From the NCBI RefSeq assembly GCF_021168555.1, contig NZ_JAJOZS010000003.1, positions 62,001 to 126,000 on the forward strand: DNA of 64,000 bases. The letters are read 5' to 3'. Position numbers and translations under genes: made by a program. The notes under the pieces are model-generated. The model saw only the letters and a program-made list of their open reading frames with translations. It was not told the DNA's origin and did no database searches. How positions within the stretch are numbered: position 1 is the first letter of the stretch; each line of letters opens with the position of its first letter. This stretch comes from Stenotrophomonas sp. MMGLT7. Its GTDB lineage: Bacteria > Pseudomonadota > Gammaproteobacteria > Xanthomonadales > Xanthomonadaceae. Positions 1-64,000 of this stretch are shown here, piece after piece.

Positions 1-828
1 CGGCGGCGTGCGCGTGCCGCCGCGCGGGGCGCCGGACTTGGCCTGCGCGGCCTGCTCGGCGGCCGCGCGCCTGGCGGCGGCGCGGCGCTCGGCCTCGGCA
101 CGCGCGGCGGCCGCACGCAGGTTGGCGAGCAACCGCTCGAGCGAGCGCGCATCCTGGCCCAGCGCCTTCTCGCGCTCGCTGCGATCCTGGTAGCGCTGGT
201 CGAGGTCGGCGACGGTCCTGGCGCGCTGCTGGCGGTCGCGCGCCAGCTCGTCCACCAGCGACTTCTGCTGCGCGTGCGCCTGCTGCAGCGCCTCGCGGCG
301 CGCCACGATCTGCTCTTCCACCTCGCGCAGCTGCTGCAGGTCGCCGGTGAGCGTGTTGATCGAGCGCGCCCGTTCGCGCTGCACGTAGCGGTGGTAGGCC
401 AGCACCCGGTTGGCGTCGGCCACCCTGTCCTGCGACAGCAGCAGCTTCAGCGGTGCGTTGTCGCCGACCGCGTAGGCCGCGCGCAGCAGCGCGGCCAGGG
501 TCCTGCGCTGCTCGTCCAGCCCCTGCTGCAGCCGCTGCCGCCGTTCCTGCAGCTCGGCCAGCGCGCGGTTCTCGCTCTCCAGCGACTGCACGGTCTCGGC
601 CAGCGCGCGGCTGCTGCGGGCGACCTTCTCGTCGGCCTCGCGCAGCCTGCGCGAGGCATCGCCGCGCTGGCCCTCGATGCGCCGCCGCTCCTGGACGATG
701 CCCTTGAGCTCGCCGCGCACCTTCTGCAGCCGCTGCTCGGCCTCGCGCGGGTTCTGGGCGGATGCGCCCTGCACCAGCGCGACCTGTCCCCCGGCCAGCA
801 GCACCAGCGCCATGCCGGTGGCCAGCAT
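1..828 (-). CDS. envC: EnvC-type murein hydrolase activator, N-terminal part (cut by the left edge)
   Basis: The visible 276 codons start with a hydrophobic signal-like stretch (MALVLLAGGQVALVQGASA) and continue as an almost unbroken coiled coil rich in Glu, Arg, Gln and Leu (for example INTLTGDLQQLREVEEQIVA near codons 157-176), ending at the edge in an Ala/Arg-rich, then Gly/Pro-rich linker. This is the layout of EnvC: a periplasmic coiled coil that binds the FtsEX division complex, followed by a LytM/M23 domain that activates the amidases AmiA and AmiB at the septum. The LytM domain would lie outside the window and is not seen. The start at 828 (MLATGM) is chosen because the signal segment follows directly; an ATG at 813 is an alternative. 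Other coiled-coil envelope proteins remain possible. Confidence 0.8.
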   Translation of the reverse strand, partial: MLATGMALVLLAGGQVALVQGASAQNPREAEQRLQKVRGELKGIVQERRRIEGQRGDASRRLREADEKVARSSRALAETVQSLESENRALAELQERRQRLQQGLDEQRRTLAALLRAAYAVGDNAPLKLLLSQDRVADANRVLAYHRYVQRERARSINTLTGDLQQLREVEEQIVARREALQQAHAQQKSLVDELARDRQQRARTVADLDQRYQDRSEREKALGQDARSLERLLANLRAAAARAEAERRAAARRAAAEQAAQAKSGAPRGGTRTPP

Positions 829-1005
829 CCGCCGCCACCGGCCGGGCCGCGCGGTCGCAGGCGTCGGCGCCCGGCGGTGGAGCGGACCATGAACGGAATG
901 GGACAAGGCGACTTCCAGTGACTTAAGACAGATGCGGATTGTAGCCAAGCATGCTGTCATTCTCGCCGGCCCATCCATCACGCATCCGCGACCGCGAGGC
1001 AAGCC

Positions 1006-1665
1006 ATGAAACTCGCCCCTACCACCGTCCTGCTCCTGCTGTGCCTGTCCACGCCGGCGCTGGCCGCGCAGGACATCAGCAAGGTCAACGGCGGCATCAC
1101 CGCCGAGGCCGGCCGCCAGTACGGCAGCCTGGATACGGTCAACGGCGGCATCAGCGTCGGCGAACGCGCCCAGGTCGGCGGGGTGGAGACCGTCAATGGC
1201 GGCATCACCCTCGCCAGCCACGCCAGCGCGCGCAGCCTGTCCACCGTCAACGGCGGCATCCGTGCCGGCCAGCAGGTCACGGTGGCCGGCGACGTGGAGA
1301 CCGTCAACGGCAGCGTGTTCTTCGACCGCGGCAGCCAGGTGGCCGGCAGCATCGAGACGGTCAACGGCGGCATCGGCCTGGTCGCGACGCGGCTGGACAA
1401 GCGCATCGAGACGGTCAACGGCGACATCACCGTGGGCGTGGGCTCGCACGTGGGCGGCGGCATCCGCGTCAACAAGCCCAGCTTCAACCTGTCGATGCGG
1501 CCGGCCCGCAAGCCGCGCATCGTCATCGGCCCCAATGCCGTCGTCGACGGGCCGCTGGAGTTCCAGCGCGAGGTGGTGCTCTACGTGCACACCTCGGCCC
1601 GGATCGGCCCGGTCTCCGGCGCCACCGCGCAGTCGTTCAGCACCGACACCGCGCCGCAGGACTGA
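1006..1665 (+). CDS. Secreted VNGG-repeat (predicted beta-helix) protein
   Basis: The 219-residue product has a classical signal peptide (MKLAPTTVLLLLCLSTPALA) and then seven consecutive units of 18-19 residues, each opening with VNGG or a close variant (VNGGIT, VNGGIS, VNGGIR, VNGSVF, VNGDIT) from about residue 27 to 155. A period of 18-19 residues with a recurring small turn motif is what a beta-helix coil looks like, and bactofilins have coils of similar size, so a rigid solenoid outside the inner membrane is a fair inference. A Lys/Arg-rich cap and a last strand-like segment follow. No enzymatic motif is visible. It stands alone, with no gene close by on the same strand until 1933. Function is unknown. 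Confidence 0.8.
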   Translation: MKLAPTTVLLLLCLSTPALAAQDISKVNGGITAEAGRQYGSLDTVNGGISVGERAQVGGVETVNGGITLASHASARSLSTVNGGIRAGQQVTVAGDVETVNGSVFFDRGSQVAGSIETVNGGIGLVATRLDKRIETVNGDITVGVGSHVGGGIRVNKPSFNLSMRPARKPRIVIGPNAVVDGPLEFQREVVLYVHTSARIGPVSGATAQSFSTDTAPQD

Positions 1666-1932
1666 TCGCCGGGCGGCCGCGCAGGGCCTGCGCATGCGGT
1701 CCGCCGGCACGATCGCGCAAGACCTGTCACCCGCTCCCGGGTAGCCCGCGTCGGGCCTGCGGGTCCAACCCAGGCGCCGTTCCCGTGCGCGTGCGGGACT
1801 GCGTCATCGCCGGGGCATGGCTGCACATCCGGGCCGTCCTGCCTGCCCCGGCCACGCGCAGGAACGGCGCGAGCTGCTCGGTTATCGACGACAGGCCCTA
1901 GAATCGGGGTTCCGCCGAACCGAGACTCCCCG

Positions 1933-3657
1933 ATGTCCCGCAAGCTGATGCTGTGCCTGACCGTGGTGGTGGCGCTGAGCGCGTGCAAGCGCGAAGCCGC
2001 CGGTCCCGAGGTCGAATCCCCGGCGCCTGCCGCCACCCAGGCTCCCGCGGCCCCCGGCCACGCCTTCGCCGACGCCATCAACGAGGCCGACTTCGGCGAG
2101 CTGGTGAAGACGCTGTCTTCCGACGCCTTCGAGGGCCGCGGCCCCGGCACGCCCGGCGAGGACAGGACGGTGGAATACATCCGCGACCAGATGCAGCGCA
2201 TCGGCCTGCAGCCCGGCAACGGCGACAGCTGGTTCCAGGACGTGCCGATGGTGGAGACCACCGCCGACGCGGCCACCGCGCCGCGGCTGGCGCTGGCCGA
2301 CGGCACCAGCCGCGAGCTGGCGTTCGGCACCGACATCGTGGTCGGCACCCGCAGCGGCCAGCCCGAGGTGAAGCTGGACGGCAGCGAACTGGTGTTCGTC
2401 GGCTACGGCGTGGACGCGCCCGAGCAGAAGTGGAACGACTACGCCGGCCAGGACTGGAAGGGCAAGACGGTGGTCATGTTCGTCAACGACCCCGGCTTCC
2501 ACACCCACGACGAGTCGCTGTTCGAAGGCAAGCGGATGACCTACTACGGCCGCTGGACCTACAAGTTCGAGGAAGCCGCGCGCAAGGGCGCGGCGGCCGC
2601 GCTGATCGTCCACGACACCCCCGGCGCCAGCTATGGCTGGGACGTGGTGAAGAATTCCTGGTCGGGCCCGCAGTACGACCTGCCGGCCGCCGACGACCCG
2701 GCACCGCGGCTGCCGGTGCAGGGCTGGCTGTCGGCCGACGCCGCGCGCAAGCTGTTCGCCGATGCCGGCCTGGGCCTGGACCAGGCCTACAAGGACGCCA
2801 GCCGGCGCGGCTTCAAGCCGGTGCCGCTGAAGGCGCGCTTCTCGGTCGACCTCAAGAGCAGCATCGCCGAGAAGAAGTCGCGCAACGTGGTCGGCGTGCT
2901 GCCGGGCAGCGGCCGCGCCGACGAGGCGGTGCTGTACATGGCGCACTGGGACCACCTGGGCAAGCACGAGGGCGAGCCGGGCGACAACATCTACAACGGC
3001 GCGGTGGACAACGCCACCGGCGTGGCCGGCATCCTCGAGATCGCCGGTGCCTTCGCCGCACAGGATCCCAGGCCGGAACGCTCGGTGGTGTTCCTGGCGG
3101 TGACACTGGAGGAGTCCGGCCTGCTCGGCTCGCAGTACTACGTCGCCCATCCGACCTTCCCGCTGGAGAAGATCGCCGGCGTCATCAACATCGACGCCAT
3201 GTCGGTGGCCGGGCGCGCCCGCGACTTCACCGTGGTCGGTTACGGCAACTCGGAGCTGGAGGACATCCTCAAGCCGGTCGCGGCGCTGCAGGGGCGCACG
3301 CTGCATGGCGAATCGAACCCGCAGAACGGCTCCTACTTCCGCTCGGACCACTTCAACTTCGCCAAGGCCGGCGTGCCGGCGCTGTATGCCGATGGCGGCG
3401 AGGACCTGCGCGAGGGCGGCCGCGCCGCCGGCAAGCGCGCCAGCGACGACTACGCCAAGCGCTACCACTCGCCGGCCGACGAGTACGACCCGGCGCGCTG
3501 GAAGCTGGACGGCAACGTCGAGGATTTGCAGGCCCTGTACGAGGTGGGCAAGCAACTGGCCGGCGGCGACGCCTGGCCCAACTGGTACGAGGGCAATCCG
3601 TTCAAGGCCGCGCGCGACCGCATGCTGGGCAAGGACGGCGCCACGCCGGCGCAGTGA
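1933..3657 (+). CDS. M28-family metallopeptidase lipoprotein with PA domain
   Basis: The protein of 574 residues begins with a lipoprotein signal ending in LSAC (Cys18), so it is probably anchored in the envelope facing the periplasm or outside. Residues of roughly 130-260 form a protease-associated (PA) insert. The catalytic part carries the M28 signature: AHWDH near residue 338, GAVDNATG near 356-363, a Glu-Glu-Ser-Gly motif at about 393-396, NIDAM near 418 and a final YHSP with the last metal-ligand His. These match the two-zinc aminopeptidase centre of the family, which removes N-terminal residues or hydrolyses small peptides. Length and order agree with xanthomonad M28 peptidases. The exact substrate cannot be read from the sequence. 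Confidence 0.92.
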   Translation: MSRKLMLCLTVVVALSACKREAAGPEVESPAPAATQAPAAPGHAFADAINEADFGELVKTLSSDAFEGRGPGTPGEDRTVEYIRDQMQRIGLQPGNGDSWFQDVPMVETTADAATAPRLALADGTSRELAFGTDIVVGTRSGQPEVKLDGSELVFVGYGVDAPEQKWNDYAGQDWKGKTVVMFVNDPGFHTHDESLFEGKRMTYYGRWTYKFEEAARKGAAAALIVHDTPGASYGWDVVKNSWSGPQYDLPAADDPAPRLPVQGWLSADAARKLFADAGLGLDQAYKDASRRGFKPVPLKARFSVDLKSSIAEKKSRNVVGVLPGSGRADEAVLYMAHWDHLGKHEGEPGDNIYNGAVDNATGVAGILEIAGAFAAQDPRPERSVVFLAVTLEESGLLGSQYYVAHPTFPLEKIAGVINIDAMSVAGRARDFTVVGYGNSELEDILKPVAALQGRTLHGESNPQNGSYFRSDHFNFAKAGVPALYADGGEDLREGGRAAGKRASDDYAKRYHSPADEYDPARWKLDGNVEDLQALYEVGKQLAGGDAWPNWYEGNPFKAARDRMLGKDGATPAQ

Positions 3658-3841
3658 TCGCCGCGATCGGCGCATCGATGGTGGGGACGACGGCGCCGCG
3701 GGGCGCCGTCGTCCCTTGCGCGGTTCGCGCCGGACCGGAACAGGAGGACGGCCGTGGCCAAGGCCGGCGAAGCGCGCGATCGTCCCGGCTGCGCTTCGCC
3801 CTACCCCGGCCAGGTCGCGGCCGGCCGATGGCGGACGCGAC

Positions 3842-4363
3842 CTACTGCCGGTGCGGCTGCAGATGCGGCAGCAGCCGCGTCACCAGGAATTCCGCCAGCA
3901 GGTGCACGGCCGCACCGACCAGGCACCCGATCACGATCTCCAGCGCCCGCGACAGCCCCGCCTCCAGCACCGTCTCGCCGAGCATCTGGCCGCTGAGCAG
4001 GACGATGGGGCAGGTCCACATGCATACGCGCAGGCCATGGCTGGCGCGCGCGATCGCCGCGCAGATCGCCACCGACAGCATCAGCTGCATGGACAGGGAA
4101 AGCGAGAACGGCGTCGTCGCCAGGCTGACCGCCAGCGAAATCGCCACGCCCAGCAGCGTCCCGCGGATGCGGTCGTAGAGCGAGATGCGGGTCTCGTGCA
4201 GGCGTTCCTGCGACACGATCAGCGCCGAGATCGAGGCCCACACCGGGAAGGCCAGGCCGATGGCGCGCGCCGCCTCGTAGGCCAGTGCCGCGGCGATGGC
4301 GCAACGCGCCACGAATACGACGGAGCGGATGGCCTGCTCCCTGTCCGACGGTACTGCGCTCAT
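3842..4363 (-). CDS. FUSC / aromatic-acid-exporter-like inner membrane protein
   Basis: The 173-residue protein is mostly hydrophobic, with about five to six membrane segments (around residues 15-50, 65-85, 90-110, 115-135 and 140-165). The motif SLYDRIRGTLLGVAISL after the second helix resembles the conserved R-x-x-G-T-x-x-G of the FUSC/ArAE family (YccS, AaeB), whose short members are half-size permease modules. The start at 4363 (MSAVPSDREQ) is preferred over an ATG further upstream because the longer version only adds a basic, non-conserved tail. It is divergent from the next gene. Substrate and partner are unknown. Confidence 0.65.
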   Translation of the reverse strand: MSAVPSDREQAIRSVVFVARCAIAAALAYEAARAIGLAFPVWASISALIVSQERLHETRISLYDRIRGTLLGVAISLAVSLATTPFSLSLSMQLMLSVAICAAIARASHGLRVCMWTCPIVLLSGQMLGETVLEAGLSRALEIVIGCLVGAAVHLLAEFLVTRLLPHLQPHRQ

Positions 4364-4515
4364 GACTAGACTCTTGCTGTTCCTGGCTGCGACCCGGAGC
4401 AGTTTGCTCCCCCGCGACAATCTGTCCATTGATGCAGCTCAAACCTCATGACGAATATCCCACCCGCAGCCCCGCATCGACATCGGGCATCCGGCCCACC
4501 GGTTAGCATCGGCGC

Positions 4516-4977
4516 ATGAGCGTGAACCTGCACATCGGTGCCGAGGACACCCGCTTCTCGGCACCTCAGATACCGGGGGCGGCGGTGACGGTGCCGCTGG
4601 GGCTGCACCGGCTTGGCGGCGAGCTTGCGGGCTTCCCGCCGCGCGAGTCCGCACTGGAGCATGCCATCGCCTGCGTCGAGGACGCGTTGATGCCGCATGT
4701 CGCGCGGATCCGCCAGCTGGGGGCATCCTCGCTGGCCAGCGGCGATGCCGCGTGCCAGGCCATCGCCGAGGCCGCGGGCGCGCTCCCGGATCGGCCGGTC
4801 GTGATCGACATCGACGCCGTGGAGCGCGTGTTCGAGCGCCTGGCGCGCGTGGCCGCCGGCCGGCCGGCGCGCTGGGAAGGCTTGCCGGAGGACCAGGACT
4901 TCGCCGCCGCGCTGGTGTTGCTGCGGGAGATCATGCATCACGCCGGCTTCTTCTCGTTGCGGGTGGAAGCGCGCTGA
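4516..4977 (+). CDS. Hypothetical protein
   Basis: I do not recognise this 153-residue protein. It has no signal peptide or membrane segment and is acidic, with Ala- and Leu-rich helical stretches in residues 55-135 (ALEHAIACVEDALMPHVARI and later a DIDAVERVFERLARV segment). Codon usage is typical of the genome, with G/C-rich third positions, and the divergent arrangement with the membrane gene at 3842-4363 leaves a normal promoter gap of about 150 bases. A soluble cytoplasmic helical protein is all that can be inferred. Confidence 0.65.
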   Translation: MSVNLHIGAEDTRFSAPQIPGAAVTVPLGLHRLGGELAGFPPRESALEHAIACVEDALMPHVARIRQLGASSLASGDAACQAIAEAAGALPDRPVVIDIDAVERVFERLARVAAGRPARWEGLPEDQDFAAALVLLREIMHHAGFFSLRVEAR

Positions 4978-5225
4978 AATCCGGCGCTACGTTTCCTGCA
5001 AGGCTCATCTCATGGCTCGGCAGGGCGACTCCCGCGCCGCTGCTCGCAGCAGCCCTCGGGGCGCTCGCGTCGACGTCGCGACAAGGCCGGGAACCCGTGG
5101 CTCCGGGACAAGGCAGCGACCGCATCGGAATGACCGGCGCCCGGCCATGCCGCGCTTGCCCGGGCCCCGCGGTCGTCGCCCAGGTCGCGGCCGCGGGGCG
5201 ATGACGGCCGTTTCCCCGTTCCCGC

Positions 5226-5729
5226 TCAGTCCTTCCCGCGGGCCCGCGTCCGCGCGGCCTTCTTCGCGGCCTGCGAGCGTCCCTCCGGGCCCTTGGTGGC
5301 CGCGGCCTTGCGCGCGGCCGCGCTGCGCTGCGCGGGCGTGCGCTTGGCGGCCGCGGACCTGGCCTGCCGCGACAGCGCCTGCCCGGTGATCGCCGCATTG
5401 CCTTCGCGCTCGAGCGCCTTGCGGGTGGCGGCGGAGCGCTTGGGCGACGGTTTGGCGGCGGGCTTCTCCTTGCCGGCCTCCAGGTCCTTGCGCGCCTTGA
5501 CGCGGGTGGCGGGCGAGGCGGCGCCCTTGCGCGGCGGCGGCAGGTCCACGCCGGCCCGGCGCGCCTCCGACAGGCCGATGGCGATCGCCTGCTTCACCGA
5601 GCGCGCACCGCTCTTGCCGGCACGGACGTTGTCGATTTCCTCGCGGACGAACTCGCCGGCCTGGGTGCTGGCCGACTTGCCTTCGCGTTCGTCCTTGCGC
5701 GCGCGTTCGAGAGCCTTCTGCAATGGCAT
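5226..5729 (-). CDS. DUF6496-type basic protein with Lys/Ala-rich tail
   Basis: The 167-residue protein starts with a charged helix (MPLQKALERARKDEREGKS) followed by the recognisable DUF6496 core in which a Gly-Lys-Ser-Gly loop leads into SVKQAIAIGLSEARRAG at about residues 45-62. This small domain is widespread in proteobacteria and usually found in stress-related or plasmid genes. The C-terminal 90 residues are repetitive Lys/Arg/Ala (AAKRTPAQRSAAARKAA), resembling histone H1-like tails, so nucleic-acid binding is plausible but inferred only. It is monocistronic. Confidence 0.75.
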   Translation of the reverse strand: MPLQKALERARKDEREGKSASTQAGEFVREEIDNVRAGKSGARSVKQAIAIGLSEARRAGVDLPPPRKGAASPATRVKARKDLEAGKEKPAAKPSPKRSAATRKALEREGNAAITGQALSRQARSAAAKRTPAQRSAAARKAAATKGPEGRSQAAKKAARTRARGKD

Positions 5730-5831
5730 GACTGCATCTCCTGACGGATCCGGCGACTACGGATGCGTTCTACGCCGCCCCCGGCACCGATGCAATCGCG
5801 CGGCGGGCACGACCGGGCAACCGGCTCTTCG

Positions 5832-6743
5832 CTAGATCCAGTGCCGCCGCCGGAACCACAGCAGCGGCAGCGCCATGCTCAGCGCGACCGCTCCCAGCGC
5901 CACGAAGTAACCCGGGTGCCAGGCCAGTTCCGGCATGTAGGCGAAGTTCATGCCCCAGATCCCGACCAGCACCGTGGGCGGCACCCCCACCACCGAGGCC
6001 ACCGCCATCACCTTCATCACCTCGTTCTGGTCGGTGTTGATCAGGCCCAGCACGCTGTCGAGCAGGAACTCCAGGCGATCGCCCAGCTGCTGCTCGAACT
6101 CGCTCAGCGACAACAGGTCCTTGTGGATCAGCTTCAACCGCTGCGGCGCGGCTTCGCCGAACCAGGCCGGCGCGGCCTCGGTCAGGTAGGTGACGATGCG
6201 CAGCAGGCCAAGCACGGTGTTGTGGATCGCCCCCAGCCGGCGGCCGATGTTGCCCACCCGCCGCAGCGCGTTCTCGCGATCGCGCAGTCGCTGCCTGTCG
6301 TCGAAGCTGTCGCGGGTGGTGTCGGTGACCTCGGCTTCCAATGATTCCAGGCGGTCGGCGAGGCGGTCGACGATGTGCTCGACGATGCGCAGGAACAGGT
6401 CCACCGAACCCTGGCACGGGTGATGGCCGATGTCGTGCTCGATGGTCTCCAGCGATGCCAGCGGATGCTCGCGCTGCGTCACCAGCGCGGTGGGCGACAG
6501 CGCGAAGCCGAGCGGCGCCACCGAGGTCTCGCCCTCCTGGAAGCGCGGCAGGTTCAGGAACAGCACGTCGCCGACGCTGCGCACGCGGCTGCTGAACTCG
6601 ATCTCGCTGATCCTGGCGCGGTCGGGAATCTCGAAGCCGACCTCGTGGGCGGCCTTCTCGAGGTCCTCGGGATTGGGCTGGCACAGGTCCACCCAGCTGC
6701 CCCCCGGCTGGGTGGCGGTCGACAGCGAATGGATAGTGATCAT
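5832..6743 (-). CDS. CorA-family divalent cation transporter
   Basis: The protein of 303 residues has the CorA fold: a soluble N-terminal alpha/beta domain, a long helical stalk (residues about 130-240), and two C-terminal membrane helices. The first helix ends in the signature Gly-Met-Asn (IWGMNFAYMPEL), the selectivity loop of CorA and ZntB channels, and the chain finishes with a short basic tail (WFRRRHWI). CorA pentamers carry Mg2+, Co2+ or Ni2+ inward; ZntB relatives move Zn2+, and the two cannot be separated with confidence here. The start at 6743 (MITIHSLS) is chosen because the upstream extension is not conserved-looking. Confidence 0.92.
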   Translation of the reverse strand: MITIHSLSTATQPGGSWVDLCQPNPEDLEKAAHEVGFEIPDRARISEIEFSSRVRSVGDVLFLNLPRFQEGETSVAPLGFALSPTALVTQREHPLASLETIEHDIGHHPCQGSVDLFLRIVEHIVDRLADRLESLEAEVTDTTRDSFDDRQRLRDRENALRRVGNIGRRLGAIHNTVLGLLRIVTYLTEAAPAWFGEAAPQRLKLIHKDLLSLSEFEQQLGDRLEFLLDSVLGLINTDQNEVMKVMAVASVVGVPPTVLVGIWGMNFAYMPELAWHPGYFVALGAVALSMALPLLWFRRRHWI

Positions 6744-7018
6744 CGCGGTAGCGTGCCCGGCTCGAAGGAGGACGAGCATCCGACGACCGCGGGGACGCCG
6801 TCAACCGGACGCGTCGCCCGCCGTTTGCGTCGTCCGCCGCTCATCGGCGAGGCCCCATCGGCACCGCTTCGGCCGCACCCGGCGGCAATCCGTCGGCGAA
6901 CCGCGCGCAGGTGCACCACGGCGCCGCCCACCCCGCCCAACGCAGAGGGGCCGGCGCCGGATGTTCCCGGCACCGGCCCCTCGTCGCCGCTAGGTTGATC
7001 GGCGGAACCGTCAACGGG

Positions 7019-7573
7019 TCAATGGCCGCTGGCGTCGGAACGACGGCTGGACTCGAACAGGAACCAGGTCCTGCGCTCGGTCTCGTCGATCCAGTTCTCG
7101 ATCAGGCTGGCGGTGGCGATGTCGCGATGGTCGTCGCACACGCCGTGCGCCTCGCGCAGGCGTTCGGCCAATGCCTTGTTGTCCTCGCGCAGCTCGGCCA
7201 GCATGTCCGACGGCTCGACATAGTCGGCATCGTTGTCCAGCACGCGCTGCAGGCGCGAGATCTCGCCGATCGAGCGCAGCGTCTGCCCGCCTACCTTGCG
7301 CACGCGCTCGGCGATCGCATCGGTCATGGCGAACAGCTGGTCGCCGTGCTCGTCCAGCATCAGGTGGTAGTCGCGGAAATGCGGACCGCTGAGATGCCAG
7401 TGGAAATTCTTGGTCTTCAGGTACAGCGCGAACACGTCCGCCAGGATCGGGTTCATCGCGGCGGCAATGTCGCGGGTGGCGTCCGGGTGCAGATCGGTGG
7501 GCGTGGCCAGCGGCGAATCCTGCAGCCGGCGCGCGTCCTTCTCGGCCTTGGTGGAAAGCTTGGTCATGTTCAT
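7019..7573 (-). CDS. dps: Dps-type DNA-protection ferritin
   Basis: The 184-residue protein has the four-helix ferritin-like fold of Dps. The signature of the intersubunit ferroxidase site is present: LKTKNFHWHLSGPHFRDYHL followed by MLDEHGDQLF, giving the two His of the first helix and the Asp and Glu of the second. Dps dodecamers oxidise and store iron using hydrogen peroxide and coat DNA in starvation or oxidative stress. The start is set at 7573 (MNMTKLSTKAEK); a purine-rich site lies about nine bases before it. An Arg/Lys/Thr-containing N-terminal tail of about 30 residues may bind DNA. The gene is divergent from 7732-8031. Confidence 0.95.
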   Translation of the reverse strand: MNMTKLSTKAEKDARRLQDSPLATPTDLHPDATRDIAAAMNPILADVFALYLKTKNFHWHLSGPHFRDYHLMLDEHGDQLFAMTDAIAERVRKVGGQTLRSIGEISRLQRVLDNDADYVEPSDMLAELREDNKALAERLREAHGVCDDHRDIATASLIENWIDETERRTWFLFESSRRSDASGH

Positions 7574-7731
7574 GACGGTGGTGCCTCTTGTAGAAACGGT
7601 CCCCCTCCCCTCGACCCGGTGAATTTTCGCAGGAACACCGTGAAAGACAGGTAGAAGACACGGCCGGCGTGGTACGTTGCGCAGGCCGGCCTGCGCAACG
7701 CCGACCCCTGTACCCACCGCTGGAGACGACC

Positions 7732-8031
7732 ATGAAGAAACGCCACGTTTTGTCCCTGGGACTGTCCGCCCTGGCCGCGCTTGCCGCATCGCCGGCAATG
7801 GCCGACAACGAAGCCTGCTACGACGAGTGCATGGTCAAGGCGCACGCCTGCCTGGATGCCGGCCGCGGCATAACCCTCTGCGGAACCCTGCTGACGCAAT
7901 GCATGAACATCTGCGACGGCAATGTCATCACGCCGATCCCGCGCCCCTCGGTGAGCCTGAAGCCCGGCTCCGTGGCGGAAAGGCTCTACCAGATCGCCCG
8001 CAGCGACGTGCCGGAAGAAAAGCGCTCGTAA
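7732..8031 (+). CDS. Small secreted Cys-rich protein
   Basis: The 99-residue product has a clean signal peptide (MKKRHVLSLGLSALAALAASPAMA) and a mature part of about 75 residues with six Cys in the first half (CYDEC, AC, LC, QC, IC), spaced as if to form three disulfides, then a Pro-rich linker and a charged tail. No known family comes to mind. It is divergent from dps with a gap of about 160 bases, so it could share stress control, but nothing in the sequence proves this. Confidence 0.75.
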   Translation: MKKRHVLSLGLSALAALAASPAMADNEACYDECMVKAHACLDAGRGITLCGTLLTQCMNICDGNVITPIPRPSVSLKPGSVAERLYQIARSDVPEEKRS

Positions 8032-8110
8032 CGCCCCGCCGCTTCATTCCGTTGCGACCCGCTCTCACGAGGTCCGGTCCGGTGGCCGGCCACTGCATTG
8101 CCTGCGCCCC

Positions 8111-9028
8111 TCATTGCCGCGAGGCGCAGGCGGCGAGTTCTTGCTCGGCATGCCACAGCGCGCGCCGGGCCTGGTCGTAGGCGCTGTCGGCCATGCGCGG
8201 CAGCAGGTGCTCGGCCTGCACCGGGTCGGGACCGCTGGCCATCGCCGCTTCCACCCGCTCCAGGTCGGCCAGGTGCACCAGTACCGGCCCGGCCAGGCGC
8301 TGCAGCAGCGCCCTGTCGCAGCGCGCATGGCGCCGCTCCAGCTCCCGGGTGGCGGTACGGATGCGCCTGCTGGCCTCGCCCTGCAGGCCCGGCGCCGGTT
8401 CCCACGCAATCGGCGCGGCCTTGTAGGCATCGCCGGTGGATTCGCGGCCCAGGTCGGCATCGCGGCCATGCCGTGACGGGTCGAAGGCGACATCCGGCGG
8501 CGGCCGCGCCTCGGCCGGCTGGATGTCCCTGCCGTAGAGCCACTGCTCCTTCCTGCTCTGGCCTCGCGGGCGCTTCCTGTCGAAGACGGTTTCGCGGTAC
8601 TCCACCGGGTTGGGCCGTTCCAGCAGTGCTCCTGCCCGGCCTTGCGAACCCGGCTCGCCGGCGGCGGCCCCACCCGCGGCAGCGCCTGGCGCAGCCGCAG
8701 TGGAGGGCAACGCCCCCAGCTCCAGCCGCAGGCGGCCGGGCGCGGGCTGCGCCGCCGCTGCCGGTGAGGCGCTGCCGGCCGGGTCGGGCAACGGCGGAAG
8801 CGATGCGCGGGCGGAACGCGCCTGTGCGCCGGCAACCGGCGGCGGCTCCCGTTCGCCGGGAGGCGGCGCCTGCCGCTCGAGGAACGAGAGCCGCATCCGG
8901 TCGGCGGCATGCAAGGCCGAGCGGTCCGGCCGCTGCACCAGCACCTTCCACGTCAGCAGCAGGATCGCCGCCGCGACGGCAAGCGCCACTACGCGCGGGA
9001 TGACGTCCTCCCGGAAAACCTGCTTCAC
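8111..9028 (-). CDS. Single-pass membrane protein, unknown function
   Basis: The reading frame encodes 305 residues from a GTG start at 9028 (VKQVFREDVIPR), preceded by AAGGA and AGGAG boxes at plausible distances; longer versions have no ATG with a better site. One membrane segment (VVALAVAAAILLLTWKVLV, about residues 13-31) is followed by a long Pro/Ala-rich linker and a helical, charged C-terminal part rich in Arg and Glu. It probably sits in the inner membrane with most of the chain in the periplasm. I recognise no family. It faces the small Cys-rich gene tail to tail. Confidence 0.6.
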   Translation of the reverse strand: MKQVFREDVIPRVVALAVAAAILLLTWKVLVQRPDRSALHAADRMRLSFLERQAPPPGEREPPPVAGAQARSARASLPPLPDPAGSASPAAAAQPAPGRLRLELGALPSTAAAPGAAAGGAAAGEPGSQGRAGALLERPNPVEYRETVFDRKRPRGQSRKEQWLYGRDIQPAEARPPPDVAFDPSRHGRDADLGRESTGDAYKAAPIAWEPAPGLQGEASRRIRTATRELERRHARCDRALLQRLAGPVLVHLADLERVEAAMASGPDPVQAEHLLPRMADSAYDQARRALWHAEQELAACASRQ

Positions 9029-9479
9029 GATCCTTGTCGCTCCTGGTCTCTTGGCGGCCGCCTGTACGCCATTCGCCGCACGGCCCGCAGTGCACAGACC
9101 ATGGAAGCGTACCCGGGTTCCCCGGCGGCGGAACGCCGGCGTTCCTTCCCGCTTTCGCGGTTTCCGCGAACGCGCCTTCGACAACGCCGCGGACTCACGC
9201 GCCAGGCTGCACCGGGCTCGATGGGCTCGACGTGCCCCCATCCCGGCGCAAGCGCGGGCATTGCAGCCCTGGCCCGGCGAGGCCGGCTTGCGGCCGGGCC
9301 TGCCACCGGTCCGCCGCCACGCCGCCGGCCACCGCGACCACGACGATGGCTTGCTCGGCTTTCCCGTAGCATGCACGGGCTCCACGATCCTTCGTGCGTC
9401 TCGTCCGGCCGCCCCCGTCGCCGTTTCGCTTGCCTTTCTCCTGCCGCCGGCATCGTCCCGGCGCATTCCGGAAGCGACC

Positions 9480-10148
9480 ATGCCGGGCTACCGCACCCAG
9501 ATCCACCAACTCACCTTCGGCTCGCGTACCTACGCCATCCGCGCCCTGGCCGACACCCAGCAGTACGCCGACCCGGACCTGACCGCGGCCGACGCCGGCA
9601 TCTCCTCGGCGCAATGGAGCCTGTTCGGCCAGGTATGGCCGGCGGGCCAGCGGCTGGCCGAGGCCATGGCCGGCTACGACATCGCCGGCAAGCGCATCCT
9701 CGAGTTGGGCTGCGGCCTGGGCCTGGCCAGCCTGGTGCTGCGCGGGCGCGGCGCCGACATCGTGGCCAGCGACCATCATCCGCTGGCCGAAGTGTTCCTG
9801 GCCTACAACGCCGCGCTCAACGCGCTCGACTCGGTCCCGTATCGCCAGCTGGACTGGGAGGCGGCCCCGCGCGAAATGGGCCGGTTCGACATGATCATCG
9901 CCTCCGACGTGCTGTACGAGAGCCGCCACGCCGCGATGCTCGCCACGCTGGTGCCGCTGCTGGCGGCGCCGGCCTGCGAGATCGTGATCAGCGACCCCGG
10001 CCGCGGCAACGGCAACGCGCTGTCGCGCCTGCTGGGCGGCATCGGCTTCGTGCTGGAGACCGACGGCCGCTCGGCCGCACAAGGCGGCAACAAGTCGCCG
10101 CGGCTGCTGGTGTACCGCCGCACGGCGGCCGGCGATGCACGCACCTGA
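9480..10148 (+). CDS. Class I SAM-dependent methyltransferase (METTL21/PF10294-like)
   Basis: The 222-residue protein has motif I ILELGCGLGLASLVL near residues 73-87, an acidic post-I motif (ASDHHP), and motif IV-like DMIIASDVLYE around 138-148. The LELGCGLGL plus SDVLYE combination is typical of the PF10294 group, which includes protein-lysine and nicotinamide-type methyltransferases. The target cannot be deduced. The ATG at 9480 is the first one at the conserved N-terminus (MPGYRTQIHQ). It is followed after about 250 bases by another, unrelated methyltransferase on the same strand. Confidence 0.85.
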   Translation: MPGYRTQIHQLTFGSRTYAIRALADTQQYADPDLTAADAGISSAQWSLFGQVWPAGQRLAEAMAGYDIAGKRILELGCGLGLASLVLRGRGADIVASDHHPLAEVFLAYNAALNALDSVPYRQLDWEAAPREMGRFDMIIASDVLYESRHAAMLATLVPLLAAPACEIVISDPGRGNGNALSRLLGGIGFVLETDGRSAAQGGNKSPRLLVYRRTAAGDART

Positions 10149-10402
10149 AGCCGGCGACGCCGGCTAACGCGGCACATCGCTTCCTGCAGTGCGCACGGGC
10201 GATTCGCCGGCACCGGGCGGCAGGCAATGCCGGCGCATGCGAGGCGGCGGATCGGGCCGGCGAGATACCGCGACACGCGGACGGCGGCGACGCCCGCTGC
10301 CCGGACGATCCTGGGGAAATCCACTGCAACTCCACGCGCGCGGCACACCGACGGATCGCACAGGTGCCGACAGCGGCACGATGAAAGACAATACGCATCG
10401 AC

Positions 10403-11245
10403 ATGAGCCATTACACCGGTCCGCTGCTGATACTGCCCGTCGCCGAGGCCCTGCTCGCCGCCCGCAAGGCGGGGGCTGGGCAATGGACGGTCTCGTTCGA
10501 TCTCGGGCGATCGAGCGCCACCGCCCGCCTCGCCGCCGACAGCTGGCACCTGGACGGCCATGACTATCCGTATCCGCACAAGCTCAAGCCGCGCACGATC
10601 TACCACTGGGACGGCGAGGCGTTCGCGCCGGCATCGCGCTTCTCCGGCGCGCTGATCAAGCTGGTGCCGACCGAATGGGGTGCGCCGACCTTCGAGATCG
10701 ACGGCATCAAGATGCTGCCGACCGCGCGGGTGTCGCCGCTGGAGGACGCGCGCCGCAAGGTCGCGCTGGTGGAACCGCGCGGCAAGGCCTTGCTCGATAC
10801 CTGTGGCGGCCTGGGCTACTTCGCCGCCTGCTGCCTGGAAGCCGGCGTGGCGCGCATCCATTCGTTCGAGAAGAATGCCGACGTGCTGTGGCTGCGCACG
10901 CTCAACCCCTGGTCGCCGGACCCGGACGACGACGATGCCGACGGCCGCCTGCAGCTCGAGCACGACGACGTGTCGCAGGCGATCGCGCGGATCGCCGACG
11001 CCTCGGTCGATGCGATCCTGCATGACCCGCCGCGCTTCGGCATCGCCGGCGAGCTGTACTCGCAGGCGTTCTACGACCAGCTCGCGCGCGTCCTGCGCCG
11101 CGGCGGCCGCCTGTTCCACTACACCGGCAGCCCCAACAAGCTGACCAGCGGCCGCAACGTTCCGCGCGAAGTGGAGAAGCGGCTGGAGAAGGCAGGATTC
11201 AAGGCGCAACCGGCACTGGACGGGGTGCTGGCGACGCGCCGCTGA
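10403..11245 (+). CDS. Class I SAM-dependent methyltransferase, spermine-synthase-like
   Basis: The 280-residue protein has an N-terminal region of about 110 residues with beta-rich character and a C-terminal Rossmann methyltransferase domain. The SAM loop is LLDTCGGLGYFAACCLE (about residues 131-147), and HDPPRF near 210 sits where many methyltransferases carry DPPY. The arrangement resembles predicted methyltransferases related to spermidine synthase and RsmD-type enzymes. I cannot name the substrate. It appears monocistronic with the start at MSHYTGPLL. Confidence 0.85.
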   Translation: MSHYTGPLLILPVAEALLAARKAGAGQWTVSFDLGRSSATARLAADSWHLDGHDYPYPHKLKPRTIYHWDGEAFAPASRFSGALIKLVPTEWGAPTFEIDGIKMLPTARVSPLEDARRKVALVEPRGKALLDTCGGLGYFAACCLEAGVARIHSFEKNADVLWLRTLNPWSPDPDDDDADGRLQLEHDDVSQAIARIADASVDAILHDPPRFGIAGELYSQAFYDQLARVLRRGGRLFHYTGSPNKLTSGRNVPREVEKRLEKAGFKAQPALDGVLATRR

Positions 11246-11435
11246 CGCCGGCATGCAGGCCGCAGGTGCGGCGCGAGGTCGCATGGTCGCGGTTCCCCGC
11301 ACGCCTTCGCCCATCCATGTCCGGCGACATCGCTCCCGCGCCGCGATTTCTGCGGCCGCGGTCACGACAATGCCGCAATCGGTCGCCGAAGATGTCCTTC
11401 GCTGCACATCCACCGACCGATAAGGAGAGTCTGTC

Positions 11436-12890
11436 ATGTCGATTCGCAAGCATCTGCGCCCGTTGGCGCTCGGCCTCGCCCTGGCCCTCACCTCGTCCAC
11501 CGCCTTCGGCTACGCGATCAGCGACGGCCAGGTCGTCGACGACCAGGGCAACGCCGTGCAACTGCGCGGGGTGAACTGGTTCGGCTTCGAGACCGGCAAC
11601 CATGTCGTGCACGGCCTGTGGGCGCGCAACTGGAAGGACATGATCACGCAGATGCAGCAGCTCGGCTTCAATGCCGTACGCCTGCCGTTCTGCCCGGCCA
11701 GCCTGAGCGACGGCACCGTGCCCGACAGCATCGACTACTACCGCAACCCCGACCTGCAGGGCTTGAGCGCGCTGCAGATCCTGGACAAGGTGGTCGGCGA
11801 ACTGAGCGACCGCGGCATGTACGTGCTGCTCGACCACCACACCCCCGACTGCGCGTCGATATCCGAGCTCTGGTACACCGATGCCTACAGCGAGAGCCAG
11901 TGGATCGCCGACCTGCGCTTCGTCGCCCGCCGTTACGCGGGCGTGCCGGGCGTGGTCGGGCTGGACCTGAAGAACGAGCCGCACGGCGCCGCCACCTGGG
12001 GCACCGGCAATCCCGCCACCGACTGGAACACGGCCGCCGAGCGCGCCGCCGCCGCGGTGCTGCAGGAAGCGCCGGACTGGCTGATCGCGGTGGAAGGCAT
12101 CGCCGAGAACCCGGTCTGCTCCAGCAGCGGCGGGCACTTCTGGGGCAGCAACCTGGAGCCGCTGGCCTGCACGCCGCTGGACATCCCCGCCGACCGCCTG
12201 CTGCTGGCGCCGCACACCTACGGCCCGGACGTCTACGTGCAGTCCTACTTCAACGACCCCGGCTTCCCGGCCAACATGCCGGCGATCTGGGAGCGCCACT
12301 TCGGCCAGTTCGTGCAGGCCGGCCACGCGGTGCTGCTGGGCGAGTTCGGCGGCAAGTACGGCGAGGGCGATCCGCGCGACGTGCAATGGCAGGAATCGCT
12401 GGTGGACTACCTGATCGGCAAGGGCATCCGCGGCGGCTTCTACTGGTCCTGGAATCCCAACAGCGGCGACACCGGCGGCATCCTGATGGACGACTGGAAC
12501 CAGGTGCGCGAGGACAAGGTGTACCTGCTGAAGACGCTGTGGGGCGACGAGGACGGCAGCGCCCCGGAACCCGAACCCGAACCCGAACCCGAGCCGGAAC
12601 CGGAGCCGGAGCCGGAACCCGAGCAGCCCGCACCCGGCGGCGACTTCGCCACCCAGGTGGTCACCGACAGCGACTGGGGCGCCGGCTACTGCAACCGCGT
12701 CCGGGTCACCAACGCCGGCAGCGCCGCCGCGGCATGGTCGGTCACGCTGTCGATCAGCGGCACGGTCAGCAACCTGTGGAACGCGACCTGGTCGCAGAGC
12801 GGCAGCACGCTCAGCGCTTCGGGCGTGGACTGGAACCGCACGCTGGCGCCGGGTGCGACCGCCGAGTTCGGCTTCTGCGCGGCGCGTTGA
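11436..12890 (+). CDS. Secreted GH5 endoglucanase with Pro-Glu linker and CBM2
   Basis: The 484-residue enzyme has a signal peptide (MSIRKHLRPLALGLALALTSSTAFG), a GH5 catalytic domain of about 345 residues, a linker made of roughly eleven Pro-Glu pairs near residues 372-395, and a C-terminal CBM2-like cellulose-binding module with Cys near both ends. The acid/base is Glu181 in the motif NEP and the nucleophile is Glu303 in GEFGG, as in endo-beta-1,4-glucanases such as the Xanthomonas EngXCA enzyme. It is expected to leave the cell by the type II pathway and cut cellulose internally. A purine-rich site (AAGGAGAG) lies just before the ATG. Confidence 0.95.
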   Translation: MSIRKHLRPLALGLALALTSSTAFGYAISDGQVVDDQGNAVQLRGVNWFGFETGNHVVHGLWARNWKDMITQMQQLGFNAVRLPFCPASLSDGTVPDSIDYYRNPDLQGLSALQILDKVVGELSDRGMYVLLDHHTPDCASISELWYTDAYSESQWIADLRFVARRYAGVPGVVGLDLKNEPHGAATWGTGNPATDWNTAAERAAAAVLQEAPDWLIAVEGIAENPVCSSSGGHFWGSNLEPLACTPLDIPADRLLLAPHTYGPDVYVQSYFNDPGFPANMPAIWERHFGQFVQAGHAVLLGEFGGKYGEGDPRDVQWQESLVDYLIGKGIRGGFYWSWNPNSGDTGGILMDDWNQVREDKVYLLKTLWGDEDGSAPEPEPEPEPEPEPEPEPEPEQPAPGGDFATQVVTDSDWGAGYCNRVRVTNAGSAAAAWSVTLSISGTVSNLWNATWSQSGSTLSASGVDWNRTLAPGATAEFGFCAAR

Positions 12891-12955
12891 AGCGGCGGCG
12901 GATCCGCTACCTGCGACAGTCGGCCGGACGCAGGCGCGCCCGGCCCGATGCTACG

Positions 12956-13774
12956 ATGCGCGCCGAATCCCTGCCGAGTCCCCGCGTGCGCGTCGCCTTG
13001 ATCCTTTCGGCCCTGTTGGCCGTCGCCGGCTGCAGCCGGCACGGCAGCGGAGAGGATGCCGCCGCTGCCGCACCGCCGGCGGCACCCGCTGCATTGCAGG
13101 CGCCGGAAGGCAGCTTCCTCGCCTACGAGACCGAGGTGCAGGTGCGCATGCCCGGCGACGCCATTCCCGCGCGCATCGCGGCGGTACAGCAGGCCTGCCT
13201 GCAGGGCCGTTTCGGCGACTGCGCGGTGCTGTCGGCGTCGCAGCAGGCAGGCCGCTACGCCGGCGGTGGCATCGTCGTGCGCATAGCTCCGGCCGGCGTG
13301 GAGCCGATCCTGGGGCTGGCCGGCGAGGGCGGAGAAATCGCCGCGCGCAGCACCCACGCGGAGGACCTCGCGCAGGAGGTCGCCGACACCCGCATTACCC
13401 AGGAACGCCTGCAGAAGGAACACGCGCGGCTGCTGGAATACCAGCAGCGCCAAGGCCTGGCGGTGGCCGACCTGCTGGCGATCTCGCAACGCCTGGCCGA
13501 GATCGAGGCGGCTGCCGAGCAGGCCCGGCGCGACTCCGCGCAGCAGCACCGCCGCATCGACACGCAGAAGGTGGCCATCGACTACCGAGCGACCGACGGC
13601 GAACGCGGGCGTGGCGAGATCGGCCAGGCCTTCGCCGAGAGCGGCAGGATCTTCGCCGGCAGCGTCGCCATGGTGATCCGCGCCGTCGCCTGGCTGGTGC
13701 CGGTGGCGATCGTGCTGGCGGCCGCACTGGCGCTGCTGCGCGCGCTGTGGCGGCGGCGCCGCTCAAGCCGCTGA
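12956..13774 (+). CDS. DUF4349 lipoprotein
   Basis: The 272-residue protein has a lipoprotein signal (LLAVAGC, lipidated Cys at about residue 26), an alpha/beta portion, a coiled coil of about residues 140-205 rich in Arg, Glu and Gln, and a C-terminal membrane helix with a basic end (LRALWRRRRSSR). This layout matches DUF4349, an envelope domain of unknown role often coupled to transporter genes. The start at 12956 is the ATG just before the signal. It lies 65 bases downstream of the cellulase and is followed by another lipoprotein. Confidence 0.85.
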   Translation: MRAESLPSPRVRVALILSALLAVAGCSRHGSGEDAAAAAPPAAPAALQAPEGSFLAYETEVQVRMPGDAIPARIAAVQQACLQGRFGDCAVLSASQQAGRYAGGGIVVRIAPAGVEPILGLAGEGGEIAARSTHAEDLAQEVADTRITQERLQKEHARLLEYQQRQGLAVADLLAISQRLAEIEAAAEQARRDSAQQHRRIDTQKVAIDYRATDGERGRGEIGQAFAESGRIFAGSVAMVIRAVAWLVPVAIVLAAALALLRALWRRRRSSR

Positions 13775-13898
13775 GGACAGGCGGCCGGCCGCGATCGCCC
13801 GCGCCCCGGTGCGTGCCGGATTAGTCCCGGCACGCGCGCCCGCTGCCGTCCGCACGGCCGCGGCCTGCCTCCCGCTCACTACCTTGGAACATCCTGAA

Positions 13899-14843
13899 AT
13901 GGAACATCGACGCAACACCCTACGAAGCACCACCGTCCTGCTGGCCCTGTCCGCGCTGCTGGGCCTGGCAGCCTGCGGCAAGACCGCCGGCAACGGCCAC
14001 GACGGCGCTGCCGTACCGGCGCAGCAGGCGCAGGACGACGCACACCGCAAGGCCGACGAGAAGCTCAGCCTCTACGTGCAGGGCTACAACGGGCTGGCGC
14101 AGGAGCACAGCCTGGTCAGCAACGCCCACCAGTACCTGCAGTTGGACCTCGCCTCGGCCGGCCGCGATTCCACCGTCTATTTCCCGTGGGCGAACATGGA
14201 CAGGCCGCTGCAGGACCTGGTCGAGGCGCGCGCGATTGAATCGGACGCCTACCGGCAGCTCGATGACGCGGCCGACCCGTTGATCGCCTCGCTGCAGACA
14301 CTGGCGCAGCTGCATGGCGAGCACGAGAACTACTACGGCACCAAGGCCTACCGCGACGACGACCTCGCCCTGGCCAGGAAGCTGGACCCGCAGATCCGCG
14401 CCGCCTTCACCGATGCGATGCACCGGTTCGAGGCATTGAACGCGGCCCTGAGCGAAGCCGAGCGTGCACGCAACGAGCAGCAGCTGGCCGAGCTGAGGGC
14501 GCTGCCCGACCCGCTCCCCTACGCCACCCGGCACGTGCTGATGCTGTCCCAGGACCTGCTGGAAGCATCGATCGCCGCGGTCCACGCGGACACGGGCGAG
14601 GCCTTCGCGGAGGCCGATGCGGTCAAGCCGCAGCTGCTTGAAGCCATCGCGGCGCTGGACCGGGAGATCGAGAAGAAACGGGCGTCGGAGAAGGCTTCCT
14701 ACGGCACCCACGGGCAGATCCTGTTCAACGCCCGCAGCCTGCTGAGCAACTACAGCGACCTGCGCAGCTCCGGCGAACCCGAAAAGATCGGCTCGATGGT
14801 GAACGACTACAACGCCATGATCGACTCGAACAACCGGCTGTAG
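13899..14843 (+). CDS. DUF3829-type lipoprotein
   Basis: The 314-residue protein begins with a lipoprotein signal (LLGLAAC, Cys at about residue 27) and continues as a helical periplasmic protein. The family feature is a central region with YFPWANMDRPLQDLVEARAI followed by long amphipathic helices, and a Tyr/Asn-rich finish (NARSLLSNYSDL, MVNDYNAMIDSNNRL), consistent with DUF3829. No enzymatic motif is seen. It sits 125 bases after the DUF4349 gene and could be co-transcribed. A large palindrome follows it. Confidence 0.85.
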   Translation: MEHRRNTLRSTTVLLALSALLGLAACGKTAGNGHDGAAVPAQQAQDDAHRKADEKLSLYVQGYNGLAQEHSLVSNAHQYLQLDLASAGRDSTVYFPWANMDRPLQDLVEARAIESDAYRQLDDAADPLIASLQTLAQLHGEHENYYGTKAYRDDDLALARKLDPQIRAAFTDAMHRFEALNAALSEAERARNEQQLAELRALPDPLPYATRHVLMLSQDLLEASIAAVHADTGEAFAEADAVKPQLLEAIAALDREIEKKRASEKASYGTHGQILFNARSLLSNYSDLRSSGEPEKIGSMVNDYNAMIDSNNRL

Positions 14844-14959
14844 GCATCCTGCGTTTCAGTGCCTTGCCGTTGCCGGCGGCCTTGCCTGGCCGCTAGGCCC
14901 GGCTGTCGGCCGAACAGCCGCGTGTACGAGCGACCGCAGAAGCGACTGTAGGAGCGACT

Positions 14960-15027
14960 GTAGGAGCGACTTCAGTCGCGATGAAGCTCTACCGGTAAGG
15001 CCTCATCGCGACTGAAGTCGCTCCTAC
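14960..15027. repeat. REP-like palindrome, copy 1
   Basis: A perfect 24-base inverted repeat (left arm 14960-14983 starting GTAGGAGCGACTTCAGTCGC, right arm 15004-15027) flanks a 20-base loop with ACCGGT at its centre. Extra partial copies of the arm (GTAGGAGCGACT) precede it at 14948-14960. It lies between two convergent genes and may end transcription, but no T tract follows. A second copy occurs at 30847-30914. Confidence 0.95.
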
Positions 15028-15062
15028 GACGGGCATCCGGGCTCCCCCGGTCCCTGGCCGGG

Positions 15063-17312
15063 TCAGAAGTAGGCGCGGATTCCGAAGGCGATGCCGCGGC
15101 CCGGCAGCGGCGCGTAGTCGCGCAGAAGCGAGGTGTGCGGCCGCGCCTCGCGGTCGGTCAGGTTGCGGCCATCGAGGAACACCTCGTAGCTGTTGCTGGC
15201 ACTGCGATCCCAGCGATAGGCAAAGTGGGCATCGACCAGGGTGTAGCCCGGGCTCGGCGCCTCGTTCTGGGCGACGTCCTTCTGGCGGCCGTAGCGCACC
15301 GCGCCGAGCGAGGCGCGCCAGCCGTCGCGCGACCAGCGCAGGTCCGCGCCCACCCGCGCCGGCGCGGTCCGCGGCAGGTAGCCGCCGTTGGCCAGGGCGA
15401 CGCTGTAGTGGTGGGCGTGGTTGCCGTGCGGCACCGCGATATCGACCTGGCGGCTGCCGTTGCCGTCCAGTTCCGCCTTGACGTAGTCGCCGAACACGCG
15501 CAGGTCCCAGTCGCCACTCGCGCCCTCGAACAGGTGCACCAGGGCCTCGGCCTCGGCGCCCTTGAAGGTGGCATCGTGCTGGGTCCAGGCGCGCACCGGC
15601 AGGCCGTCCTCGACCACGCCGGTGTCGGCCAGGTAGATGAAGTCCTTGAACCGGGTGTAGTAGACCGAGGCCGAGAAATCCAGGTGTTCGCCGTGGGTGT
15701 GGATGCCCAGTTCGGCGCGCTGGCCACGCTCGGTCTTCAGGTTGGCATCGCCGATCTCCAGCGAGCGGGTGGCGATGTGCGCGCCGCCGGCGTACAGCTC
15801 CTCGTTGGTCGGCGCGCGCTCGGAACTGTCCAGGCCGAAGCGCAGGTCGACGCTCTCGTTGAGCGTCCAGATGCCGGCCGCCGACAGGTTGGTGGCGCCG
15901 AAGTCGCGGCGCCGGTAGTCGCCGCTCGGGTCCAGCTTCACCCGGTCGTGGCGGCCGCCGAGTTCCAGCTTGAACGGGCCGAACTGCTTCTGCTGCAGCA
16001 CGAACAGCCCCAGGGTCTCGGTGCCGGTATCGGGCACGAAGGCTTCCTCGCCGCTGGCGCCGAAGTCGGTGCTGCCGAACTGCAGGCCGAAGGCGCCGTT
16101 CCAGCCGGCCAGTTCCTGCTGCACGGCCTCAAGACGGCCCTCGATGCCGCGGTTGCTGAAGCGGGTCGATGGCATGCCGTCTTCCAGCTCGGTGTGCTCG
16201 TAGTCGGTATAGGCCGCACGCAGGTTGACGTTCTTCAGGAACGACAGCGGATCGTGGATGCCGGCCTGCAGGTCGAAGCGGTTCTGCACCATGTCGATGC
16301 GGACCTGGTGCTCCTCGCCCTCCTCCTCGGCGTGGTCATGGTCGTGATCGTCGTGGTCGTCCTCGGCGTGCACATGGGCGCCGTTGGGGATGCCGTAGTT
16401 GCTGCGGTAGGTGCTGGCGGACAGTCCGAAGTAGCCGCCCTCGCCCAGCCAGGTGGCGCCCACGGCGCCGGCACGGGTACGGGTGGAGCTGTTGTCCAGG
16501 CGGCCGCGCCGCGCGACTTCTTCGCCGCCTTCCTCGTCGTGGTCATGATCATGATCATGATCGTGGTCATGGTCGTGGTCCTCTTCGTCCACTCCCGCGG
16601 CCAGGGCATAGCCGGGGATCCGGTAGTCGTCGCCATTGCGGACCAGGCCGTCGACATGCAGCACCCAGTCGCCGCTGACGCCATCGAGGCGGAACATGCC
16701 GCTGCGCTCGTCGTCGACCGTGTTGCCGCGCAGTTCGGCGCGGCCGCTGAGCGGGCGCTCGGGCAGTTCGCGGGCGATGCGGCCGTCGACCACGTTGACC
16801 GCGCCGCCGATGGCACCGCTGCCGAACAGCAGCGTGGCCGGCCCCTTGAGCACCTCGATCTGGTCGGCCAGGAACGGTTCGATGCCGGGCGCATGGTCGG
16901 CGCTGACGGTGGAGGCGTCCAGGTTGCCGATGCCGTTGGCCAGCACCGCCACGCGCGGGCCTTCCTGGCCGCGGATGATCGGACGGCCGACGCCGGGGCC
17001 GAAGTAGGTGCTCTGCACGCCGGGCAGCCGGGCGACGGTGTCGCCCAGGGTGCCGGACTTCTGTTCGTCCAGCTGCTCGCCGGCCAGCACCTCGACCGGG
17101 CGGCCCAGTTCCTCGGCGGTTCCGCGCAGCGGGTTCGCGGTGACGATGACGGCGTCGAGGTCCTTGACGTGGCGGCCGGTGGCGCCGACCTGGTGACGGG
17201 AATCGTGCTGGCCGCTGGCCGCGTCCGCGGCGAGTGCGAGCGAGGGGGCGGAAAGGGCGGCCACCAGGGCCAGGCAGAGAGGGGTGCGCGGCAGGGAACG
17301 GAAGGCTGGCAT
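15063..17312 (-). CDS. ZnuD-like TonB-dependent receptor with His/Asp-rich loops
   Basis: The 749-residue protein has a signal peptide (cleaved near LALA), a TonB-box-like segment (DAVIVTANP), a plug domain (GRPIIRGQEGPRVAVLANG) and a 22-strand barrel ending in Phe. Two extracellular-loop regions are extremely His/Asp-rich: about residues 243-260 (a run of HDHD repeats followed by EEGGEE) and 312-330 (DDHDDHDHDHAEEE). Such loops are the hallmark of ZnuD-type zinc receptors and related metal uptake proteins. The Zur-like box about 120 bases upstream of the start supports zinc control. It is monocistronic. Nickel or copper capture by the loops is an alternative. Confidence 0.88.
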   Translation of the reverse strand: MPAFRSLPRTPLCLALVAALSAPSLALAADAASGQHDSRHQVGATGRHVKDLDAVIVTANPLRGTAEELGRPVEVLAGEQLDEQKSGTLGDTVARLPGVQSTYFGPGVGRPIIRGQEGPRVAVLANGIGNLDASTVSADHAPGIEPFLADQIEVLKGPATLLFGSGAIGGAVNVVDGRIARELPERPLSGRAELRGNTVDDERSGMFRLDGVSGDWVLHVDGLVRNGDDYRIPGYALAAGVDEEDHDHDHDHDHDHDHDEEGGEEVARRGRLDNSSTRTRAGAVGATWLGEGGYFGLSASTYRSNYGIPNGAHVHAEDDHDDHDHDHAEEEGEEHQVRIDMVQNRFDLQAGIHDPLSFLKNVNLRAAYTDYEHTELEDGMPSTRFSNRGIEGRLEAVQQELAGWNGAFGLQFGSTDFGASGEEAFVPDTGTETLGLFVLQQKQFGPFKLELGGRHDRVKLDPSGDYRRRDFGATNLSAAGIWTLNESVDLRFGLDSSERAPTNEELYAGGAHIATRSLEIGDANLKTERGQRAELGIHTHGEHLDFSASVYYTRFKDFIYLADTGVVEDGLPVRAWTQHDATFKGAEAEALVHLFEGASGDWDLRVFGDYVKAELDGNGSRQVDIAVPHGNHAHHYSVALANGGYLPRTAPARVGADLRWSRDGWRASLGAVRYGRQKDVAQNEAPSPGYTLVDAHFAYRWDRSASNSYEVFLDGRNLTDREARPHTSLLRDYAPLPGRGIAFGIRAYF

Positions 17313-18096
17313 GGGATGGGTACCGAGGCGTTATTGTTACTGTGTATCAATCGACGGCCGATCCCGGATGTCGCGGCAAGCGCGGGCATTCGGGACACGG
17401 ATGGGGAAGTGCCGGAAGAGCCGGCCGACGGGATGTTATATTATTTCAGTGATACTTTGCCAACCCTGCAACAATCGGTCGCCCCGCCCCGCCCCGGCAA
17501 GGCCCGGACGACGACGTGGCGGGCATCGCCGGTGCGCCGCCATGCGCCGCGGGGACGACGACGCGCTTCACCTCGGCGCAGAGATTCTTCGAACCATGCG
17601 TGAGGATCGGCACGGCCCGGGCCGCGAGCCCGGTCGATGACGAGAGGGATGCCGGATCCATCCAAGACCGCCCGGCACTGCGGTCCAGCCGCGCCTGCCG
17701 GGCACGCCGGCCGAGCCGTCGTCGCCACTGGTCGGCAAGCCACCGCAGGAAAGGGAGGCTCGTGTTCCCGGCCTTCGCCATCGATCGGCGAAGACCCGCG
17801 CGCCGCGCGTCGGCACCGTTCCAGGCCCTCGATCCGGGCATCCGCCATGCGGATCCCGAACCGGCGCACGCCCGCACCCGCATCCACGTCGGCCGCCGCC
17901 ATCGACGCCGGTCCCCTCCGCCTTCGTCAACGCGAAGACCGCCCCTGTGCGTCCCGCTCTGCGGCGGGCGCACAGCGCGTGACGGCAGCAGCTGCAGCGC
18001 CGGCCGCAGCCATGACCCGGCGCCGGTCCCGGCGCTGCGCATCGGCTGCACGCGTGCTCGCCGGGGAAGCGGACGCGCTCGCCGCTGCCAGGGGTA
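17313..18096. other. Non-coding stretch between receptor and XRE gene
   Basis: About 780 bases hold the receptor promoter region and the Zur-like box in the first 140 bases. The remainder is GC-rich with several overlapping open frames of low-complexity Arg/Ala/Pro content, none with a convincing start, family resemblance or codon pattern. I see no RNA gene here. Confidence 0.5.
17433..17449. promoter_or_regulatory. Zur-like box upstream of the ZnuD-like receptor
   Basis: The 17 bases ATGTTATATTATTTCAG match 13 of 16 fixed positions of the palindromic gammaproteobacterial zinc-uptake-regulator consensus ATGTTATANTATAACAT as I remember it. It sits about 120 bases before the start of the receptor, in an unusually A/T-rich patch. 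Zur with bound zinc would repress. The spacing is longer than average, so a promoter near it is assumed, not shown. Confidence 0.6.
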
Positions 18097-18342
18097 TCAG
18101 CGCAGCTCCGCCTCGAATCCGCGCACGAACTCGGTCAGGTCCTGGCCGCAGGCACGGCAGAACTCGCGCAGCTGCAGCAGGTCCATCCGCCGCGAGCCGC
18201 GCTCCACGTCGCTGACGTAGGACTGCGGGCGGTCCAGGGCAACGCTCAGCTGGGCCTGGGTCAGGCCCGCCCGTTTGCGGATCCCACGCAGCAGCCGCTG
18301 CAGCACTTGATACTCGGCCTTGTGGATCGACTTGGCGGACAT
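18097..18342 (-). CDS. Small XRE-family HTH regulator
   Basis: The 81-residue protein is a single helix-turn-helix of the Cro/C1 type: RGIRKRAGLTQAQLSVALDR then PQSYVSDVERGSRRMDL, which holds the two DNA-contacting helices. The short N-terminal lead (MSAKSIHKAEYQVLQRL) and acidic tail are the only additions. Proteins of this size often regulate themselves or a neighbour. There is no toxin-like partner beside it. The AT-rich region just upstream is its likely promoter and binding site. Confidence 0.9.
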   Translation of the reverse strand: MSAKSIHKAEYQVLQRLLRGIRKRAGLTQAQLSVALDRPQSYVSDVERGSRRMDLLQLREFCRACGQDLTEFVRGFEAELR

Positions 18343-18377
18343 GACGGCATGGATCTCAGGATGCCGCAGCGACCCTA

Positions 18378-18409
18378 TATCTGCTTTTCATATATCTATA
18401 AATCAGATA
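18378..18409. promoter_or_regulatory. AT-rich promoter/operator region with inverted TATCTG…CAGATA
   Basis: In a GC-rich surrounding this stretch is almost all A/T and holds an inverted pair TATCTG (18378-18383) and CAGATA (18404-18409), with a related ATATCT between them. It lies 35 to 67 bases upstream of the XRE gene start, where an autoregulatory operator would be expected, and also upstream of the gene at 18556. Function is inferred from composition and position. Confidence 0.5.
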
Positions 18410-18555
18410 AATTGCCCCGTGGCGGATCCGCATCCACACACGCCAGCACCTTGCTCCCCCAAGGTCGTCCGCGTCTCCCCAGCTGCGGCAGGCTCTGGGT
18501 GCGGGTCCGCCGCTGTCGTCCCGACCAAAGCCGTTCCCAGCCCCGAGGAAGAGCC

Positions 18556-19017
18556 GTGAGCCAGCCAGAGTTGCGCCAGTTCGTCGCGCGAACGCTGTCC
18601 GAACTGGGGAACGCACCTGCTCCGGAGCAGGAGAACGGGGCGCTGGACACACTCATCGGCCTGCTGCTGGACAACTTGAAGGACCAGGACGCAGACAGCG
18701 GCATCGCCGGATTCGCGCAGGAGCGGCTGCACATGCTGGAACGGGCGGCCAGGCGCGAATCCGAGGATTGCCTGGAACGCCTGCGCTGCCTGCTGGAGCT
18801 GCTGGACGGCAGCGTGGCGGTGGGCGGCCCGCCACCGTCGCGCGAGCTGCTGCAGCGGCTGTGCCATCACCTGCTGCGCGCGCTGGTCGATCACGAGCGC
18901 TGGCAATCGCTGGCCGACAACGCCGGCTACTACCGCGATCATCGCGAAGTGGCGGCGCGGGTGGCGCAGGCCTGGCAGCGCACGACGCCGTCGCAGGCGG
19001 TAGCCGAGCCGCGCTGA
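18556..19017 (+). CDS. Hypothetical helical protein
   Basis: A GTG start at 18556 (VSQPELRQF) follows a GAGGAA site with normal spacing and gives 153 residues. The chain is predicted helical and acidic (ENGALDTLIGLLLDNLKDQD, ERLHMLERAARRESEDCLER, HHLLRALVDHERWQSL), with no signal peptide or membrane segment. I recognise no family. It is divergent from the XRE gene and could share the AT-rich promoter region between them. Confidence 0.65.
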   Translation: MSQPELRQFVARTLSELGNAPAPEQENGALDTLIGLLLDNLKDQDADSGIAGFAQERLHMLERAARRESEDCLERLRCLLELLDGSVAVGGPPPSRELLQRLCHHLLRALVDHERWQSLADNAGYYRDHREVAARVAQAWQRTTPSQAVAEPR

Positions 19018-19269
19018 CGGTTCGCGCGGCCGGCTGCCAGCCGGAACGCCGAACGGACCACCACCGCCGCCGCGCATGGACACGAAGGCCCGGAGCCTGC
19101 ACGTCCGCCCCGTCGCGGCGACACGCATGCAAGGCCGGCGCCCTCGTTTTCACGGCGCGATGGTCCCGGCTTTCCTATGCTGAATGCACGCACGGCCGGC
19201 ACGGCACCTGAGGCAACCCGCCAGGTCCGCCGCGCCGTGCACGCCATGCAACGTCCTGGAGGAATCGCC

Positions 19270-20277
19270 ATGTCCCGCATGAAGACCGGCACGATCCTGG
19301 CCCTGGCGGCCGCGGCGGGGGCGTGGGCCTACTTGAATCGCACCCGTGCCCGCGACCGCATCGCGCCCGAGTTGCGGGTGGCCGCCACCCGGATCCGCAC
19401 CCCGGACGTCGGACCGATCATGCTGCACGCGGTGCGTGCGCTTTCGAGAAGGCAAGCAAGGTGCGTGGAAGGAGTGTCCGTCGAAACCCGCAGCATCGCC
19501 ACGCCCGACGGCGCCCAGATCACGCTCCACGTCTACCGCCCGGCAGCGGCCCGGCGCGGCGGCCCGGTCATGCTGCACACGCATGGCGGCGGGATGATCG
19601 GCGGCTCCGTGCCCGGCTCGCAGGAGTGGATCTCCGGCTATGCCCGCGACCTCGGCATGGTCGTCGTGTCGACCGAGTACCGGCTGGCTCCCGAGCATCC
19701 GTTCCCCACGCCGCTGGACGATGTCCACACCGGCTATCGCTGGCTGCTGGAGAACGCGGGCGAACTGGACGTCGACCCGCAGCGGATCGTCGTCGCCGGC
19801 GAGAGCGCCGGTGGCGGGCTGACCGCCGGCCTGTGCCAGCGCCTGCTCGACGAGGGCGAACGGCTGCCTGTCCTGCAGATCCTCATCTACCCCATGCTCG
19901 ACGACCGCACCGCCCTGCGCCCGGCGGCGCACGATCGCGGGCAGATCGGCTGGACACCGGGGTCCAACCTGTTCGCCTGGACCAGCTACCTGGGCCGCGC
20001 GCCCCGCGTGGAGGAGGCACCGGACTACGCGGCGCCGGCGCGGCGCGAGGACCTGAGCGGCCTGCCGCCGGCATGGATCGGCGTGGGCACGCTGGACTTG
20101 TTCTACGAGGAAGACATCACCTATGCCGCCCGCCTGCGCGCGGCGGATGTCCCATGCGAACTGGTCGAGGTGCAGGGCGCGTACCACGCGTTCGACCTGC
20201 TCATCCCGTGCGCGCTGTCGCGCGACTTCCGGCAGCGTTTCCTGCGGGCGGCGCGCCGCGCGACGGCCACGGAGTAG
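19270..20277 (+). CDS. Alpha/beta hydrolase (hormone-sensitive-lipase family)
   Basis: The 335-residue enzyme has a short N-terminal hydrophobic segment (ILALAAAAGAWAYL) and the alpha/beta hydrolase fold-3 signatures: oxyanion motif HGGG (HTHGGGMIGG), the nucleophile Ser in GESAGGG, an Asp in GTLDLFYEED and the final His in GAYHAFD. Family members hydrolyse short-chain acyl esters and similar substrates. The start at 19270 is preferred because GGAGGAA precedes it by the right distance; an upstream ATG at 19177 gives a longer, unconserved lead. The hydrophobic N-terminus suggests membrane association. Confidence 0.88.
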   Translation: MSRMKTGTILALAAAAGAWAYLNRTRARDRIAPELRVAATRIRTPDVGPIMLHAVRALSRRQARCVEGVSVETRSIATPDGAQITLHVYRPAAARRGGPVMLHTHGGGMIGGSVPGSQEWISGYARDLGMVVVSTEYRLAPEHPFPTPLDDVHTGYRWLLENAGELDVDPQRIVVAGESAGGGLTAGLCQRLLDEGERLPVLQILIYPMLDDRTALRPAAHDRGQIGWTPGSNLFAWTSYLGRAPRVEEAPDYAAPARREDLSGLPPAWIGVGTLDLFYEEDITYAARLRAADVPCELVEVQGAYHAFDLLIPCALSRDFRQRFLRAARRATATE

Positions 20278-20454
20278 GTCGCAACGCCGGCCGGATCTCC
20301 GCTGTACCGCCCACGGCCTTGCATCGCGCAGGCCGGACGGCAGCAATCCGGCCGGTGTCCCCTGCCTGCGAGGCAGCGCGCCCTGGCGCGGAGTCCGGCC
20401 ATTTCCGGCCCGGCGTCACCCAGCGGTGCGGCCGGTGCGCCAACTGATGCAATC

Positions 20455-20470
20455 GATATTCATTCTCAAT
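20455..20470. promoter_or_regulatory. Fur-like box before the siderophore receptor
   Basis: The bases GATATTCATTCTCAAT read on the other strand as ATTGAGAATGAATATC, close to the Fur consensus hexamer arrangement (GAGAATGATTATC as remembered). The site lies 35 to 51 bases before the receptor start, where Fe2+-Fur would block RNA polymerase. Confidence 0.65.
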
Positions 20471-20505
20471 AGAATGGCGCGCTTTCGCCCGCATCGGTCC
20501 GCTTC

Positions 20506-22680
20506 ATGCCCCGCACCCTGCTTTTCTGCTGCTGCCTCGCCTGCCTGACCTCCCCCGCCTTCGCCGCAGAGACCGGATACGCTTCGGCGGCCGATCCCGC
20601 CGCCGACGCCCTCCCCCCGCACCGCCACGGCCATGCCAGGGACCACGCCCGCGGCCCGGCCACCACCGGCGCGAACGCGGTCACCGATCTTTCGGCCGTG
20701 CAGGTCCATGCCGACAACGACCCACGGGCATTCCAGGCCGCCGGCCCGGCCGCCGTCAGCAAGTCCGACGTACCGCTGGCGCTGACCCCGATGTCGATCG
20801 ACGTGCTGACCCGCGGCCTGCTCGACAGCCAGCAGGTGCGCAGCGTCAACGAGGCACTGCAGAACTCGGCCGGCGTGGTCGGCGGCACCTTCGGCCGGCG
20901 CGGCTGGGACGACCTGATCATCCGCGGCCAGACCGCCTCCGACTCGCTGTTCCTGGACGGGCTGCGCACCGCCGCCTCCAACCGCGTCGCCGAGCAGGTG
21001 TCCGGCCTGCAGCAGATGGAGGTGTTCAAGGGCCCGGCCTCGCTGCTGTACGGGCAGGTGCTGCCGGGCGGGCTGGTCAACATGGTCAGCAAGCGCCCGC
21101 AGGCCGCGGCGTTCGTGCGCGGCGAACTCGGCGCCGGCAGCTACGGCCTGCGCCAGGGCACGCTGGACGTCAACCAGCCGCTGGCCGGCGGCAAGGCGGC
21201 GCTGCGCGTCAACGCGCTGGCGATGAACAGCGACGACGCCACCGACCACGTGTGGTCGCGCGAACGCTGGATCGCGCCATCGCTCTCGCTGGAGTTCGGC
21301 CCGGACACCGATTTCGTCGTGCTCGCCAGCCACCAGCAGCGCCGCTACATCCGCCAGCAGGGGCTGCCGCTGGAAGGCTCGATCTATCCCAACGCCAACG
21401 GCAGGCTGCGCCGCAGCCTGTTCACCGGCGAGCTCGACCAGCAGCCCTACGACGCCGAGCAGACCCGCGTCGGCTACCAGCTCGACCATCGCTTCGGCAA
21501 CGGCTGGAACCTGCACCACGGCCTGCGCTGGCAGGAGTACGACGTCGAGGGCGAACTGGTCGCCAACAACGGCGTCGGCAGCGACGGCACCACGGTGAGC
21601 CGCACCGCCCAGCACCAGCACTGGCGCGGCGGCACCTGGGTGCAGGACACCTACCTGAGCCGGCACTTCGACAACGGCGCGTTACAGCACAGCCTGACCG
21701 TGGGCGTGGACGCGTTCAGGACCCGCGAGTCGACCCAGACCAACCGCTGCAGCGTCGGCGCACTGAACCTGTACGCGCCGGTCTACGGCGGCGTCAGCTG
21801 CTCGGACGTCCGCAGCACCGACAGCCGCAGCGTGGTGCGCTCGGCGGGGCTGTACGCCCGCGACCAGATCCGCATCGCCGGCGACTGGCAGCTGCTGCTC
21901 GGCCTGCGCCACGACCGCAGCGAGGTCACCTCGCGCAACAACCTGACCGCGGTCGGGACCCGTACCAAGGACAGCGCCACCACCGGCTCGGCGGCGCTGA
22001 TGTACGAGATCGTCCCCTCGGTCCGCCCCTACCTCAGCTACGCGAGCTCGTTCTACCCCAACACCGGCACCGACGTGCAGGGCCGTCCGTTCGATCCGGA
22101 ACAGGGCCGGCAGTGGGAACTGGGGGTGAAGTTCGACCTGCTCGGCGGCGCCGCGACCCTCACCGCGGCCGCCTACGACCTGCGCCGGCGCAACGTGCTG
22201 GAGGACGACCCGGACAACGACGGCTACAGCATCGCGATCGGCGAGCAGCGCAGCCGCGGCGGCGAACTGAGCCTGAGCGCGGACCTGGGCAACGGCCTCA
22301 GCGTCAACGCCGGCTATGCCTACACCGAGGCGACGATCACCGACGACGGCGGCCAGCCCAGCTCGACGGTCGGCCAGCGCCTGAACAACGTGCCGCGCAA
22401 CAGCGGCTCGCTGTGGCTGCGCTACGACCCGCACGCAGGCAGCGACGGCTGGTATGCCGGCGCCGGCCTGCGCACCGCCGACGCCCGCTACGCCTATGGC
22501 TACACCCTGGCCGGCTACACCGTGTTCGACGCCGGCGTCGGCTACCGCCACGGCCGCTGGGACTACGCGCTGAACGTGCGCAACCTGTTCGACCGCGACT
22601 ACTACGCCGGCGGCCTGGCCCGCGCCGTGGCGCTGGGCGATCCGCGCACATTGAGCTTCAGGCTGGGCTTCGCGTACTGA
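20506..22680 (+). CDS. TonB-dependent siderophore receptor
   Basis: The 724-residue protein has a signal peptide (LACLTSPAFA), a short His-rich linker (PPHRHGHARDHARG), a TonB-box-like LSAVQVHAD, a plug with the FhuA-like motifs SVNEALQNSAGVVGG and IIRGQ, the typical plug end EVFKGPASLLYGQ and GGLVNMVSKRP, and a barrel that ends in the canonical Phe-Ala-Tyr-type strand (LSFRLGFAY). The pattern is that of ferric-hydroxamate/siderophore receptors. Together with the Fur-like box it is most likely an iron-uptake gene. The siderophore cannot be named from sequence. Confidence 0.92.
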   Translation: MPRTLLFCCCLACLTSPAFAAETGYASAADPAADALPPHRHGHARDHARGPATTGANAVTDLSAVQVHADNDPRAFQAAGPAAVSKSDVPLALTPMSIDVLTRGLLDSQQVRSVNEALQNSAGVVGGTFGRRGWDDLIIRGQTASDSLFLDGLRTAASNRVAEQVSGLQQMEVFKGPASLLYGQVLPGGLVNMVSKRPQAAAFVRGELGAGSYGLRQGTLDVNQPLAGGKAALRVNALAMNSDDATDHVWSRERWIAPSLSLEFGPDTDFVVLASHQQRRYIRQQGLPLEGSIYPNANGRLRRSLFTGELDQQPYDAEQTRVGYQLDHRFGNGWNLHHGLRWQEYDVEGELVANNGVGSDGTTVSRTAQHQHWRGGTWVQDTYLSRHFDNGALQHSLTVGVDAFRTRESTQTNRCSVGALNLYAPVYGGVSCSDVRSTDSRSVVRSAGLYARDQIRIAGDWQLLLGLRHDRSEVTSRNNLTAVGTRTKDSATTGSAALMYEIVPSVRPYLSYASSFYPNTGTDVQGRPFDPEQGRQWELGVKFDLLGGAATLTAAAYDLRRRNVLEDDPDNDGYSIAIGEQRSRGGELSLSADLGNGLSVNAGYAYTEATITDDGGQPSSTVGQRLNNVPRNSGSLWLRYDPHAGSDGWYAGAGLRTADARYAYGYTLAGYTVFDAGVGYRHGRWDYALNVRNLFDRDYYAGGLARAVALGDPRTLSFRLGFAY

Positions 22681-22948
22681 ACGCAGGCCGGGGCGATGCC
22701 GGCGGACCGGCACTTCGGTTTCGAACAACGGCGGCGTGCCGGCACGACCGCCCCGAGGAGGCCGGCGCGATCATTCCGACCTGCAGCCGTACCGCAATAG
22801 CCGGGTGAAGCAGGAGCGCAGCCCGGCCGGCCCCGTGTTGCCCTCACCCGCCGCCGCCGGTGATCGTGCTAGATAGGTCGCTGGCGCCATCCCTGCCGGC
22901 CCGCGGGACGCGTCGTCGCCGATACCGCCACTGCGCCGTGATCCGCCG

Positions 22949-24598
22949 ATGCCGATACCCCACCCAACGCCGACAGACGATCCCGGCATGCCGACGGCGG
23001 CGCAGGCCACCAGCGCGCCGCCTTCCCACGGACCTCTCTGGAGCTTCCTCGTGCGACACCGCACCAGCCTGACCGATCTGGGCATCATCGCCGCCGTCGT
23101 GGCCGTGCTGGCCTACCTGGTGTTCGCCTACGACGTCTTCGTCAGCGAAGGCCGGGTCAGCGCGGCGCAGCAGACGGTCGAGCTGGACGAGGCGCTGCTG
23201 CTCGGCGCGATCCTGCTGCTGGGCCTGCTGGTCTTCTCGATCCGCCGCTACCGCGAGCAGAAGCGCGAGGCGCACTGGCGGCAGCAGGCTGAGCGCCATG
23301 CCCGCGAACTGGCCTACCAGGATCCGCTGACCGGCCTGCCCAACCGGCGCGAGTTCGAGGAGGCGCTGCACGTCGCGGCGGCCTCGCCGCCGCGCGCCGG
23401 CTCGGTGCACGCGGTGCTGATGATCGACCTCAACGGCTTCAAGCAGGTCAACGACGTCTATGGGCACGACGCCGGCGACGGCGTGCTGCTGGTCGTCGCG
23501 CAGCGGCTGCGGCGGGCGCTGCGCGACGACGAGTCGATCGCGCGACTGGGCGGCGACGAGTTCGTCGTGCTCGCCCGCCACCTGCTGGGCCCGGAAGCGG
23601 CGTCGAACATCGCGCTGCGGCTGTTGCAGAGCCTGAGCGATCCGGTCCAGGTCAACGGCGTCGCCCACAGCCTCAGCGCCGGCATCGGCATCGCGCTGCT
23701 GCCGCTGGACGCGGACAGCGCCGAGGAAGCGCTGCGCAAGGCCGACGTGGCGCTGTACCGCGCCAAGGCCGAGCGGCGCGCGGCGTTCCGCTTCTTCGAG
23801 GAGGAGATGGACCAGTTGATCCGCGAGCGCGAGCAGGTGGAACAGGAGTTGAAGCAGGCGCTCGCGCACGACCGCATCCAGCCGTGCTTCCTGCCCTCGC
23901 GCGACCTGCGCAGCGGCGTGGTGGTCGGCTTCGATGCCAGGCCGCAGTGGATCCGCGAGGACGGCGAGCAGATGCCGCCGGAGCGCTTCCTGCCGATCGC
24001 CGCCGAGACCGGGCTGATCCATGCGCTGGCGCTGCGGCTGTGGCAGCAGGCCTGCACCATCGCGCTGCAGTGGCCCGACACGGTGATCCTGGCCATCGAC
24101 GTCCTGCCGGGCCAGCTGCACAACCCGCAGCTGGCCGCCGACATCCTGCAGGTGCTGGACCGCACCGGGCTGGCGCCGCGGCGACTGCAGATGAACGTCG
24201 CCGAGGACATGGTGGTGCAGGACCTGGCCGCGGCCAAGGCGCTGATCGCGCCATTGCAGGCGCGCGGCGTGGCCATCGCGCTGAACCACTTCGGCACCGG
24301 CTACTCCAACCTCTATCACCTGAGCGAGTTCCACTTCGACAAGGTCAAGATCGATCGCCGCCTGGTCGAGCACATGGACCAGGAGTCCAGCGCCAAGGTG
24401 GTGCGCGCGCTGGTCGGCCTGAGCCAGGGCCTGGGACTGAAGGTCAGCGCCGATGGCATCGCCCGCCGCGACCACGATTTCCTGCTCGACGTCGGCGTGC
24501 ATGAGGGCCAGGGCGCCGATACGCTGGTCAGCGGCCCGAACACGCTGGAAATGCTGCGCATCGGCCCGGTAGGCGCCGGGCGACGCGACGCGACATAA
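22949..24598 (+). CDS. Membrane GGDEF protein with degenerate EAL domain
   Basis: The 549-residue protein has two membrane segments (about residues 45-65 and 86-104), a GGDEF domain with an intact motif G201-G202-D203-E204-F205, and a C-terminal EAL-like domain. The EAL motif itself is replaced by Asp329-Ala330-Arg331 (GFDARPQW), the DDFG(T/S)GYS loop reads N446-H447-F448-G-T-G-Y, and the last AEGVE-type motif is ADGIA. The cyclase part should make c-di-GMP, while the EAL part lacks the metal ligands and general base and is probably a binding or regulatory module. The start at 22949 is the first ATG; one at 22988 is possible. Confidence 0.9.
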   Translation: MPIPHPTPTDDPGMPTAAQATSAPPSHGPLWSFLVRHRTSLTDLGIIAAVVAVLAYLVFAYDVFVSEGRVSAAQQTVELDEALLLGAILLLGLLVFSIRRYREQKREAHWRQQAERHARELAYQDPLTGLPNRREFEEALHVAAASPPRAGSVHAVLMIDLNGFKQVNDVYGHDAGDGVLLVVAQRLRRALRDDESIARLGGDEFVVLARHLLGPEAASNIALRLLQSLSDPVQVNGVAHSLSAGIGIALLPLDADSAEEALRKADVALYRAKAERRAAFRFFEEEMDQLIREREQVEQELKQALAHDRIQPCFLPSRDLRSGVVVGFDARPQWIREDGEQMPPERFLPIAAETGLIHALALRLWQQACTIALQWPDTVILAIDVLPGQLHNPQLAADILQVLDRTGLAPRRLQMNVAEDMVVQDLAAAKALIAPLQARGVAIALNHFGTGYSNLYHLSEFHFDKVKIDRRLVEHMDQESSAKVVRALVGLSQGLGLKVSADGIARRDHDFLLDVGVHEGQGADTLVSGPNTLEMLRIGPVGAGRRDAT

Positions 24599-24611
24599 GG
24601 CAGGCCTCCCC

Positions 24612-24790
24612 AGGCATGGCGGCTCCCTTCGCCCGCTTGCGGGGGAAGAGCCTGCCCCCGCGAAGGCGGGGGTGCCCGAAGGGCGGATGGGGGCTGTCTG
24701 GAGCATGGGAATGCCACCGCAAAAGCGCCCTCATCCGGCGCTGCGCGCCACCTTCTCCCGCAAGCGGGCGAAGGGAGCCGGGGTTGGAAT
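24612..24790. repeat. Interspersed repeat, single copy of the 163-bp family
   Basis: This copy contains the two conserved blocks of the family, CCCGAAGGGCGGATGGGGGC at 24675 onward and CCCTCATCCGGCGCTGCGCG at about 24730 onward, bordered by CTCCCGCAAGCGGG-type stems. Three more units lie in tandem at 26.2-26.8 kb. It fills the gap between the GGDEF gene and the monooxygenase. Confidence 0.9.
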
Positions 24791-24896
24791 GCGGTGACGA
24801 GACTGCCCCGCCCCGCCCGGCACTACAATCGTGCGGCAGCCCGCCCGCCGTCGCTCGATGGCCACGTGCCTACGCTCCCCACTCCAAGGGTCACGC

Positions 24897-25919
24897 ATGA
24901 AGAAGATCGGTTTCCTTTCCTTCGGCCACTGGGCCCCGTCGCCGCACTCGCAGACGCGATCGGCCGCCGATGCGCTGCTGCAGTCGATCGACCTGGCCGT
25001 CGCCGCCGAGGCGCTCGGCGCCGACGGCGCGTACTTCCGGGTGCACCACTTCGCCCGCCAGCTGGGTTCTCCCTTTCCGCTGCTGGCGGCGGTCGGCGCC
25101 AGGACCCGGCGCATCGAGATCGGCACCGCCGTCATCGACATGCGCTACGAGAACCCGATGTACATGGCCGAGGACGCCGGCGCGGCCGACCTGATCGCCG
25201 GCGGCCGCCTGCAGCTGGGCATCAGCCGCGGCTCGCCCGAGCAGGTGATCGACGGCTGGCGCTACTTCGGCTACGCCCCGGCCGAAGGCGAGAGCGATGC
25301 CAACATGGCCCGGCGCCACGCCGAGGTCTTCCTCAACGTGCTGCAGGGCAAGGGATTCGCCAAGCCCAACCCGCAGCCGATGTTCCCGAACCCGCCCGGC
25401 CTGCTGCGCCTGGAGCCGCACGCGCCGGGCCTGCGCGAGCGCATCTGGTGGGGCGCCGGCTCCAACGCGACCGCCGCCTGGGCCGCCAAGCTGGGCATGC
25501 ACCTGCAGAGCTCCACCCTCAAGGACGACGAGGACGGGCGCCCGTTCCACGTCCAGCAGGCCGAGCAGATCCGCGGCTACCGCGAGGCCTGGAAGCAGGC
25601 CGGCCACGCCCACGCACCGCGGGTGTCGGTGAGCCGCAGCATCTTCGCCCTGGTCAACGACGAGGACCGCCGCTACTTCGGCCAGGGCGGCCAGGACGAG
25701 GACCAGATCGGCTACCTGGGCGGCGGCACCCGCGCGATCTTCGGCCGCAACTACGCAGCCGAGCCCGACGTCCTCATCAAGGAGCTGGCCGCGGACGAGG
25801 CCATCGCCGAGGCCGACACGCTGCTGCTGACCGTGCCCAACCAACTGGGCGTGGACTACTGCACGCACGTGATCGAGTCGATCCTGACCCACGTCGCGCC
25901 CGGGCTGGGGTGGCGCTAG
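24897..25919 (+). CDS. LLM-class flavin monooxygenase (luciferase-like)
   Basis: The 340-residue protein is a bacterial-luciferase-like TIM barrel: SFGHWAP at the start, the VHHFARQLGSPF segment, an IEIGTAVIDMRYENPMYMAED block and RLQLGISRGSPEQV, all standard for FMNH2- or F420-using LLM enzymes. Substrate is unknown; members oxidise many small molecules. The start at 24897 (MKKIGFLSFG) is favoured over an upstream ATG with no conservation. It is monocistronic and sits between repeat elements. Confidence 0.88.
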   Translation: MKKIGFLSFGHWAPSPHSQTRSAADALLQSIDLAVAAEALGADGAYFRVHHFARQLGSPFPLLAAVGARTRRIEIGTAVIDMRYENPMYMAEDAGAADLIAGGRLQLGISRGSPEQVIDGWRYFGYAPAEGESDANMARRHAEVFLNVLQGKGFAKPNPQPMFPNPPGLLRLEPHAPGLRERIWWGAGSNATAAWAAKLGMHLQSSTLKDDEDGRPFHVQQAEQIRGYREAWKQAGHAHAPRVSVSRSIFALVNDEDRRYFGQGGQDEDQIGYLGGGTRAIFGRNYAAEPDVLIKELAADEAIAEADTLLLTVPNQLGVDYCTHVIESILTHVAPGLGWR

Positions 25920-27404
25920 CGCATTTCCCTGGCGCGGCTCGACGGGCTTTCACGGCGATGGCCTGCTCCGACGGTCGAAAGCAACGACCGAAGCAACGAT
26001 AGAGCCGTCCGGTCGGCCTGCGAACATCGATACGCCTGCGCGTGGCATCCCACGGGAAGCCTGTCGCCGGCTCCGCGTTCGCGCAGCGTTTTCCGGGAAA
26101 CGGCATCGACGCGTCGCCGGATGACTGCAGCGCAGACGTCGATGCCGCGGATGTCGTCGGGACTCGAAGCGGGGCTTGTCCGCCGAACCTTCTTCACGTC
26201 GTCTCCCTGAAGCCCCATCTCTTGATCACAAATCAGGAATAGCCATCTCCCTTCTCCCGCTTGCGGGGCTGGGCACCCTCGGGGTGGAAGGTGCCCGAAG
26301 GGCGGATGGGGGCCGGTTGAGGCATGGGAAAGCCACAGCAAAAGCACCCTCATCCGGCGCTGCGCGCCACCTTCTCCCGTGAACGGGAGAAGGGAGACTC
26401 CGCGGCGATTCCGGATGAGCGAGCGCTGTCCCCTTCTCCCGCGTGCGGGGGAAGGTGCCCGGAGGGCGGATGGGGGCTGGCTGGAGCATGGGAAAGCAAC
26501 AGCAGAAGCGCCCTCATCCGGCGCTACGCGCCACCTTCTCCCGTGAACGGGAGAAGGGAGGTTCCGCGGTGATTGCGGATGAGCGAGCGCCGTTCCCTTC
26601 TCCCGCTTGCGGGAAGGGGCCCGAAGGGCGGATGGGGGCTGTCTGGAGCATCGGGAAGCCACAGCAAAAGCACCCTCATCCGGCGCTGCGCGCCACCTTC
26701 CCCCATGAACGGGAGAAGGGAGACTCCGCGGCGATTCCGGATGCGCGAGCGCCGTTTCCTTCTCCCGCTTGCGGGAGAAGGGAGAGCCTGGGATTTCGGA
26801 ATGCGATGAAGAGACAGGGGTGCGGGAGAACTCGGCGCCTGTGCTTTGAAGGATGCGGCTACAGGGAGATTCCGCAGCCGGCAGCTCAACGCGAAAGTCC
26901 CGGAGTTCCTGCCTGCGCTGGGACGACTTCGATCTTTCCGGGCATGAGCCGCGCCACTCCGGCTGAGAGCTGCACGATCCTGCTTTTTCTCCAGGCGGTA
27001 TCGCGCCGAAGCAGGAAATGCTTTTCAGTGGCCGAAACGCCTCATCACAGCCGGCTGGTCATCGCTGGTCATCCAGTGGCTTTCGTGCAGATCATGCAAT
27101 GCCCACTCCGCTTGCCCCGGAGCGACGCCCGAGGCTTTCCCGGGCAGTGCACTTGCACGGGCCGATGGGCGCAAGGCCATCGCAAACCTCGGACACCGGA
27201 CATCCGCTCATTGCGTATCGGACCCGCCGCCGCACCCGCAGCGATACGGCGTGGACCGATCGACATGCCACGCCGCGTCGTGACACGACATGAACACCCC
27301 ATGCGCGACGGTACGCGGGTCGACCACGGGCGCGCACGAGGTTCGCGGGCTCCCGGGCCGGCCACGGAAGCACGCCTCCCGTCCCCTTCAAGGACACGCC
27401 GCCC
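25920..27404. other. Gene-free region containing a repeat array
   Basis: About 1.5 kb carries no supported gene. The first 320 bases and the last 600 bases contain only short, unconserved open frames. The middle is filled by the tandem repeat array listed separately. A promoter for the DUF2231 gene probably lies in the last 150 bases. Confidence 0.6.
26243..26785. repeat. Tandem array of about 3.3 units, period about 163 bp
   Basis: The block CCCTCATCCGGCGCTRCGCG occurs at about 26346, 26510 and 26671, and GGGCGGATGGGGGC at about 26297, 26462 and 26625, so the unit is 161-165 bases long. Each unit also holds a CTTCTCCC…GGGAGAAGG stem. Units differ at scattered positions and read through as Pro/Ala/Gly-rich open frames on both strands. 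The same unit appears once at 24.6-24.8 kb. It looks like an expanded interspersed repeat, not a CRISPR or a coding repeat. Confidence 0.93.
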
Positions 27405-27848
27405 ATGAATGCCCTCGCCGTACCGCATCGCTCCGCCGTGGCTGTCGCCCTCTACGGCCTGCTCAACCCGATCCCGTTCGGCTGCTTCGTCGCCGCGCTG
27501 ATCTTCGACATCGTCTACGCCCGCAGCGCGGAGATGCTGTGGATGAAGGGCGCCGCCTGGCTGATCGCCTTCGGACTGCTGTTCGCGGTGATCCCGCGCC
27601 TGGTCAACCTGGTGCAGGTGTGGATCACCGGCCGGCACGGCAGCACGGGCGTGGACCGGCTCGACTTCTGGCTCAACCTGCTCGCCATCGTCGCGGCGAT
27701 CCTCAATGCCTTCGTGCACAGCCGCGACGCCTACGGGGTGGTGCCCGCCGCGGTCTGGCTCTCGGTGGTCACGGTGGTGCTGCTGTCGATCGCCCACGTC
27801 GCCGTCGCCTTGCGCTACCGCGCCACCGGGAGCTACGTCCATGAATAG
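27405..27848 (+). CDS. DUF2231-family membrane protein
   Basis: The 147-residue protein has four membrane segments with the DUF2231 pattern: an opening NPIPFGCFVAALIFDIVY, a second helix near 48-67, then AFVHSRDAYG between helices three and four. Members occur with cytochrome and dehydrogenase genes and are thought to bind partner redox proteins. The stop overlaps the following gene by eight bases, so translational coupling with the sorbosone-dehydrogenase-like lipoprotein is likely. A site AAGGA lies before the ATG. Confidence 0.85.
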   Translation: MNALAVPHRSAVAVALYGLLNPIPFGCFVAALIFDIVYARSAEMLWMKGAAWLIAFGLLFAVIPRLVNLVQVWITGRHGSTGVDRLDFWLNLLAIVAAILNAFVHSRDAYGVVPAAVWLSVVTVVLLSIAHVAVALRYRATGSYVHE

Positions 27849-29160
27849 GATCGTGCATCGCGGCACGCTGGCGCTGGCCTGCATCGCCCTGCTGGGCGGA
27901 TGCAGCGAGAAGGCGTCGCTGGATCCGGCGCAGCAGTCCGGCAGCGCCCCGCCGCTGCCCGAGGCCCGGCACTTCATGGTGCCGCCGATGCAGGTTCCCG
28001 AGGGAGTGGGCTGGAAGCAGGGCCAGGCGCCGACGGTGCCGGCCGGCCTGCGGATCGAGAAGATCGCCGGCGACCTGGCGCATCCGCGCCAGCTCCTCGT
28101 CCTGCCCAACGGCGACGTGCTGGTGGTGGAGGCCAACGGTCCCGGCAGCGAGCCGGTGACCACGCCCAAGCAGCTGGTCGCCGGCATGATCAAGAGCCGC
28201 TCCGGCAAGGCCGCCAAGGGCGGCAACCAGATCACCCTGCTGCGCCGCGCGCCCGGCGCCGACGGCGAGTGGGAGAAACACGTGTTCATCGAGCACCTGC
28301 ACTCGCCGTTCGGCGTGCAGCTGATCGGCGACACGCTCTACGTCGCCAACACCGACAGCCTGGTCAAGTTCCCCTACCGCAGCGGCGAGACCCGCATCGA
28401 GGTGTCGGGCGAGGAACTGGCCGACCTGCCGGGCAGCATCGAGCACCACTGGACCAAGGCGCTGCTGGCCAGCCCGGACGGCAGCAAGCTCTACGTCGGT
28501 GTCGGTTCCAACAGCAACATCACCGAGAACGGCCTGGCGGTGGAGTACCGCCGCGCGACCGTGCTCGAGGTCGATGTCGCCAGCGGCGCCAGCCGCGTCT
28601 ACGCCTCCGGCCTGCGCAATCCGACCGGCCTGCAGTGGGAGCCGCAGAGCGGCAGGCTCTGGGCGATCGTCAACGAGCGCGACGAGATCGGCGCCGACCT
28701 GGTGCCGGACTACCTGACCTCGGTGCAGGAAGGCGGCTTCTACGGCTGGCCGTACAGCTACTTCGGCAAGCACGTGGACTCCCGGGTCAAGCCGGAACGG
28801 CCGGACCTGGTGGAGAAGGCCATCGTGCCCGACTACGCCATCGGCTCGCACGTGGCACCGCTGGGGCTGTGGTTCTACACCGGCGACGCGCTGCCGGCGA
28901 AGTACCGGGGCGGCGCCTTCATCGGCGAGCACGGCAGCTGGGACCGCTCGCCGCTGAGCGGCTACCGCGTCTCCTACGTCGCGTTCCGCGACGGCAAGCC
29001 GGTCGGCACGCCGGAGGCGGTCGTCACCGGCTTCCACTCCAGCGACGAGAAGCAGCTGTACGGCGCGCCGGTCGGGCTGGCGCAGGACAACGAGGGCGCG
29101 CTGCTGATCGCCGACGACGTCGGCAACGCGGTGTGGCGGGTGACGGCGGATGCGCGCTGA
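27841..29160 (+). CDS. L-sorbosone/PQQ-type sugar dehydrogenase lipoprotein
   Basis: The 439-residue protein starts inside the end of the DUF2231 gene. Its signal ends in the lipobox LLGGC. The mature part is a six-bladed beta-propeller of the sorbosone/glucose dehydrogenase family (GLRNPTGLQWEPQSGRLWAI, NERDEIGADLVPDYL, GGFYGWPYSYFG). Known members are PQQ-dependent oxidases of aldoses or sorbosone facing the periplasm. Catalytic His and Arg residues are not checked in detail. The pairing with a DUF2231 membrane partner suggests electrons are passed into the membrane. Confidence 0.9.
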   Translation: MNRIVHRGTLALACIALLGGCSEKASLDPAQQSGSAPPLPEARHFMVPPMQVPEGVGWKQGQAPTVPAGLRIEKIAGDLAHPRQLLVLPNGDVLVVEANGPGSEPVTTPKQLVAGMIKSRSGKAAKGGNQITLLRRAPGADGEWEKHVFIEHLHSPFGVQLIGDTLYVANTDSLVKFPYRSGETRIEVSGEELADLPGSIEHHWTKALLASPDGSKLYVGVGSNSNITENGLAVEYRRATVLEVDVASGASRVYASGLRNPTGLQWEPQSGRLWAIVNERDEIGADLVPDYLTSVQEGGFYGWPYSYFGKHVDSRVKPERPDLVEKAIVPDYAIGSHVAPLGLWFYTGDALPAKYRGGAFIGEHGSWDRSPLSGYRVSYVAFRDGKPVGTPEAVVTGFHSSDEKQLYGAPVGLAQDNEGALLIADDVGNAVWRVTADAR

Positions 29161-29432
29161 ATCCAGGGCACGCCGGGCCGCGCGGTGTCACTGAGGCAAC
29201 GGCAGGACCGGCGCCGGGCCGGGCGCGTGCGATGCTTCGGAACCCGGCGTGGCGAAGATCGCATCGCCGCCATCGACGCCCTGGGCGACGCCCCGGCGCG
29301 CAGCTTGCGTCCGCGACCGGGCCGCGCCGCGCGCGCGCGCGTCCGGGGGCGGACGACAGCGCCTTGCGGCGGCCGGCAACCGGGCTGACTTCCCGCATCC
29401 TCTCCCCCGCCACCGACAGACAACACCCCACG

Positions 29433-30725
29433 ATGAACGAATCCCGCGCACCCCACGGTGCGGCCGCCGTCTTCCGCGTCGTCACCGGCAACTTCCTCGA
29501 GATGTACGACTTCATGGTGTATGGCTTCTACGCCACCGCCATCGGCCACGCCTTCTTCCCGTCCGACAACGCCTTCGCCTCGCTGATGCTGTCGCTGGCC
29601 ACCTTCGGCGCCGGCTTCCTGATGCGGCCGATCGGCGCCCTGGTGCTGGGCGGCTACATCGACCGGCACGGCCGCCGCAAGGGGCTGATCCTCACCCTGG
29701 GCCTGATGTCGGCGGGCGTGCTGCTGATCGCCTTCGTGCCAGGCTACGCCGCCATCGGCGTGTTGGCTCCGGTGCTGGTGCTGGTCGGCCGGCTGCTGCA
29801 GGGATTCTCCGCCGGAGCCGAACTGGGCGGCGTGTCGGTCTACCTGGCCGAGATCGCCAGGCCCGGCCAGCGCGGTTTCTACGTGGCCTGGCAATCGGCC
29901 AGCCAGCAGGTGGCGGTGGTGTTCGCCGCGGCCCTGGGCGTGGTCCTGCACAGCCTGTTCGCCGACGCGCTGATGGACCGCTGGGGCTGGCGCATCCCGT
30001 TCTTCGTCGGCAGCCTGATCGTGCCGCTGATCTTCATGATCCGCCGCTCGCTCGAGGAAACCGCGCAGTTCGGCGCACGCAAGGCGCCGGACACCCGGCA
30101 GATCCTGCGATCGCTGCGGGCCAACGCCGGGCTGATCCTGGCCGGCGTCGGCATGGTGATGATGACCACCGTGTCGTTCTACCTCATCACCGCCTACATG
30201 CCGACCTATGGCTGCGCGGTTTTGCAGCTGGGCGAGCTGGAAAGCCTGCTGGTCACCGGCTGCATCGGCCTTTCGAACTTCGTCTGGCTGCCGGTGATGG
30301 GCGCGCTCAGCGACCGGGTCGGGCGCAAGCCGCTCCTGGTCGTCGCCTCGCTGGCCACGCTGCTGACCGTATGGCCCGCCCTGCAGTGGCTGGTGGCCGC
30401 GCCGTCGTTCGCGCGCCTGCTGCTGGTGGGCGAATGGCTGTCGCTGCTGTACGGCACGTACAACGGCGCGATGGTGGTGGCGCTGACCGAGCTGATGCCC
30501 ACCGACGTGCGCACCACCGGCTTCTCGCTGGCCTACAGCGTGGCCACCGCGACGATGGGCGGCTTCACTCCGGCGATGTGCACCTGGCTGATCCACGCCA
30601 CCGGCAGCCGCGCCGCGCCCGCGCTGTGGCTGGGCGTGGCCGCGCTGATCGGCCTGGGCTGCACGCTGGCGCTGTTCCGGCGTGGCGACCCGGCGAGCAC
30701 GTTCGGGCCGCAGCAGCCCTCATAG
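29433..30725 (+). CDS. MHS-type MFS transporter, citrate/metabolite:H+ symporter-like
   Basis: The protein of 430 residues has twelve predicted membrane helices and the MHS-family motifs: GNFLEMYDFMVYGFYAT in helix 1, RPIGALVLGGYIDRHGRRKG with the conserved Asp-Arg-x-Gly-Arg-Arg loop, and GRLLQGFSAGAELGGVSVYL in helix 4-5. Family members (CitA, TcuC, ProP, KgtP) move carboxylates or osmolytes with protons. A tricarboxylate such as citrate is the best guess. Start at 29433 is the ATG of MNESRAPHG. The gene appears monocistronic and ends before a palindromic repeat. Confidence 0.9.
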   Translation: MNESRAPHGAAAVFRVVTGNFLEMYDFMVYGFYATAIGHAFFPSDNAFASLMLSLATFGAGFLMRPIGALVLGGYIDRHGRRKGLILTLGLMSAGVLLIAFVPGYAAIGVLAPVLVLVGRLLQGFSAGAELGGVSVYLAEIARPGQRGFYVAWQSASQQVAVVFAAALGVVLHSLFADALMDRWGWRIPFFVGSLIVPLIFMIRRSLEETAQFGARKAPDTRQILRSLRANAGLILAGVGMVMMTTVSFYLITAYMPTYGCAVLQLGELESLLVTGCIGLSNFVWLPVMGALSDRVGRKPLLVVASLATLLTVWPALQWLVAAPSFARLLLVGEWLSLLYGTYNGAMVVALTELMPTDVRTTGFSLAYSVATATMGGFTPAMCTWLIHATGSRAAPALWLGVAALIGLGCTLALFRRGDPASTFGPQQPS

Positions 30726-30846
30726 GACCTGTCCACGATCCCAACAGCGATGCCGCCTGCTGATCGCAGGCCGTGACGCCGCCATTGCCTGCATCGCGGT
30801 CCCCCCTGCAGGAGCGACCTGCAGGAACGACCTGTAGGGGCGACCT

Positions 30847-30914
30847 GTAGGAGCGACTTCAGTCGCGATGGGGCTCTACCGGTAAAGCCCCATCGCGACT
30901 GAAGCCGCTCCTAC
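30847..30914. repeat. REP-like palindrome, copy 2
   Basis: The same arms as at 14960-15027: left arm 30847-30870 beginning GTAGGAGCGACTTCAGTCGC, right arm 30891-30914, one mismatch in the stem (GACTGAAGCCGC on the right). The loop again has CTCTACCGGTAA, and here the stem is extended by GGGGCT/AGCCCC. Truncated arm copies (GGAGCGACCTGCAGGAACG-like) precede it from about 30810. It lies between the transporter and the glycosylase-like gene, which are convergent. Confidence 0.95.
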
Positions 30915-31034
30915 GGGAGATCGTGAACAGGTTCTTGGAGCAGCCCTTTCCTCGCCAGGAAAATGCGGATTCGCTTGCCGCCGCCAGGCGAACCTGCTCC
31001 CCGGTTTCGATTTCCCGGGGCGATCCACTCCCGT

Positions 31035-32126
31035 TCAGTCCGCCAGCCCCAGGAACGCCCGCATCCGTGCCAGTTCTTCCTCCAGCGCCGCGGCAAATCC
31101 CGCATCGGCCGGAGGGTCGCCATCGACGTAGTGCAGCTGCGCCCGCAGCACGCCGGAGGTCAGCGACAGGTTGCCCCAGCCCACCACCCGGTCGCGCCAC
31201 AGCAGCGGCAGCGCGTAGTACCCGAGCTTGCGCCTGGGCGCCGGCGTGTAGGCCTCGAAGCGGTAGGCCCAGCCCCAGAACAGCTCGAAGCGGCGGCGGT
31301 CCCACACCACCGGGTCGAACGGGGTCAGCAGGTGCACCCGCTCCGGCGCCTTCCAGCGGCGGCTGTCCGGCCGCTCGTCGGCCGGCCACAGCCAGTCGAT
31401 GCCGTCCACCCGTGCCCGCTGCAGGCGCCCGCGCGCACGCTCCAGTGCCGGGGCGCGCGCGGCCTCCCACTGCGGCACGCCGTAGCGCAGGTAGCCCACC
31501 AGCTGCCGCAGGCTGGCCACGGGCAGCGGCGCGTACTTGGCCACGATCAGGTCGATCAGGGCGTCCATGCGCGCATCGATCGCGGCCGGGTCCACCGGCG
31601 CCAGCGCGTCGCGCAGCGCGTACAGGCGGGTGCCGCCCTCGCGCCGCGCCACCCGCAGCAGCCCGCGGTAGTGCATGCCATCGAGCAGCTGCGTGCTGGC
31701 GTTGCTGGAGCCGCCGAACCAGTTGGTGGTCTTGCCATGGGCGAAGCGGGCATCGACCTCGCGCGGGTGCACCACGCCGCGCTCGGCGATGAACGCGCGC
31801 ACCTGCTCGGCCTGCTTCCAGCGCGCCGGCGTCCATGCCTGGCGCTCGCTGCGCGGATGCATCAGGGCATGGTGCGCGCGCGGCAGGTAGCCGTAGTTGA
31901 CGAAGAAATCCTCTTCCAGCGGCAGCCGCGGATAGCGCCGCTCCAGGTCACCCGCGCGGTAGCCGACGACGCGGTGGCGCAGGGTCAGGTCCTGCGCGCG
32001 CGCCGGCGCGCGGATCGGATCGGCCTGGACGAAGCCCAGCCGCTCGATCGCCCGCATCAGCGTGGTCGGCCTGAACAGCGAACGGGCCACCGCGTAGCGG
32101 CGCAGATGATCGAGGGTGAGCGGCAT
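31035..32126 (-). CDS. AlkX/YcaQ-like DNA glycosylase (HTH_42 family)
   Basis: The 363-residue protein matches the winged-helix glycosylases that open interstrand DNA cross-links. The N-terminal helices end in FVQADPIRAP, whose Gln-Ala-Asp is the QxD motif of the AlkX/YcaQ branch; the AlkZ branch has QxQ. The conserved stretches EDFFVNYGYLP, RSERQAWTP and LLTPFDPVVWDRRR follow. AlkX members remove alkylated or cross-linked bases. The start at 32126 (MPLTLDHLRRY) is used; two ATGs just upstream (32135, 32138) are possible. It is monocistronic and divergent from the barrel gene at 32409. Confidence 0.85.
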   Translation of the reverse strand: MPLTLDHLRRYAVARSLFRPTTLMRAIERLGFVQADPIRAPARAQDLTLRHRVVGYRAGDLERRYPRLPLEEDFFVNYGYLPRAHHALMHPRSERQAWTPARWKQAEQVRAFIAERGVVHPREVDARFAHGKTTNWFGGSSNASTQLLDGMHYRGLLRVARREGGTRLYALRDALAPVDPAAIDARMDALIDLIVAKYAPLPVASLRQLVGYLRYGVPQWEAARAPALERARGRLQRARVDGIDWLWPADERPDSRRWKAPERVHLLTPFDPVVWDRRRFELFWGWAYRFEAYTPAPRRKLGYYALPLLWRDRVVGWGNLSLTSGVLRAQLHYVDGDPPADAGFAAALEEELARMRAFLGLAD

Positions 32127-32408
32127 GGCGCCCATCATGCAGCGATGGCCGGGCGATGGCCATGCGCGACGGCGGGCGGACCTGGCGGCCTTCGCGCACG
32201 GCGTGATCGTGCAACTGCGCTCTAACGACCGGCGGGACCGCAGCGAAGGCGGCCAGGGCCGAGGACAGCGCGCCGCGCCCGCATCCGGCCTGTTCGGTAT
32301 CCCCTTAGAAAAAACTAACTCTTGCCGGGTATCCCTAGGCCGCCGCTTCCGGACCCATTGCCAGGCAACGGCCGGATCGGAACCTCTACCCAAGCCAAGG
32401 AAATTCTT

Positions 32409-32996
32409 ATGCGCAAACCGGCGCTCGTATTGATCGTATCCGCGTTGGGCCTGACGGCCGCCACGCAACTCCACGCACAGGATGCCGGCAGCGCCGGCTG
32501 GTTCGTCAACGGCAGTGCCGGCCGCACCTCGATCAAGGAGGGCCCGTACGATGGCCGCGACACCGGCTACAGCGTCAACGGCGGCTATCGCTGGGGACTG
32601 TTCCCGTGGCTGTCGCTGGGCCTGGAGGTCGGTTACAACGACCTGGGCAACATCGAGGCCAGGAACCTGTTCGACGGCGACCAGGTGATCGACGACGGCA
32701 AGAGCCAGCTGCATGGATGGACGGCCGGCGTGAACCAGCGCTTCGACTTCGGCCCGAAGTGGTACGCCAGCGTGCGCGGCGGCGTCTACGGCTGGAAGGG
32801 TCGGGGCCTGAGCAACGACGAGGTGTCCAGGCGCCAGGACCTGGACAAGCTGTCCTGGTACGCCGGCGTCGGCGCCGGCTACGACTTCACCGATCACCTC
32901 AGCGCCGGCGTGAACTACGACTACTACGCCGCCAAGAAGTTCGACGTCGACCTGAGCACCGACATGGCGTCCTTGAGCGTGGAATACCGCTTCTGA
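32409..32996 (+). CDS. Outer-membrane beta-barrel protein, OmpA-like 8-strand
   Basis: The 195-residue product has a signal peptide ending in LHAQ and about eight amphipathic strands with alternating aromatic residues ([69 protein letters not shown]) and the outer-membrane C-terminal signature ending in RF. A good AAGGAA site precedes the ATG. Similar proteins of Xanthomonadaceae are annotated as porin-family or OmpA-like barrels. Function cannot be specified; the missing periplasmic domain argues against a peptidoglycan-binding OmpA. Confidence 0.88.
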
Positions 32997-33074
32997 GGCA
33001 AGCGCCGCCACGGCGGCATCGCAAGCAGGACGCGAAGGCGCCGGCAAGCCCCGCTTCCAGTCCTCTCGGTCCGC

Positions 33075-33113
33075 CCCGCGGATCAGCGCGATCGTCTCGC
33101 GCTGATCCGCGGG
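33075..33113. other. Perfect 17-bp stem-loop downstream of the barrel gene
   Basis: Left arm 33075-33091 (CCCGCGGATCAGCGCGA) and right arm 33097-33113 are exact complements with a five-base loop TCGTC. It lies 79 bases after the stop of the barrel gene. No T tract follows, so it is a structural hairpin that could end or stabilise the transcript rather than a standard intrinsic terminator. The rest of the 398-base gap to dapA shows nothing else. Confidence 0.8.
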
Positions 33114-33394
33114 CACGGCGGGATGGCGCCGCGGACGCCGGCCCACCGTCCTCGCGAACGAGGGCGCGGCGATGCGGATTCACCGGCGGCCGGCAATCGC
33201 CGCGGCCGGCATGCCGGCCGGCAAGGCATCGCGCCGGCGCGTACCCGGTCGCCGTGCCGGGTGCGGCGGCCGGTCCCACCGGCCGGCGAAGGCGCGCGTT
33301 CCGTACAGACGGTTCCCGGCGCGATCCTCCGCATCCTCACCCGTGCCGCGACGTTCTAGAATCGAAGGCTCACTTCACCTTCGATACCGGCACC

Positions 33395-34297
33395 ATGACC
33401 TCCTCCAGCCCCCTGCTCCGCGGCAGCATCGTCGCTCTTGTCACTCCCATGCACGAGGACGGCAGCGTCGATTACGCCTCGCTGCGGCGACTGGTGGACT
33501 GGCACGTGGCCGAGGGCACGGACTGCATCGGCGTGGTCGGCACCACCGGCGAGTCGCCCACCGTGGACGTGGAAGAACACTGCGAGATCATCCGCGTGGC
33601 GGTCGAGCAGGCGGCCGGCCGGGTGCCGGTGATGGCCGGGTGCGGCGGCAACTCGACCGCCGAGGCGATCGCGCTGGCGCAGTTCGCGCGCCAGGTGGGC
33701 GCCAGCAGCCAGCTGCAGGTGGTGCCCTACTACAACAAGCCCGGGCAGGAGGGGCAGTACCGCCACTTCAAGGCCATCGCCGAGGCGACCGGCGAGCTGC
33801 CGGTCGTGCTCTACAACGTGCCCGGACGCACCGTCGCCGACCTGCAGCACGCCACCGTGCTGCGGCTGGCGCAGATCCCGGGCATCGTCGGCATCAAGGA
33901 GGCCACCGGCAACCTCGAGCGCGCGCAGTGGCTGATCCGCGAGGTGCCGGAGCATTTCGGCGTGTACTCGGGCGACGACGCCACCGCCGTGGCGCTGATG
34001 CTGCTCGGCGGCCACGGCAACGTCAGCGTCACCGCCAACGTCGCCCCGCGCCTGATGCACGAGCTGTGCGCGGCCGCACTGCGCGGCGACGTGCGCGATG
34101 CGACGCGGATCCAGCAGCGACTGCTGCCACTGCACCGCAGCCTGTTCGTGGAAGCCAACCCGATCCCGGTCAAGTGGGCCGTGCAGCGCCTGGGCCTGTG
34201 CGGCGGCACCCTGCGCCTGCCGATGACCGAGCTGGAGCCGGGCAACCAGCCGCTGGTGGAGGCCGCGCTCCGCGAGGTGGGACTGCTGTCGCAGTGA
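33395..34297 (+). CDS. dapA: 4-hydroxy-tetrahydrodipicolinate synthase
   Basis: The protein of 300 residues is DapA, which condenses pyruvate with aspartate semialdehyde at the start of the diaminopimelate/lysine pathway in the cytoplasm. Family signatures are present: [10 protein letters not shown] at the start, GTTGESPTV, the catalytic Tyr region NVPGRT, the Schiff-base Lys in GIKEATG and SGDDA. The length is normal for the family. The ATG at 33395 ([10 protein letters not shown]) is the first in the conserved start region. The gap before it contains no obvious regulator. Confidence 0.96.
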
Positions 34298-34473
34298 AGC
34301 CCATGCGCGCAGGCTGGCCTGCCCGGCAGGGAGTGGACGGCGCCTGCTCGCCGAGGGATGCATGCGCGGGCGCGAACGGGCGAACGCAAGCGGCACGTTG
34401 GCGTCAGGCTGTGAACGCCGGGACCGGATCGGTTCGACCTGCTTGCACCAAGGCGGTCGACCCGCCTGCTGCG

Positions 34474-34932
34474 TTACCCCTGCGGGGCCGGCATGGCCAC
34501 GCCGGGCACCTGGTTGCCCCGGGAATACATGCACTGCGCGTAGGCGTTGTCGTACGCCTGCTGGATGCCGTACTGCGAATTGCCGGGCCCGGCGCTGCCG
34601 TTGCTGGCGCCGATCGCACCGCCGGTGACCGCGCCCACCGCCACCAGCCCGCCGTCATGGTGGGGACCGGGACCGCCCCCCAGGGCCGCGCCCACCGCGG
34701 CACCCAGGACCGTGCCCAGCGCAGCCGACCCCACCGCCCTGTTGTTGGCCTGGTCGGTCATGCCCCTGACCGAACCGGCGGCGTACTGGCGGCAGGTCGC
34801 GTCATCGGCCTGGAACGCCTGGAATGGCTGGTTGGGGGCCGGCATCACCCGCACGCTGGGCACCATCGGCGTGGTCGCGCACCCGGCCAGCGCCAGCACG
34901 ATGCCGCAGGCACCCCATGCTCGTATGTTCAT
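34474..34932 (-). CDS. Glycine-zipper lipoprotein
   Basis: The 152-residue protein carries a lipoprotein signal ending in LAGC and then a Gly/Ala-rich membrane-like region with repeats of GAAVGAALGGG and GGAIGASNGSAG (about residues 75-115), the pattern of glycine-zipper envelope proteins such as YMGG/SlyB-like. Before it is an acidic region with one Cys (DDATCRQYAAGS), after it a Cys near the end (YAQCMYSRG). Such proteins often stabilise the outer membrane. It sits 25 bases downstream of 34958-35425 on the same strand and is probably co-transcribed. Confidence 0.8.
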   Translation of the reverse strand: MNIRAWGACGIVLALAGCATTPMVPSVRVMPAPNQPFQAFQADDATCRQYAAGSVRGMTDQANNRAVGSAALGTVLGAAVGAALGGGPGPHHDGGLVAVGAVTGGAIGASNGSAGPGNSQYGIQQAYDNAYAQCMYSRGNQVPGVAMPAPQG

Positions 34933-34957
34933 GTTTCGTGTCTTCTCGAAGAATGGC

Positions 34958-35425
34958 TCAAGGGATCGGTTGCCTGACGAAATCGGTCGGGCACGCCTGG
35001 ACCTCGGGGTAGTACCCCTGGCCGGGGCAGAAGTAGCGGAAGCGCGGCGGCGGGGCGACCGGCGCGGCGGGCTCGGTCGGCACGTAGGCCACCGCCGGGG
35101 GCGGCGCATAGGTCACCACCGACACCGCCGTGGGATAGGGATAGACGGGCCGGTCGTACCAGTACCACATGCCATCGACCAGCCACCACCAGCCCCAGCG
35201 ACCATCGCGGTACTCGTGCCGCCATCCGCCCCGCGCCCACAGCGCGCGGTCGTCCGGCCCGAAGCGGCGGTAGTCCCCCGGGAAGCGGTGGTGTTGCCCG
35301 GGCCCGGGCCCGGCAGCCGGCCCCGCCCTTCCGGGTCCCCCGTCCCGCGAAGGACCATCGTGGGCCTGCACCGTCGTCACGGCACACAGCACGGACAGCA
35401 TCGACGCATAGAGGACGGCTTTCAT
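34958..35425 (-). CDS. Exported protein rich in Trp/Tyr/Pro
   Basis: The 155-residue protein has a signal peptide (MKAVLYASMLSVLCAVTTVQA), a Gly/Pro-rich lead, an aromatic core (WARGGWRHEYRDGRWGWWWL, MWYWYDRPVYPYPTAV) and a Cys-containing C-terminal segment (FCPGQGYYPEVQACPT). It resembles the YXWV/DUF-type small envelope proteins found in Xanthomonadaceae; I do not know its role. It precedes the glycine-zipper lipoprotein by 25 bases. Start at 35425 fits the signal peptide; an upstream ATG adds six residues. Confidence 0.75.
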   Translation of the reverse strand: MKAVLYASMLSVLCAVTTVQAHDGPSRDGGPGRAGPAAGPGPGQHHRFPGDYRRFGPDDRALWARGGWRHEYRDGRWGWWWLVDGMWYWYDRPVYPYPTAVSVVTYAPPPAVAYVPTEPAAPVAPPPRFRYFCPGQGYYPEVQACPTDFVRQPIP

Positions 35426-35894
35426 CTGCGGGTTCCAGGGCACAAGTTCCGACGAAGGGAAATATAGGCTTCGAACCTATCTGCAACTTGAGCACGCGGG
35501 CCCTTCCCGGAACCGGGACAGTGGCCATTCAATTTGCGTGGGGTCTGGTGCCAGGGCGCGGAAAATATTGCGTTTTCTGCCGTCGATTGACAGGCATGAC
35601 AGCAAGTATCGGGAGCGGATCCACGCACCTGCACTCATGATCGGCACCTGCCGTTCCAAGACTGCGTCCACGCCAAAAGGCGGCACGCGGCGTCGCGGCG
35701 CGGCTGCCGGCGGGACCGGATACCTGTCGCGTCCATGCCCGGATTGCGCGAGTACTGCCCGCTCCCCGCGATCAGGCGGATCGGACTTCGACCGCACCCT
35801 GCCCAGTTGGGAACTCACGCCCCGTTGATGCGCGGGCACGCCTGGATAACGCCACCGGCGCCATCCTGGTGCCCATTCGAACGAGGAGACGGCA
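35426..35894. other. Gene-free stretch
   Basis: About 470 bases separate divergent genes. Short open frames exist on both strands, with no start site, conserved motif or plausible codon pattern. The promoters of both neighbours must lie here; no clear consensus was picked out by eye. Confidence 0.5.
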
Positions 35895-36110
35895 ATGGGA
35901 ATCCTTAGACTGTTGGCAATCGGTGCGGCGGGCGTGGTGGCATACAAGGCGTGGCAGAAGCGCCGGGCCGGCACGGATGCGGTGGCCGAACCCGACACCG
36001 GCGACGCGACAGCCCCGCATGGCGACCAGACGTTCGCCGAGTCCCCGCCCGATGTGCTTGCCGAGCCGAGCGCGCCCGGGACGCAATCGAGCAGAGGGTT
36101 CGGCGAATAG
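35895..36110 (+). CDS. Small single-pass membrane protein
   Basis: The 71-residue product has an N-terminal hydrophobic helix (MGILRLLAIGAAGVVAYKAW), a basic stop (QKRRAG) and an acidic, Pro-rich tail (PHGDQTFAESPPDVLAEPSA). A strong GAGGAGACGGCA site precedes the ATG. Proteins of this pattern are common and unstudied in the family. Confidence 0.75.
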   Translation: MGILRLLAIGAAGVVAYKAWQKRRAGTDAVAEPDTGDATAPHGDQTFAESPPDVLAEPSAPGTQSSRGFGE

Positions 36111-36670
36111 TGGTCGTTGCAGGCAGGGGCTGATCGCCCCACGCACCGCGTCCCCCGATGCATGACATTGGGGGTTTCGGCGGTTGTCCTGGAGCGGTTG
36201 TCCTGGAAGGGTGGGGGGTTCCACACACCGTCCGTTGCCGACACTGTCCCAGCGACTGCGAGCGAGACGACCCATCTCGCCGTCGCTGGCAGTTCGCCCT
36301 GGATGCCATGGGATGTCATCCCTGCATCCCGGGCAAATCGCCCCACGTCAGCCATGGGAAGACGTCTGCGCGCAACACGCGGCGAGTCACGAGCGGGGAT
36401 CGCCTGCGACAGCAGCATGCTCCTGCCACCCGTGCGCGTTCGAACCCTGATCGAAGCCAGAAGCCCGGTGATCCACAGCGGGTTCGACCGCATGCCGCCT
36501 GCCTGCCTCGCAGGCTGCCAACATCGCGTGCACGGTACCGGCCCCGCAAGGATCGAGCCGGAGAGCGGACCTGCCCCTGCCCCCCGACGAGCAAGAACCT
36601 TGACTCGACCGAACAGGCAAGCCGACCCTGTCGCCCCTTTCGAAAGAACGCACTCTGCCCTGCTCGCGCC
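36111..36670. other. Gene-free stretch
   Basis: This 560-base interval holds several long but unsupported open frames with high Cys, Arg and Pro content. One carries a bare GTTCGAACC like a tRNA T-loop, but no flanking tRNA stems can be formed. Nothing is annotated. Confidence 0.5.
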
Positions 36671-37051
36671 ATGCTCCTGTCGCTCCTCGCCGTCGTCCCC
36701 TTCGCGTTTTGTCTCTACATGGTCCACCTGGCGGTGCGCCGCAGGCATGGAAATGCACTGCAAAGCAGTTTCGCCGCACACAGGTTCGACACCCCGGATG
36801 GACCGGTGGGCGGGGCGAGCCTGCGGGTGGTGAAGGCGAGCAACCAGGTTTCGCGCCACACCAGCAACGTGCCCGCCGAGGTGTTCTGGTACTGCGTCGG
36901 ACCGGGGCCGAGCTATTTCCTGGCCATCGCGCAGGTCAGGATGAAAGGGCGCAGGTTCGAGGTGGACTGGACCGTGCGCCCGCTCACCGAGGAACGCATG
37001 CGCGCGGCGCTGGCCGGGGATCGCAAGGCGACCGCACTGGCGTTCGGCTAG
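36671..37051 (+). CDS. Hypothetical protein with N-terminal membrane helix
   Basis: The 126-residue protein starts with a membrane helix (MLLSLLAVVPFAFCLYMVHLAV) and a basic anchor (RRRHG), then a soluble domain with EVFWYCVGPGPSYFLAIAQV and a second half of mixed alpha/beta character (RRFEVDWTVRPLTEERMRAAL). I recognise no family. An upstream extension in the same frame is low-complexity and not used. Confidence 0.65.
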   Translation: MLLSLLAVVPFAFCLYMVHLAVRRRHGNALQSSFAAHRFDTPDGPVGGASLRVVKASNQVSRHTSNVPAEVFWYCVGPGPSYFLAIAQVRMKGRRFEVDWTVRPLTEERMRAALAGDRKATALAFG

Positions 37052-37236
37052 AAGTAGCGGAACGGCGATCGGGCCGACCGGCTCGCAACAGGACTCCTCC
37101 GTGCTGCGCCTGCTCGTCTGCGCGTCCACGCCTCGCAAGCCTTCGCTTCGCCGATGGCAAGCCAGCGTATCGACAGCACGAGCATCCCCTGGGAAAGCGG
37201 GTCATCAGATCCCGGTCCTTCGCCCCATTCCCCCGC

Positions 37237-38040
37237 TCACTGCCGCGGCGGCCGCTCGCGCCGGGGCGCGAGTTCTGCCATGTCGCGCACGCGCCTACCC
37301 GCCTCGCGCACCAGCTGCGGCAGCACCCGGGTCTCCGGCAGCAGGCGCCAGAACTTCTGCGGCATCTCCTGGCGCATCATCCGGGTATTGAGCCGCGCCG
37401 GATTGAAGATGCTGGCGTAGTAGGTCTGCCACAGCGCCTCGCCGGCCTCGTCGGCGGGCACCTCGTCGCTGCGGCCGCCCGGGCCCAGCCAGAGCGACTC
37501 GCCGTCCCAGGTGGCGCTGCGGCTTGGGGTGAGGATCGACCAGCGCATGCCGGCGAAGCGGCGCAGGAAGAACGGCGCGACGCGATCGACGATGCCGTGC
37601 TCCGGCTCATACCAGGCCACGAACGTGTCGTCCTGTCCCGGCACGGCGCGGAAGCGCACGAAGGCCTTCATCTTGTGCACGTCGCGGCGCACCGCCTTCT
37701 CCATCCGCGCCAGCTGGTGGATGTCGCGGTCGACGGCGCGCTCCAGCAGGCCGCGCTCGCCCTCGCCGATGCGCCACAGCACGCGGTACAGCAGGCCATG
37801 CCGGGCCGGATCGCGATGGCACAGCACGCGCCCGGCCAGGTCCAGGAAAGCCGCCGGCACCTGCAGCCCGCCGCGGATCACCGGCGCCTGCTGCAGCGGC
37901 TGCGCGGGCAGCAGGGCGACCTGCGCGCCGTCTTCCCATTCGATCGACTCCGGCGCGATGCCCGCTTCCCAGCCATGCCGCGCCAGCGCGCGCCAGCACG
38001 GCAGCGACCAGCCCGGATCGACCACGGCCCGCCAGCTCAT
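37237..38040 (-). CDS. TIGR03915-type DNA metabolism protein (DUF4130)
   Basis: The 267-residue protein belongs to the group found next to a radical-SAM repair enzyme and often fused to a UdgX-type uracil glycosylase. Conserved positions are RRDVHKMKAFVRFR, the D-x-F-V-A-W-Y-E-P motif (DDTFVAWYEPEHGIVDRVAPFF) and a final TYYASIFNPARLNTRMM. Its start overlaps the stop of the radical-SAM gene by four bases (ATGA), so the two are translationally coupled. A role in base-repair chemistry is inferred from the family; the glycosylase domain is absent here. Confidence 0.85.
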   Translation of the reverse strand: MSWRAVVDPGWSLPCWRALARHGWEAGIAPESIEWEDGAQVALLPAQPLQQAPVIRGGLQVPAAFLDLAGRVLCHRDPARHGLLYRVLWRIGEGERGLLERAVDRDIHQLARMEKAVRRDVHKMKAFVRFRAVPGQDDTFVAWYEPEHGIVDRVAPFFLRRFAGMRWSILTPSRSATWDGESLWLGPGGRSDEVPADEAGEALWQTYYASIFNPARLNTRMMRQEMPQKFWRLLPETRVLPQLVREAGRRVRDMAELAPRRERPPRQ

Positions 38041-39293
38041 GCGAACAGGTCGGCCTGCCGCGGTGCCGGCGCCAGTTCCGCGCGCAGCCGCGCCGGATCG
38101 TCCAGCCGGCGGCGCGGATGGTGGTCGAGCACGCTGACGAACGGCAGCATCCTCGCCAGCGGCGCGCGCAGGCGCCCCAGGTCGTCCAGCCGCAGCCGTC
38201 CGTGCCGGCGCGATGCCAGGATCTTCTGCACGTTGCGGGTGCCCAGCCCGGGCACCCGCAGCAGCATTTCCCGCGAGGCGGAATTCAGGTCCACCGGGAA
38301 GCACTCGGGATGGCGCAGCGCCCAGGCCAGCTTCGGGTCGATGTCCAGGGCCAGCATGTCGCCGCCCCCGTTGCTGCCGACGATGTCCTCCACCCGGAAC
38401 TCGTAGAAGCGCAGCAGCCAGTCGGCCTGGTACAGGCGATGCTCGCGCAGCAATGGCGGCGGCCTCGGCGGCAGCTGCGCCGAGGCATCCGGGATCGGCG
38501 AGAACGCCGAGTAGTACACCCGGCGCATGCGGTAGTCTCCGTACAGCGCGTCGCTGGCGCGCAGGATGGTCGCGTCGCTGGCGCCGTCCGCGCCCACGAT
38601 CATCTGCGTGCTCTGCCCGGCCGGCGCGAAGCGCGGCGGACGCGCGCGCAGCAGCGGCTTGTTGGCCTGCTCGCGGCGCTCGCCGCGGTTCACGGCGATG
38701 CGCTCGTGCACCTGCCCCATCGCCGCGCGGATGCCGTCGGCGCGCTTCTGCGGCGCCAGCTGCCTCAGGCCCTCCTCGGTCGGCAGCTCGACGTTGATGC
38801 TGAGCCGGTCGGCATAGCGGCCCGCGCGCTCGATCAGCTCCGGCGAGGCCTCGGGGATGGTCTTGAGGTGGATGTAGCCCGCGAAGCGGTGATCCTCGCG
38901 CAGGCTGCGCGCCACCTCGACCAGCTGCTCCATGGTGTAGTCGCCGTCGCGGATGATGCCGCTGGAAAGGAACAGGCCCTCGATGTAGTTGCGCTTGTAG
39001 AAATCCAGCGTCAGCTTCACCACCTCGGCGGTGGCGAAGCGCGCCCGGCGCACGTTGCTGCTGGCGCGGTTCACGCAGTAGACGCAGTCGTAGATGCAGA
39101 AGTTGGTCAGCAGGATCTTCAGCAGCGACACGCAGCGGCCGTCGGGCGTGTACGAATGGCAGATGCCCATGCCCTCGGTACTGCCGATGCCGCCCTTGCC
39201 CAGCGAATGCCGCCGCCCGCCGCCGCTCGAGGCGCAGGACGCATCGTACTTGGCGGCATCGGCCAGGATGTTCAGCTTCTGCGCCAGTTCCAT
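38037..39293 (-). CDS. Radical-SAM DNA modification/repair protein (TIGR03916 type)
   Basis: The 418-residue protein has the radical-SAM cluster CIYDCVYC (the CxxxCxxC binding the 4Fe-4S cluster), preceded by LLKILLTNF, and a C-terminal helix-hairpin-helix (LLRVPGLGTRNVQKILASRR) for DNA contact. Two more Cys lie near the N-terminus in the CASSGGGRRHSLG region. This family is encoded with TIGR03915 proteins and is believed to repair or modify DNA. The gene starts 39293 and shares its stop with the start of the partner. A repeat-containing gap of about 500 bases follows upstream. Confidence 0.9.
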   Translation of the reverse strand: MELAQKLNILADAAKYDASCASSGGGRRHSLGKGGIGSTEGMGICHSYTPDGRCVSLLKILLTNFCIYDCVYCVNRASSNVRRARFATAEVVKLTLDFYKRNYIEGLFLSSGIIRDGDYTMEQLVEVARSLREDHRFAGYIHLKTIPEASPELIERAGRYADRLSINVELPTEEGLRQLAPQKRADGIRAAMGQVHERIAVNRGERREQANKPLLRARPPRFAPAGQSTQMIVGADGASDATILRASDALYGDYRMRRVYYSAFSPIPDASAQLPPRPPPLLREHRLYQADWLLRFYEFRVEDIVGSNGGGDMLALDIDPKLAWALRHPECFPVDLNSASREMLLRVPGLGTRNVQKILASRRHGRLRLDDLGRLRAPLARMLPFVSVLDHHPRRRLDDPARLRAELAPAPRQADLFA

Positions 39294-39800
39294 GCGTAGA
39301 CGGTGCCACGCCCCAGTCTCAGATTCCGAGACTGCAAGGCGGAACGGGACAGACTCGTCAACGATTCGATGCGCTTCCAGCGAAGCCGACGACCATGCCG
39401 GGGATGATTGATTCGTCGTCCCCGCGCAGGCGGGGACCCAGCGACTTGCGCGGTGGATCCGCCAGCTACGGAACCTTGCGGCAATTCATCTTCCAAGCCA
39501 CAGGGACTGGCACCCCGCCTGCGCGCAGCAGTGGGGAAACCCCGATCGTCGCTCCCGCGCAAGCGGGAGCCCGTGGACATCGCCCCGATCTGCACGAACG
39601 TCCCTGGATGATCGGCCCTCCGGGCCGCTGTAAAGCGCTTCCCGCCTGCGCGGGGATGACGAGAAGCCAAGGTTGTGCGCGCAAGCTTCGAGCCGGGTTC
39701 CGAAAGCCCGCAGGTATACCAAGAGCCCTGAATTCATTCGGCGCCCCATTCGCCCCGGCGGCAGTCCGGGAAAAAGCGCGCCGCTCCCCCGCCCGGACCG
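39294..39800. other. Repeat-containing, gene-free stretch
   Basis: The interval holds several copies of a short stem, CCCCGCGCAGGCGGGG (39419-39434), CTCCCGCGCAAGCGGGAG at about 39550, and CCCGCCTGCGCGGGGATG near 39640, which resemble the dispersed CCCGC-N-GCGGG repeats of many genomes. They sit in the intergenic sequence between the radical-SAM gene and the peroxiredoxin gene. No coding frame is supported. Confidence 0.7.
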
Positions 39801-40361
39801 CTACCTGCCGGCCGTGTACGCCTTCACCGCATCCATCGCCATCTGCACGTGCTTCTCGGGGCTGCGGTCGGTGTAGCTGAGCAGGATCTTGCCGTCCGGC
39901 GCGATCACGAACGAGGTGCGGTTGGACAGGGTCTTGCCGTCGGCCTGCATGGTGGCATCGAACTTCGCCGCGACCTTGGCACCCGGGTCGGCGGCGACGG
40001 CGAACTTGTCCCGGCACTCGGCGCTGGAGAACTCCTCCACCCGCTCGATGTTGCCGGCGGTGACGCCGACCACGGTCGCCCCCAGCTTCTCGAACTTCGG
40101 GGTCGCCTCGGCGAACCGGTGGGCCTCGATGGTGCAGCCGGCGGTGAAGGCGGCCGGGAAGAAGTACAGCACCACCGGCCCGCGCCTGAGCGCCTGGCCG
40201 AGGTCGAAGGTCGTCGGCTTGCCGGCCAGGGCCGCCGTCAGGGTGAACTGGGGCGCGGTGGCGCCCTGCGGCAATGCGGCGAAGGCCGTCATGACCGGCA
40301 GCATGGCACCCGCCGCCAGCAACAGCGCCAGGCGCCTGACGAACTTGTTCGTGGTCTTCAT
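39801..40361 (-). CDS. Exported peroxiredoxin (BCP/AhpC-type)
   Basis: The 186-residue protein is a peroxiredoxin with an N-terminal signal segment (RRLALLLAAGAMLPVMTAFA), so it likely acts in the periplasm. The peroxidatic Cys lies in FFPAAFTAGCTIEAHRF, where the usual Thr-x-x-Cys is Ala-Gly-Cys, and a second Cys in SSAECRDKF could be the resolving one. It reduces hydroperoxides. The start at 40361 (MKTTNKFVRR) fits the signal. It is monocistronic. Confidence 0.9.
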   Translation of the reverse strand: MKTTNKFVRRLALLLAAGAMLPVMTAFAALPQGATAPQFTLTAALAGKPTTFDLGQALRRGPVVLYFFPAAFTAGCTIEAHRFAEATPKFEKLGATVVGVTAGNIERVEEFSSAECRDKFAVAADPGAKVAAKFDATMQADGKTLSNRTSFVIAPDGKILLSYTDRSPEKHVQMAMDAVKAYTAGR

Positions 40362-40987
40362 ACGAGACTCCATGAAATGAGGGATATGGCCCGTGGACAG
40401 GGTGGCACAGGACAGGGCCAGGCGATCATGGCCAACCGCCTCCGACGAGGCGATTCAGGCGTGCCCGTCACCCGTCCCGGATGTGGCCGGGCCAATATGC
40501 AGCCGCGCCTGTTATGCCCGCTTGACGGCTCCCGCTCCTCCGGGCGGCGGCGTGCATCCCGCCGATCCGGAACTAACGGATGCGGAAACCCAGCCCCCGC
40601 AGACCGTCGCACGAGCACGACCGACGCCTGGACTATTGACCGCCGTACCGGACATCGCCACACGCCCGCACTTGCGCAGGGAGGACGGCAGCATGCTGCA
40701 GATCGCGCTGCAACCAGGCTTCCCGGACGCCCCGGACTTCACCCGGCGGTTGCGCGCCGCGATCGGCACGACGCAGGAGAGCTTGCGTAGCCAGTGCGCG
40801 CACCTGATTGGCGCCAACTGCCAGTTGTCTTGCCCAATCGACCGCCGGCAGGGGCCGACACTCGACGCCAATCAGGTGCGCGCATGGCGACGATACTCGA
40901 GGCTCACCGGCCAAGGGCATCCCTGATGGAGGCCGCGCAACGCATGACACAATCCAGCACGATCGACCGACGCAGGCCAGCACCCCG
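40362..40987. other. Gene-free stretch with inverted repeat
   Basis: Over 600 bases contain one open frame (40693 onward, beginning MLQIALQPGFPDAPDF) that may be a decayed coding piece: it has no strong start site and ends in an inverted repeat rather than a conserved C-terminus. The inverted repeat is listed separately. Confidence 0.4.
40795..40884. repeat. 19-bp inverted repeat flanking a 52-base spacer
   Basis: Left arm TGCGCGCACCTGATTGGCG (40795-40813) and right arm CGCCAATCAGGTGCGCGCA (40866-40884) are perfect complements. It could be a stem-loop or the end of a degraded mobile element. No gene or target-site duplication is seen. Confidence 0.85.
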
Positions 40988-42109
40988 ATGAAGCCCCTGA
41001 TCCCAGCCGTTCTTTGCCTCATGATCGCCAGTTCGTCCCTGGCTGCGCACGCCTCCGAAGCACCTGTCCCGAGGAATCGCCAGGAGGCCGTGGCGATCGT
41101 CGAGGACATGCGCCGGGTGGTGGCCGACGACGGCATCGAGCGCCTGGAGAAGATCCGCATCGGCGGCATCGACCAGTGGGTCTCGATCCGCGGCAACGAC
41201 CGCCGCAACCCGGTGCTCCTCATGCTGCATGGCGGGCCCGGATGGGTGGCGATGCCGACCAGCTGGTACTTCCAGCGCGGCTGGGAGGAGTACTTCACCG
41301 TGGTGCAGTGGGACCAGCGCGGCGCGGGCAAGACCTACTCGGCCAACGACCCGGCGCAGGTCGCCCCCACGATGACGCGCGAACGCATGACCGCCGACAC
41401 CGAGGAGATGGTGGCCTGGCTGCGCCAGGAGTTCGGCAAGGACAAGATCTTCGTGCTCGGCCACTCCTGGGGCAGCTACCTGGGACTGGAGCTCGCACGG
41501 CGGCGGCCGGAATGGCTGCATGCCTACATCGGCGTCGGGCAGATATCGAACGCGCCCGAGAGCGAGCGCCGCGGCTGGGCGTGGACGCTGCGGCAGGCAC
41601 GGCAGGACGGCAATGCGCAGGCGGTGGAGGAACTGCAGGCGATCGCCCCGTATGCCCAGGGCAATGACCCGGTGCCGCTGGACAGCCTGTTCAAGCAGCG
41701 CAAGTGGCTGAACCACTACGGCGGCATGGTCCACAACCGCCAGGGCGGCGATGCGGAAGCGGCCGCGATCAAGCTCTCGCCGGAATACACCGACGCCGAC
41801 CTGTCCGGCGTATGGAAAGGCAACGAGTTCTCGATGGAGCACCTGCTTGCGGAAGTACTGACGCTGGACATGAGCCAGGTCCGCGAACTGGAGACGCCCG
41901 TGTTCCTGTTCCTGGGGCGCCACGACCGGAACGTGTCTTCCGAAGTGGCGGCCGAATGGTTCGCCACGGTGAAGGCCCCGCGCAAGCGGCTGGTGTGGTT
42001 CGAGCAGTCCGCCCACGAAGTCATGAACGAAGAGCCCGGCAAGACGCTGGTCACGCTGGTGCAGGAAGTCCGCCCGATCGCCGAAGCGGCCGGCGACAGC
42101 GGACGTTGA
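40988..42109 (+). CDS. Exported alpha/beta hydrolase, prolyl-iminopeptidase-like
   Basis: The 373-residue protein has a signal peptide (MKPLIPAVLCLMIASSSLAAHA) and the S33/proline-iminopeptidase style hydrolase fold: VLLMLHGGPGWV (oxyanion strand), QWDQRGAGKTY, the nucleophile Ser in LGHSWGSYLG, an Asp in FLGRHDRN and the His in QSAHEVM. The family cuts N-terminal Pro from peptides or hydrolyses other small esters and amides. The peptide length is usual for exported members. Monocistronic. Confidence 0.88.
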   Translation: MKPLIPAVLCLMIASSSLAAHASEAPVPRNRQEAVAIVEDMRRVVADDGIERLEKIRIGGIDQWVSIRGNDRRNPVLLMLHGGPGWVAMPTSWYFQRGWEEYFTVVQWDQRGAGKTYSANDPAQVAPTMTRERMTADTEEMVAWLRQEFGKDKIFVLGHSWGSYLGLELARRRPEWLHAYIGVGQISNAPESERRGWAWTLRQARQDGNAQAVEELQAIAPYAQGNDPVPLDSLFKQRKWLNHYGGMVHNRQGGDAEAAAIKLSPEYTDADLSGVWKGNEFSMEHLLAEVLTLDMSQVRELETPVFLFLGRHDRNVSSEVAAEWFATVKAPRKRLVWFEQSAHEVMNEEPGKTLVTLVQEVRPIAEAAGDSGR

Positions 42110-42724
42110 GCCGTGGAGGACGGCGCTCGTGGCCGCATCGCGGCCACGGCACCGGGGACTACCCCGAAGTCCAGCCGTTGTGGGCCAAGGTTCCTGGCCG
42201 GTCCGCTCCGGAACGCCCGCTCCCGGCCAGGAGGCGGACACGAGCGCTGAATCTTCATCGCAGACGTCTTGCCGCCGAGCAAGACATTGGCATGGCGATA
42301 GCCCGCTTGCGTGGCCCCGGCGGCCATTGCCTGCCCGGCAAGGCCGGCACCGAAGACCGGGCCCCACACGCTCCCGCAGGTAGCCATGCATGGTCTTCGT
42401 TTGCGATCGGATTCTTCCAGGCCTTGCCGCGCGCGCTTCCTGCCGCCCCCATGTTGGATGCAAGCGACTTGGCCTGCGCACTCGCCGTTTCGCCCAGCAT
42501 CGGCGACGCCATGACGTCCCATGAAAAGGTCATGCCGCCGCGTCCTGTAGAGACGGCGCGCAGGCTGGAGCCAGGCACCGGACAGCCACTCTCGGCTTAC
42601 CAGGCGAAGGGTTGACCGGAACCTTCTCGGGCCCGGCCGCGATGCGTCGCCCGCGCCTGCGGTGCGCTGGTATCGGGAGCATCGACCTCGACCTGGATCG
42701 AGGCGGCAATCGACCGGCCCGGCC
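42110..42724. other. Gene-free stretch
   Basis: The 615 bases between the iminopeptidase-like gene and the TetR gene carry several long overlapping open frames but no start site with a usable site before it and no family likeness. A decayed gene cannot be excluded. Confidence 0.45.
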
Positions 42725-43369
42725 TCACCCGGCCAGCACCGTCGAGATCATATCCGCCAGCAGTTGCCGCACGGTGTCCGGCGCGAGGCCGGGATCGCGC
42801 ACGGCGCGCATCGCCAGGCCCTCCACCAGCAGGCGCAGCAGCAGGGTGCGCCGTTCGAGGTCGCCCTCGTCCGCCGCGCGCCCCCGCCCGATGTCGTGCT
42901 GGCGCAACCAGCCGGCGATGGCAGCGCTGGTCTGCTTGTCGTGCCGGCGCAGGACCTCGGCCACCACCGGATCCCGGTGCGCCTCGGCGGTGATTTCCGC
43001 AAACAACGCGACGCTGGCGATGCCGTTGCCGCGGATATCCAATGTCTCCCCGCGCGCCCATTGCTGGTAGCAGCGCAGCAGGCCTTCGACCAGGTCCGAC
43101 GATGCCGGCATGTGGTCGATCGCGTCCTGGTCGTGCACGAGCTGGCGTTCGATCAGCGCCAGGATCAGTGCCCGCTTGTTCTCGAAGTAGCGATACATCA
43201 GCCCCTGGCTGATGTCCGCCTCTGCCGCGATCTCGCTGACGGACCCGGCGTGGAACCCGCGGGTGATGAAGCAGCGCTGCGCGGCATCGAGGATACGTTG
43301 GCGCTGGGCCTCCGCGCGGGCGGCGGCGGCGTCTTCGGCAGGAGGGGCATCGGGGGTGTTCAGCGTCAT
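42725..43369 (-). CDS. TetR-family repressor
   Basis: The 214-residue protein has the N-terminal TetR helix-turn-helix (QRILDAAQRCFITRGFHAGSVSEIAAEADISQGLMYRYFENK, residues about 22-64) and a C-terminal helical ligand domain. It is divergent from the TonB receptor and phosphatase genes, and an operator-like palindrome lies between them, so local repression of the receptor operon is the likely role. Ligand unknown. Confidence 0.92.
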   Translation of the reverse strand: MTLNTPDAPPAEDAAAARAEAQRQRILDAAQRCFITRGFHAGSVSEIAAEADISQGLMYRYFENKRALILALIERQLVHDQDAIDHMPASSDLVEGLLRCYQQWARGETLDIRGNGIASVALFAEITAEAHRDPVVAEVLRRHDKQTSAAIAGWLRQHDIGRGRAADEGDLERRTLLLRLLVEGLAMRAVRDPGLAPDTVRQLLADMISTVLAG

Positions 43370-43421
43370 TGCTTGTCTTACGGGGCATCCAGCGTATCCG
43401 GATGGTACGCCACCCGGCCGG

Positions 43422-43439
43422 TGAATGAACGGTCATTCA
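43422..43439. promoter_or_regulatory. Palindromic TetR operator TGAATGA-N4-TCATTCA
   Basis: A perfect 7-4-7 inverted repeat lies 52 bases upstream of the TetR start and 57 bases before the receptor start. Size and symmetry fit a TetR-dimer site, so both the regulator and the receptor operon could be controlled. A related TCATTG follows at about 43444. Confidence 0.7.
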
Positions 43440-43496
43440 TCTGTCATTGTGCACGCACAGACTGCGCCGGCCCCTCACTCCCCGCGAACGAGACCG

Positions 43497-45770
43497 ATGC
43501 GCCACGCCCTGCTGCACCGCCAACTGCTGGCCCTTGCCGTCGCCACCGCCCTGCCGGCCCTCGCCATGGCCGACGACGCCGATACCGCCGACACCGCCGC
43601 CCGCGACGTGGTCGCGCTCGACCAGGTCGTCGTCACCGCGCAGAAACGCGCGACGAACCTGCAGGAGACGCCGATCTCGGTCTCCGTCGTGGATGCCGAG
43701 GCGCTGAAGGATCGCAGCGCGATCTCGATCGGCAGCCTGTCCGACGGTTCGATCCCGTCGCTGCGGGTGACGCCGTTCGCCACCCGCAGCTCCGCGCTGA
43801 ACATCGGCATACGCGGTATCGGGGCCTCCGGCGACGCCAACCAGCCCGCGCGCGACGCCGGCGTGGGCGTATACGTCGATGGCGTGTTCATGGGCCGCGC
43901 GCAGGGCCTGGGCAGCATGCTCTACGACGTGGAGCGCATCGAGGTGCTGAAGGGGCCGCAGGGCACGCTGTTCGGCCGCAACACCGAGGGCGGCGCGATC
44001 AGCATCGTCACCCGGCAGCCCACCGGCGAGTTCGGCGGCAGCGTCAGTGCCGGCGTGTCCAACTACAGCGGCTACAACAGCGGCCTGCACCTGGACCTGC
44101 CCAAGGTGGGCGACGTCAGCTTCAAGATCGATGCGGTGCAGGCCAGGCGCGGCGGCACCACCGACAACCCGATGCGCGGCGAACGCGACTTCAACAGCTA
44201 CGACAAGCGCGGCGCACGGCTGAGCGCGCTGTGGCAGCCCAGCGACGACTTCTCCGCGCTGTACGCGTTCGACCGCTCCTACGACGCCACCACCCCGTAC
44301 CACACGCAGGTGCTGGTGGCAGGCCCGTACCTGAGCCCGCTGCAGCAGGCCGGCGCCAGCGAGGACCGGCGCGGCGCGTCCATCCTGGGCGGCCCGCAGG
44401 AAGACAACATCGGCCGCACCAGCGGCCACCTGCTCAACCTCGGCTGGACGCTCAGCGACAACCTGGAGCTGAAGTCCATCAGTTCCTACCGCGAGCTCAC
44501 CCAGGGCCAGTTCGACATGGGCCTGGTCGATGCGATTTCCGCCTATGGCGGCCCGGGCACCGCCTTCGGCCGCTACAGCCTGGCGCAGGTGTACCAGCAC
44601 CAGTACAGCCAGGAATTCCAGCTGATCGGCAACACCTCGCAGGTGCAGTTCCTGGCCGGCGCCTTCTACTACCACGAGACCGCGGGCGACAACGCGCAGA
44701 CGCCGAACATGCTGCTGTGGGGCCAGGACGGCAACAGCTATACGCTGAACCCGGCGACCAATCCGCTGGACCTGGCCAACGTGCGCATCGATCGCGCCAG
44801 CAAGGCGTGGACCGACAGCCTGGGCATCTTCGGGCAGGCCACCTGGACGCCGGCCTCGCTCGATCGCCTGCACCTGACCGTCGGCGGCCGCTACACCCGC
44901 GACGACAAGAAGGGCAGCCTCTACATGGTCAACGGCGTGGCCACCGATCTCGCCTTCGACGATGCCTGGGGACGCTTCGACCCGATGGTGAACATCGCCT
45001 ACGACCTGGGCGACAGCGCGATGGTGTATGCCAAGTACAGCACCGGCTTCAAGGCCGGCGGCGCCAACTCGCGCTCCACCACCTACACCTCCTTCGCGCC
45101 GGAGGAAGTGACCGCGTTCGAGCTCGGCTTCAAGTCGCAGTTCTGGGACAACCGTGCGCGCCTGAACCTGGCCCTGTTCGACTCGAAGATCGAGCACAAG
45201 CAGATGGACTTCTCGCTGCCGTTCGATCCGGACAGCGGCGAAACCCGCACCACGATGGTCACCACCAACGCGCCCGGCAACGGCACCTCGCGCGGCGCGG
45301 AGCTGGAGTTCAGCGTGATGCCGCTGGACAACCTGACCGTCGGCCTGAACTACGCCTACACCAGGATCGATGCGCAGACCGCCGTCGATCCGTTCGGCGC
45401 CGGCGTGGAAGTCACCGTGCAGCCGCTGCTGGCCCCGAAGAATGCCGGCAGCGTGTCGCTGGACTACCTGGTGCCGTTCGCCGACTTCTCCGCGCTCAAG
45501 TTCCATCTCGACGGCAACTGGTCCGACGGCTTCTACACCAGCGAGTACGACCAGATGCTCACCGACAGTTCGTTCGTGGTGAACGCCCGCGTGGCGCTGA
45601 TCGACGTGCCGCTGAACGACACCGGTTCGACCATCGCCTTCTCGCTGTGGGCGCGCAACCTGCTGGACGAGGAACACCTGTTCTACAAGCTCAACAGCGC
45701 CGCCCTCGGCCAGGCCGGCATCTTCAACGACCCGCGTACCTACGGCCTGGACGTGACCGTCAACTTCTGA
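43497..45770 (+). CDS. TonB-dependent receptor, carbohydrate/other substrate
   Basis: The 757-residue protein has a signal peptide (LAVATALPALAMA), a TonB box (DQVVVTAQK), a plug with the segments TPISVSVVD and IGIRGIG, the DVERIEVLKGPQGTLFGRNTEGGAI motif of FecA/FhuE-type plugs, and a barrel ending in the canonical strand YGLDVTVNF. The receptor is similar to the OAR/iron-complex type, but no loop points to a substrate. It begins a two-gene operon with the exported phosphatase (16-base gap) that a TetR protein probably controls. Confidence 0.9.
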   Translation: MRHALLHRQLLALAVATALPALAMADDADTADTAARDVVALDQVVVTAQKRATNLQETPISVSVVDAEALKDRSAISIGSLSDGSIPSLRVTPFATRSSALNIGIRGIGASGDANQPARDAGVGVYVDGVFMGRAQGLGSMLYDVERIEVLKGPQGTLFGRNTEGGAISIVTRQPTGEFGGSVSAGVSNYSGYNSGLHLDLPKVGDVSFKIDAVQARRGGTTDNPMRGERDFNSYDKRGARLSALWQPSDDFSALYAFDRSYDATTPYHTQVLVAGPYLSPLQQAGASEDRRGASILGGPQEDNIGRTSGHLLNLGWTLSDNLELKSISSYRELTQGQFDMGLVDAISAYGGPGTAFGRYSLAQVYQHQYSQEFQLIGNTSQVQFLAGAFYYHETAGDNAQTPNMLLWGQDGNSYTLNPATNPLDLANVRIDRASKAWTDSLGIFGQATWTPASLDRLHLTVGGRYTRDDKKGSLYMVNGVATDLAFDDAWGRFDPMVNIAYDLGDSAMVYAKYSTGFKAGGANSRSTTYTSFAPEEVTAFELGFKSQFWDNRARLNLALFDSKIEHKQMDFSLPFDPDSGETRTTMVTTNAPGNGTSRGAELEFSVMPLDNLTVGLNYAYTRIDAQTAVDPFGAGVEVTVQPLLAPKNAGSVSLDYLVPFADFSALKFHLDGNWSDGFYTSEYDQMLTDSSFVVNARVALIDVPLNDTGSTIAFSLWARNLLDEEHLFYKLNSAALGQAGIFNDPRTYGLDVTVNF

Positions 45771-45786
45771 CCCCCTGGAGGCTCCG

Positions 45787-46692
45787 ATGAAGAACCGAAG
45801 CACCGCAATCGCACTCGCCTTGTTCCTGGGCCTGCCGATACTGGCCGGCAGCGGCATTGCCCGCGCAGATCTCCCCGCTAACGATGCCACGACCGCAGCG
45901 GCCCGCAGCGGCAACGTGCGGCCGGTGGCCGCCGACGCGCAGCGCCTGGTTCCGCTGCAGGGCGCATGGAACACGCGCAGCTTCGCCGGGCTGCAGGGCA
46001 GCCATGGGCCGATCCCGGCCAGCGCGTTCGTCCGCACCTCGGACCTGGGACGCCTGACCGACGCCGACCGCGACGCGCTGGCAGCCGCCGGGGTGACGCT
46101 GGATATCGACCTGCGTACCGCCGACGAGCAGGCGCAGTCGCCGGACCGGCTGGCCGACGACGATCGCTTCGACTACCAGCGCATCTCGCTCATGGGTACC
46201 GAGAAGATGGACCTGCAGAAGATGATGACGTCCTTCCCGGATTCGCTGGGCGCGGCCTATGTGCAATGGCTCGGCCACAGCCAGCCGCAATTCAAGCAGG
46301 TGTTCCAGCGCATCGCCGCCCAGCGCGACGGCACCGTGCTGTTCCACTGCACCGCGGGCAAGGACCGCACCGGCATCGTCGCCGGGCTGCTGCTGGACCT
46401 GGCGGGCGTGTCCCGCGCGGACATCGTGCACAACTACGCGATCTCCGCGCACTACCTGGAGGACCAGCCCAAGGACAGCGCAATGAACGCGCAGATCATG
46501 GAGCTGGTCAGGCAGAACCCGCAGATCGGGAAGAAGATGGCCGGCATGGCCGGCACCGCGCCGGAGAACATGGAGATGTTCCTGGACGCGCTGCACCGGC
46601 AGTACGGCGGCGCGGAGGGCTACCTCAAGTCCATCGGCATCGACGAGGCCGAAATCCAGCAGCTCAAGGCGCGGCTGGGACAGGCCGGCTGA
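45787..46692 (+). CDS. Exported tyrosine phosphatase (Y_phosphatase3 type)
   Basis: The protein of 301 residues has a signal peptide (MKNRSTAIALALFLGLPILA) and the PF13350-type phosphatase core: RLVPLQGAWNTRSFAG, an Asp-Leu-Arg-Thr (DIDLRT), and the P-loop HCTAGKDRTG near residues 194-203 that binds the phosphate and makes the thiol-phosphate intermediate with its Cys. These enzymes act on phosphotyrosine or on phosphoinositides. It lies 16 bases after the TonB receptor, in one operon, so a periplasmic phosphatase linked to an uptake system is plausible. Confidence 0.9.
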   Translation: MKNRSTAIALALFLGLPILAGSGIARADLPANDATTAAARSGNVRPVAADAQRLVPLQGAWNTRSFAGLQGSHGPIPASAFVRTSDLGRLTDADRDALAAAGVTLDIDLRTADEQAQSPDRLADDDRFDYQRISLMGTEKMDLQKMMTSFPDSLGAAYVQWLGHSQPQFKQVFQRIAAQRDGTVLFHCTAGKDRTGIVAGLLLDLAGVSRADIVHNYAISAHYLEDQPKDSAMNAQIMELVRQNPQIGKKMAGMAGTAPENMEMFLDALHRQYGGAEGYLKSIGIDEAEIQQLKARLGQAG

Positions 46693-46776
46693 GCGGCGAG
46701 CGCGGCCAAGCAGAGCGCGTCCCGCTCCGGCGATGGGACCGGTCGGGCCATGAGATCGCAAGCGATCCGGCCGTTG

Positions 46777-48858
46777 TCAGCGGGCGGCCGCCGCAATGCT
46801 CGACTTCATCTGCCGCCAGCGCATGTACTGCGCCTTCTTCGCGGGCGCGGCATCCTCGTGGCCCTGCAGCCAGAACCGGAACCAGTCGAGGTTGCGCTCG
46901 TACACCGCCAGCTTGTGCCTGGGCTGGAACTTCTGGTGCGGCTCGTTGGGGAACACGTACAGATCCGCACGCTGCGAGCGCAGCAGCGGAATCTCGTAGT
47001 CCAGCGCGTACAGGTACTCCTGCTCGGAATGCTGGAAGAGGATCGGCGCCCGGATCCTGTCCAGCTTGAATGCCGGCGAGAGCGCCTTCCAGCGCTCCGG
47101 GGTCTCGTCCGGCGCCCCGAGTCCCCACATGTCCCGCAGGCCCTGCACGAAGGCGTCGCCCTTCATGCTGCCGTACAGGTAGTAGGACGGCGACACGACC
47201 GGATTGGCGACCGATGCGGCGGCCAGCAGGCTGGATTCGGTGGCGGTCCACAGCGTCACCGCGCCGCCGAAGCTCAGCCCGCCCATGCCCACGCGGGCCC
47301 GGTCGATCTCGCCCTCCGAGGACAGCAGGTCGACCACGCTCTGCACCGCCGCCAGTCCCTGTCCATGCCGCTCGACCGCATCCAGGGTGTATCCGGGCAA
47401 CTGGTTGATGCATAGCGCGGCGATGCCGGCCTGCGCCAGCGAGGCCAGCGGCCATTCGTCGCCCACCCCGCCGCGCAGGAAGCCCGGGCAGCTGTAGTAG
47501 GTGACGAACAGGGGGGCCGCCGTGCCTGCCTGCCGCCGCGCCGCGTAGAACTGGCCGGTGAACCGCCGCCCCCGGGCGTCGGTCCAGCGCAGCAGCCGCG
47601 CCGGCGCCGCATGCGCCATGTCCAGGGCCAGCGCCGCGTTGGGATCGAACAGCACATGGCGCGCTCCGCCGTCCAGGTCGATCCGCTCCAGCCGCGGCGG
47701 CCGGTCGGCCTCCGCCGTCACGCACACCAGCGCCTGCTCGGAGACGCCGCACCCGGCCGAGGCATCGCGCCCGCCGTTGACCAGCCCCCTGCCCTGCACG
47801 ACCGTGCGCACCTCGCCGGTCTCGACGTTCCAGCGATGGATCGACTGCGCCAGCCCCAGCGCGGGATCGGTGACTGTGAACAGCACCTCGGCGTGGCCGG
47901 GGCGCCACTGGATCGCGGTGATGGGCCGGCCGGTGCACAGTGCCGAGGTGCAGTGCAGCGGCCGCCGCGCACCCGCGCCCGGCAGCACCGACAGCAGCAC
48001 ATCCGGCCGGTACAGTTGCCCGCTGCCGTCGCCGATGCGCGTCAGCACGGCGACCCTGGCGCCGTTCGGTTCGCGCACGGACTTCCAGGGATCGCCCTCG
48101 ACGCCGGCTGCGGGAGCGGCCGGCGACGCCCCGGGAGCGGCCTCGCCCGCGGCCAGCGCCCGCTGCGTCCCCGTCGCCAGGTCCAGCGCCGTCCAGCGGT
48201 CCGGCACGTCGGCCAGCAGCGCGGCGCGATCGAACCACACCGCGCCGAAGCGCTGCGTGGCCAGGCGCCCTTCGGTACTGCCGGAGCGGAACAGGCCCTG
48301 GCCGATCGGCACCGTCGCATCGATGCGGATGCCCTGGTCGTACTCGGCCTGCTCGGCGGCGAGGACCTGCTCGCGGGTGGCACCGACGCTGTACCTGAGC
48401 TCCCGCCCGTCGCGGTCCAGGGCGAAGTCGCGCACGTCCGCGGCGTCGCGCGTCACCGCGGCGGCGCCCGACCCGTCCGCCGCCGCGCGCCACACGGCTA
48501 TCTCGCCGTCGACCAGCGCGCGGTAGTAGATCCAGCGACCGTCGGGCGACCACAGCGCGGTCGCGGGCAAGGCGCCGCCGGCCGAGTCGCGCAGCGGCAC
48601 GCCGCCCTCGGCGACCCGCCTGGGCAGGGGCTCGCCCAGCCCCTGCACGTACCAGACGCTGTCGTAGGTGTTGCGCTCCAGCGACGCCTGCTCGACGCGG
48701 AACGCCACGCTGCGGCCGTCCGGCGAGACGGTCGGAGTGCCGAGATCGACCACTTCCAGCAGCCGTCGCGGCGTGACGTCCTGTGCCTGGCAGACGCTCG
48801 TCCAGCTCGCCGCCAGCGCGCCTGCCGCCAGCAGGCCCCGCACGATGCACTCAGACAT
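46777..48858 (-). CDS. AtxE2-like lasso peptide isopeptidase (S9 family)
   Basis: The 693-residue enzyme has an N-terminal signal region, a beta-propeller (residues about 30-400) and a C-terminal S9 alpha/beta hydrolase domain. The nucleophile is Ser529 in GMGGLSFGG; the acid is probably Glu612 in HSEQEY and the base His641 in NEPHQKF. A Glu in place of the usual Asp, together with this spacing, matches what I remember of AtxE2 (Ser527, Glu610, His638). Such enzymes open the isopeptide bond of a lasso ring. It lies 63 bases after the stop of a TonB receptor gene and ends the unit of sigma factor, FecR, STN protein and receptor. The peptide recognised is unknown. A homologue lies at 63085-64000. 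Confidence 0.85.
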   Translation of the reverse strand: MSECIVRGLLAAGALAASWTSVCQAQDVTPRRLLEVVDLGTPTVSPDGRSVAFRVEQASLERNTYDSVWYVQGLGEPLPRRVAEGGVPLRDSAGGALPATALWSPDGRWIYYRALVDGEIAVWRAAADGSGAAAVTRDAADVRDFALDRDGRELRYSVGATREQVLAAEQAEYDQGIRIDATVPIGQGLFRSGSTEGRLATQRFGAVWFDRAALLADVPDRWTALDLATGTQRALAAGEAAPGASPAAPAAGVEGDPWKSVREPNGARVAVLTRIGDGSGQLYRPDVLLSVLPGAGARRPLHCTSALCTGRPITAIQWRPGHAEVLFTVTDPALGLAQSIHRWNVETGEVRTVVQGRGLVNGGRDASAGCGVSEQALVCVTAEADRPPRLERIDLDGGARHVLFDPNAALALDMAHAAPARLLRWTDARGRRFTGQFYAARRQAGTAAPLFVTYYSCPGFLRGGVGDEWPLASLAQAGIAALCINQLPGYTLDAVERHGQGLAAVQSVVDLLSSEGEIDRARVGMGGLSFGGAVTLWTATESSLLAAASVANPVVSPSYYLYGSMKGDAFVQGLRDMWGLGAPDETPERWKALSPAFKLDRIRAPILFQHSEQEYLYALDYEIPLLRSQRADLYVFPNEPHQKFQPRHKLAVYERNLDWFRFWLQGHEDAAPAKKAQYMRWRQMKSSIAAAAR

Positions 48859-48921
48859 GGGACAGGCACACCTCTCTGCGACGGTCAGGGAACACGGACG
48901 ACGCCGTGCGCGCGGCGGGCA

Positions 48922-51534
48922 TCACCAGTGCTTGGACACGGAAAGGCTGACGAAGCGGCCGATCGCCGAATAGTTGGTCGAGTCGTAGGGCGCCACGTAC
49001 AGCGGCGAGGTGACCGCGTACGACGGCGGGTCGCGATCCAGCGCGTTGTCGATGGACAGGCCGAACTCCAGCCCGGACCAGGCATCGCCGCGCGTACCGG
49101 TGGCATAGCGCAGCGCCGCGTCGAAGGTGGTGAACGAGGCCGACTCGACGCCGTCGACCCGGTTGCTCACCCCGCCGCGGTAGTTGCCGAACAGCGAGCC
49201 GGTGAACCCGCCCTGCCTCCACACGGCGCCGGCGCGGCCGCTCACCCTGGGCGGGTTGAACAGCGTGCCCGCCAGGGCATGGTCCGGCTGGCCCGGGAGG
49301 GTCCGCTGCGTGCTGTCCAGCCAGTTCGCCGCGCCGCGCAGGGTCAGCGAGCCGCCCGCCACCTCGATCCGGTACGACCCGGACAGGTCCACGCCCTGGA
49401 CGTCCTGCCGCGCCACGTTGGCGTACTGCGTGTAGATGATCGCCGCCACCTTGGCCGGGTCGTAGGGCGCGCCGGCGAAGTTGTGGAACGTGCCCGCCGC
49501 GGCGATGACGTCCGCCTGCGCCTGCGTCGTCGGCGCGAGATCGACGAAGGGCGCGTAGATCGCGTTGTTCAGCGCCTGGCTGGAATTGGCGATCGGCTGG
49601 ATCACCCGGTCGCGGTAGTCGATGTGGAACCAGCTCAGCTCGGCCTCCAGGCCGCGCACGGCCTCGGGGTGGTAGGCCAGCGACAGCGAGCGGGTGTCCG
49701 CCCGCTCCGGCTCCAGGTTGCCGTTGCCGCCGTCGAGCACCAGCACGGTCGCATCGGCCGGATAGCCGCTGCCGCCGAAGCTGGCCGGGCCGAACAGCCA
49801 CGCATTGGCCGCGTAGTTGCGCTCGAACAGCGTGGGCGCCTTGAACGACTTGCCCCAGGAGGCCTTCAGGGTGACGTCGGCGTTCGGGCCATAGACCACG
49901 CCGAACTTGGGCGTGGTCACGCCGCCGAAGCTGCTGTAGTCCTCGCCGCGCATCGCGGCGGTGAGCTCCAGGCGCTGCACGCCACGGACCTGCTGCGCGG
50001 GACCGACCAGCGGCAGGTTGAACTCCGCATACGCGAACCGGGCGCTCTCGCTGCCGTCGATCGTCTCGGCGCCGGTGACGTGGTCGACGTTGCGGAACTC
50101 GTTCTTGCGGTAGCCCACGCCGGCCGCCAGCCGCGCATCGCCCGCAGGCAGCGCCAGCAGCGGCCCCTCGGCACCCAGCTCGTAGCTACGGCTGTCGTTG
50201 CAGTAGCACACGTCGGTGACGGCCGCCGCGCCGGTGGCCGTCACCGTCTCCAGCCGGTACTGGTCGTGCTCGCTCCGGCCGGACGTCGCGCCGAGCGACA
50301 GCGTCCAGCCGTGCGGCAGCCAGGCCTCCAGGCTGGGCGAGACCAGCGTGGTCGTGGTCTGCGGCGTGACCCGGCTGTTGCGGCCGCCGATGTTGTACAG
50401 GTGCAGCTGGTCGCGCTCGCTGCGCAGGGCGTCCAGGCGCAGCTCGGCAACCTCGCCCAGCGACTGGTGCGCGCTGATCAGGCCGCTGCGCAGGTCGCTG
50501 CCCGGATACAGCGTCGAGGGATCGACAAGTTGCTCGGCGTAGCGGCGCTGGCGGCTGTAGATGGGATCGACCGAGACGTCCTGGTAGGTGGCGATCAGGC
50601 CGCCGCTGCGCCAGGTGGTGCCGGCGGTGACGGCGTACTCGCGGCTGGCCAGCCCGCCCTGGGTGGCTCGCCCGAAGCGGGTGCCGACGGTCACGCCGTC
50701 GTACTCGCGCTTGAGGATCACGTTGCCGACGCCGCCCACCGCATCGGAGCCGTAGATCGCCGAGGCGCCGTCGGCGACGATCTCGATGCGCTCCACCGCC
50801 TCCACCGGGATCGCACTGATGTCCACCGACTGGGTGAAGCCACCGTAGGCCATGCGGCGCCCGTTGAGCAGGGTCAGGCTGGCATCGGCTCCCAACCCCC
50901 GCAGGTTCAGCCCCGACCCGCCGGTGATGTTCTGGTTGGCGTTGCCGGCACCGGCCAGGTTGCCGCTGAGCACGCCCGGATTCTGTCCGCCGGAGAAGTT
51001 CTGCGGAATGCTGCGCACGACTTCGCCCAGATCGGCGAATCCCTCCTCGCGGATCCGCTCGGCGCCGAGCGCGACCACCGGCGATGGCGTCGAGCCGCCG
51101 CGGATGCGGGTGCCGGTCACGGTGATGGTATCGAGCGTGCTGCTGTCGCCGGCGTTCGCCGCCGCGCCGGGACCGGCCTCGCCCGCCGCCGCGCCATCGC
51201 CGACCGAGATCGTGCTGCCGTTGACCTGGCGAACCGCCAGCCCGCTGCCGGCCAGCATCGCCTGCAAGCCGTCGAGCGTGCCGTAGCTGCCCTGCAACGG
51301 ATGCGTGACGATGCCGGCCACCCGGTCCTGCGAGAACACCAGGGTGATGTCGGCCTGCTCGGCGAAGGCGTTCAGGGCCGCGGCGGCGGGCTGGGCCGGA
51401 ACGTCGAAGCGCCTTGCGGCGCCGGCCTCCTGCGCCTGCGCGCCGGGCATCGCGGCAGCGACACCGAGGGCGACGGCCAGGGCATTGCGGAGGATGTCGT
51501 GCCGGACGTTCTTCATCACGGGATGGCCTTGCAT
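48922..51534 (-). CDS. TonB-dependent receptor with STN domain, lasso-locus type
   Basis: The 870-residue protein has a signal peptide, a secretin/TonB short N-terminal (STN) domain of about residues 42-103 (FDVPAQPAAAALNAFAEQ, ADITLVFSQDRVAG), a TonB-box-like segment (TLDTITVTGTRI), a plug (VVRSIPQNFSGG, LNLRGLGADASLTLLNGRRM, ERIEIVADGASAIYGSDAVGG) and a barrel ending in SLSVSKHW. An STN domain marks receptors that pass a signal to FecR. Together with FecI, FecR and an isopeptidase, this is the usual lasso peptide import set. The ATG at 51534 is used; one at 51516 leaves a typical signal peptide and is equally possible. Confidence 0.88.
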   Translation of the reverse strand: MQGHPVMKNVRHDILRNALAVALGVAAAMPGAQAQEAGAARRFDVPAQPAAAALNAFAEQADITLVFSQDRVAGIVTHPLQGSYGTLDGLQAMLAGSGLAVRQVNGSTISVGDGAAAGEAGPGAAANAGDSSTLDTITVTGTRIRGGSTPSPVVALGAERIREEGFADLGEVVRSIPQNFSGGQNPGVLSGNLAGAGNANQNITGGSGLNLRGLGADASLTLLNGRRMAYGGFTQSVDISAIPVEAVERIEIVADGASAIYGSDAVGGVGNVILKREYDGVTVGTRFGRATQGGLASREYAVTAGTTWRSGGLIATYQDVSVDPIYSRQRRYAEQLVDPSTLYPGSDLRSGLISAHQSLGEVAELRLDALRSERDQLHLYNIGGRNSRVTPQTTTTLVSPSLEAWLPHGWTLSLGATSGRSEHDQYRLETVTATGAAAVTDVCYCNDSRSYELGAEGPLLALPAGDARLAAGVGYRKNEFRNVDHVTGAETIDGSESARFAYAEFNLPLVGPAQQVRGVQRLELTAAMRGEDYSSFGGVTTPKFGVVYGPNADVTLKASWGKSFKAPTLFERNYAANAWLFGPASFGGSGYPADATVLVLDGGNGNLEPERADTRSLSLAYHPEAVRGLEAELSWFHIDYRDRVIQPIANSSQALNNAIYAPFVDLAPTTQAQADVIAAAGTFHNFAGAPYDPAKVAAIIYTQYANVARQDVQGVDLSGSYRIEVAGGSLTLRGAANWLDSTQRTLPGQPDHALAGTLFNPPRVSGRAGAVWRQGGFTGSLFGNYRGGVSNRVDGVESASFTTFDAALRYATGTRGDAWSGLEFGLSIDNALDRDPPSYAVTSPLYVAPYDSTNYSAIGRFVSLSVSKHW

Positions 51535-51657
51535 GGTGGCGTTGTCTCCGCGGAGCTGGATTCGGGTTCCCGGCATCGCACCGGTTCAGTCATGGAGACG
51601 GGCCATGCGTGCGTTTCCGCCACTCCCACCCGCAGCTTGCTCCGGGCCAGACTGCGG

Positions 51658-51987
51658 CTACGGCATGCAGCTCGCGCGCGGACAGATCAGGTAGGTCCCG
51701 TCGCGCGCCCGCCGGTAGCCGAGCCGGGTTCCAGCGAGCAGCAGCGTCAACCCGCGATCCACCGTGTAGCGTCCCCTCAGCGCGTGCGTGCGGTCGTCGG
51801 CGACCAGGTCGTAGGAGAAGATCAGCGTGATGTCCGCCTGCCGGGCGAACGCGTTCAATGCCGGCCCCGCCGCCTGCGCGGGAATGTCGAACCGCACGTC
51901 GGCCGCGGCGGTGGGCGCGCACGCCGCCAGCAACAGGGGCAGCGCCAGCCGCGAGAATACGCGCGAGAGTGCAACGGCGGTTTCCAT
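51658..51987 (-). CDS. Stand-alone STN-domain protein
   Basis: The 109-residue product has an export signal with a lipobox-like LLLAAC, then a single STN domain (FDIPAQAAGPALNAFARQ, ADITLIFSYDLVADDRTHAL) that is closely similar to the STN domain at the start of the receptor downstream. It is not fused to a barrel and lies between FecR (131-base gap) and the receptor (123-base gap). It may be a decoy or a relay in the signal from receptor to FecR. No similar free-standing gene in such loci is known to me. Confidence 0.85.
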   Translation of the reverse strand: METAVALSRVFSRLALPLLLAACAPTAAADVRFDIPAQAAGPALNAFARQADITLIFSYDLVADDRTHALRGRYTVDRGLTLLLAGTRLGYRRARDGTYLICPRASCMP

Positions 51988-52118
51988 CCGGCCAGCTCAT
52001 CCAGGGAGGCGGCGCCAAGGCGCCGGTCACTGGTAGACGGGAGCCGGGGCGTTTTCCGCCATTGCGCCGCCGCGCCGGTGCCGGCCCGTGCGTGCCCGCC
52101 CGCGCCACGACAGGCGGG

Positions 52119-53189
52119 TCACTGGCGTGTCGATGACGTGGAGGCCCGCGCCTGCAGGTAGACCAGGTGATCGGACGTGCGATGCACGGTGATCGGGAAC
52201 GCGTTGGTCAGCGCCTCCAGGAAGCCGTCCACGTCGCCGGTGCGGAAGCGCCCGCCCACGCGCAGGTCCTGGATGCTGGCGTCGGCCACGACCAGCCGCG
52301 TATCCGTGTAGCGGTTCAGTTCGGCGATGGCCCGCACCAGCGGCTCGCCCTCGAAGACGATGGCGCCCTCGCGCCAAGCCAGCGCATTGGAGACGCTCGC
52401 CGGGGCGATCGTGGCCACCGGCGAAGCGGCGGCCGCCTCGAAGCGCTGCCCGGCGCCCAGCTCGCTCGGCGCAACGGCGCCGGACCCGGGCCCGGCGGCG
52501 GTCTTGGCCGGCGAGCCCGCCTGCGATGTGACCTCCACCCTGCCCTCGGTGACGATGACTTCCACGTCGCGGCTGTCGCGCAGGCGCACGTTGAACTCGG
52601 TGCCGACCGCGCGCACCACGGTATCGCCGGCCTGCACGAAGAACGGGCGTTCGCCGTCGTGTGCCACCTTGAACAAGGCTTCGCCCTTCTCCAGCTGGAT
52701 GACGCGCCTGCCACGGCTGAAATGCGTCTCCAGGATGGTGTTGGTATTGAGCTGGACCACCGAGCCATCGGCCAGCGCGACGCTGCGCTGCTGCCCCACC
52801 GCCGTGGCCAGCGTCTGCGACTCGCTGCCGTGCTGGTACCAGGACAGGCTGCCGGCCACCACCGCCACCGAGGCGGCCATCGCCCACGGCACCAGCTTGC
52901 GCAGCCTGCTGCGCATCGGCTTCGGCGCGGCCCTGGCGTACAGGCGACGTTCCTCGGCCACGAAGGTGGCGACCTTTTCCTCGCGCTTGGCCTCGGCCAG
53001 TTCGTCCAGCGACTGCCACACGCCGCCCAGTTCCTCGAACGCGCGGCGATGGCGCGGATCGCGCCGCAGCCATTGCTCGAATTCGACCCGCACCTCGGGG
53101 GCCACGTCCTCGTCGTCCAGCCGCCACACCCAGGCCGCGGCTTCCTCTTCCAGCTCGGCCAGGCTGCGGAACTTCAGCACGTCGCTCAT
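52119..53189 (-). CDS. FecR-type anti-sigma/sigma-regulatory protein
   Basis: The 356-residue protein has an N-terminal cytoplasmic DUF4880 part (EEEAAAWVWRLDDEDVAPEV, then WLRRDPRHRRAFEEL), one membrane helix (about residues 99-118), a FecR domain (SVALADGSVVQLNTNTILET) and a C-terminal DUF4974-like part (VRAIAELNRYTDTRLVVAD). It binds the sigma factor encoded just before it and the STN domain of the receptor in the periplasm. Its start overlaps the stop of the sigma gene by four bases (ATGA). Confidence 0.93.
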   Translation of the reverse strand: MSDVLKFRSLAELEEEAAAWVWRLDDEDVAPEVRVEFEQWLRRDPRHRRAFEELGGVWQSLDELAEAKREEKVATFVAEERRLYARAAPKPMRSRLRKLVPWAMAASVAVVAGSLSWYQHGSESQTLATAVGQQRSVALADGSVVQLNTNTILETHFSRGRRVIQLEKGEALFKVAHDGERPFFVQAGDTVVRAVGTEFNVRLRDSRDVEVIVTEGRVEVTSQAGSPAKTAAGPGSGAVAPSELGAGQRFEAAAASPVATIAPASVSNALAWREGAIVFEGEPLVRAIAELNRYTDTRLVVADASIQDLRVGGRFRTGDVDGFLEALTNAFPITVHRTSDHLVYLQARASTSSTRQ

Positions 53190-53770
53190 CGGCCGTCTCC
53201 TTCGTCCCTGCGCCGGCGCGCCGGGCGGCCCTCGCCCATCGATGCGACATCGCCCGACAGGCCATGGTCGCGCAGGTGGTCCCGGCACCGCACCAGGCCC
53301 TTGGCGACATGCTTCTCGATGGTGCTCTGCGAGATGCCCAGCACCGCACCGATCTCCGCCTGCGACAACTTGTAGACCTTCCTCAACACGAACACGCGCC
53401 GGCAGATCGGCGGCAAGCTGTCCACCGCCGAACAGAACGCCTCGAACCGACGGCGCGCATCCAGCTGCTCTTCGAGCTGGGGGCCATCGGAAGAGACGCC
53501 CAACGCATCGAAATCCGCCACCGCATCGGTGGCGCGGCTGACCCGGCGGCGGCCCAGCTCGACCGCCAGGTTGTGGGCGATGGTGATCAGCAGCGCCTTG
53601 GGCGACTCGACCGCGGCGTAGTCCTGGATGCCGTAGATGCGCAGGTACGTGTCCTGGATGACGTCCTCGATGTCCTCGGCGGAGTTCAGGTACTTGCGCA
53701 GGTACTGCTGCAGCATCTGCCGATGGCAGAACACCTGGTTGAGGAACCATTCGTGGCGGTCGGACGACAT
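53186..53770 (-). CDS. FecI-type ECF sigma factor
   Basis: The protein of 194 residues has region 2 (LQQYLRKYLNSAEDIEDVIQ then DTYLRIYGIQDYAAVESPKALLI) and region 4 (LPPICRRVFVLRKVYKLSQAEIGAVLGISQSTIEKHVAKGL), the pattern of iron-starvation ECF sigma factors. It should direct transcription of the receptor unit when the substrate is bound. The start at 53770 (MSSDRHEWFL) fits the family N-terminus better than an ATG upstream. It is the first gene of the unit. Confidence 0.93.
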   Translation of the reverse strand: MSSDRHEWFLNQVFCHRQMLQQYLRKYLNSAEDIEDVIQDTYLRIYGIQDYAAVESPKALLITIAHNLAVELGRRRVSRATDAVADFDALGVSSDGPQLEEQLDARRRFEAFCSAVDSLPPICRRVFVLRKVYKLSQAEIGAVLGISQSTIEKHVAKGLVRCRDHLRDHGLSGDVASMGEGRPARRRRDEGDGR

Positions 53771-54030
53771 GATCGCGGGCGGCGGCTGACAGGCGGCGGT
53801 CGCCCCCATGGAACCGCGACGCTGCCTCCATGTAAAGCGGAAACCCGCCTGCAACCGCTTGTTTTCACGAATGAAGCGCCGGAGTGGCGGAAGTTCGCCG
53901 GTCGCCCGTCTTCATGGGGTTGAGCCTTGCCCGCACCATCGGCGGCAGGCGCAGGGAGCACGCCTGGACCACCGGGAACCGCGACCGCCGCGAGGCCCTG
54001 CGCCTCGCGGCCGCAAGCGTGCCGCCGCGG

Positions 54031-54855
54031 CTACTTCAGGCCGTCGAGGAAGCCCAGCAACGCCCGGTTGAACGCCTCGGCGTGGCTGGCGTTGCAGCCA
54101 TGCGGCGCGCCTTCGATCAGCACCAGCTCGCTGCCGGCGATCGCCTCGTGCGTGCGCTTGCCCGATCCCTCGAACGGCACCGTGCCGTCGGCATCGCCAT
54201 GCAGCACCAGCGTGGGCACGTCCACCTCCTTCAGGTCCTGGCGGAAGTCGGTGGTGCCGAACGCCTTCATGCAGCCCAGCGCGGCGGTCTGGTCGGACTG
54301 CAGGCACAGCGCCAAGGCCTCCTGCCGCTGCGCCTCGCTCACCTTCAACTCGCCGTTGGCGCTGAAGAACTCGCGGGTGAACTGGTCGAAGAACTCCTCG
54401 CGCGAGGCCTTCAGGCCGTCCTCCATCTCCTTGGCCTTGTCCTCGGTCAACGGGCCCTCGGGGTTGTCGTCGCTCTTGAGCATGTACGGCGGCACCGCCG
54501 CGGCGAACACCACCGCGCCCAGGCGCGAGGTTCCGTAGTTGGCGACGTAGCGCGCGACCTCGCCGCCGCCCATCGAGAAACCGACCAGCGTCGCGTCCTC
54601 GAGCTCAAGGTCCTCGACCAGCCCGGCCAGGTCGGCCGCGAGGGTGTCGTAGTCGTAGCCGTCCGACGGCTTGTCCGAACGGCCGAAGCCACGGCGATCG
54701 TAGGTGATCACGCGGTAGCCGGCGTCCTTGAGCGGGCCGACCTGCGCCTTCCACGACTCGCCCGACAGCGGCCAACCGTGGATCAGCACCACCGGACGAC
54801 CGGAGCCGCCGGAATCCTCGACATGCAGGCGAACGCGATTGGGGCTGGCTGACAT
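54031..54855 (-). CDS. Alpha/beta hydrolase, non-heme haloperoxidase-like
   Basis: The 274-residue enzyme has the standard fold: VVLIHGWPLSGESW, YDRRGFGRSDKP, the nucleophile Ser in LVGFSMGGGEVARYV, an Asp in LHGDADGTVPF and a His in GAPHGCN. The Gly-Phe-Ser-Met-Gly-Gly-Gly-Glu motif is typical of the non-heme chloroperoxidase/esterase group. Start at 54855 (MSASPNRVRL) is preferred over a longer lead. Monocistronic. Confidence 0.9.
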   Translation of the reverse strand: MSASPNRVRLHVEDSGGSGRPVVLIHGWPLSGESWKAQVGPLKDAGYRVITYDRRGFGRSDKPSDGYDYDTLAADLAGLVEDLELEDATLVGFSMGGGEVARYVANYGTSRLGAVVFAAAVPPYMLKSDDNPEGPLTEDKAKEMEDGLKASREEFFDQFTREFFSANGELKVSEAQRQEALALCLQSDQTAALGCMKAFGTTDFRQDLKEVDVPTLVLHGDADGTVPFEGSGKRTHEAIAGSELVLIEGAPHGCNASHAEAFNRALLGFLDGLK

Positions 54856-55228
54856 GGTCGACTCCTGTGGGATAAGTCGTCCCATGGTGCAGAAGCGCGC
54901 ATAGGGCGCACGTGAGCGAGACGTTCCCGCCGCGTCAAGACCGTGGCGGACAGCGCCGGGAGCCGAGTTGCCGGATAGGGGCTATCCGGGGCAGGGATGT
55001 CGGCGGCACCTCAAGGCCAGGCGGGGGTTCTGCGGTCGAAAGCGGCTGCACCCGGAAGGCTCGGCGCAGCATCCCTCAGCGGCAGCGTGGTCTTCCCCTG
55101 AGGACGGGCGGAGCATGGCGCGACGGTGATCGGCCGGTCATGGTCTGTGGCGCCCAGGAGCAACTGTTCAGCGCAACCCGCGATTGCTAAGGTCGGCACC
55201 CCGATCCTTCGCGGTTGAAACGACCTGC
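54856..55228. other. Gene-free stretch
   Basis: Some 370 bases between divergent genes contain no supported frame. Promoters of the hydrolase and of the beta-helix lipoprotein must lie here, but no consensus was evident by eye. Confidence 0.5.
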
Positions 55229-56917
55229 ATGCGCCCGTTGCTTTCCCAGTCACTCACCGCGCTGGTCCTGTGCGTGCTGGCCGCCTGCGCCAGCTCGGCA
55301 GGTCGTCCGACTGCCGCCTCAACGGGAAATGGGCCTTTCACCCATCCGATCGACCGCGCGGCGAATGCACCGCTGGTCGCACTGGGAAACGACGGCCTGC
55401 TGCACTACGGCCTTTATCGCGAACGGGACGGTGCCGAGCCTCGCCATATCGTGCCGGACTTCTCGCGTGCCGGCTATCGCGGCGGCGGCGTGGCGCTGCC
55501 GGCGCGTGGGGACCTGCCCGTGCGCTTCGTCCTCACCCCGTCCGGTAAAGGCGACGACCATGCGCGCATCCAGCAGGCGATCGATGCCGTTGCCGCACTG
55601 CCGCCGGACAGCCGCGGCGTACGAGGCGTGGTGGTATTGAAGCGTGGCCGCTACACCATCGCCGAGGGCCTGGTCATCCGCGCCGGCGGCGTGGTGCTGC
55701 GTGGCGAGGGCCGGGGCGCCCACGGCACCGTGATCCGTTCCACGTACGCGGGCAGGCAAGGCAGGATCATCGAGGTAGGCAACCGCGAACCTGCGGTACC
55801 GCAGGCCGCCGCGGATGCGCGACGGTCGCCGATCAGCGCGAAGATCGTGCCGGTGGGAGCGATGCGGGTTCCCCTGCAATCGACGGCCGGCTACCGCGTC
55901 GGCGACACCATCGCCATCGCGAGGGAGCCCAACGCCGCATGGGTCGGTGCCGGCGGCATCGACACGGAACGCTACGGCTGGGCGGCCAAGGACTACGTGA
56001 TGTACTACGAGCGTGTCGTCACCGCCGTGGATCACGACACCTTGAGCCTGGATGCGCCGGTGGTGGATGCCATCGAGCGCCGCTTCGGCGGCGGCAGCGT
56101 CTACCGCACCGATGTCGCACGGATCGGCGAGGCAGCCGTCGAGGACCTGCGGCTCGAAGGCAACCCCGATACCGGCACCGCCCTGGGTACGCCCGACACC
56201 GGCCCCTACACCGCCATCCACTTTGGCGGCGTGCGCGATTCCTGGGTGCGCAACGTCACCGTGCGCTATGTCTCGCACGGCATCACCGCCCACAACGGCG
56301 CGCACTTCAACACCTTCGAGGACCTGGCCTACCTGGACCCGCGCTACGGCAGGACCCAGGGCGTGCGGCGCTACGTGTTCGACTACGAAGGCAACGCCGC
56401 CTTCAACCTTACCCAGCGCTGCTATGCCGAGCAGGGACGGCACAGCTTCGTGACCGGCGCACGCGTGCCCGGCCCCAACGTGTTCCTGGATTGCCTGGCC
56501 GTGGACGCAACCAATGACAGCGGCCCCCACCATCGCTGGGCCACCGGCACCCTGTACGACAACACCCGCGACCAGCAGCTGCGCGTGCAGAACCGACGCA
56601 GGAGCGGCTCCGGACATGGCTGGGCCGGTGCCCAGCAGATGTTCTGGAACACAGGCAGCGCCCATTACGTGTTGCAGGCACCGCCGCATGCGATGAACTG
56701 GAGCATGGGACAGATCGGCGAGGTGGCGGCCGGCAAGTTCCCGCCCGAGGAGCCGTCTGGCATCGTGCAGTCCCCGAAGCAGGTATTGACGCCACGCAGC
56801 CTCTACCTGCAGCAGCTGCAGGATCGCCGCGGCGAACAGGCGGTGCTCAACGTGACCAGCGCTGCGCAGCGGCAGGGGCGTGTATGGGATGACCTGGCGT
56901 CGCGGCGGGGAGAGTAG
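55229..56917 (+). CDS. Secreted right-handed beta-helix lipoprotein (pectate-lyase-like)
   Basis: The protein of 562 residues has a lipoprotein signal ending in VLAAC (Cys at about residue 20). The chain has the look of a pectin-lyase-like beta-helix: a start domain with HARIQQAIDAVAALPPDSRG, GVVVLKRGRYTIAEGLVIRAGGVVLRGEG and repeated strands, followed by NVTVRYVSHGITAHNG and NTFEDLAYLDPRY. Such proteins bind or cut polysaccharides. Catalytic residues cannot be assigned. The start at 55229 fits the signal better than the upstream ATG at 55184. No enzyme partner is close. Confidence 0.75.
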   Translation: MRPLLSQSLTALVLCVLAACASSAGRPTAASTGNGPFTHPIDRAANAPLVALGNDGLLHYGLYRERDGAEPRHIVPDFSRAGYRGGGVALPARGDLPVRFVLTPSGKGDDHARIQQAIDAVAALPPDSRGVRGVVVLKRGRYTIAEGLVIRAGGVVLRGEGRGAHGTVIRSTYAGRQGRIIEVGNREPAVPQAAADARRSPISAKIVPVGAMRVPLQSTAGYRVGDTIAIAREPNAAWVGAGGIDTERYGWAAKDYVMYYERVVTAVDHDTLSLDAPVVDAIERRFGGGSVYRTDVARIGEAAVEDLRLEGNPDTGTALGTPDTGPYTAIHFGGVRDSWVRNVTVRYVSHGITAHNGAHFNTFEDLAYLDPRYGRTQGVRRYVFDYEGNAAFNLTQRCYAEQGRHSFVTGARVPGPNVFLDCLAVDATNDSGPHHRWATGTLYDNTRDQQLRVQNRRRSGSGHGWAGAQQMFWNTGSAHYVLQAPPHAMNWSMGQIGEVAAGKFPPEEPSGIVQSPKQVLTPRSLYLQQLQDRRGEQAVLNVTSAAQRQGRVWDDLASRRGE

Positions 56918-57328
56918 CGGCAACCATGTGGCATCCGCCGCGTCCGCTCCCGCACAGGCGAGGAGGAAGATCACCCCAGTGGCGAATCATGCTCCGCCAG
57001 GAATGCATGCCGCACCTGGATCAATCCGGAAAACAAGCGGTCCATCCTGCGGCGGTACGGCTTCCGTCGGCAATTGCCCGATCTGCACCATGATCCGCAG
57101 CCGCTCTCGACCCAATCTTCATCAATGCGAATCATCACCCCTTAGCCTTCGCGCGATGATCCGGGGAGCACAGCCGATGCCGATCCGCGCCAGCCACGCC
57201 CCGCTCCGACGCAGCGCCGGCACAAACCGGCTGGGGGACCGAGCGGTGCCTGCCGCGCTGCCAGCCATGGCCCACCGGCCACCGCATGACTGGCGCGATA
57301 CTACTCATCGACTCACCGGAGAAATGCC
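56918..57328. other. Gene-free stretch
   Basis: The 411 bases after the beta-helix gene have only short, unsupported frames. The promoter of the following hydrolase lies in its last part. Confidence 0.5.
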
Positions 57329-58219
57329 ATGAACACCTACCAGCACGTCGCCACCGAACGGCTCGACATCGCCTACCTGGAATGGAATCCGCAGGCAGAC
57401 CGAACGGCCGTCCTGCTGCACGGCTGGCCGGACAGCCCCGAATGCTGGAAGAACGTCGCGCCCATCCTCGCCGAAGCGGGCTACCGCGTGCTGGTCCCGG
57501 CGCTGCGCGGCTTCGCGCCGACGCGGTTCCGCGACGCCGCCACACCGCGCAGCGGGCAACTGTCCGCACTGGGGCGCGACCTGCTGGACTTCATCGACGC
57601 GCTGGCGCTGGAGCATCCCGCCTTGATCGGCCACGACTGGGGCGCACGGGCCGCCGCCAATGCCTGCGGCCTGCGCGAGGACGTGGCCTCGCACCTGGTG
57701 CTGCTGTCGGTGGGCTACGGCACCAATGCCCCGGACCAGCCGATGTCGCTGCAACAGGCGCGCAACTACTGGTATCACTGGTTGATGGCCACGCCGCGCG
57801 GCGCGCGCGTGGTGCGGGAAGAACGCGAGGCGTTCACCCGCATGATGTGGGATACCTGGGCGCCCGAGGGCTGGTACGCACCCGCCGACTTCGACGAAGC
57901 GGCACGGGCATTCCATGGCGAGGACTGGGCCGAGGTGGTGCTGCACTCCTACCGGCATCGCTGGGGCTTCGCCGAGGGCGACCCGGCCTATGCCGGCGAC
58001 GACGCGCGCCTGTACCCGGCGCCCGTGCTCGCGGTGCCGACGCTGGTGCTGCATGGCGGAGCGGATACCTGCAACCGCCCCGACACGTCCCTGGGCCGGG
58101 AAGCATTCTTCCAAGGCCGCTACGAACGGCAGGTGCTCGACGGCATCGGCCACTTCCCGCAACGCGAGGCCCCGCAAGCCGTGGCCAATGCCATCGTACG
58201 GTTCTGCCAGCCTGCATGA
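57329..58219 (+). CDS. Epoxide-hydrolase/haloalkane-dehalogenase-like alpha/beta hydrolase
   Basis: The 296-residue enzyme has the motifs AVLLHGWPDSPECWKNVAP (oxyanion strand), PALRGFAPTRF, and a nucleophile position LIGHDWGARAA in which Asp replaces Ser, as in epoxide hydrolases and dehalogenases. An Asp or Glu in LHGGADTCN and a His in GIGHFPQREAP complete the triad. Epoxide ring opening is the best guess. A purine-rich site GGAG precedes the ATG. Monocistronic. Confidence 0.88.
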   Translation: MNTYQHVATERLDIAYLEWNPQADRTAVLLHGWPDSPECWKNVAPILAEAGYRVLVPALRGFAPTRFRDAATPRSGQLSALGRDLLDFIDALALEHPALIGHDWGARAAANACGLREDVASHLVLLSVGYGTNAPDQPMSLQQARNYWYHWLMATPRGARVVREEREAFTRMMWDTWAPEGWYAPADFDEAARAFHGEDWAEVVLHSYRHRWGFAEGDPAYAGDDARLYPAPVLAVPTLVLHGGADTCNRPDTSLGREAFFQGRYERQVLDGIGHFPQREAPQAVANAIVRFCQPA

Positions 58220-58369
58220 ATCCCGTTTCCGGGCGCGCGGGCGCAATCGCGCGTTCTCCGTTCCTGCAGGAACGCGGAGGAACCGGGATGTATCGGCTTA
58301 CCGCGAGCTGTCGACGGCGAAACGCTGCTGTGATGGAAAGTGCATTTTGACCCCGGTTCCGTAACGGGG

Positions 58370-58813
58370 TCACTCCAATGGCGAGTCATGCTCGGCCAGG
58401 AATGCATCAAGCCTGGTCTTCTGCTCGTCGTCCAACGCATCATCCAGGGCCCGCAGGGATTTCAGCCAGTCGGCGGTGTCCTGCACCATGGCCTCGTTGA
58501 TGCGGGCCATGTAGTCCATGTAGTCCAGCTCATCGGACTCATCGGGGCTGGCATCGTCCGTCGCGAGCGATCGCGTACGCAGCATGGGCGCGGCGGTTTC
58601 CGCTTCGAAGGCGCGCCAGTACGCAAGCTGTGCCGGACGCGGCTGGAGCGTGCGCTGCAACTGCGCGCGGCGCTCCAGCCAGCCCGCCAGCGCCGCCGTT
58701 ATCGGGTCGGCTTGCGCCTCCTGACGTTCTGGCGCACTCCATGCAGCGCCACCAGTGCCGTGGAAAGCGCCGCACCCAGCAGCACACGCGCCAGGACGAG
58801 GTTCATCGGGCAT
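58370..58813 (-). CDS. Spy/CpxP-like periplasmic protein with apparent frameshift
   Basis: The frame ending at 58370 codes a helical charged chain (ITAALAGWLERRAQLQRTLQ, INEAMVQDTADWLKSLRALD, LDDEQKTRLDAFLAEHDSPL), similar in style to LTxxQ-motif Spy/CpxP proteins. In this frame the start from 58813 gives MPDEPRPGACAAGCGAF, which is no signal peptide. In the neighbouring frame an ATG at 58806, overlapping the stop of the upstream gene (ATGA), codes MNLVLARVLLGAALSTALVA, a clean signal peptide, but that frame ends after 35 codons at 58699. A single-base slip around 58740-58750 would join the two. It is either a sequencing error or a recent inactivating mutation. Confidence 0.6.
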   Translation of the reverse strand: MPDEPRPGACAAGCGAFHGTGGAAWSAPERQEAQADPITAALAGWLERRAQLQRTLQPRPAQLAYWRAFEAETAAPMLRTRSLATDDASPDESDELDYMDYMARINEAMVQDTADWLKSLRALDDALDDEQKTRLDAFLAEHDSPLE

Positions 58814-59255
58814 CTCCCACGAACATGCGATCGATCCGCTCGCGTTGCGAGGCATCCACCTGCGTGTACAGCCAACGCAGCGTGTCGACCCACAGACGCT
58901 GGTCGCTGGCTTCCGCCGCGCTGGAGGTATTGAGCAACTCGAGCTGATCCAGCTCGCGGGTCGGCTCGTGCGCCTTGGCATCCAGGTAGATCTGCGCGCC
59001 ACGGATATGCAGCCCCGCCAACCGCTGCTCGACCTGCCGCCAAAGCCCGGCCTGATCGTCGCGAATCCCGACCACCTTCCGCAGGCCGTCCAGTTGCTCC
59101 TTGCGCATCCGCGCGATGTCTTCCATGTACGCCGCGCGATCCTGCACGCTCGACGGCTCGTCTTCCGCGTGAACGATCGAGGAAACCAGGAGCGCCGGGA
59201 CGACAAGGAAAGGAAGACAACGAATACAGCGTCTACGCCAGGCAGCCAAATCCAT
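58803..59255 (-). CDS. Spy/CpxP-like periplasmic protein
   Basis: The 150-residue protein has a signal peptide (CLPFLVVPALLVSSIVHA) and a helical mature part rich in Arg, Glu, Gln and Leu with DIARMRKEQLDGLRKVVGIR, LGLxxxQ-like DDQAGLWRQVEQRLAGL and a late RWLYTQVDASQRERIDRMF. Its pattern resembles the Spy/CpxP chaperones of the periplasm. The following gene (58370-58806) begins inside its stop codon, so the two form an operon. The assignment rests on composition and size, not on a strict motif. Confidence 0.6.
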   Translation of the reverse strand: MDLAAWRRRCIRCLPFLVVPALLVSSIVHAEDEPSSVQDRAAYMEDIARMRKEQLDGLRKVVGIRDDQAGLWRQVEQRLAGLHIRGAQIYLDAKAHEPTRELDQLELLNTSSAAEASDQRLWVDTLRWLYTQVDASQRERIDRMFVGDAR

Positions 59256-59617
59256 GTTCGATTTATCGGGGGAAAATCTTTTTTATCTTAGGCCGCGCAA
59301 GGTCACCCTACAAGAATGACACCTTGTTAAGAACCGGACGGATTCGCACGCACCGGTGGCGGAAGGGCACCTGCCCACGAGTCTGTCCCCATGCTTCGCC
59401 AAGCCGACTCCAAGCAAGGAACTCGAAACAGGGGATCTGGATAAACCAGCCGTTCGAACCATGTATCTCCCCGTCCCCCTTTTCCCGGCGTCAACACCGC
59501 TGCGGATGCACTGGCGCGGCGAGCCCGCCGAAGAGAAAGCCCCACCTCCTTGCCCATGTCCGATCCCTGTAACATCCGGGCCAGGGAGGCCGCCATACGC
59601 AGACATGGAGTTCCGCT
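59256..59617. other. Gene-free stretch before the lasso cluster
   Basis: The 362 bases contain the promoters of the Spy-like operon and of the GntR gene. No open frame has a family match; a weak T/A-rich segment at about 59256-59300 is a candidate promoter. Confidence 0.5.
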
Positions 59618-60247
59618 ATGAGTGCCACCCACTCCAAGAATGAATTGCTGTACAGGCAGGTCAGGCGCGCCCTGCAATCGGGTCGCTACGTCCCAGGGCA
59701 ACGGATAGACCCAGCCACGCTCGCCACGGAATTCGACACCAGCACCACGCCCGTCCGCTTCGCCCTGTATCGCCTGGTCGGCGAAGGCCTGGTCGCCGAT
59801 CATGCCCGCAACGGGTTGCACGTCCCACTGCTCACCGAAGTCGCCATGCGCGACCTCTACGACTGGATGCAGCGCCTGCTGCTGATGGCATGCGACATCG
59901 GCTTCGCATCGACGGCCCGGAAAACCACACAACCGGAGTTGGCCCCCACCGACGACGATGTGGTGAAGCTGACCTGGAAGCTGTTCGATGCGATCGCCCG
60001 CGCTACCTCCCATCGATCCCTGCACCGTGCCGTGAAGCAGGCCAACGGCCGGCTGGCGCCGATACGGCGGGCCAAGCAGGAGCTGATCGAGAACGCCTGC
60101 GAAGAGCTTTCGGCACTGGACCGGCATTGGCAGGCCCGCGACATCCCGGCCCTCAGATCCGCATTACGCGACTATCACGAACGCCGCAAGCAACTCGTCC
60201 CGCGCATCGTGGCCGCGCTGAGCGACGGCAGCGACTACCTCCACTAG
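59618..60247 (+). CDS. GntR-family (FadR-like) regulator of the lasso cluster
   Basis: The 209-residue protein has a GntR winged helix (LYRQVRRALQSGRYVPGQRI then DPATLATEFDTSTTPVRFALYRLVGEGLVA) and a C-terminal helical domain of the FCD type (DLYDWMQRLLLMACDIGFAS). It lies 224 bases before the precursor gene on the same strand, and an interrupted palindrome sits between the predicted promoter and the precursor start. It probably controls the cluster in response to a small ligand. Which ligand is unknown. Confidence 0.88.
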   Translation: MSATHSKNELLYRQVRRALQSGRYVPGQRIDPATLATEFDTSTTPVRFALYRLVGEGLVADHARNGLHVPLLTEVAMRDLYDWMQRLLLMACDIGFASTARKTTQPELAPTDDDVVKLTWKLFDAIARATSHRSLHRAVKQANGRLAPIRRAKQELIENACEELSALDRHWQARDIPALRSALRDYHERRKQLVPRIVAALSDGSDYLH

Positions 60248-60397
60248 CAACACGCCCCTCGGCCAGCGACGCTCCGGCCGCCCGGCCGATACGGTTGGCG
60301 CCTGGCTGGCGTCTCCGGCTGCGCCGCACCTGAATCCGGCATTGCACGACAAGCATCACAGTCCCAGACAATCAACAGATTACAGCCGAATAATCAT

Positions 60398-60427
60398 TTG
60401 AAAACAAAAAGTCCTGCTTCCTACGCT
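60398..60427 (+). promoter_or_regulatory. Predicted promoter of the lasso precursor gene
   Basis: A TTGAAA (60398-60403) and TACGCT (60422-60427) are separated by 18 bases in the middle of an A/T-rich patch. They resemble -35 and -10 boxes of the sigma-70 type. They lie 45 to 74 bases before the precursor ATG. Assigned by eye. Confidence 0.5.
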
Positions 60428-60434
60428 GCGCCTG

Positions 60435-60451
60435 TCATGGGACGTCCATGA
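60435..60451. promoter_or_regulatory. Interrupted palindrome TCATGG-GACGT-CCATGA (candidate GntR operator)
   Basis: Six-base arms TCATGG and CCATGA flank a five-base spacer, right after the predicted -10 box, where bound repressor would block transcription. Its 6-5-6 arrangement fits a dimeric winged-helix regulator such as the GntR protein encoded upstream. A stem-loop in the leader RNA is an alternative. Confidence 0.5.
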
Positions 60452-60471
60452 CGCAACCGAAGGAGACAGCG

Positions 60472-60612
60472 ATGGATACGAACCAGAACACCCGCACCAA
60501 CACGGCGGAAGACCTGATCGTGCTTGGCGTCGCCAGCGTCGAGACGAAAGGACAGATGGGCATCACCGAGAACTTCGGCGCCGTTCCCCTCGACGGCATT
60601 TCCGATGCATGA
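60472..60612 (+). CDS. Lasso peptide precursor (predicted 7-residue Gly1-Glu7 ring)
   Basis: This 46-residue gene starts after an AAGGAGA site (60458-60464). The leader (26 residues) ends LGVASVETK with a Thr at position -2, the conserved residue of lasso leaders. The predicted core is GQMGITENFGAVPLDGISDA: Gly27 supplies the amino group, and Glu33, residue seven of the core, is the only acidic residue before Asp41, so the ring should have seven residues. Phe35 (core 9) is a candidate plug. Seven-residue rings are known from xanthomonins. The C-terminal GISDA may be trimmed. Its stop overlaps the start of the B gene. Confidence 0.9.
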   Translation: MDTNQNTRTNTAEDLIVLGVASVETKGQMGITENFGAVPLDGISDA

Positions 60613-61337
60613 CCAACCAGGTGCGCCGAAAGGCGCACCTCTTGGCAGGTATGAAGAAGATGATGCCTCTCAAACTGCATGACGACCTGTCGTACTGCAA
60701 AGTCGATGGAAACCTGATCTTCCTCGACATCCAGAACGATCGCTACTTTCGGTTATCGACCGATCTGGAGTCGTGTTTCGTCAATTATCTGGAAGGCGAT
60801 GACGGCTCGCACCGTGCAATCCAGAGACTGATCGAACATCGGATCCTGATCGGCGCGGCGACCGACGCAGGCCGAATCCCTGTATCGCTGCCAGGAAGTC
60901 CAACACGCAGCGCAATGGAAGAACAGGTATCCACCCATCGCACGAGCATCAGCGAAGTCCTGGACACTTTCGCGATTGTCTGCTCGACACAGCTGTTGCT
61001 GAAAACCCGCAGGCTGAAGCATGTCCTCGCCCGACTCGCCTCCTATCGTGAGAAACGAGTGCCTCAAGCCTTGATCTCTCATCAAGACAAGTCACGCACG
61101 CTGGATGCTACCGCTGCCTTCCGCAGCACACGCCCGTACGTCCCGATCGACACGTGCTGCCTGCTCGACTCAATCGCGCTGGTCAAGTTCCTGGCCAAGC
61201 GCGAGCTTGCAGCGAAGCTCGTCTTTGGCGTTACTGCAACCCCATTCTCGGCGCACTGTTGGGCGCAATACGAAACCACGGTGCTCAACGACACCGTGGG
61301 ACATGTACTCGCTCATACGCCAATCCGGGTGATCTGA
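60609..61337 (+). CDS. Lasso peptide B protein (RRE + transglutaminase-like protease)
   Basis: The 242-residue protein has an N-terminal RiPP recognition element (PqqD-like; KLHDDLSYCKVDGNLIFLDI, then QNDRYFRLSTDLES) that binds the leader, and a C-terminal transglutaminase-like protease that removes it. The catalytic residues are probably Cys184 in DTCCLLDS, His216 in FSAHCWAQ and Asp228 in LNDTV, equivalent to the McjB triad. The start at 60609 overlaps the precursor stop as ATGA; an internal ATG at 60651 would remove an unconserved lead. Its stop overlaps the cyclase start by one base. Confidence 0.92.
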   Translation: MTNQVRRKAHLLAGMKKMMPLKLHDDLSYCKVDGNLIFLDIQNDRYFRLSTDLESCFVNYLEGDDGSHRAIQRLIEHRILIGAATDAGRIPVSLPGSPTRSAMEEQVSTHRTSISEVLDTFAIVCSTQLLLKTRRLKHVLARLASYREKRVPQALISHQDKSRTLDATAAFRSTRPYVPIDTCCLLDSIALVKFLAKRELAAKLVFGVTATPFSAHCWAQYETTVLNDTVGHVLAHTPIRVI

Positions 61338-63088
61338 TGTGCGGCGACTACATCGCAATTCTGGGCCACGGCATGGCAGAGATCGTGGCACCCGCTTCTC
61401 CGCTGGCTGACATACTCGGCACCATGAGCACATATGTCCGTTATGCATCGGACACGATGGTATTGTTCTGCGGGGAGGACGTTTCGACGCTATCTCTACC
61501 TGACGGCAGCATTCTCCTCGGCAGCCTCTTCACCCGCGACGGAATTTCCCTGGATGAGGAAGCAGGACTGCCAGCGCTCACCAGCCAGGCTGCAACCCGG
61601 CAACACATCATCGAGAAATGCTGGGGTTCCTATCTTCTGATCCAGCCCGACATGGAGGGTTCCGGCGAGCTCACGATAACCCGTTCTCCAGCCGCTGCCG
61701 GCGCTCTCCCATGCATCTACTCGATCAGGAATGGATCTGGATTCCTGACATCCGACATCTCCCTGGCAGTCCAAGCCAACCTCTATCGGAAGCGGATCGA
61801 CTGGGATTTCATGATCCGCCGCCTGAAGCATCCACATATCAAAATGCAGCGCACCGCATTGGCCGAAGTCGCCGAACTTCTGCCCGGATGCTCGTTGAGC
61901 CTGCATGGCACCACTCCCCTCTCTATCGACCAAGCGTGGTCTCCTTGGCACTTCGTCATTCCCGAACGTCGTCAATGCGACCCGCGCGAGGCAGCAGCTC
62001 GGATTCGTCATGCCGTCGCAAGTTCCATTCACGCATGGGCGGCCACGGACAGGGCGATCTTGCTGGAGCTTTCCGGCGGGCTGGACTCGTCCATCGTTGC
62101 CGCCGGCCTGAGCGACTGCCATGCACGCGTCACCTGCTGCAACCTGGCAACCCCTGTTCCGGGCGTGGACGAGCGGCATTACGCGGGACTGATGGCCAGC
62201 CAACTCGGCACCGGACTTCACACCGAGCAATTGGATCTCGACCGGGCACGCCTCGATTTCGACATATCTGCCTCTTCCGTCGCCCCTGGCATGGGACCGC
62301 TGCAGTACGCCATCGACCGGACGATGGAGGATCTTGCCGAACGACATGGGGCCACTGCTTACTACTCGGGAGGCGGGGGAGATTCCGTGTTCTGCTATCT
62401 ACGAACTGCTGCACCCGCTGCCGATGCGTTCAGAGCACGAGGGCTGGGAGACGCGATCACCGCGGCCAAGGACTTGTCCAGCCTGCACCAATGCACACTC
62501 TGGAAGGCTGGCCGCCTGACGCTATCCAAGCTGAGGCGGCCACCGACGTCGCCTTATCGCGAGGATGCCACGTTCATCGCACCAGGGACGGCCAGCACCA
62601 GCCCGGAGCCACATCCATGGTTCGCTGCTCCTGACGACGCGCTGCCGGGAGACAGGGAGCGAATCTTCGACCTGGCGGGGAACCAGCTCTTCCAAGACCA
62701 AGCCGCACGGGGCTCCAAGCGTCCCCTGCGTTTTCCGTTGCTATCCCAACCTGTAATGGAAGCCTGCCTCCAGGCACCCAGTTGGATGTGGATTTCCGGG
62801 GGCAGGAATCGTGCGCTTGCAAGAGATGCGTTCTCCGACACCCTGCCTTCCGAAATCGTGAACCGCCAAAGCAAGGCCACGTACATGAGCTACCTGGGCG
62901 CTGTGTACGAAAGAAGCAAGCATGAAATCTCGGACTTTCTGCTCTCCGGCCGACTCCAGTCCCAAGGCCTCCTGGACAGGCGCGCCATTGCCGCCTTCCT
63001 GGCGACGCCGCTGGCGCCACGAGATCAAACCTTCCTCAGGATGTTCGATCTCTGCATGGTCGAGAACTGGGTACGCCATCAGCCCTAG
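61337..63088 (+). CDS. Lasso peptide cyclase C (asparagine-synthetase-like)
   Basis: The 583-residue enzyme activates the ring acid as an AMP ester and forms the isopeptide bond. It has the ATP-pyrophosphatase loop LSGGLDSS (Ser246-Ser252) and the later SGGGGDS (from residue 344), plus an N-terminal glutaminase-like domain that here still begins Met-Cys-Gly, the start in which Cys is the nucleophile of true asparagine synthetases; most lasso cyclases lack it. The start at 61337 (MCGDYIAILG) overlaps the B stop by one base (TGATG). The gene runs tail to tail with the isopeptidase, and their stop codons overlap. Confidence 0.93.
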   Translation: MCGDYIAILGHGMAEIVAPASPLADILGTMSTYVRYASDTMVLFCGEDVSTLSLPDGSILLGSLFTRDGISLDEEAGLPALTSQAATRQHIIEKCWGSYLLIQPDMEGSGELTITRSPAAAGALPCIYSIRNGSGFLTSDISLAVQANLYRKRIDWDFMIRRLKHPHIKMQRTALAEVAELLPGCSLSLHGTTPLSIDQAWSPWHFVIPERRQCDPREAAARIRHAVASSIHAWAATDRAILLELSGGLDSSIVAAGLSDCHARVTCCNLATPVPGVDERHYAGLMASQLGTGLHTEQLDLDRARLDFDISASSVAPGMGPLQYAIDRTMEDLAERHGATAYYSGGGGDSVFCYLRTAAPAADAFRARGLGDAITAAKDLSSLHQCTLWKAGRLTLSKLRRPPTSPYREDATFIAPGTASTSPEPHPWFAAPDDALPGDRERIFDLAGNQLFQDQAARGSKRPLRFPLLSQPVMEACLQAPSWMWISGGRNRALARDAFSDTLPSEIVNRQSKATYMSYLGAVYERSKHEISDFLLSGRLQSQGLLDRRAIAAFLATPLAPRDQTFLRMFDLCMVENWVRHQP

Positions 63089-64000
63089 CGGACTTTGCGC
63101 GTACCGTGCATGGCTTCTCGCATCACGCGCCAAATGGCGTATTGGGGCGCCTTTCCTGGGTTCGGATCCTCCAGGCCCAGCAACCAGAACCGGAACCAGT
63201 CCAGGTTGCGCTCATACACGGCAAGCTTGTGTCGCGGCTGGAACTTGTTGTGAGGTTCATGGGGAAAGACATAGACGTCCGCCTTGCTGCTCCGCATGAG
63301 CGGAATGGCGTAGTCGAGTCCATGCATGTATTCCTGCTCCGGGAGCTGCAGCAGGATGGGGGCACCGATCATCCCCAGGTTCAAGGTCGGTGAAATCCGT
63401 TGCCACTGCGATGGCGTTTCGTCCAGCGTACCCAGTTGCCAGTTCCCCCGCATCAGTGACAAGAAGGGGTCGCCGATATTGCTGCCCAGCAGGTGATACA
63501 GCGGCGAGGTAGTAGGTGATGCCATTGATGCGGCCGCGAGTACGTCGGAATGGATCAGCGTCCACATCGTCACTTCACTGCCGAAGCTGATGCCACCCAT
63601 GCCTATCCTGGCCTTGTCGATACGCCCTTCCGAGGCGAGCCGCTCGATCACGCTTTCAACCGCTGAAAGGCCGAGATCGTAGCGCTCGCCGGCATCGGCA
63701 GGGAACGAAGGAGCGTTGATGCATAGAGTAGAAATCCCCTGCTCTGCCAGAGTGGCCAGCGGCCACTCATCACCTGATCCTCCCCGCGTAAAGCCCATGC
63801 ACCGGTAGTAGGTCACGAACAGGGCCGGCGGTGTGTCGCCGGTCGGGCGTGCCGGGTAGAGCTGCCCCGAGAAATACCTCCCCTTCGCATCCGTCCAACG
63901 AAGCAGTTGCGTCGGGATCCCGGAAAGATCGTGGGTCAGGCTTGCATTGGGATCGAACAAGACTTGGCGCGCCCCCGTCTGCAGATCGACCCTTTCCAGC
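63085..64000 (-). CDS. Lasso peptide isopeptidase, second copy (cut by the right edge)
   Basis: The visible 304 residues are the C-terminal S9 hydrolase domain: GMGGISFGSEV holds the nucleophile Ser, LPEQEYMHGLDYAIPL the probable Glu, and HEPHNKFQPRHKLAVYERNL the His. The chain is a clear homologue of the isopeptidase at 46777-48858, sharing the run QPRHKLAVYERNLDWFRFWL and the final residues. In the same frame, LERVDLQTGARQVLFDPNAS extends to the edge, so the gene continues beyond the window. It most likely opens the lasso made by the adjacent A-B-C genes. Confidence 0.85.
   Translation of the reverse strand, partial: LERVDLQTGARQVLFDPNASLTHDLSGIPTQLLRWTDAKGRYFSGQLYPARPTGDTPPALFVTYYRCMGFTRGGSGDEWPLATLAEQGISTLCINAPSFPADAGERYDLGLSAVESVIERLASEGRIDKARIGMGGISFGSEVTMWTLIHSDVLAAASMASPTTSPLYHLLGSNIGDPFLSLMRGNWQLGTLDETPSQWQRISPTLNLGMIGAPILLQLPEQEYMHGLDYAIPLMRSSKADVYVFPHEPHNKFQPRHKLAVYERNLDWFRFWLLGLEDPNPGKAPQYAIWRVMREAMHGTRKVR

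Follow-up and report, generated by a model that had tools for sequence, protein, structure and literature searches.

The DNA analysed here, a window of 64,000 nucleotides from Stenotrophomonas sp. MMGLT7, contains on its minus strand a block of five co-oriented genes (46777-53854, according to the ORF calls in the window), which are designated I1, R1, S1, T1, and E1. The gene I1 (53186..53854) encodes a FecI-like ECF sigma factor with sigma70 r2 and r4 domains, whose start codon is uncertain. It is followed by R1 (52119..53189), encoding a FecR-type anti-sigma factor with FecR, DUF4880, and FecR_C domains, and by S1 (51658..51987), encoding a free STN protein that was recognized by the STN profile at 9e-10. 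The gene T1 (48922..51576) encodes a TonB-dependent receptor (TBDR) with barrel and plug domains and a weak N-terminal STN domain; its translation probably starts near 51516. The block ends with E1 (46777..48858), encoding a lasso peptide isopeptidase of the AtxE2 family. Thus, an ECF sigma factor, a FecR protein, and an STN-bearing TBDR, the components of FecI-FecR-FecA signalling, stand in a single co-oriented unit, and E1 is adjoined by a TonB receptor and a sigma/anti-sigma pair as in isopeptidase-containing lasso clusters. An earlier note on this DNA had described a sigma factor, FecR, a free STN protein, an STN-receptor, and an isopeptidase in one orientation over 7 kb, and profiles identified all five. 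Its start at 46777 was retained, and its end at 53770 differs from 53854 solely by the choice of the start codon.

The E1 protein (693 aa) scored 667 bits against the profile NF033523 ('Atxe2 family lasso peptide isopeptidase'), for which the cut-off is 400, and was aligned with AtxE2 from the PDB over its full length at 5e-52. The catalytic triad of this family consists of Ser, His, and Glu/Asp (PMC9266682), and in E1 the Ser-Glu-His triad is intact within the motifs GGLSFGG, QHSEQEYL, and NEPHQKF. All five genes of the set are open. E1 is under purifying selection with a dN/dS of about 0.3, which is similar to the value in producing relatives, and its branch in the isopeptidase tree is not long.

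Genes for a precursor (A) or the biosynthetic proteins B and C were not found within the set between 46 and 54 kb, as the earlier note had stated. That note had also placed the nearest biosynthetic cluster about 6.7 kb away on the other strand, with an isopeptidase of its own. Such a cluster is indeed located 6.6 kb from the set on the plus strand (60448..63088) and consists of A (60448-60612, NF033522), B (60609-61337, NF033537), and C (61337-63088), with a precursor core GQMGITENFGAVPLDG. A GntR-type regulator is encoded upstream of it (59618..60247, plus strand). The isopeptidase gene of the cluster, E2 (63085..64000, minus strand, cut by the window end), converges with C and is followed just past the window end by the receptor gene T2, whose product has no STN domain; no homologs of I, R, or S were found after T2. 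Exactly two isopeptidases of the host genome exceed the cut-off; it has a single B2 gene and a single lasso cluster. A short precursor gene in or near 46-54 kb might have been overlooked, as the earlier note had cautioned. Scanning the window with a profile derived from about 60 precursors revealed no further A gene, and genome-wide searches of the host assembly with NF033522 and a xanthomonin query returned the host A only. A hidden precursor for the set was therefore rejected, and a xanthomonin-type precursor that would match E1 and T1 is likewise absent from the host assembly in these genome-wide searches.

The relatives of E1 and T1 are found in lasso clusters of other bacteria. In the isopeptidase tree, E1 groups with the enzyme of cluster L041 (genus g6), to which it is 79% identical, and with eleven enzymes of genus g17 (support 98/93), all of which are encoded beside A-B-C genes. 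The T1 barrel groups with the same clusters (support 100/100), with an identity of 84% (77-90%) to L041 and 50-65% to the receptor of Luteimonas sp. XNQY3. E2 and T2 are both placed elsewhere, paired with cluster L061. With identities of 56.5% between E1 and E2 and 59.8% between T1 and T2, and with both pairs split between separate clades, an origin of E1 and T1 as recent copies of the neighbouring E2-T2 was rejected.

The clusters among which E1 and T1 are nested encode precursors with cores of the xanthomonin type, GGPLAGEE[IM]GG..., namely GGPLAGEEIGGPNVLG and GGPLAGEEMGGFTALG in L041, and GGPLAGEEIGGFNVPG and mostly GGPLAGEEMGGITTLG in g17. The g17 cores are those that we take to be xanthomonins I and II, so that g17 is presumably Xanthomonas. 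Xanthomonins are described in the literature as having a seven-residue ring, and their cluster as being present in X. hortorum. The core of the host cluster resembles that of L061 (GMAGITENFGVLPLEG), and its similarity to xanthomonin-type cores is 0.08-0.17. Across 40 non-redundant clusters, isopeptidase identity correlates with core similarity (Mantel r=0.62, p=1e-4, phylogeny uncorrected), and for pairs of clusters at 70-80% isopeptidase identity the core similarity has a median of 0.87 and a minimum of 0.52. Since E1 and T1 belong to the xanthomonin clade and isopeptidase identity tracks core similarity, the ligand of T1 and E1 is predicted to be a xanthomonin-like peptide that is not encoded by the host. 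Isopeptidases have been reported to act on their cognate peptide only (PMC9266682), which is in line with this prediction of a foreign ligand; given such narrow specificity, an identity of 79% points to a class of peptides and not to a single one.

The front end of the set has a different kinship. Close relatives of R1, I1, and S1 are encoded in Luteimonas sp. XNQY3 (genome G393), with identities of about 80%, 89%, and 61-66%, respectively, and also in genome G331; the relatives in G062 and Peristeroidobacter soli are more distant. The STN domain of T1 shares 77% identity with its counterpart in the receptor from the I-R-S set of XNQY3 and falls into a clade (98/98, tree on 70 columns) consisting only of S proteins and STN domains from I-R-S loci. 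The xanthomonin-type receptors of L041 and g17 lack an STN domain, and L041 lacks I-R-S genes. Judged from its sequence, T1 is thus a mosaic of an STN domain from an I-R-S module and a barrel of the xanthomonin type. The receptors behind this front end vary: that of the window is of the xanthomonin type, XNQY3 has another lasso type, and in G331 the front end is followed by a very distant receptor and isopeptidase. In Peristeroidobacter, it occurs with a lasso-like receptor and S9 peptidases outside the AtxE2 family. In G062, where the R gene has one stop codon, the module carries a siderophore-type TBDR, which indicates that the I-R-S front end is not lasso-specific. All 12 receptors of I-R sets without A-B-C genes (including an I-R-T set in G122 that has no isopeptidase) have an STN domain, versus 7 of 50 A-B-C-linked receptors, these being raw counts uncorrected for phylogeny.

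The set also has a promoter-like motif of its own, GGAAA-N11-CCCGTCT. Two exact copies are present in the host genome, both on the minus strand, one upstream of S1 (52035-52057) and one upstream of T1 (51596-51618). In five genomes with a total of about 26 Mb, all 12 exact sites are located inside I-R-S-T loci, and the reversed pattern used as a control had 2 matches in the same genomes. With two mismatches allowed, the motif is at chance level (178 sites versus 160 for the control). GGAAA-N11-CCCGTCT is regarded as a conserved putative promoter that is confined to I-R-S-T loci in these genomes. A further copy with one mismatch (53889..53911, plus strand) is directed away from I1. Four of the five genomes have such a divergent site; no conserved ORF was found beneath it. 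Control of the neighbouring lasso cluster by I1 was rejected, because the motif is missing within one mismatch at the host genes A and T2. The motif, the mosaic receptor, and the likely ligand go beyond what the earlier note had recognized.

Isopeptidase sets without biosynthetic genes are not restricted to the window. A survey of 395 genomes of the family, limited to the top three candidates of each genome so that all counts are lower bounds, yielded isopeptidases above the cut-off in at least 47 genomes and at least 58 loci. Among the scored loci, 50 of 58 belong to A-B-C clusters, usually with A-B-C converging with E-T. The remaining 8 are the set of the window, one set each in G059, G360, and G331, and two each in G389 and XNQY3. 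The search for such sets in the family, as proposed by the earlier note, has therefore revealed a recurrent arrangement. No A, B, or C genes were found in the further-out flanks of the sets of G059, G331, G360, and G389, and no B2 gene was found anywhere in G059, G331, and G360 (99-100% complete), although isopeptidase sets are present; the B2 model detected 41 of 41 known B proteins. In G389, five I-R-T-peptidase sets stand in tandem, and Peristeroidobacter soli encodes seven isopeptidases above the cut-off and two B2 genes. A complete lasso cluster also stands near the sister set of Luteimonas sp. XNQY3, at a distance of about 8.5 kb and in the same orientation, with the gene order T-E / C-B-A and then I-R-S-T-E.

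The interpretation judged best is that the set serves in sensing, importing, and linearizing foreign lasso peptides, a function that we infer from these comparisons. The locus is probably an autonomous, ligand-inducible module for the uptake and linearization of a lasso peptide that is not made by the host. The earlier note had left open whether the set imports and cuts foreign lasso peptides or provides a second route for the product of the nearby cluster. The former suggestion has gained strong but indirect support from the placement of E1 and T1 in the xanthomonin clade, the unrelated host core, the intact and constrained E1, and comparable sets in genomes without a lasso B gene. The latter suggestion is the main rival and is disfavoured. 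According to it, the set would form a second arm of the host cluster, responsible for sensing, importing, and cutting what the A-B-C genes at a distance of 6.6 kb produce, and would supply the sigma/anti-sigma pair missing on the E2-T2 side; this reading is rather unlikely. E2-T2 indeed has no STN domain, I, or R gene alongside, an I-R-T set divergent from A-B-C genes exists in G122, and such proximity is improbable by chance in a genome of 4.3 Mb. The same order and orientation in XNQY3 may point to a functional link with the adjacent cluster, which leaves the second route some probability. Between the set and the A gene, the window and Luteimonas share only the GntR gene preceding A and otherwise differ. 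Judged by their isopeptidases, the two neighbouring clusters are no orthologs of each other, which speaks against the second route. Isopeptidases of set and neighbour are only 57-59% identical, and isopeptidases have been reported to cleave their cognate peptide only (PMC9266682). In addition, the host core differs from those found in E1's clade, no I1-type site within one mismatch lies at A or T2, and I-R genes are missing from many other clusters in the family as well.

Since E1 and T1 nest in a clade that is otherwise tied to A-B-C genes, the set could also be a relic of a former xanthomonin-type cluster, in drift or decay after the loss of A-B-C. Five open genes with an intact triad, a dN/dS like that of producing relatives, a branch of ordinary length, and conserved promoter motifs argue against such decay, and a front end with I-R-S genes and STN domain is not a leftover from a cluster like those of L041 and g17. 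With constrained genes and a front end of other origin, a decaying remnant is very unlikely. The lasso link might, alternatively, be one of ancestry only, with the set taking up and cutting linear or other peptides. S9 enzymes in general cut peptides, and S9 peptidases outside the AtxE2 family, or a siderophore-type TBDR, are encoded in related I-R-S modules. For these modules at large, general scavenging keeps some probability. By E1 it is nevertheless unlikely, as E1 lies deep within the isopeptidase family, close to enzymes from lasso clusters, and characterized members of this family require threaded substrates (PMC9266682).

For the favoured module for foreign lasso peptides, the following sequence of events is proposed. 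A xanthomonin-type lasso peptide released by another bacterium would bind to T1, whose STN domain would signal to R1 and lead to the release of I1. The freed sigma factor would then transcribe S1 and T1-E1 from the GGAAA-N11-CCCGTCT promoters, T1 would move the peptide into the periplasm, and E1 would open the isopeptide bond there. All of these steps are proposed by analogy with known cell-surface signalling systems. The set itself probably arose when a receptor barrel and an isopeptidase of the xanthomonin type were joined to the recurrent I-R-S-STN front end.

The free STN protein S1 is conserved among five loci and has a signal peptide, a Cys close to its end, and a Cys-x4-Cys motif at the C terminus. 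Separately supplied STN domains have been shown to inhibit FecA induction (PMC9249621) and to shield anti-sigma factors from proteolysis (PMC11637429), and an excess of separate STN has been reported to block CSS induction (PMC11637429, PMC9249621). A damping role is therefore a natural guess for S1. Most likely, periplasmic S1, being under the same control, would compete with the STN domain of T1 for R1 and thereby damp the response.

The set shares the isopeptidase with its Ser-His-Glu/Asp triad, the TonB receptor, and the sigma/anti-sigma pair with isopeptidase lasso clusters such as those of astexin (AtxE2), benenodin, sphingopyxin, and xanthomonin (PMC9266682). It differs from them by the lack of A, B, C, and GntR genes, by the extra free STN protein, and by an isopeptidase and a receptor of another peptide class than the host product. 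E1 and the T1 barrel have their nearest kin in xanthomonin-type clusters, which make the peptide and have receptors without STN, whereas the set has no precursor. FecI-FecR-FecA systems, including those for xenosiderophores, resemble the set in the ECF sigma factor, the FecR-type anti-sigma factor, the STN-bearing TBDR, and a motif that may be a sigma-dependent promoter. Xenosiderophore systems, too, have a receptor for a compound that the cell need not make. In contrast to FecI-FecR-FecA, the predicted ligand of the set is a lasso peptide, an isopeptidase ends the operon, and a separate STN protein is encoded. No report of lasso-less isopeptidase sets or free STN partners was found in the open-access literature.

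The biological role of lasso peptides of the isopeptidase clade has been called enigmatic (PMC9266682). That a receptor, a sensor, and an isopeptidase are kept without peptide production, in producers as well as in B-less genomes, suggests that the peptide is of value to non-makers. A peptide made by a neighbour may be intercepted as a message or used as food, and such value to non-makers favours a signal or a siderophore-like shared good over the mere turnover of an own product. A bolder proposal, considered somewhat less likely than not, is that lasso peptides are overheard or pirated by bacteria of species other than the producer; the conserved I-R-S-STN front end would repeatedly have been given different lasso receptor/isopeptidase pairs, as with xenosiderophore receptors, these lasso peptides would act as interspecies signals or shared goods, and the free STN protein would be a built-in brake. 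Plasmid-borne relatives of E1 are alphaproteobacterial only and share less than 47% identity with it.

The compositional outlier of the window is the lasso cluster of the host, not the orphan set of sigma factor, FecR, free STN protein, receptor and isopeptidase. The GC content of the host A-B-C genes (60448-63088) is 59.8%, compared with 69.4% for the window and 67-73% for the orphan set. The orphan isopeptidase gene E1 is adjoined by two forward-strand genes (43425-46692), of which the first encodes a TonB receptor and the second a member of the tyrosine phosphatase family (Y_phosphatase3). Directly upstream of the sigma factor gene, the opposite strand carries a promoter motif of the I1 type (GGAAA-N11-CCCGTCT), which is oriented away from this gene. 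This divergent motif is present in the window (53889-53911) and in the related loci L069 of Luteimonas XNQY3 (2710-2732), L094 (16534-16556) and L108 of Peristeroidobacter soli (9281-9303), and no conserved gene was found downstream of it in these four loci.

Modules of sigma factor, FecR and free STN protein are also found with other cargo. In L108, the genes downstream of the module encode a lasso-like receptor and a pair of S9 peptidases that score under the AtxE2 cut-off (400 bits, profile NF033523); the genome of P. soli encodes seven isopeptidases above this cut-off versus two lasso B genes (model B2). In locus L119 (G062:C11), the same module, whose FecR match was reported with one TAG stop, precedes a siderophore-type TonB-dependent receptor bearing the STN of the module. 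In XNQY3, a gene pair resembling VapBC-type toxin-antitoxin systems, recognized by eye, lies between the genes for FecR and the free STN protein (L069, 4542-5700).

In the Luteimonas-group genome G389, five tandem sets of sigma factor, FecR, receptor and peptidase extend over about 61-100 kb of contig C4 (L103, L062, and L104). Four of the five peptidases score above the AtxE2 cut-off (about 495-634 bits), while the remaining one is far under it (124 bits). Genome G122 harbors a sigma factor-FecR-receptor (STN) set without an isopeptidase (L087, 537-5043), which is divergent from a lasso A-B-C cluster; the nearest relatives of its receptor are receptors of clusters with the core GPAGINEFVGTLMG (64%). 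In G377, the lasso C gene is spread across three reading frames (L083, 10967-12837) and is probably broken; the isopeptidase, receptor, A and B genes of this locus appear intact.

Follow-up and report, generated by a model that had tools for sequence, protein, structure and literature searches.

Why does a genome that encodes the biosynthesis of a single lasso peptide carry two lasso isopeptidases, one of them set apart from the biosynthetic genes? The question is raised by the window, the whole 64,000-nucleotide stretch of Stenotrophomonas DNA that was analysed. It contains a lasso peptide cluster at its 3' end and, about 6 kb upstream on the minus strand, an orphan module (46777-53770) of FecI, FecR, a TonB-dependent receptor with an STN domain and an isopeptidase, which is devoid of A, B and C genes (Table 1). 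The genome (4.27 Mb, 99.9% complete; the only one of its genus in the collection) harbors one B gene, one precursor of the family and two isopeptidases; a single PF24178 match was obtained, and no second precursor or cluster was found in the genome. Its family, the Xanthomonadaceae, also includes the genomes that encode xanthomonin precursors. The best explanation, which we consider probable, is that the bacterium possesses its own A-B-C/E1-T1 lasso cluster and, in addition, a separate module that only receives a foreign xanthomonin-type peptide. The gene content, the protein families, their relationships and the lack of a second B or precursor gene of this family were read from the sequence.

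Table 1. Features of the lasso peptide cluster and of the orphan module. Coordinates refer to the window unless another stretch is named.
Feature	Position	Strand	Basis or remark
E2, second lasso isopeptidase, orphan	46777..48858	-	NF033523 667.5 bits; in the clade of xanthomonin-cluster isopeptidases
T2, TonB-dependent receptor with STN signalling domain	48922..51576	-	Pfam barrel and plug above cut-off
FecR-type anti-sigma regulator	52119..53189	-	Pfam FecR 77.9 bits
Putative FecI-type ECF sigma factor	53186..53770	-	ORF and homology to FecI of other orphan modules
GntR-family regulator	59618..60247	+	Pfam GntR 44.1 bits; 5' of A in nearly all related clusters
Precursor A, lasso (46 aa)	60472..60612	+	Pfam Subterisin and NCBIfam benenodin above cut-off; alignment with six relatives
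A-B intergenic stem-loop, AGGTGCGCC-GAAA-GGCGCACCT	60619..60640	none	Conserved, covarying
B protein, RRE-leader peptidase fusion	60660..61337	+	lasso_biosyn_B2; AlphaFold2 fold; start from relatives
C protein (583 aa), lasso cyclase of asparagine-synthetase-like type	61337..63088	+	Pfam; alignment with relatives
E1, AtxE2-family lasso isopeptidase	63085..64000, continuing beyond the window to about 65166	-	Convergent with C; 3' end at 63085 abuts C
T1, TonB-dependent receptor	L002:11221-13632, outside the window		After E1

The precursor A scored well above the cut-offs of the Pfam model Subterisin (46.6 bits, cut-off 27) and the NCBIfam model for benenodin-family lasso peptides (42.2 bits, cut-off 33). 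Its leader (60472-60549) and its core of 20 residues (60550-60609) read MDTNQNTRTNTAEDLIVLGVASVETK~GQMGITENFGAVPLDGISDA, with a Thr at position -2, a Gly at the start of the core and an acidic residue (D/E) within positions 7 to 9. The open reading frame, the leader ending in Thr-Lys, the core and Glu7 as the sole acid before Asp15 are as given in the preliminary description. Glu7 is the only D/E at positions 7 to 9, and the sequence permits ring closure at Glu7 only. The mass of the cyclised core, calculated by hand as about 1972.9 Da, was recomputed as 1972.92 (monoisotopic; [M+2H]2+ 987.467).

An alignment of seven precursors of the subgroup revealed that Glu7 is invariant and that no acid is present at position 8 or 9, and the B protein falls into a large clade, which includes the xanthomonin clusters and in which nearly all cores are able to close at residue 7. 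The reading of A-B-C as a lasso cluster for a peptide with a predicted Gly1-Glu7 ring is therefore well supported; ring closure and threading are predicted properties of the product. The product might instead be a branched or linear peptide or a lasso closed elsewhere. However, we consider such a product very improbable, since the remaining acids of the core, Asp15 and Asp19, lie outside the known ring sizes of 7 to 9, and both the invariance of Glu7 and the position of the B protein among the xanthomonin clusters, whose seven-residue ring was reportedly established experimentally by Hegemann et al. in 2014, argue for closure at Glu7. Phe9 had been proposed to act as the plug. This candidate is doubtful and was rejected: when the core is aligned without gaps to the xanthomonins of 20 residues, Phe9 is located two residues past the ring, at the start of the loop. 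Phe9 is probably part of the loop, and the plug is more likely to be found near Val12-Leu14.

The preliminary description had further presented the core as new. This is correct for the exact sequence, for which a literature text search gave zero matches; the kind, however, is already known, as six relatives share the pattern GxxGxxExFGxxPxxGISxA, which recurs in Rhodanobacter and Oleiagrimonas, and a near relative, StcA, has been published. The core starts with GQMGITEN and hence does not belong to the GGPLAGEE type, but to a separate ENFG subgroup. Seven residues had also been named as the rarest ring size, which does not apply to this lineage. With B, PF24178 and the alignment of the subgroup as queries, 67 distinct cores of relatives were collected, and 37 of them possess a Glu at position 7 as the only acid in this region. 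The others carry acids at positions 7 and 8 (18 cores, xanthomonin type), at 8 only (nine), at 7 and 9 (two) or at 7, 8 and 9 (one). The core GVLPIGNEFMGHAATPGITE, which has an acid at position 8 only and was recovered by the same search, is presumably identical to rhodanodin, a known peptide with an eight-residue ring. When mapped onto a tree of 67 B proteins, the ring classes proved to be strongly clustered (9 changes versus 26.3 when shuffled), and the B protein of the window groups with those of Rhodanobacter, Oleiagrimonas and genome G018 (clade support 100/95). The cluster adds one more predicted lasso peptide with a seven-residue ring. In the set of cores obtained from the order, this ring size is the commonest, and its link to the B protein is inherited.

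The biosynthetic genes had been described as arranged in the order A-B-C with end-to-start overlaps. The order was confirmed, as was the overlap between B and C, in which the B stop and the C start share base 61337. The overlap between A and B, however, was rejected as an artefact of taking the first ATG: ATG 60609 is the start of the open frame only, and B likely starts at ATG 60660 or 60663, since the B proteins of relatives (MTQLRLHxDLS...) begin just past a stem-loop located between the two genes. In two relatives (L004 and L007), a TAA occupies the position of the would-be overlapping ATG. The stem-loop is present between A and B in every cluster examined. An alignment of 13 copies showed pairing in each of the 117 cells and changes on both sides in four of the nine pairs, whereas a control with slid partners gave at most one pair changing on both sides; no match was found in Rfam. 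The element probably acts on the A message, either as an attenuator or as a stabiliser. In several relatives, a T run follows 3' of the stem, which makes a partial terminator favouring A over B and C likely; the stem-loop would thereby probably hold the expression of A above that of B and C. Higher yields have been obtained when the A-B region was replaced (PMC7549694).

The B protein scored 67.3 bits with lasso_biosyn_B2 (cut-off 33). No relative was found in the PDB by sequence, and the RRE is evident by fold only: the AlphaFold2 model (pLDDT 81.4) has the lasso RRE TbiB1 (5v1v) as its best PDB match (Foldseek E 0.05, probability 1.00). The C-terminal half is a transglutaminase-like peptidase; B thus combines an RRE with a peptidase and would cut the leader off after Thr-Lys. 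The B gene of Rhodanobacter glycinis MO64 (L007:8001-8710) contains an in-frame stop, which is possibly a frameshift or a sequencing error. The C protein reached 107.6 bits with Pfam Asn_synthase (cut-off 21) and stayed below the cut-off of the NCBIfam lasso cyclase model; its name is derived from the Pfam match, its position and its relatives. Together with the family matches of A and B, the Pfam match of C bears out the earlier assignment as a lasso cluster. Cys2 of C was considered as a working glutaminase site and rejected; it is not conserved in relatives and therefore probably occurs by chance.

The GntR gene and the convergent isopeptidase and TonB-dependent receptor genes had been missed in the preliminary description. 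The full-length E1 (L002) scored 626.8 bits with NF033523 (cut-off 400), and its Ser/Glu/His triad aligns with that of AtxE2 (5txc, E 1e-44), which identifies E1 as a lasso isopeptidase. With a GntR gene before A and a TonB-dependent receptor beside the isopeptidase, the region from 59618 to 63088 and onward is, judged by its gene content, an isopeptidase-type lasso cluster. About 50 related loci, the xanthomonin clusters among them, share this arrangement of GntR-A-B-C converging on E-T, and it matches the constant architecture published for isopeptidase clusters (PMC9266682). No exporter gene was found beside the cluster and no sigma/anti-sigma pair beside T1 in the scanned stretch (L002); most relatives in the order also lack the pair. 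The assignment alters the function to be expected, as isopeptidase-type lasso peptides mostly have no antimicrobial activity and their role has been called enigmatic (PMC9266682). The bacterium's own peptide would re-enter via T1 and then be opened by E1. Beyond the receptor gene (L002:17540-19238), ORFs for a DNA cytosine methyltransferase-like protein and a Vsr-like endonuclease were named by eye.

The proteins of the orphan module are related to those of another group of lasso clusters. The identity of E2 amounts to 78% with the isopeptidase from a xanthomonin-type cluster in genome G186 and to 73-75% with those of Xanthomonas, but to only 57% with E1; T2 shares 83% identity with the G186 receptor, 78-79% with the Xanthomonas receptors and 60% with T1. 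Trees place both proteins in the xanthomonin clade (support 97/91 for E2 and 100/99 for T2). The STN domain of T2 gave a weak Pfam match (21.2 bits, cut-off 28.4) and was confirmed with a local profile. On the plus strand (43425-46692), another TonB-dependent receptor gene and a tyrosine-phosphatase-like gene are convergent with E2.

The nesting of E2 and T2 among xanthomonin-cluster proteins would also be expected if the module were what is left of a once complete xanthomonin-type cluster, from which GntR-A-B-C have disappeared and which is now decaying. Furthermore, FecI and a degenerate FecR are present in some Xanthomonas clusters, so that the ancestor may have had both. Nevertheless, we regard decay as unlikely, since all four genes are intact, the catalytic triad of E2 is retained and a search for B or C remnants near E2 found none.

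Comparable modules occur in other genomes. Isopeptidases above the cut-off were found in at least 47 of 397 genomes of the family sample and in at least 19 of 198 genomes of the Rhodanobacteraceae sample, these counts being lower bounds because scoring was limited to the top 3 or 5 candidates of each genome; three genomes (G060, G333 and G362) have such an isopeptidase but no B match. Fourteen orphan modules from seven genomes, including five of Rhodanobacter sp. B05, were compared with 54 biosynthetic clusters. An intact FecR is encoded by all 14 modules versus two of the clusters (Fisher 1e-12), and an STN domain is found in all 14 versus ten clusters (Fisher 1.6e-8), both values being optimistic as rows are related. 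Rhodanobacter sp. B05 (G533; L195-L197, C16:145995-189000) contains five modules in tandem within about 35 kb, located beside one lasso cluster; the isopeptidases of the array share 47-67% identity among themselves, and such arrays are hard to see as a product of decay, which further argues against a remnant. At least three complete modules in tandem were found in genome G391 (L146, L198 and L199; C4:61000-97000), the last isopeptidase of which is divergent. A search of the literature, outside of which most subscription journals lie, found no published work on orphan lasso isopeptidase modules.

In the isopeptidase tree, the orphan proteins branch at several places among those of clusters rather than in a single clade. 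Two observations count against the reception of foreign peptides. The lineages of orphan isopeptidases and receptors agree only modestly (mean rho 0.21 versus 0.02 for mismatched pairs, p 0.014), and in two B05 modules, the receptors are 80% identical to an ENFG-type receptor of R. glycinis and the isopeptidases come from elsewhere, so that receptors of orphan modules may have recombined. In xanthomonin clusters of Xanthomonas (L164, L167, L169 and L171), an intact-looking FecI gene is accompanied by a FecR match that is degenerate and scores about 40 bits, which points to an ancestral sigma/anti-sigma pair that was lost from most clusters and has been kept by the orphan modules. An ancestral pair may be no mark of foreign sensing; its retention by the orphan modules fits a sensing role without proving it.

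A receptor with an STN domain, acting together with FecR and FecI, is the usual route for sensing an outside ligand. This route, and the finding that tested isopeptidases open the peptide of their own cluster only (PMC9266682), led us to read E2 and T2 as devoted to a foreign peptide: the module would most likely be the receiving half only, responsible for the detection, import and opening of a peptide of the xanthomonin type made by neighbouring bacteria. The STN-FecR-FecI relay would turn the module on in the presence of such a ligand; uptake, ligand identity and signalling are predicted steps of this scheme. E2 and T2 could also serve the bacterium's own peptide, either in reserve or as a copy under different regulation. 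The module is located close to the cluster, the B05 array directly adjoins its cluster, and isopeptidases recognise the shape of the loop more than the sequence (PMC9266682), all of which would suit this role. However, it is rather improbable in view of the own-cluster specificity of the tested enzymes, the lower identity of E2 to E1 than to the xanthomonin-cluster isopeptidases and the orphan modules of G060, G333 and G362, for which no B gene was found at all. A receiving function for a foreign peptide is our preferred reading of the module in the window. By extension, standalone FecI-FecR-TonB(STN)-isopeptidase modules might generally be dedicated to the detection, import and opening of the lasso peptides of others, with the one in the window used for a xanthomonin-type peptide and five in tandem in B05; we put this forward tentatively, as a proposal whose chances fall slightly short of even. 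If true, isopeptidase-type lasso peptides would be public goods or signals that are shared or stolen in a siderophore-like manner. Genomes with the receiving but not the making half offer a direct test of the purpose of isopeptidase-type lasso peptides.

Among known systems, xanthomonins I-III of Xanthomonas share with the peptide of the window a core of 20 residues, closure at Glu7 (predicted here) and, as had been recognised before, a GIS near the C-terminus; the GntR-A-B-C/E-T architecture is common to both, and their B proteins form one clade. In contrast, xanthomonin cores start with GGPLAGEE and have an additional acid at position 8, and their clusters encode two precursors, whereas the cluster of the window has one precursor, other ring residues and no acid at position 8. 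StcA of Stenotrophomonas acidaminiphila, a precursor with a predicted seven-residue ring published in 2015, shares the leader motif IVLGVASVET, the predicted ring closed at Glu7 and the GIS tail (PMC4675943); its core, GILQGNEPMGGEPVPGISEE, is different, and both StcA and the peptide of the window are predictions only. Clusters of the benenodin/subterisin type (astexin, sphingopyxin, caulonodin) likewise have a GntR gene before A, an isopeptidase, a TonB-dependent receptor and no adjoining ABC exporter; the cluster of the window differs in that it has no adjoining FecI/FecR, the pair being located in the separate orphan module. The orphan module itself resembles the FecI-FecR-TonB loci that serve the siderophores of other species, which combine a sigma factor, an anti-sigma factor and an STN receptor without biosynthesis of the ligand. 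In the window, however, the receptor has a lasso isopeptidase as its partner, and the predicted ligand is a lasso peptide.
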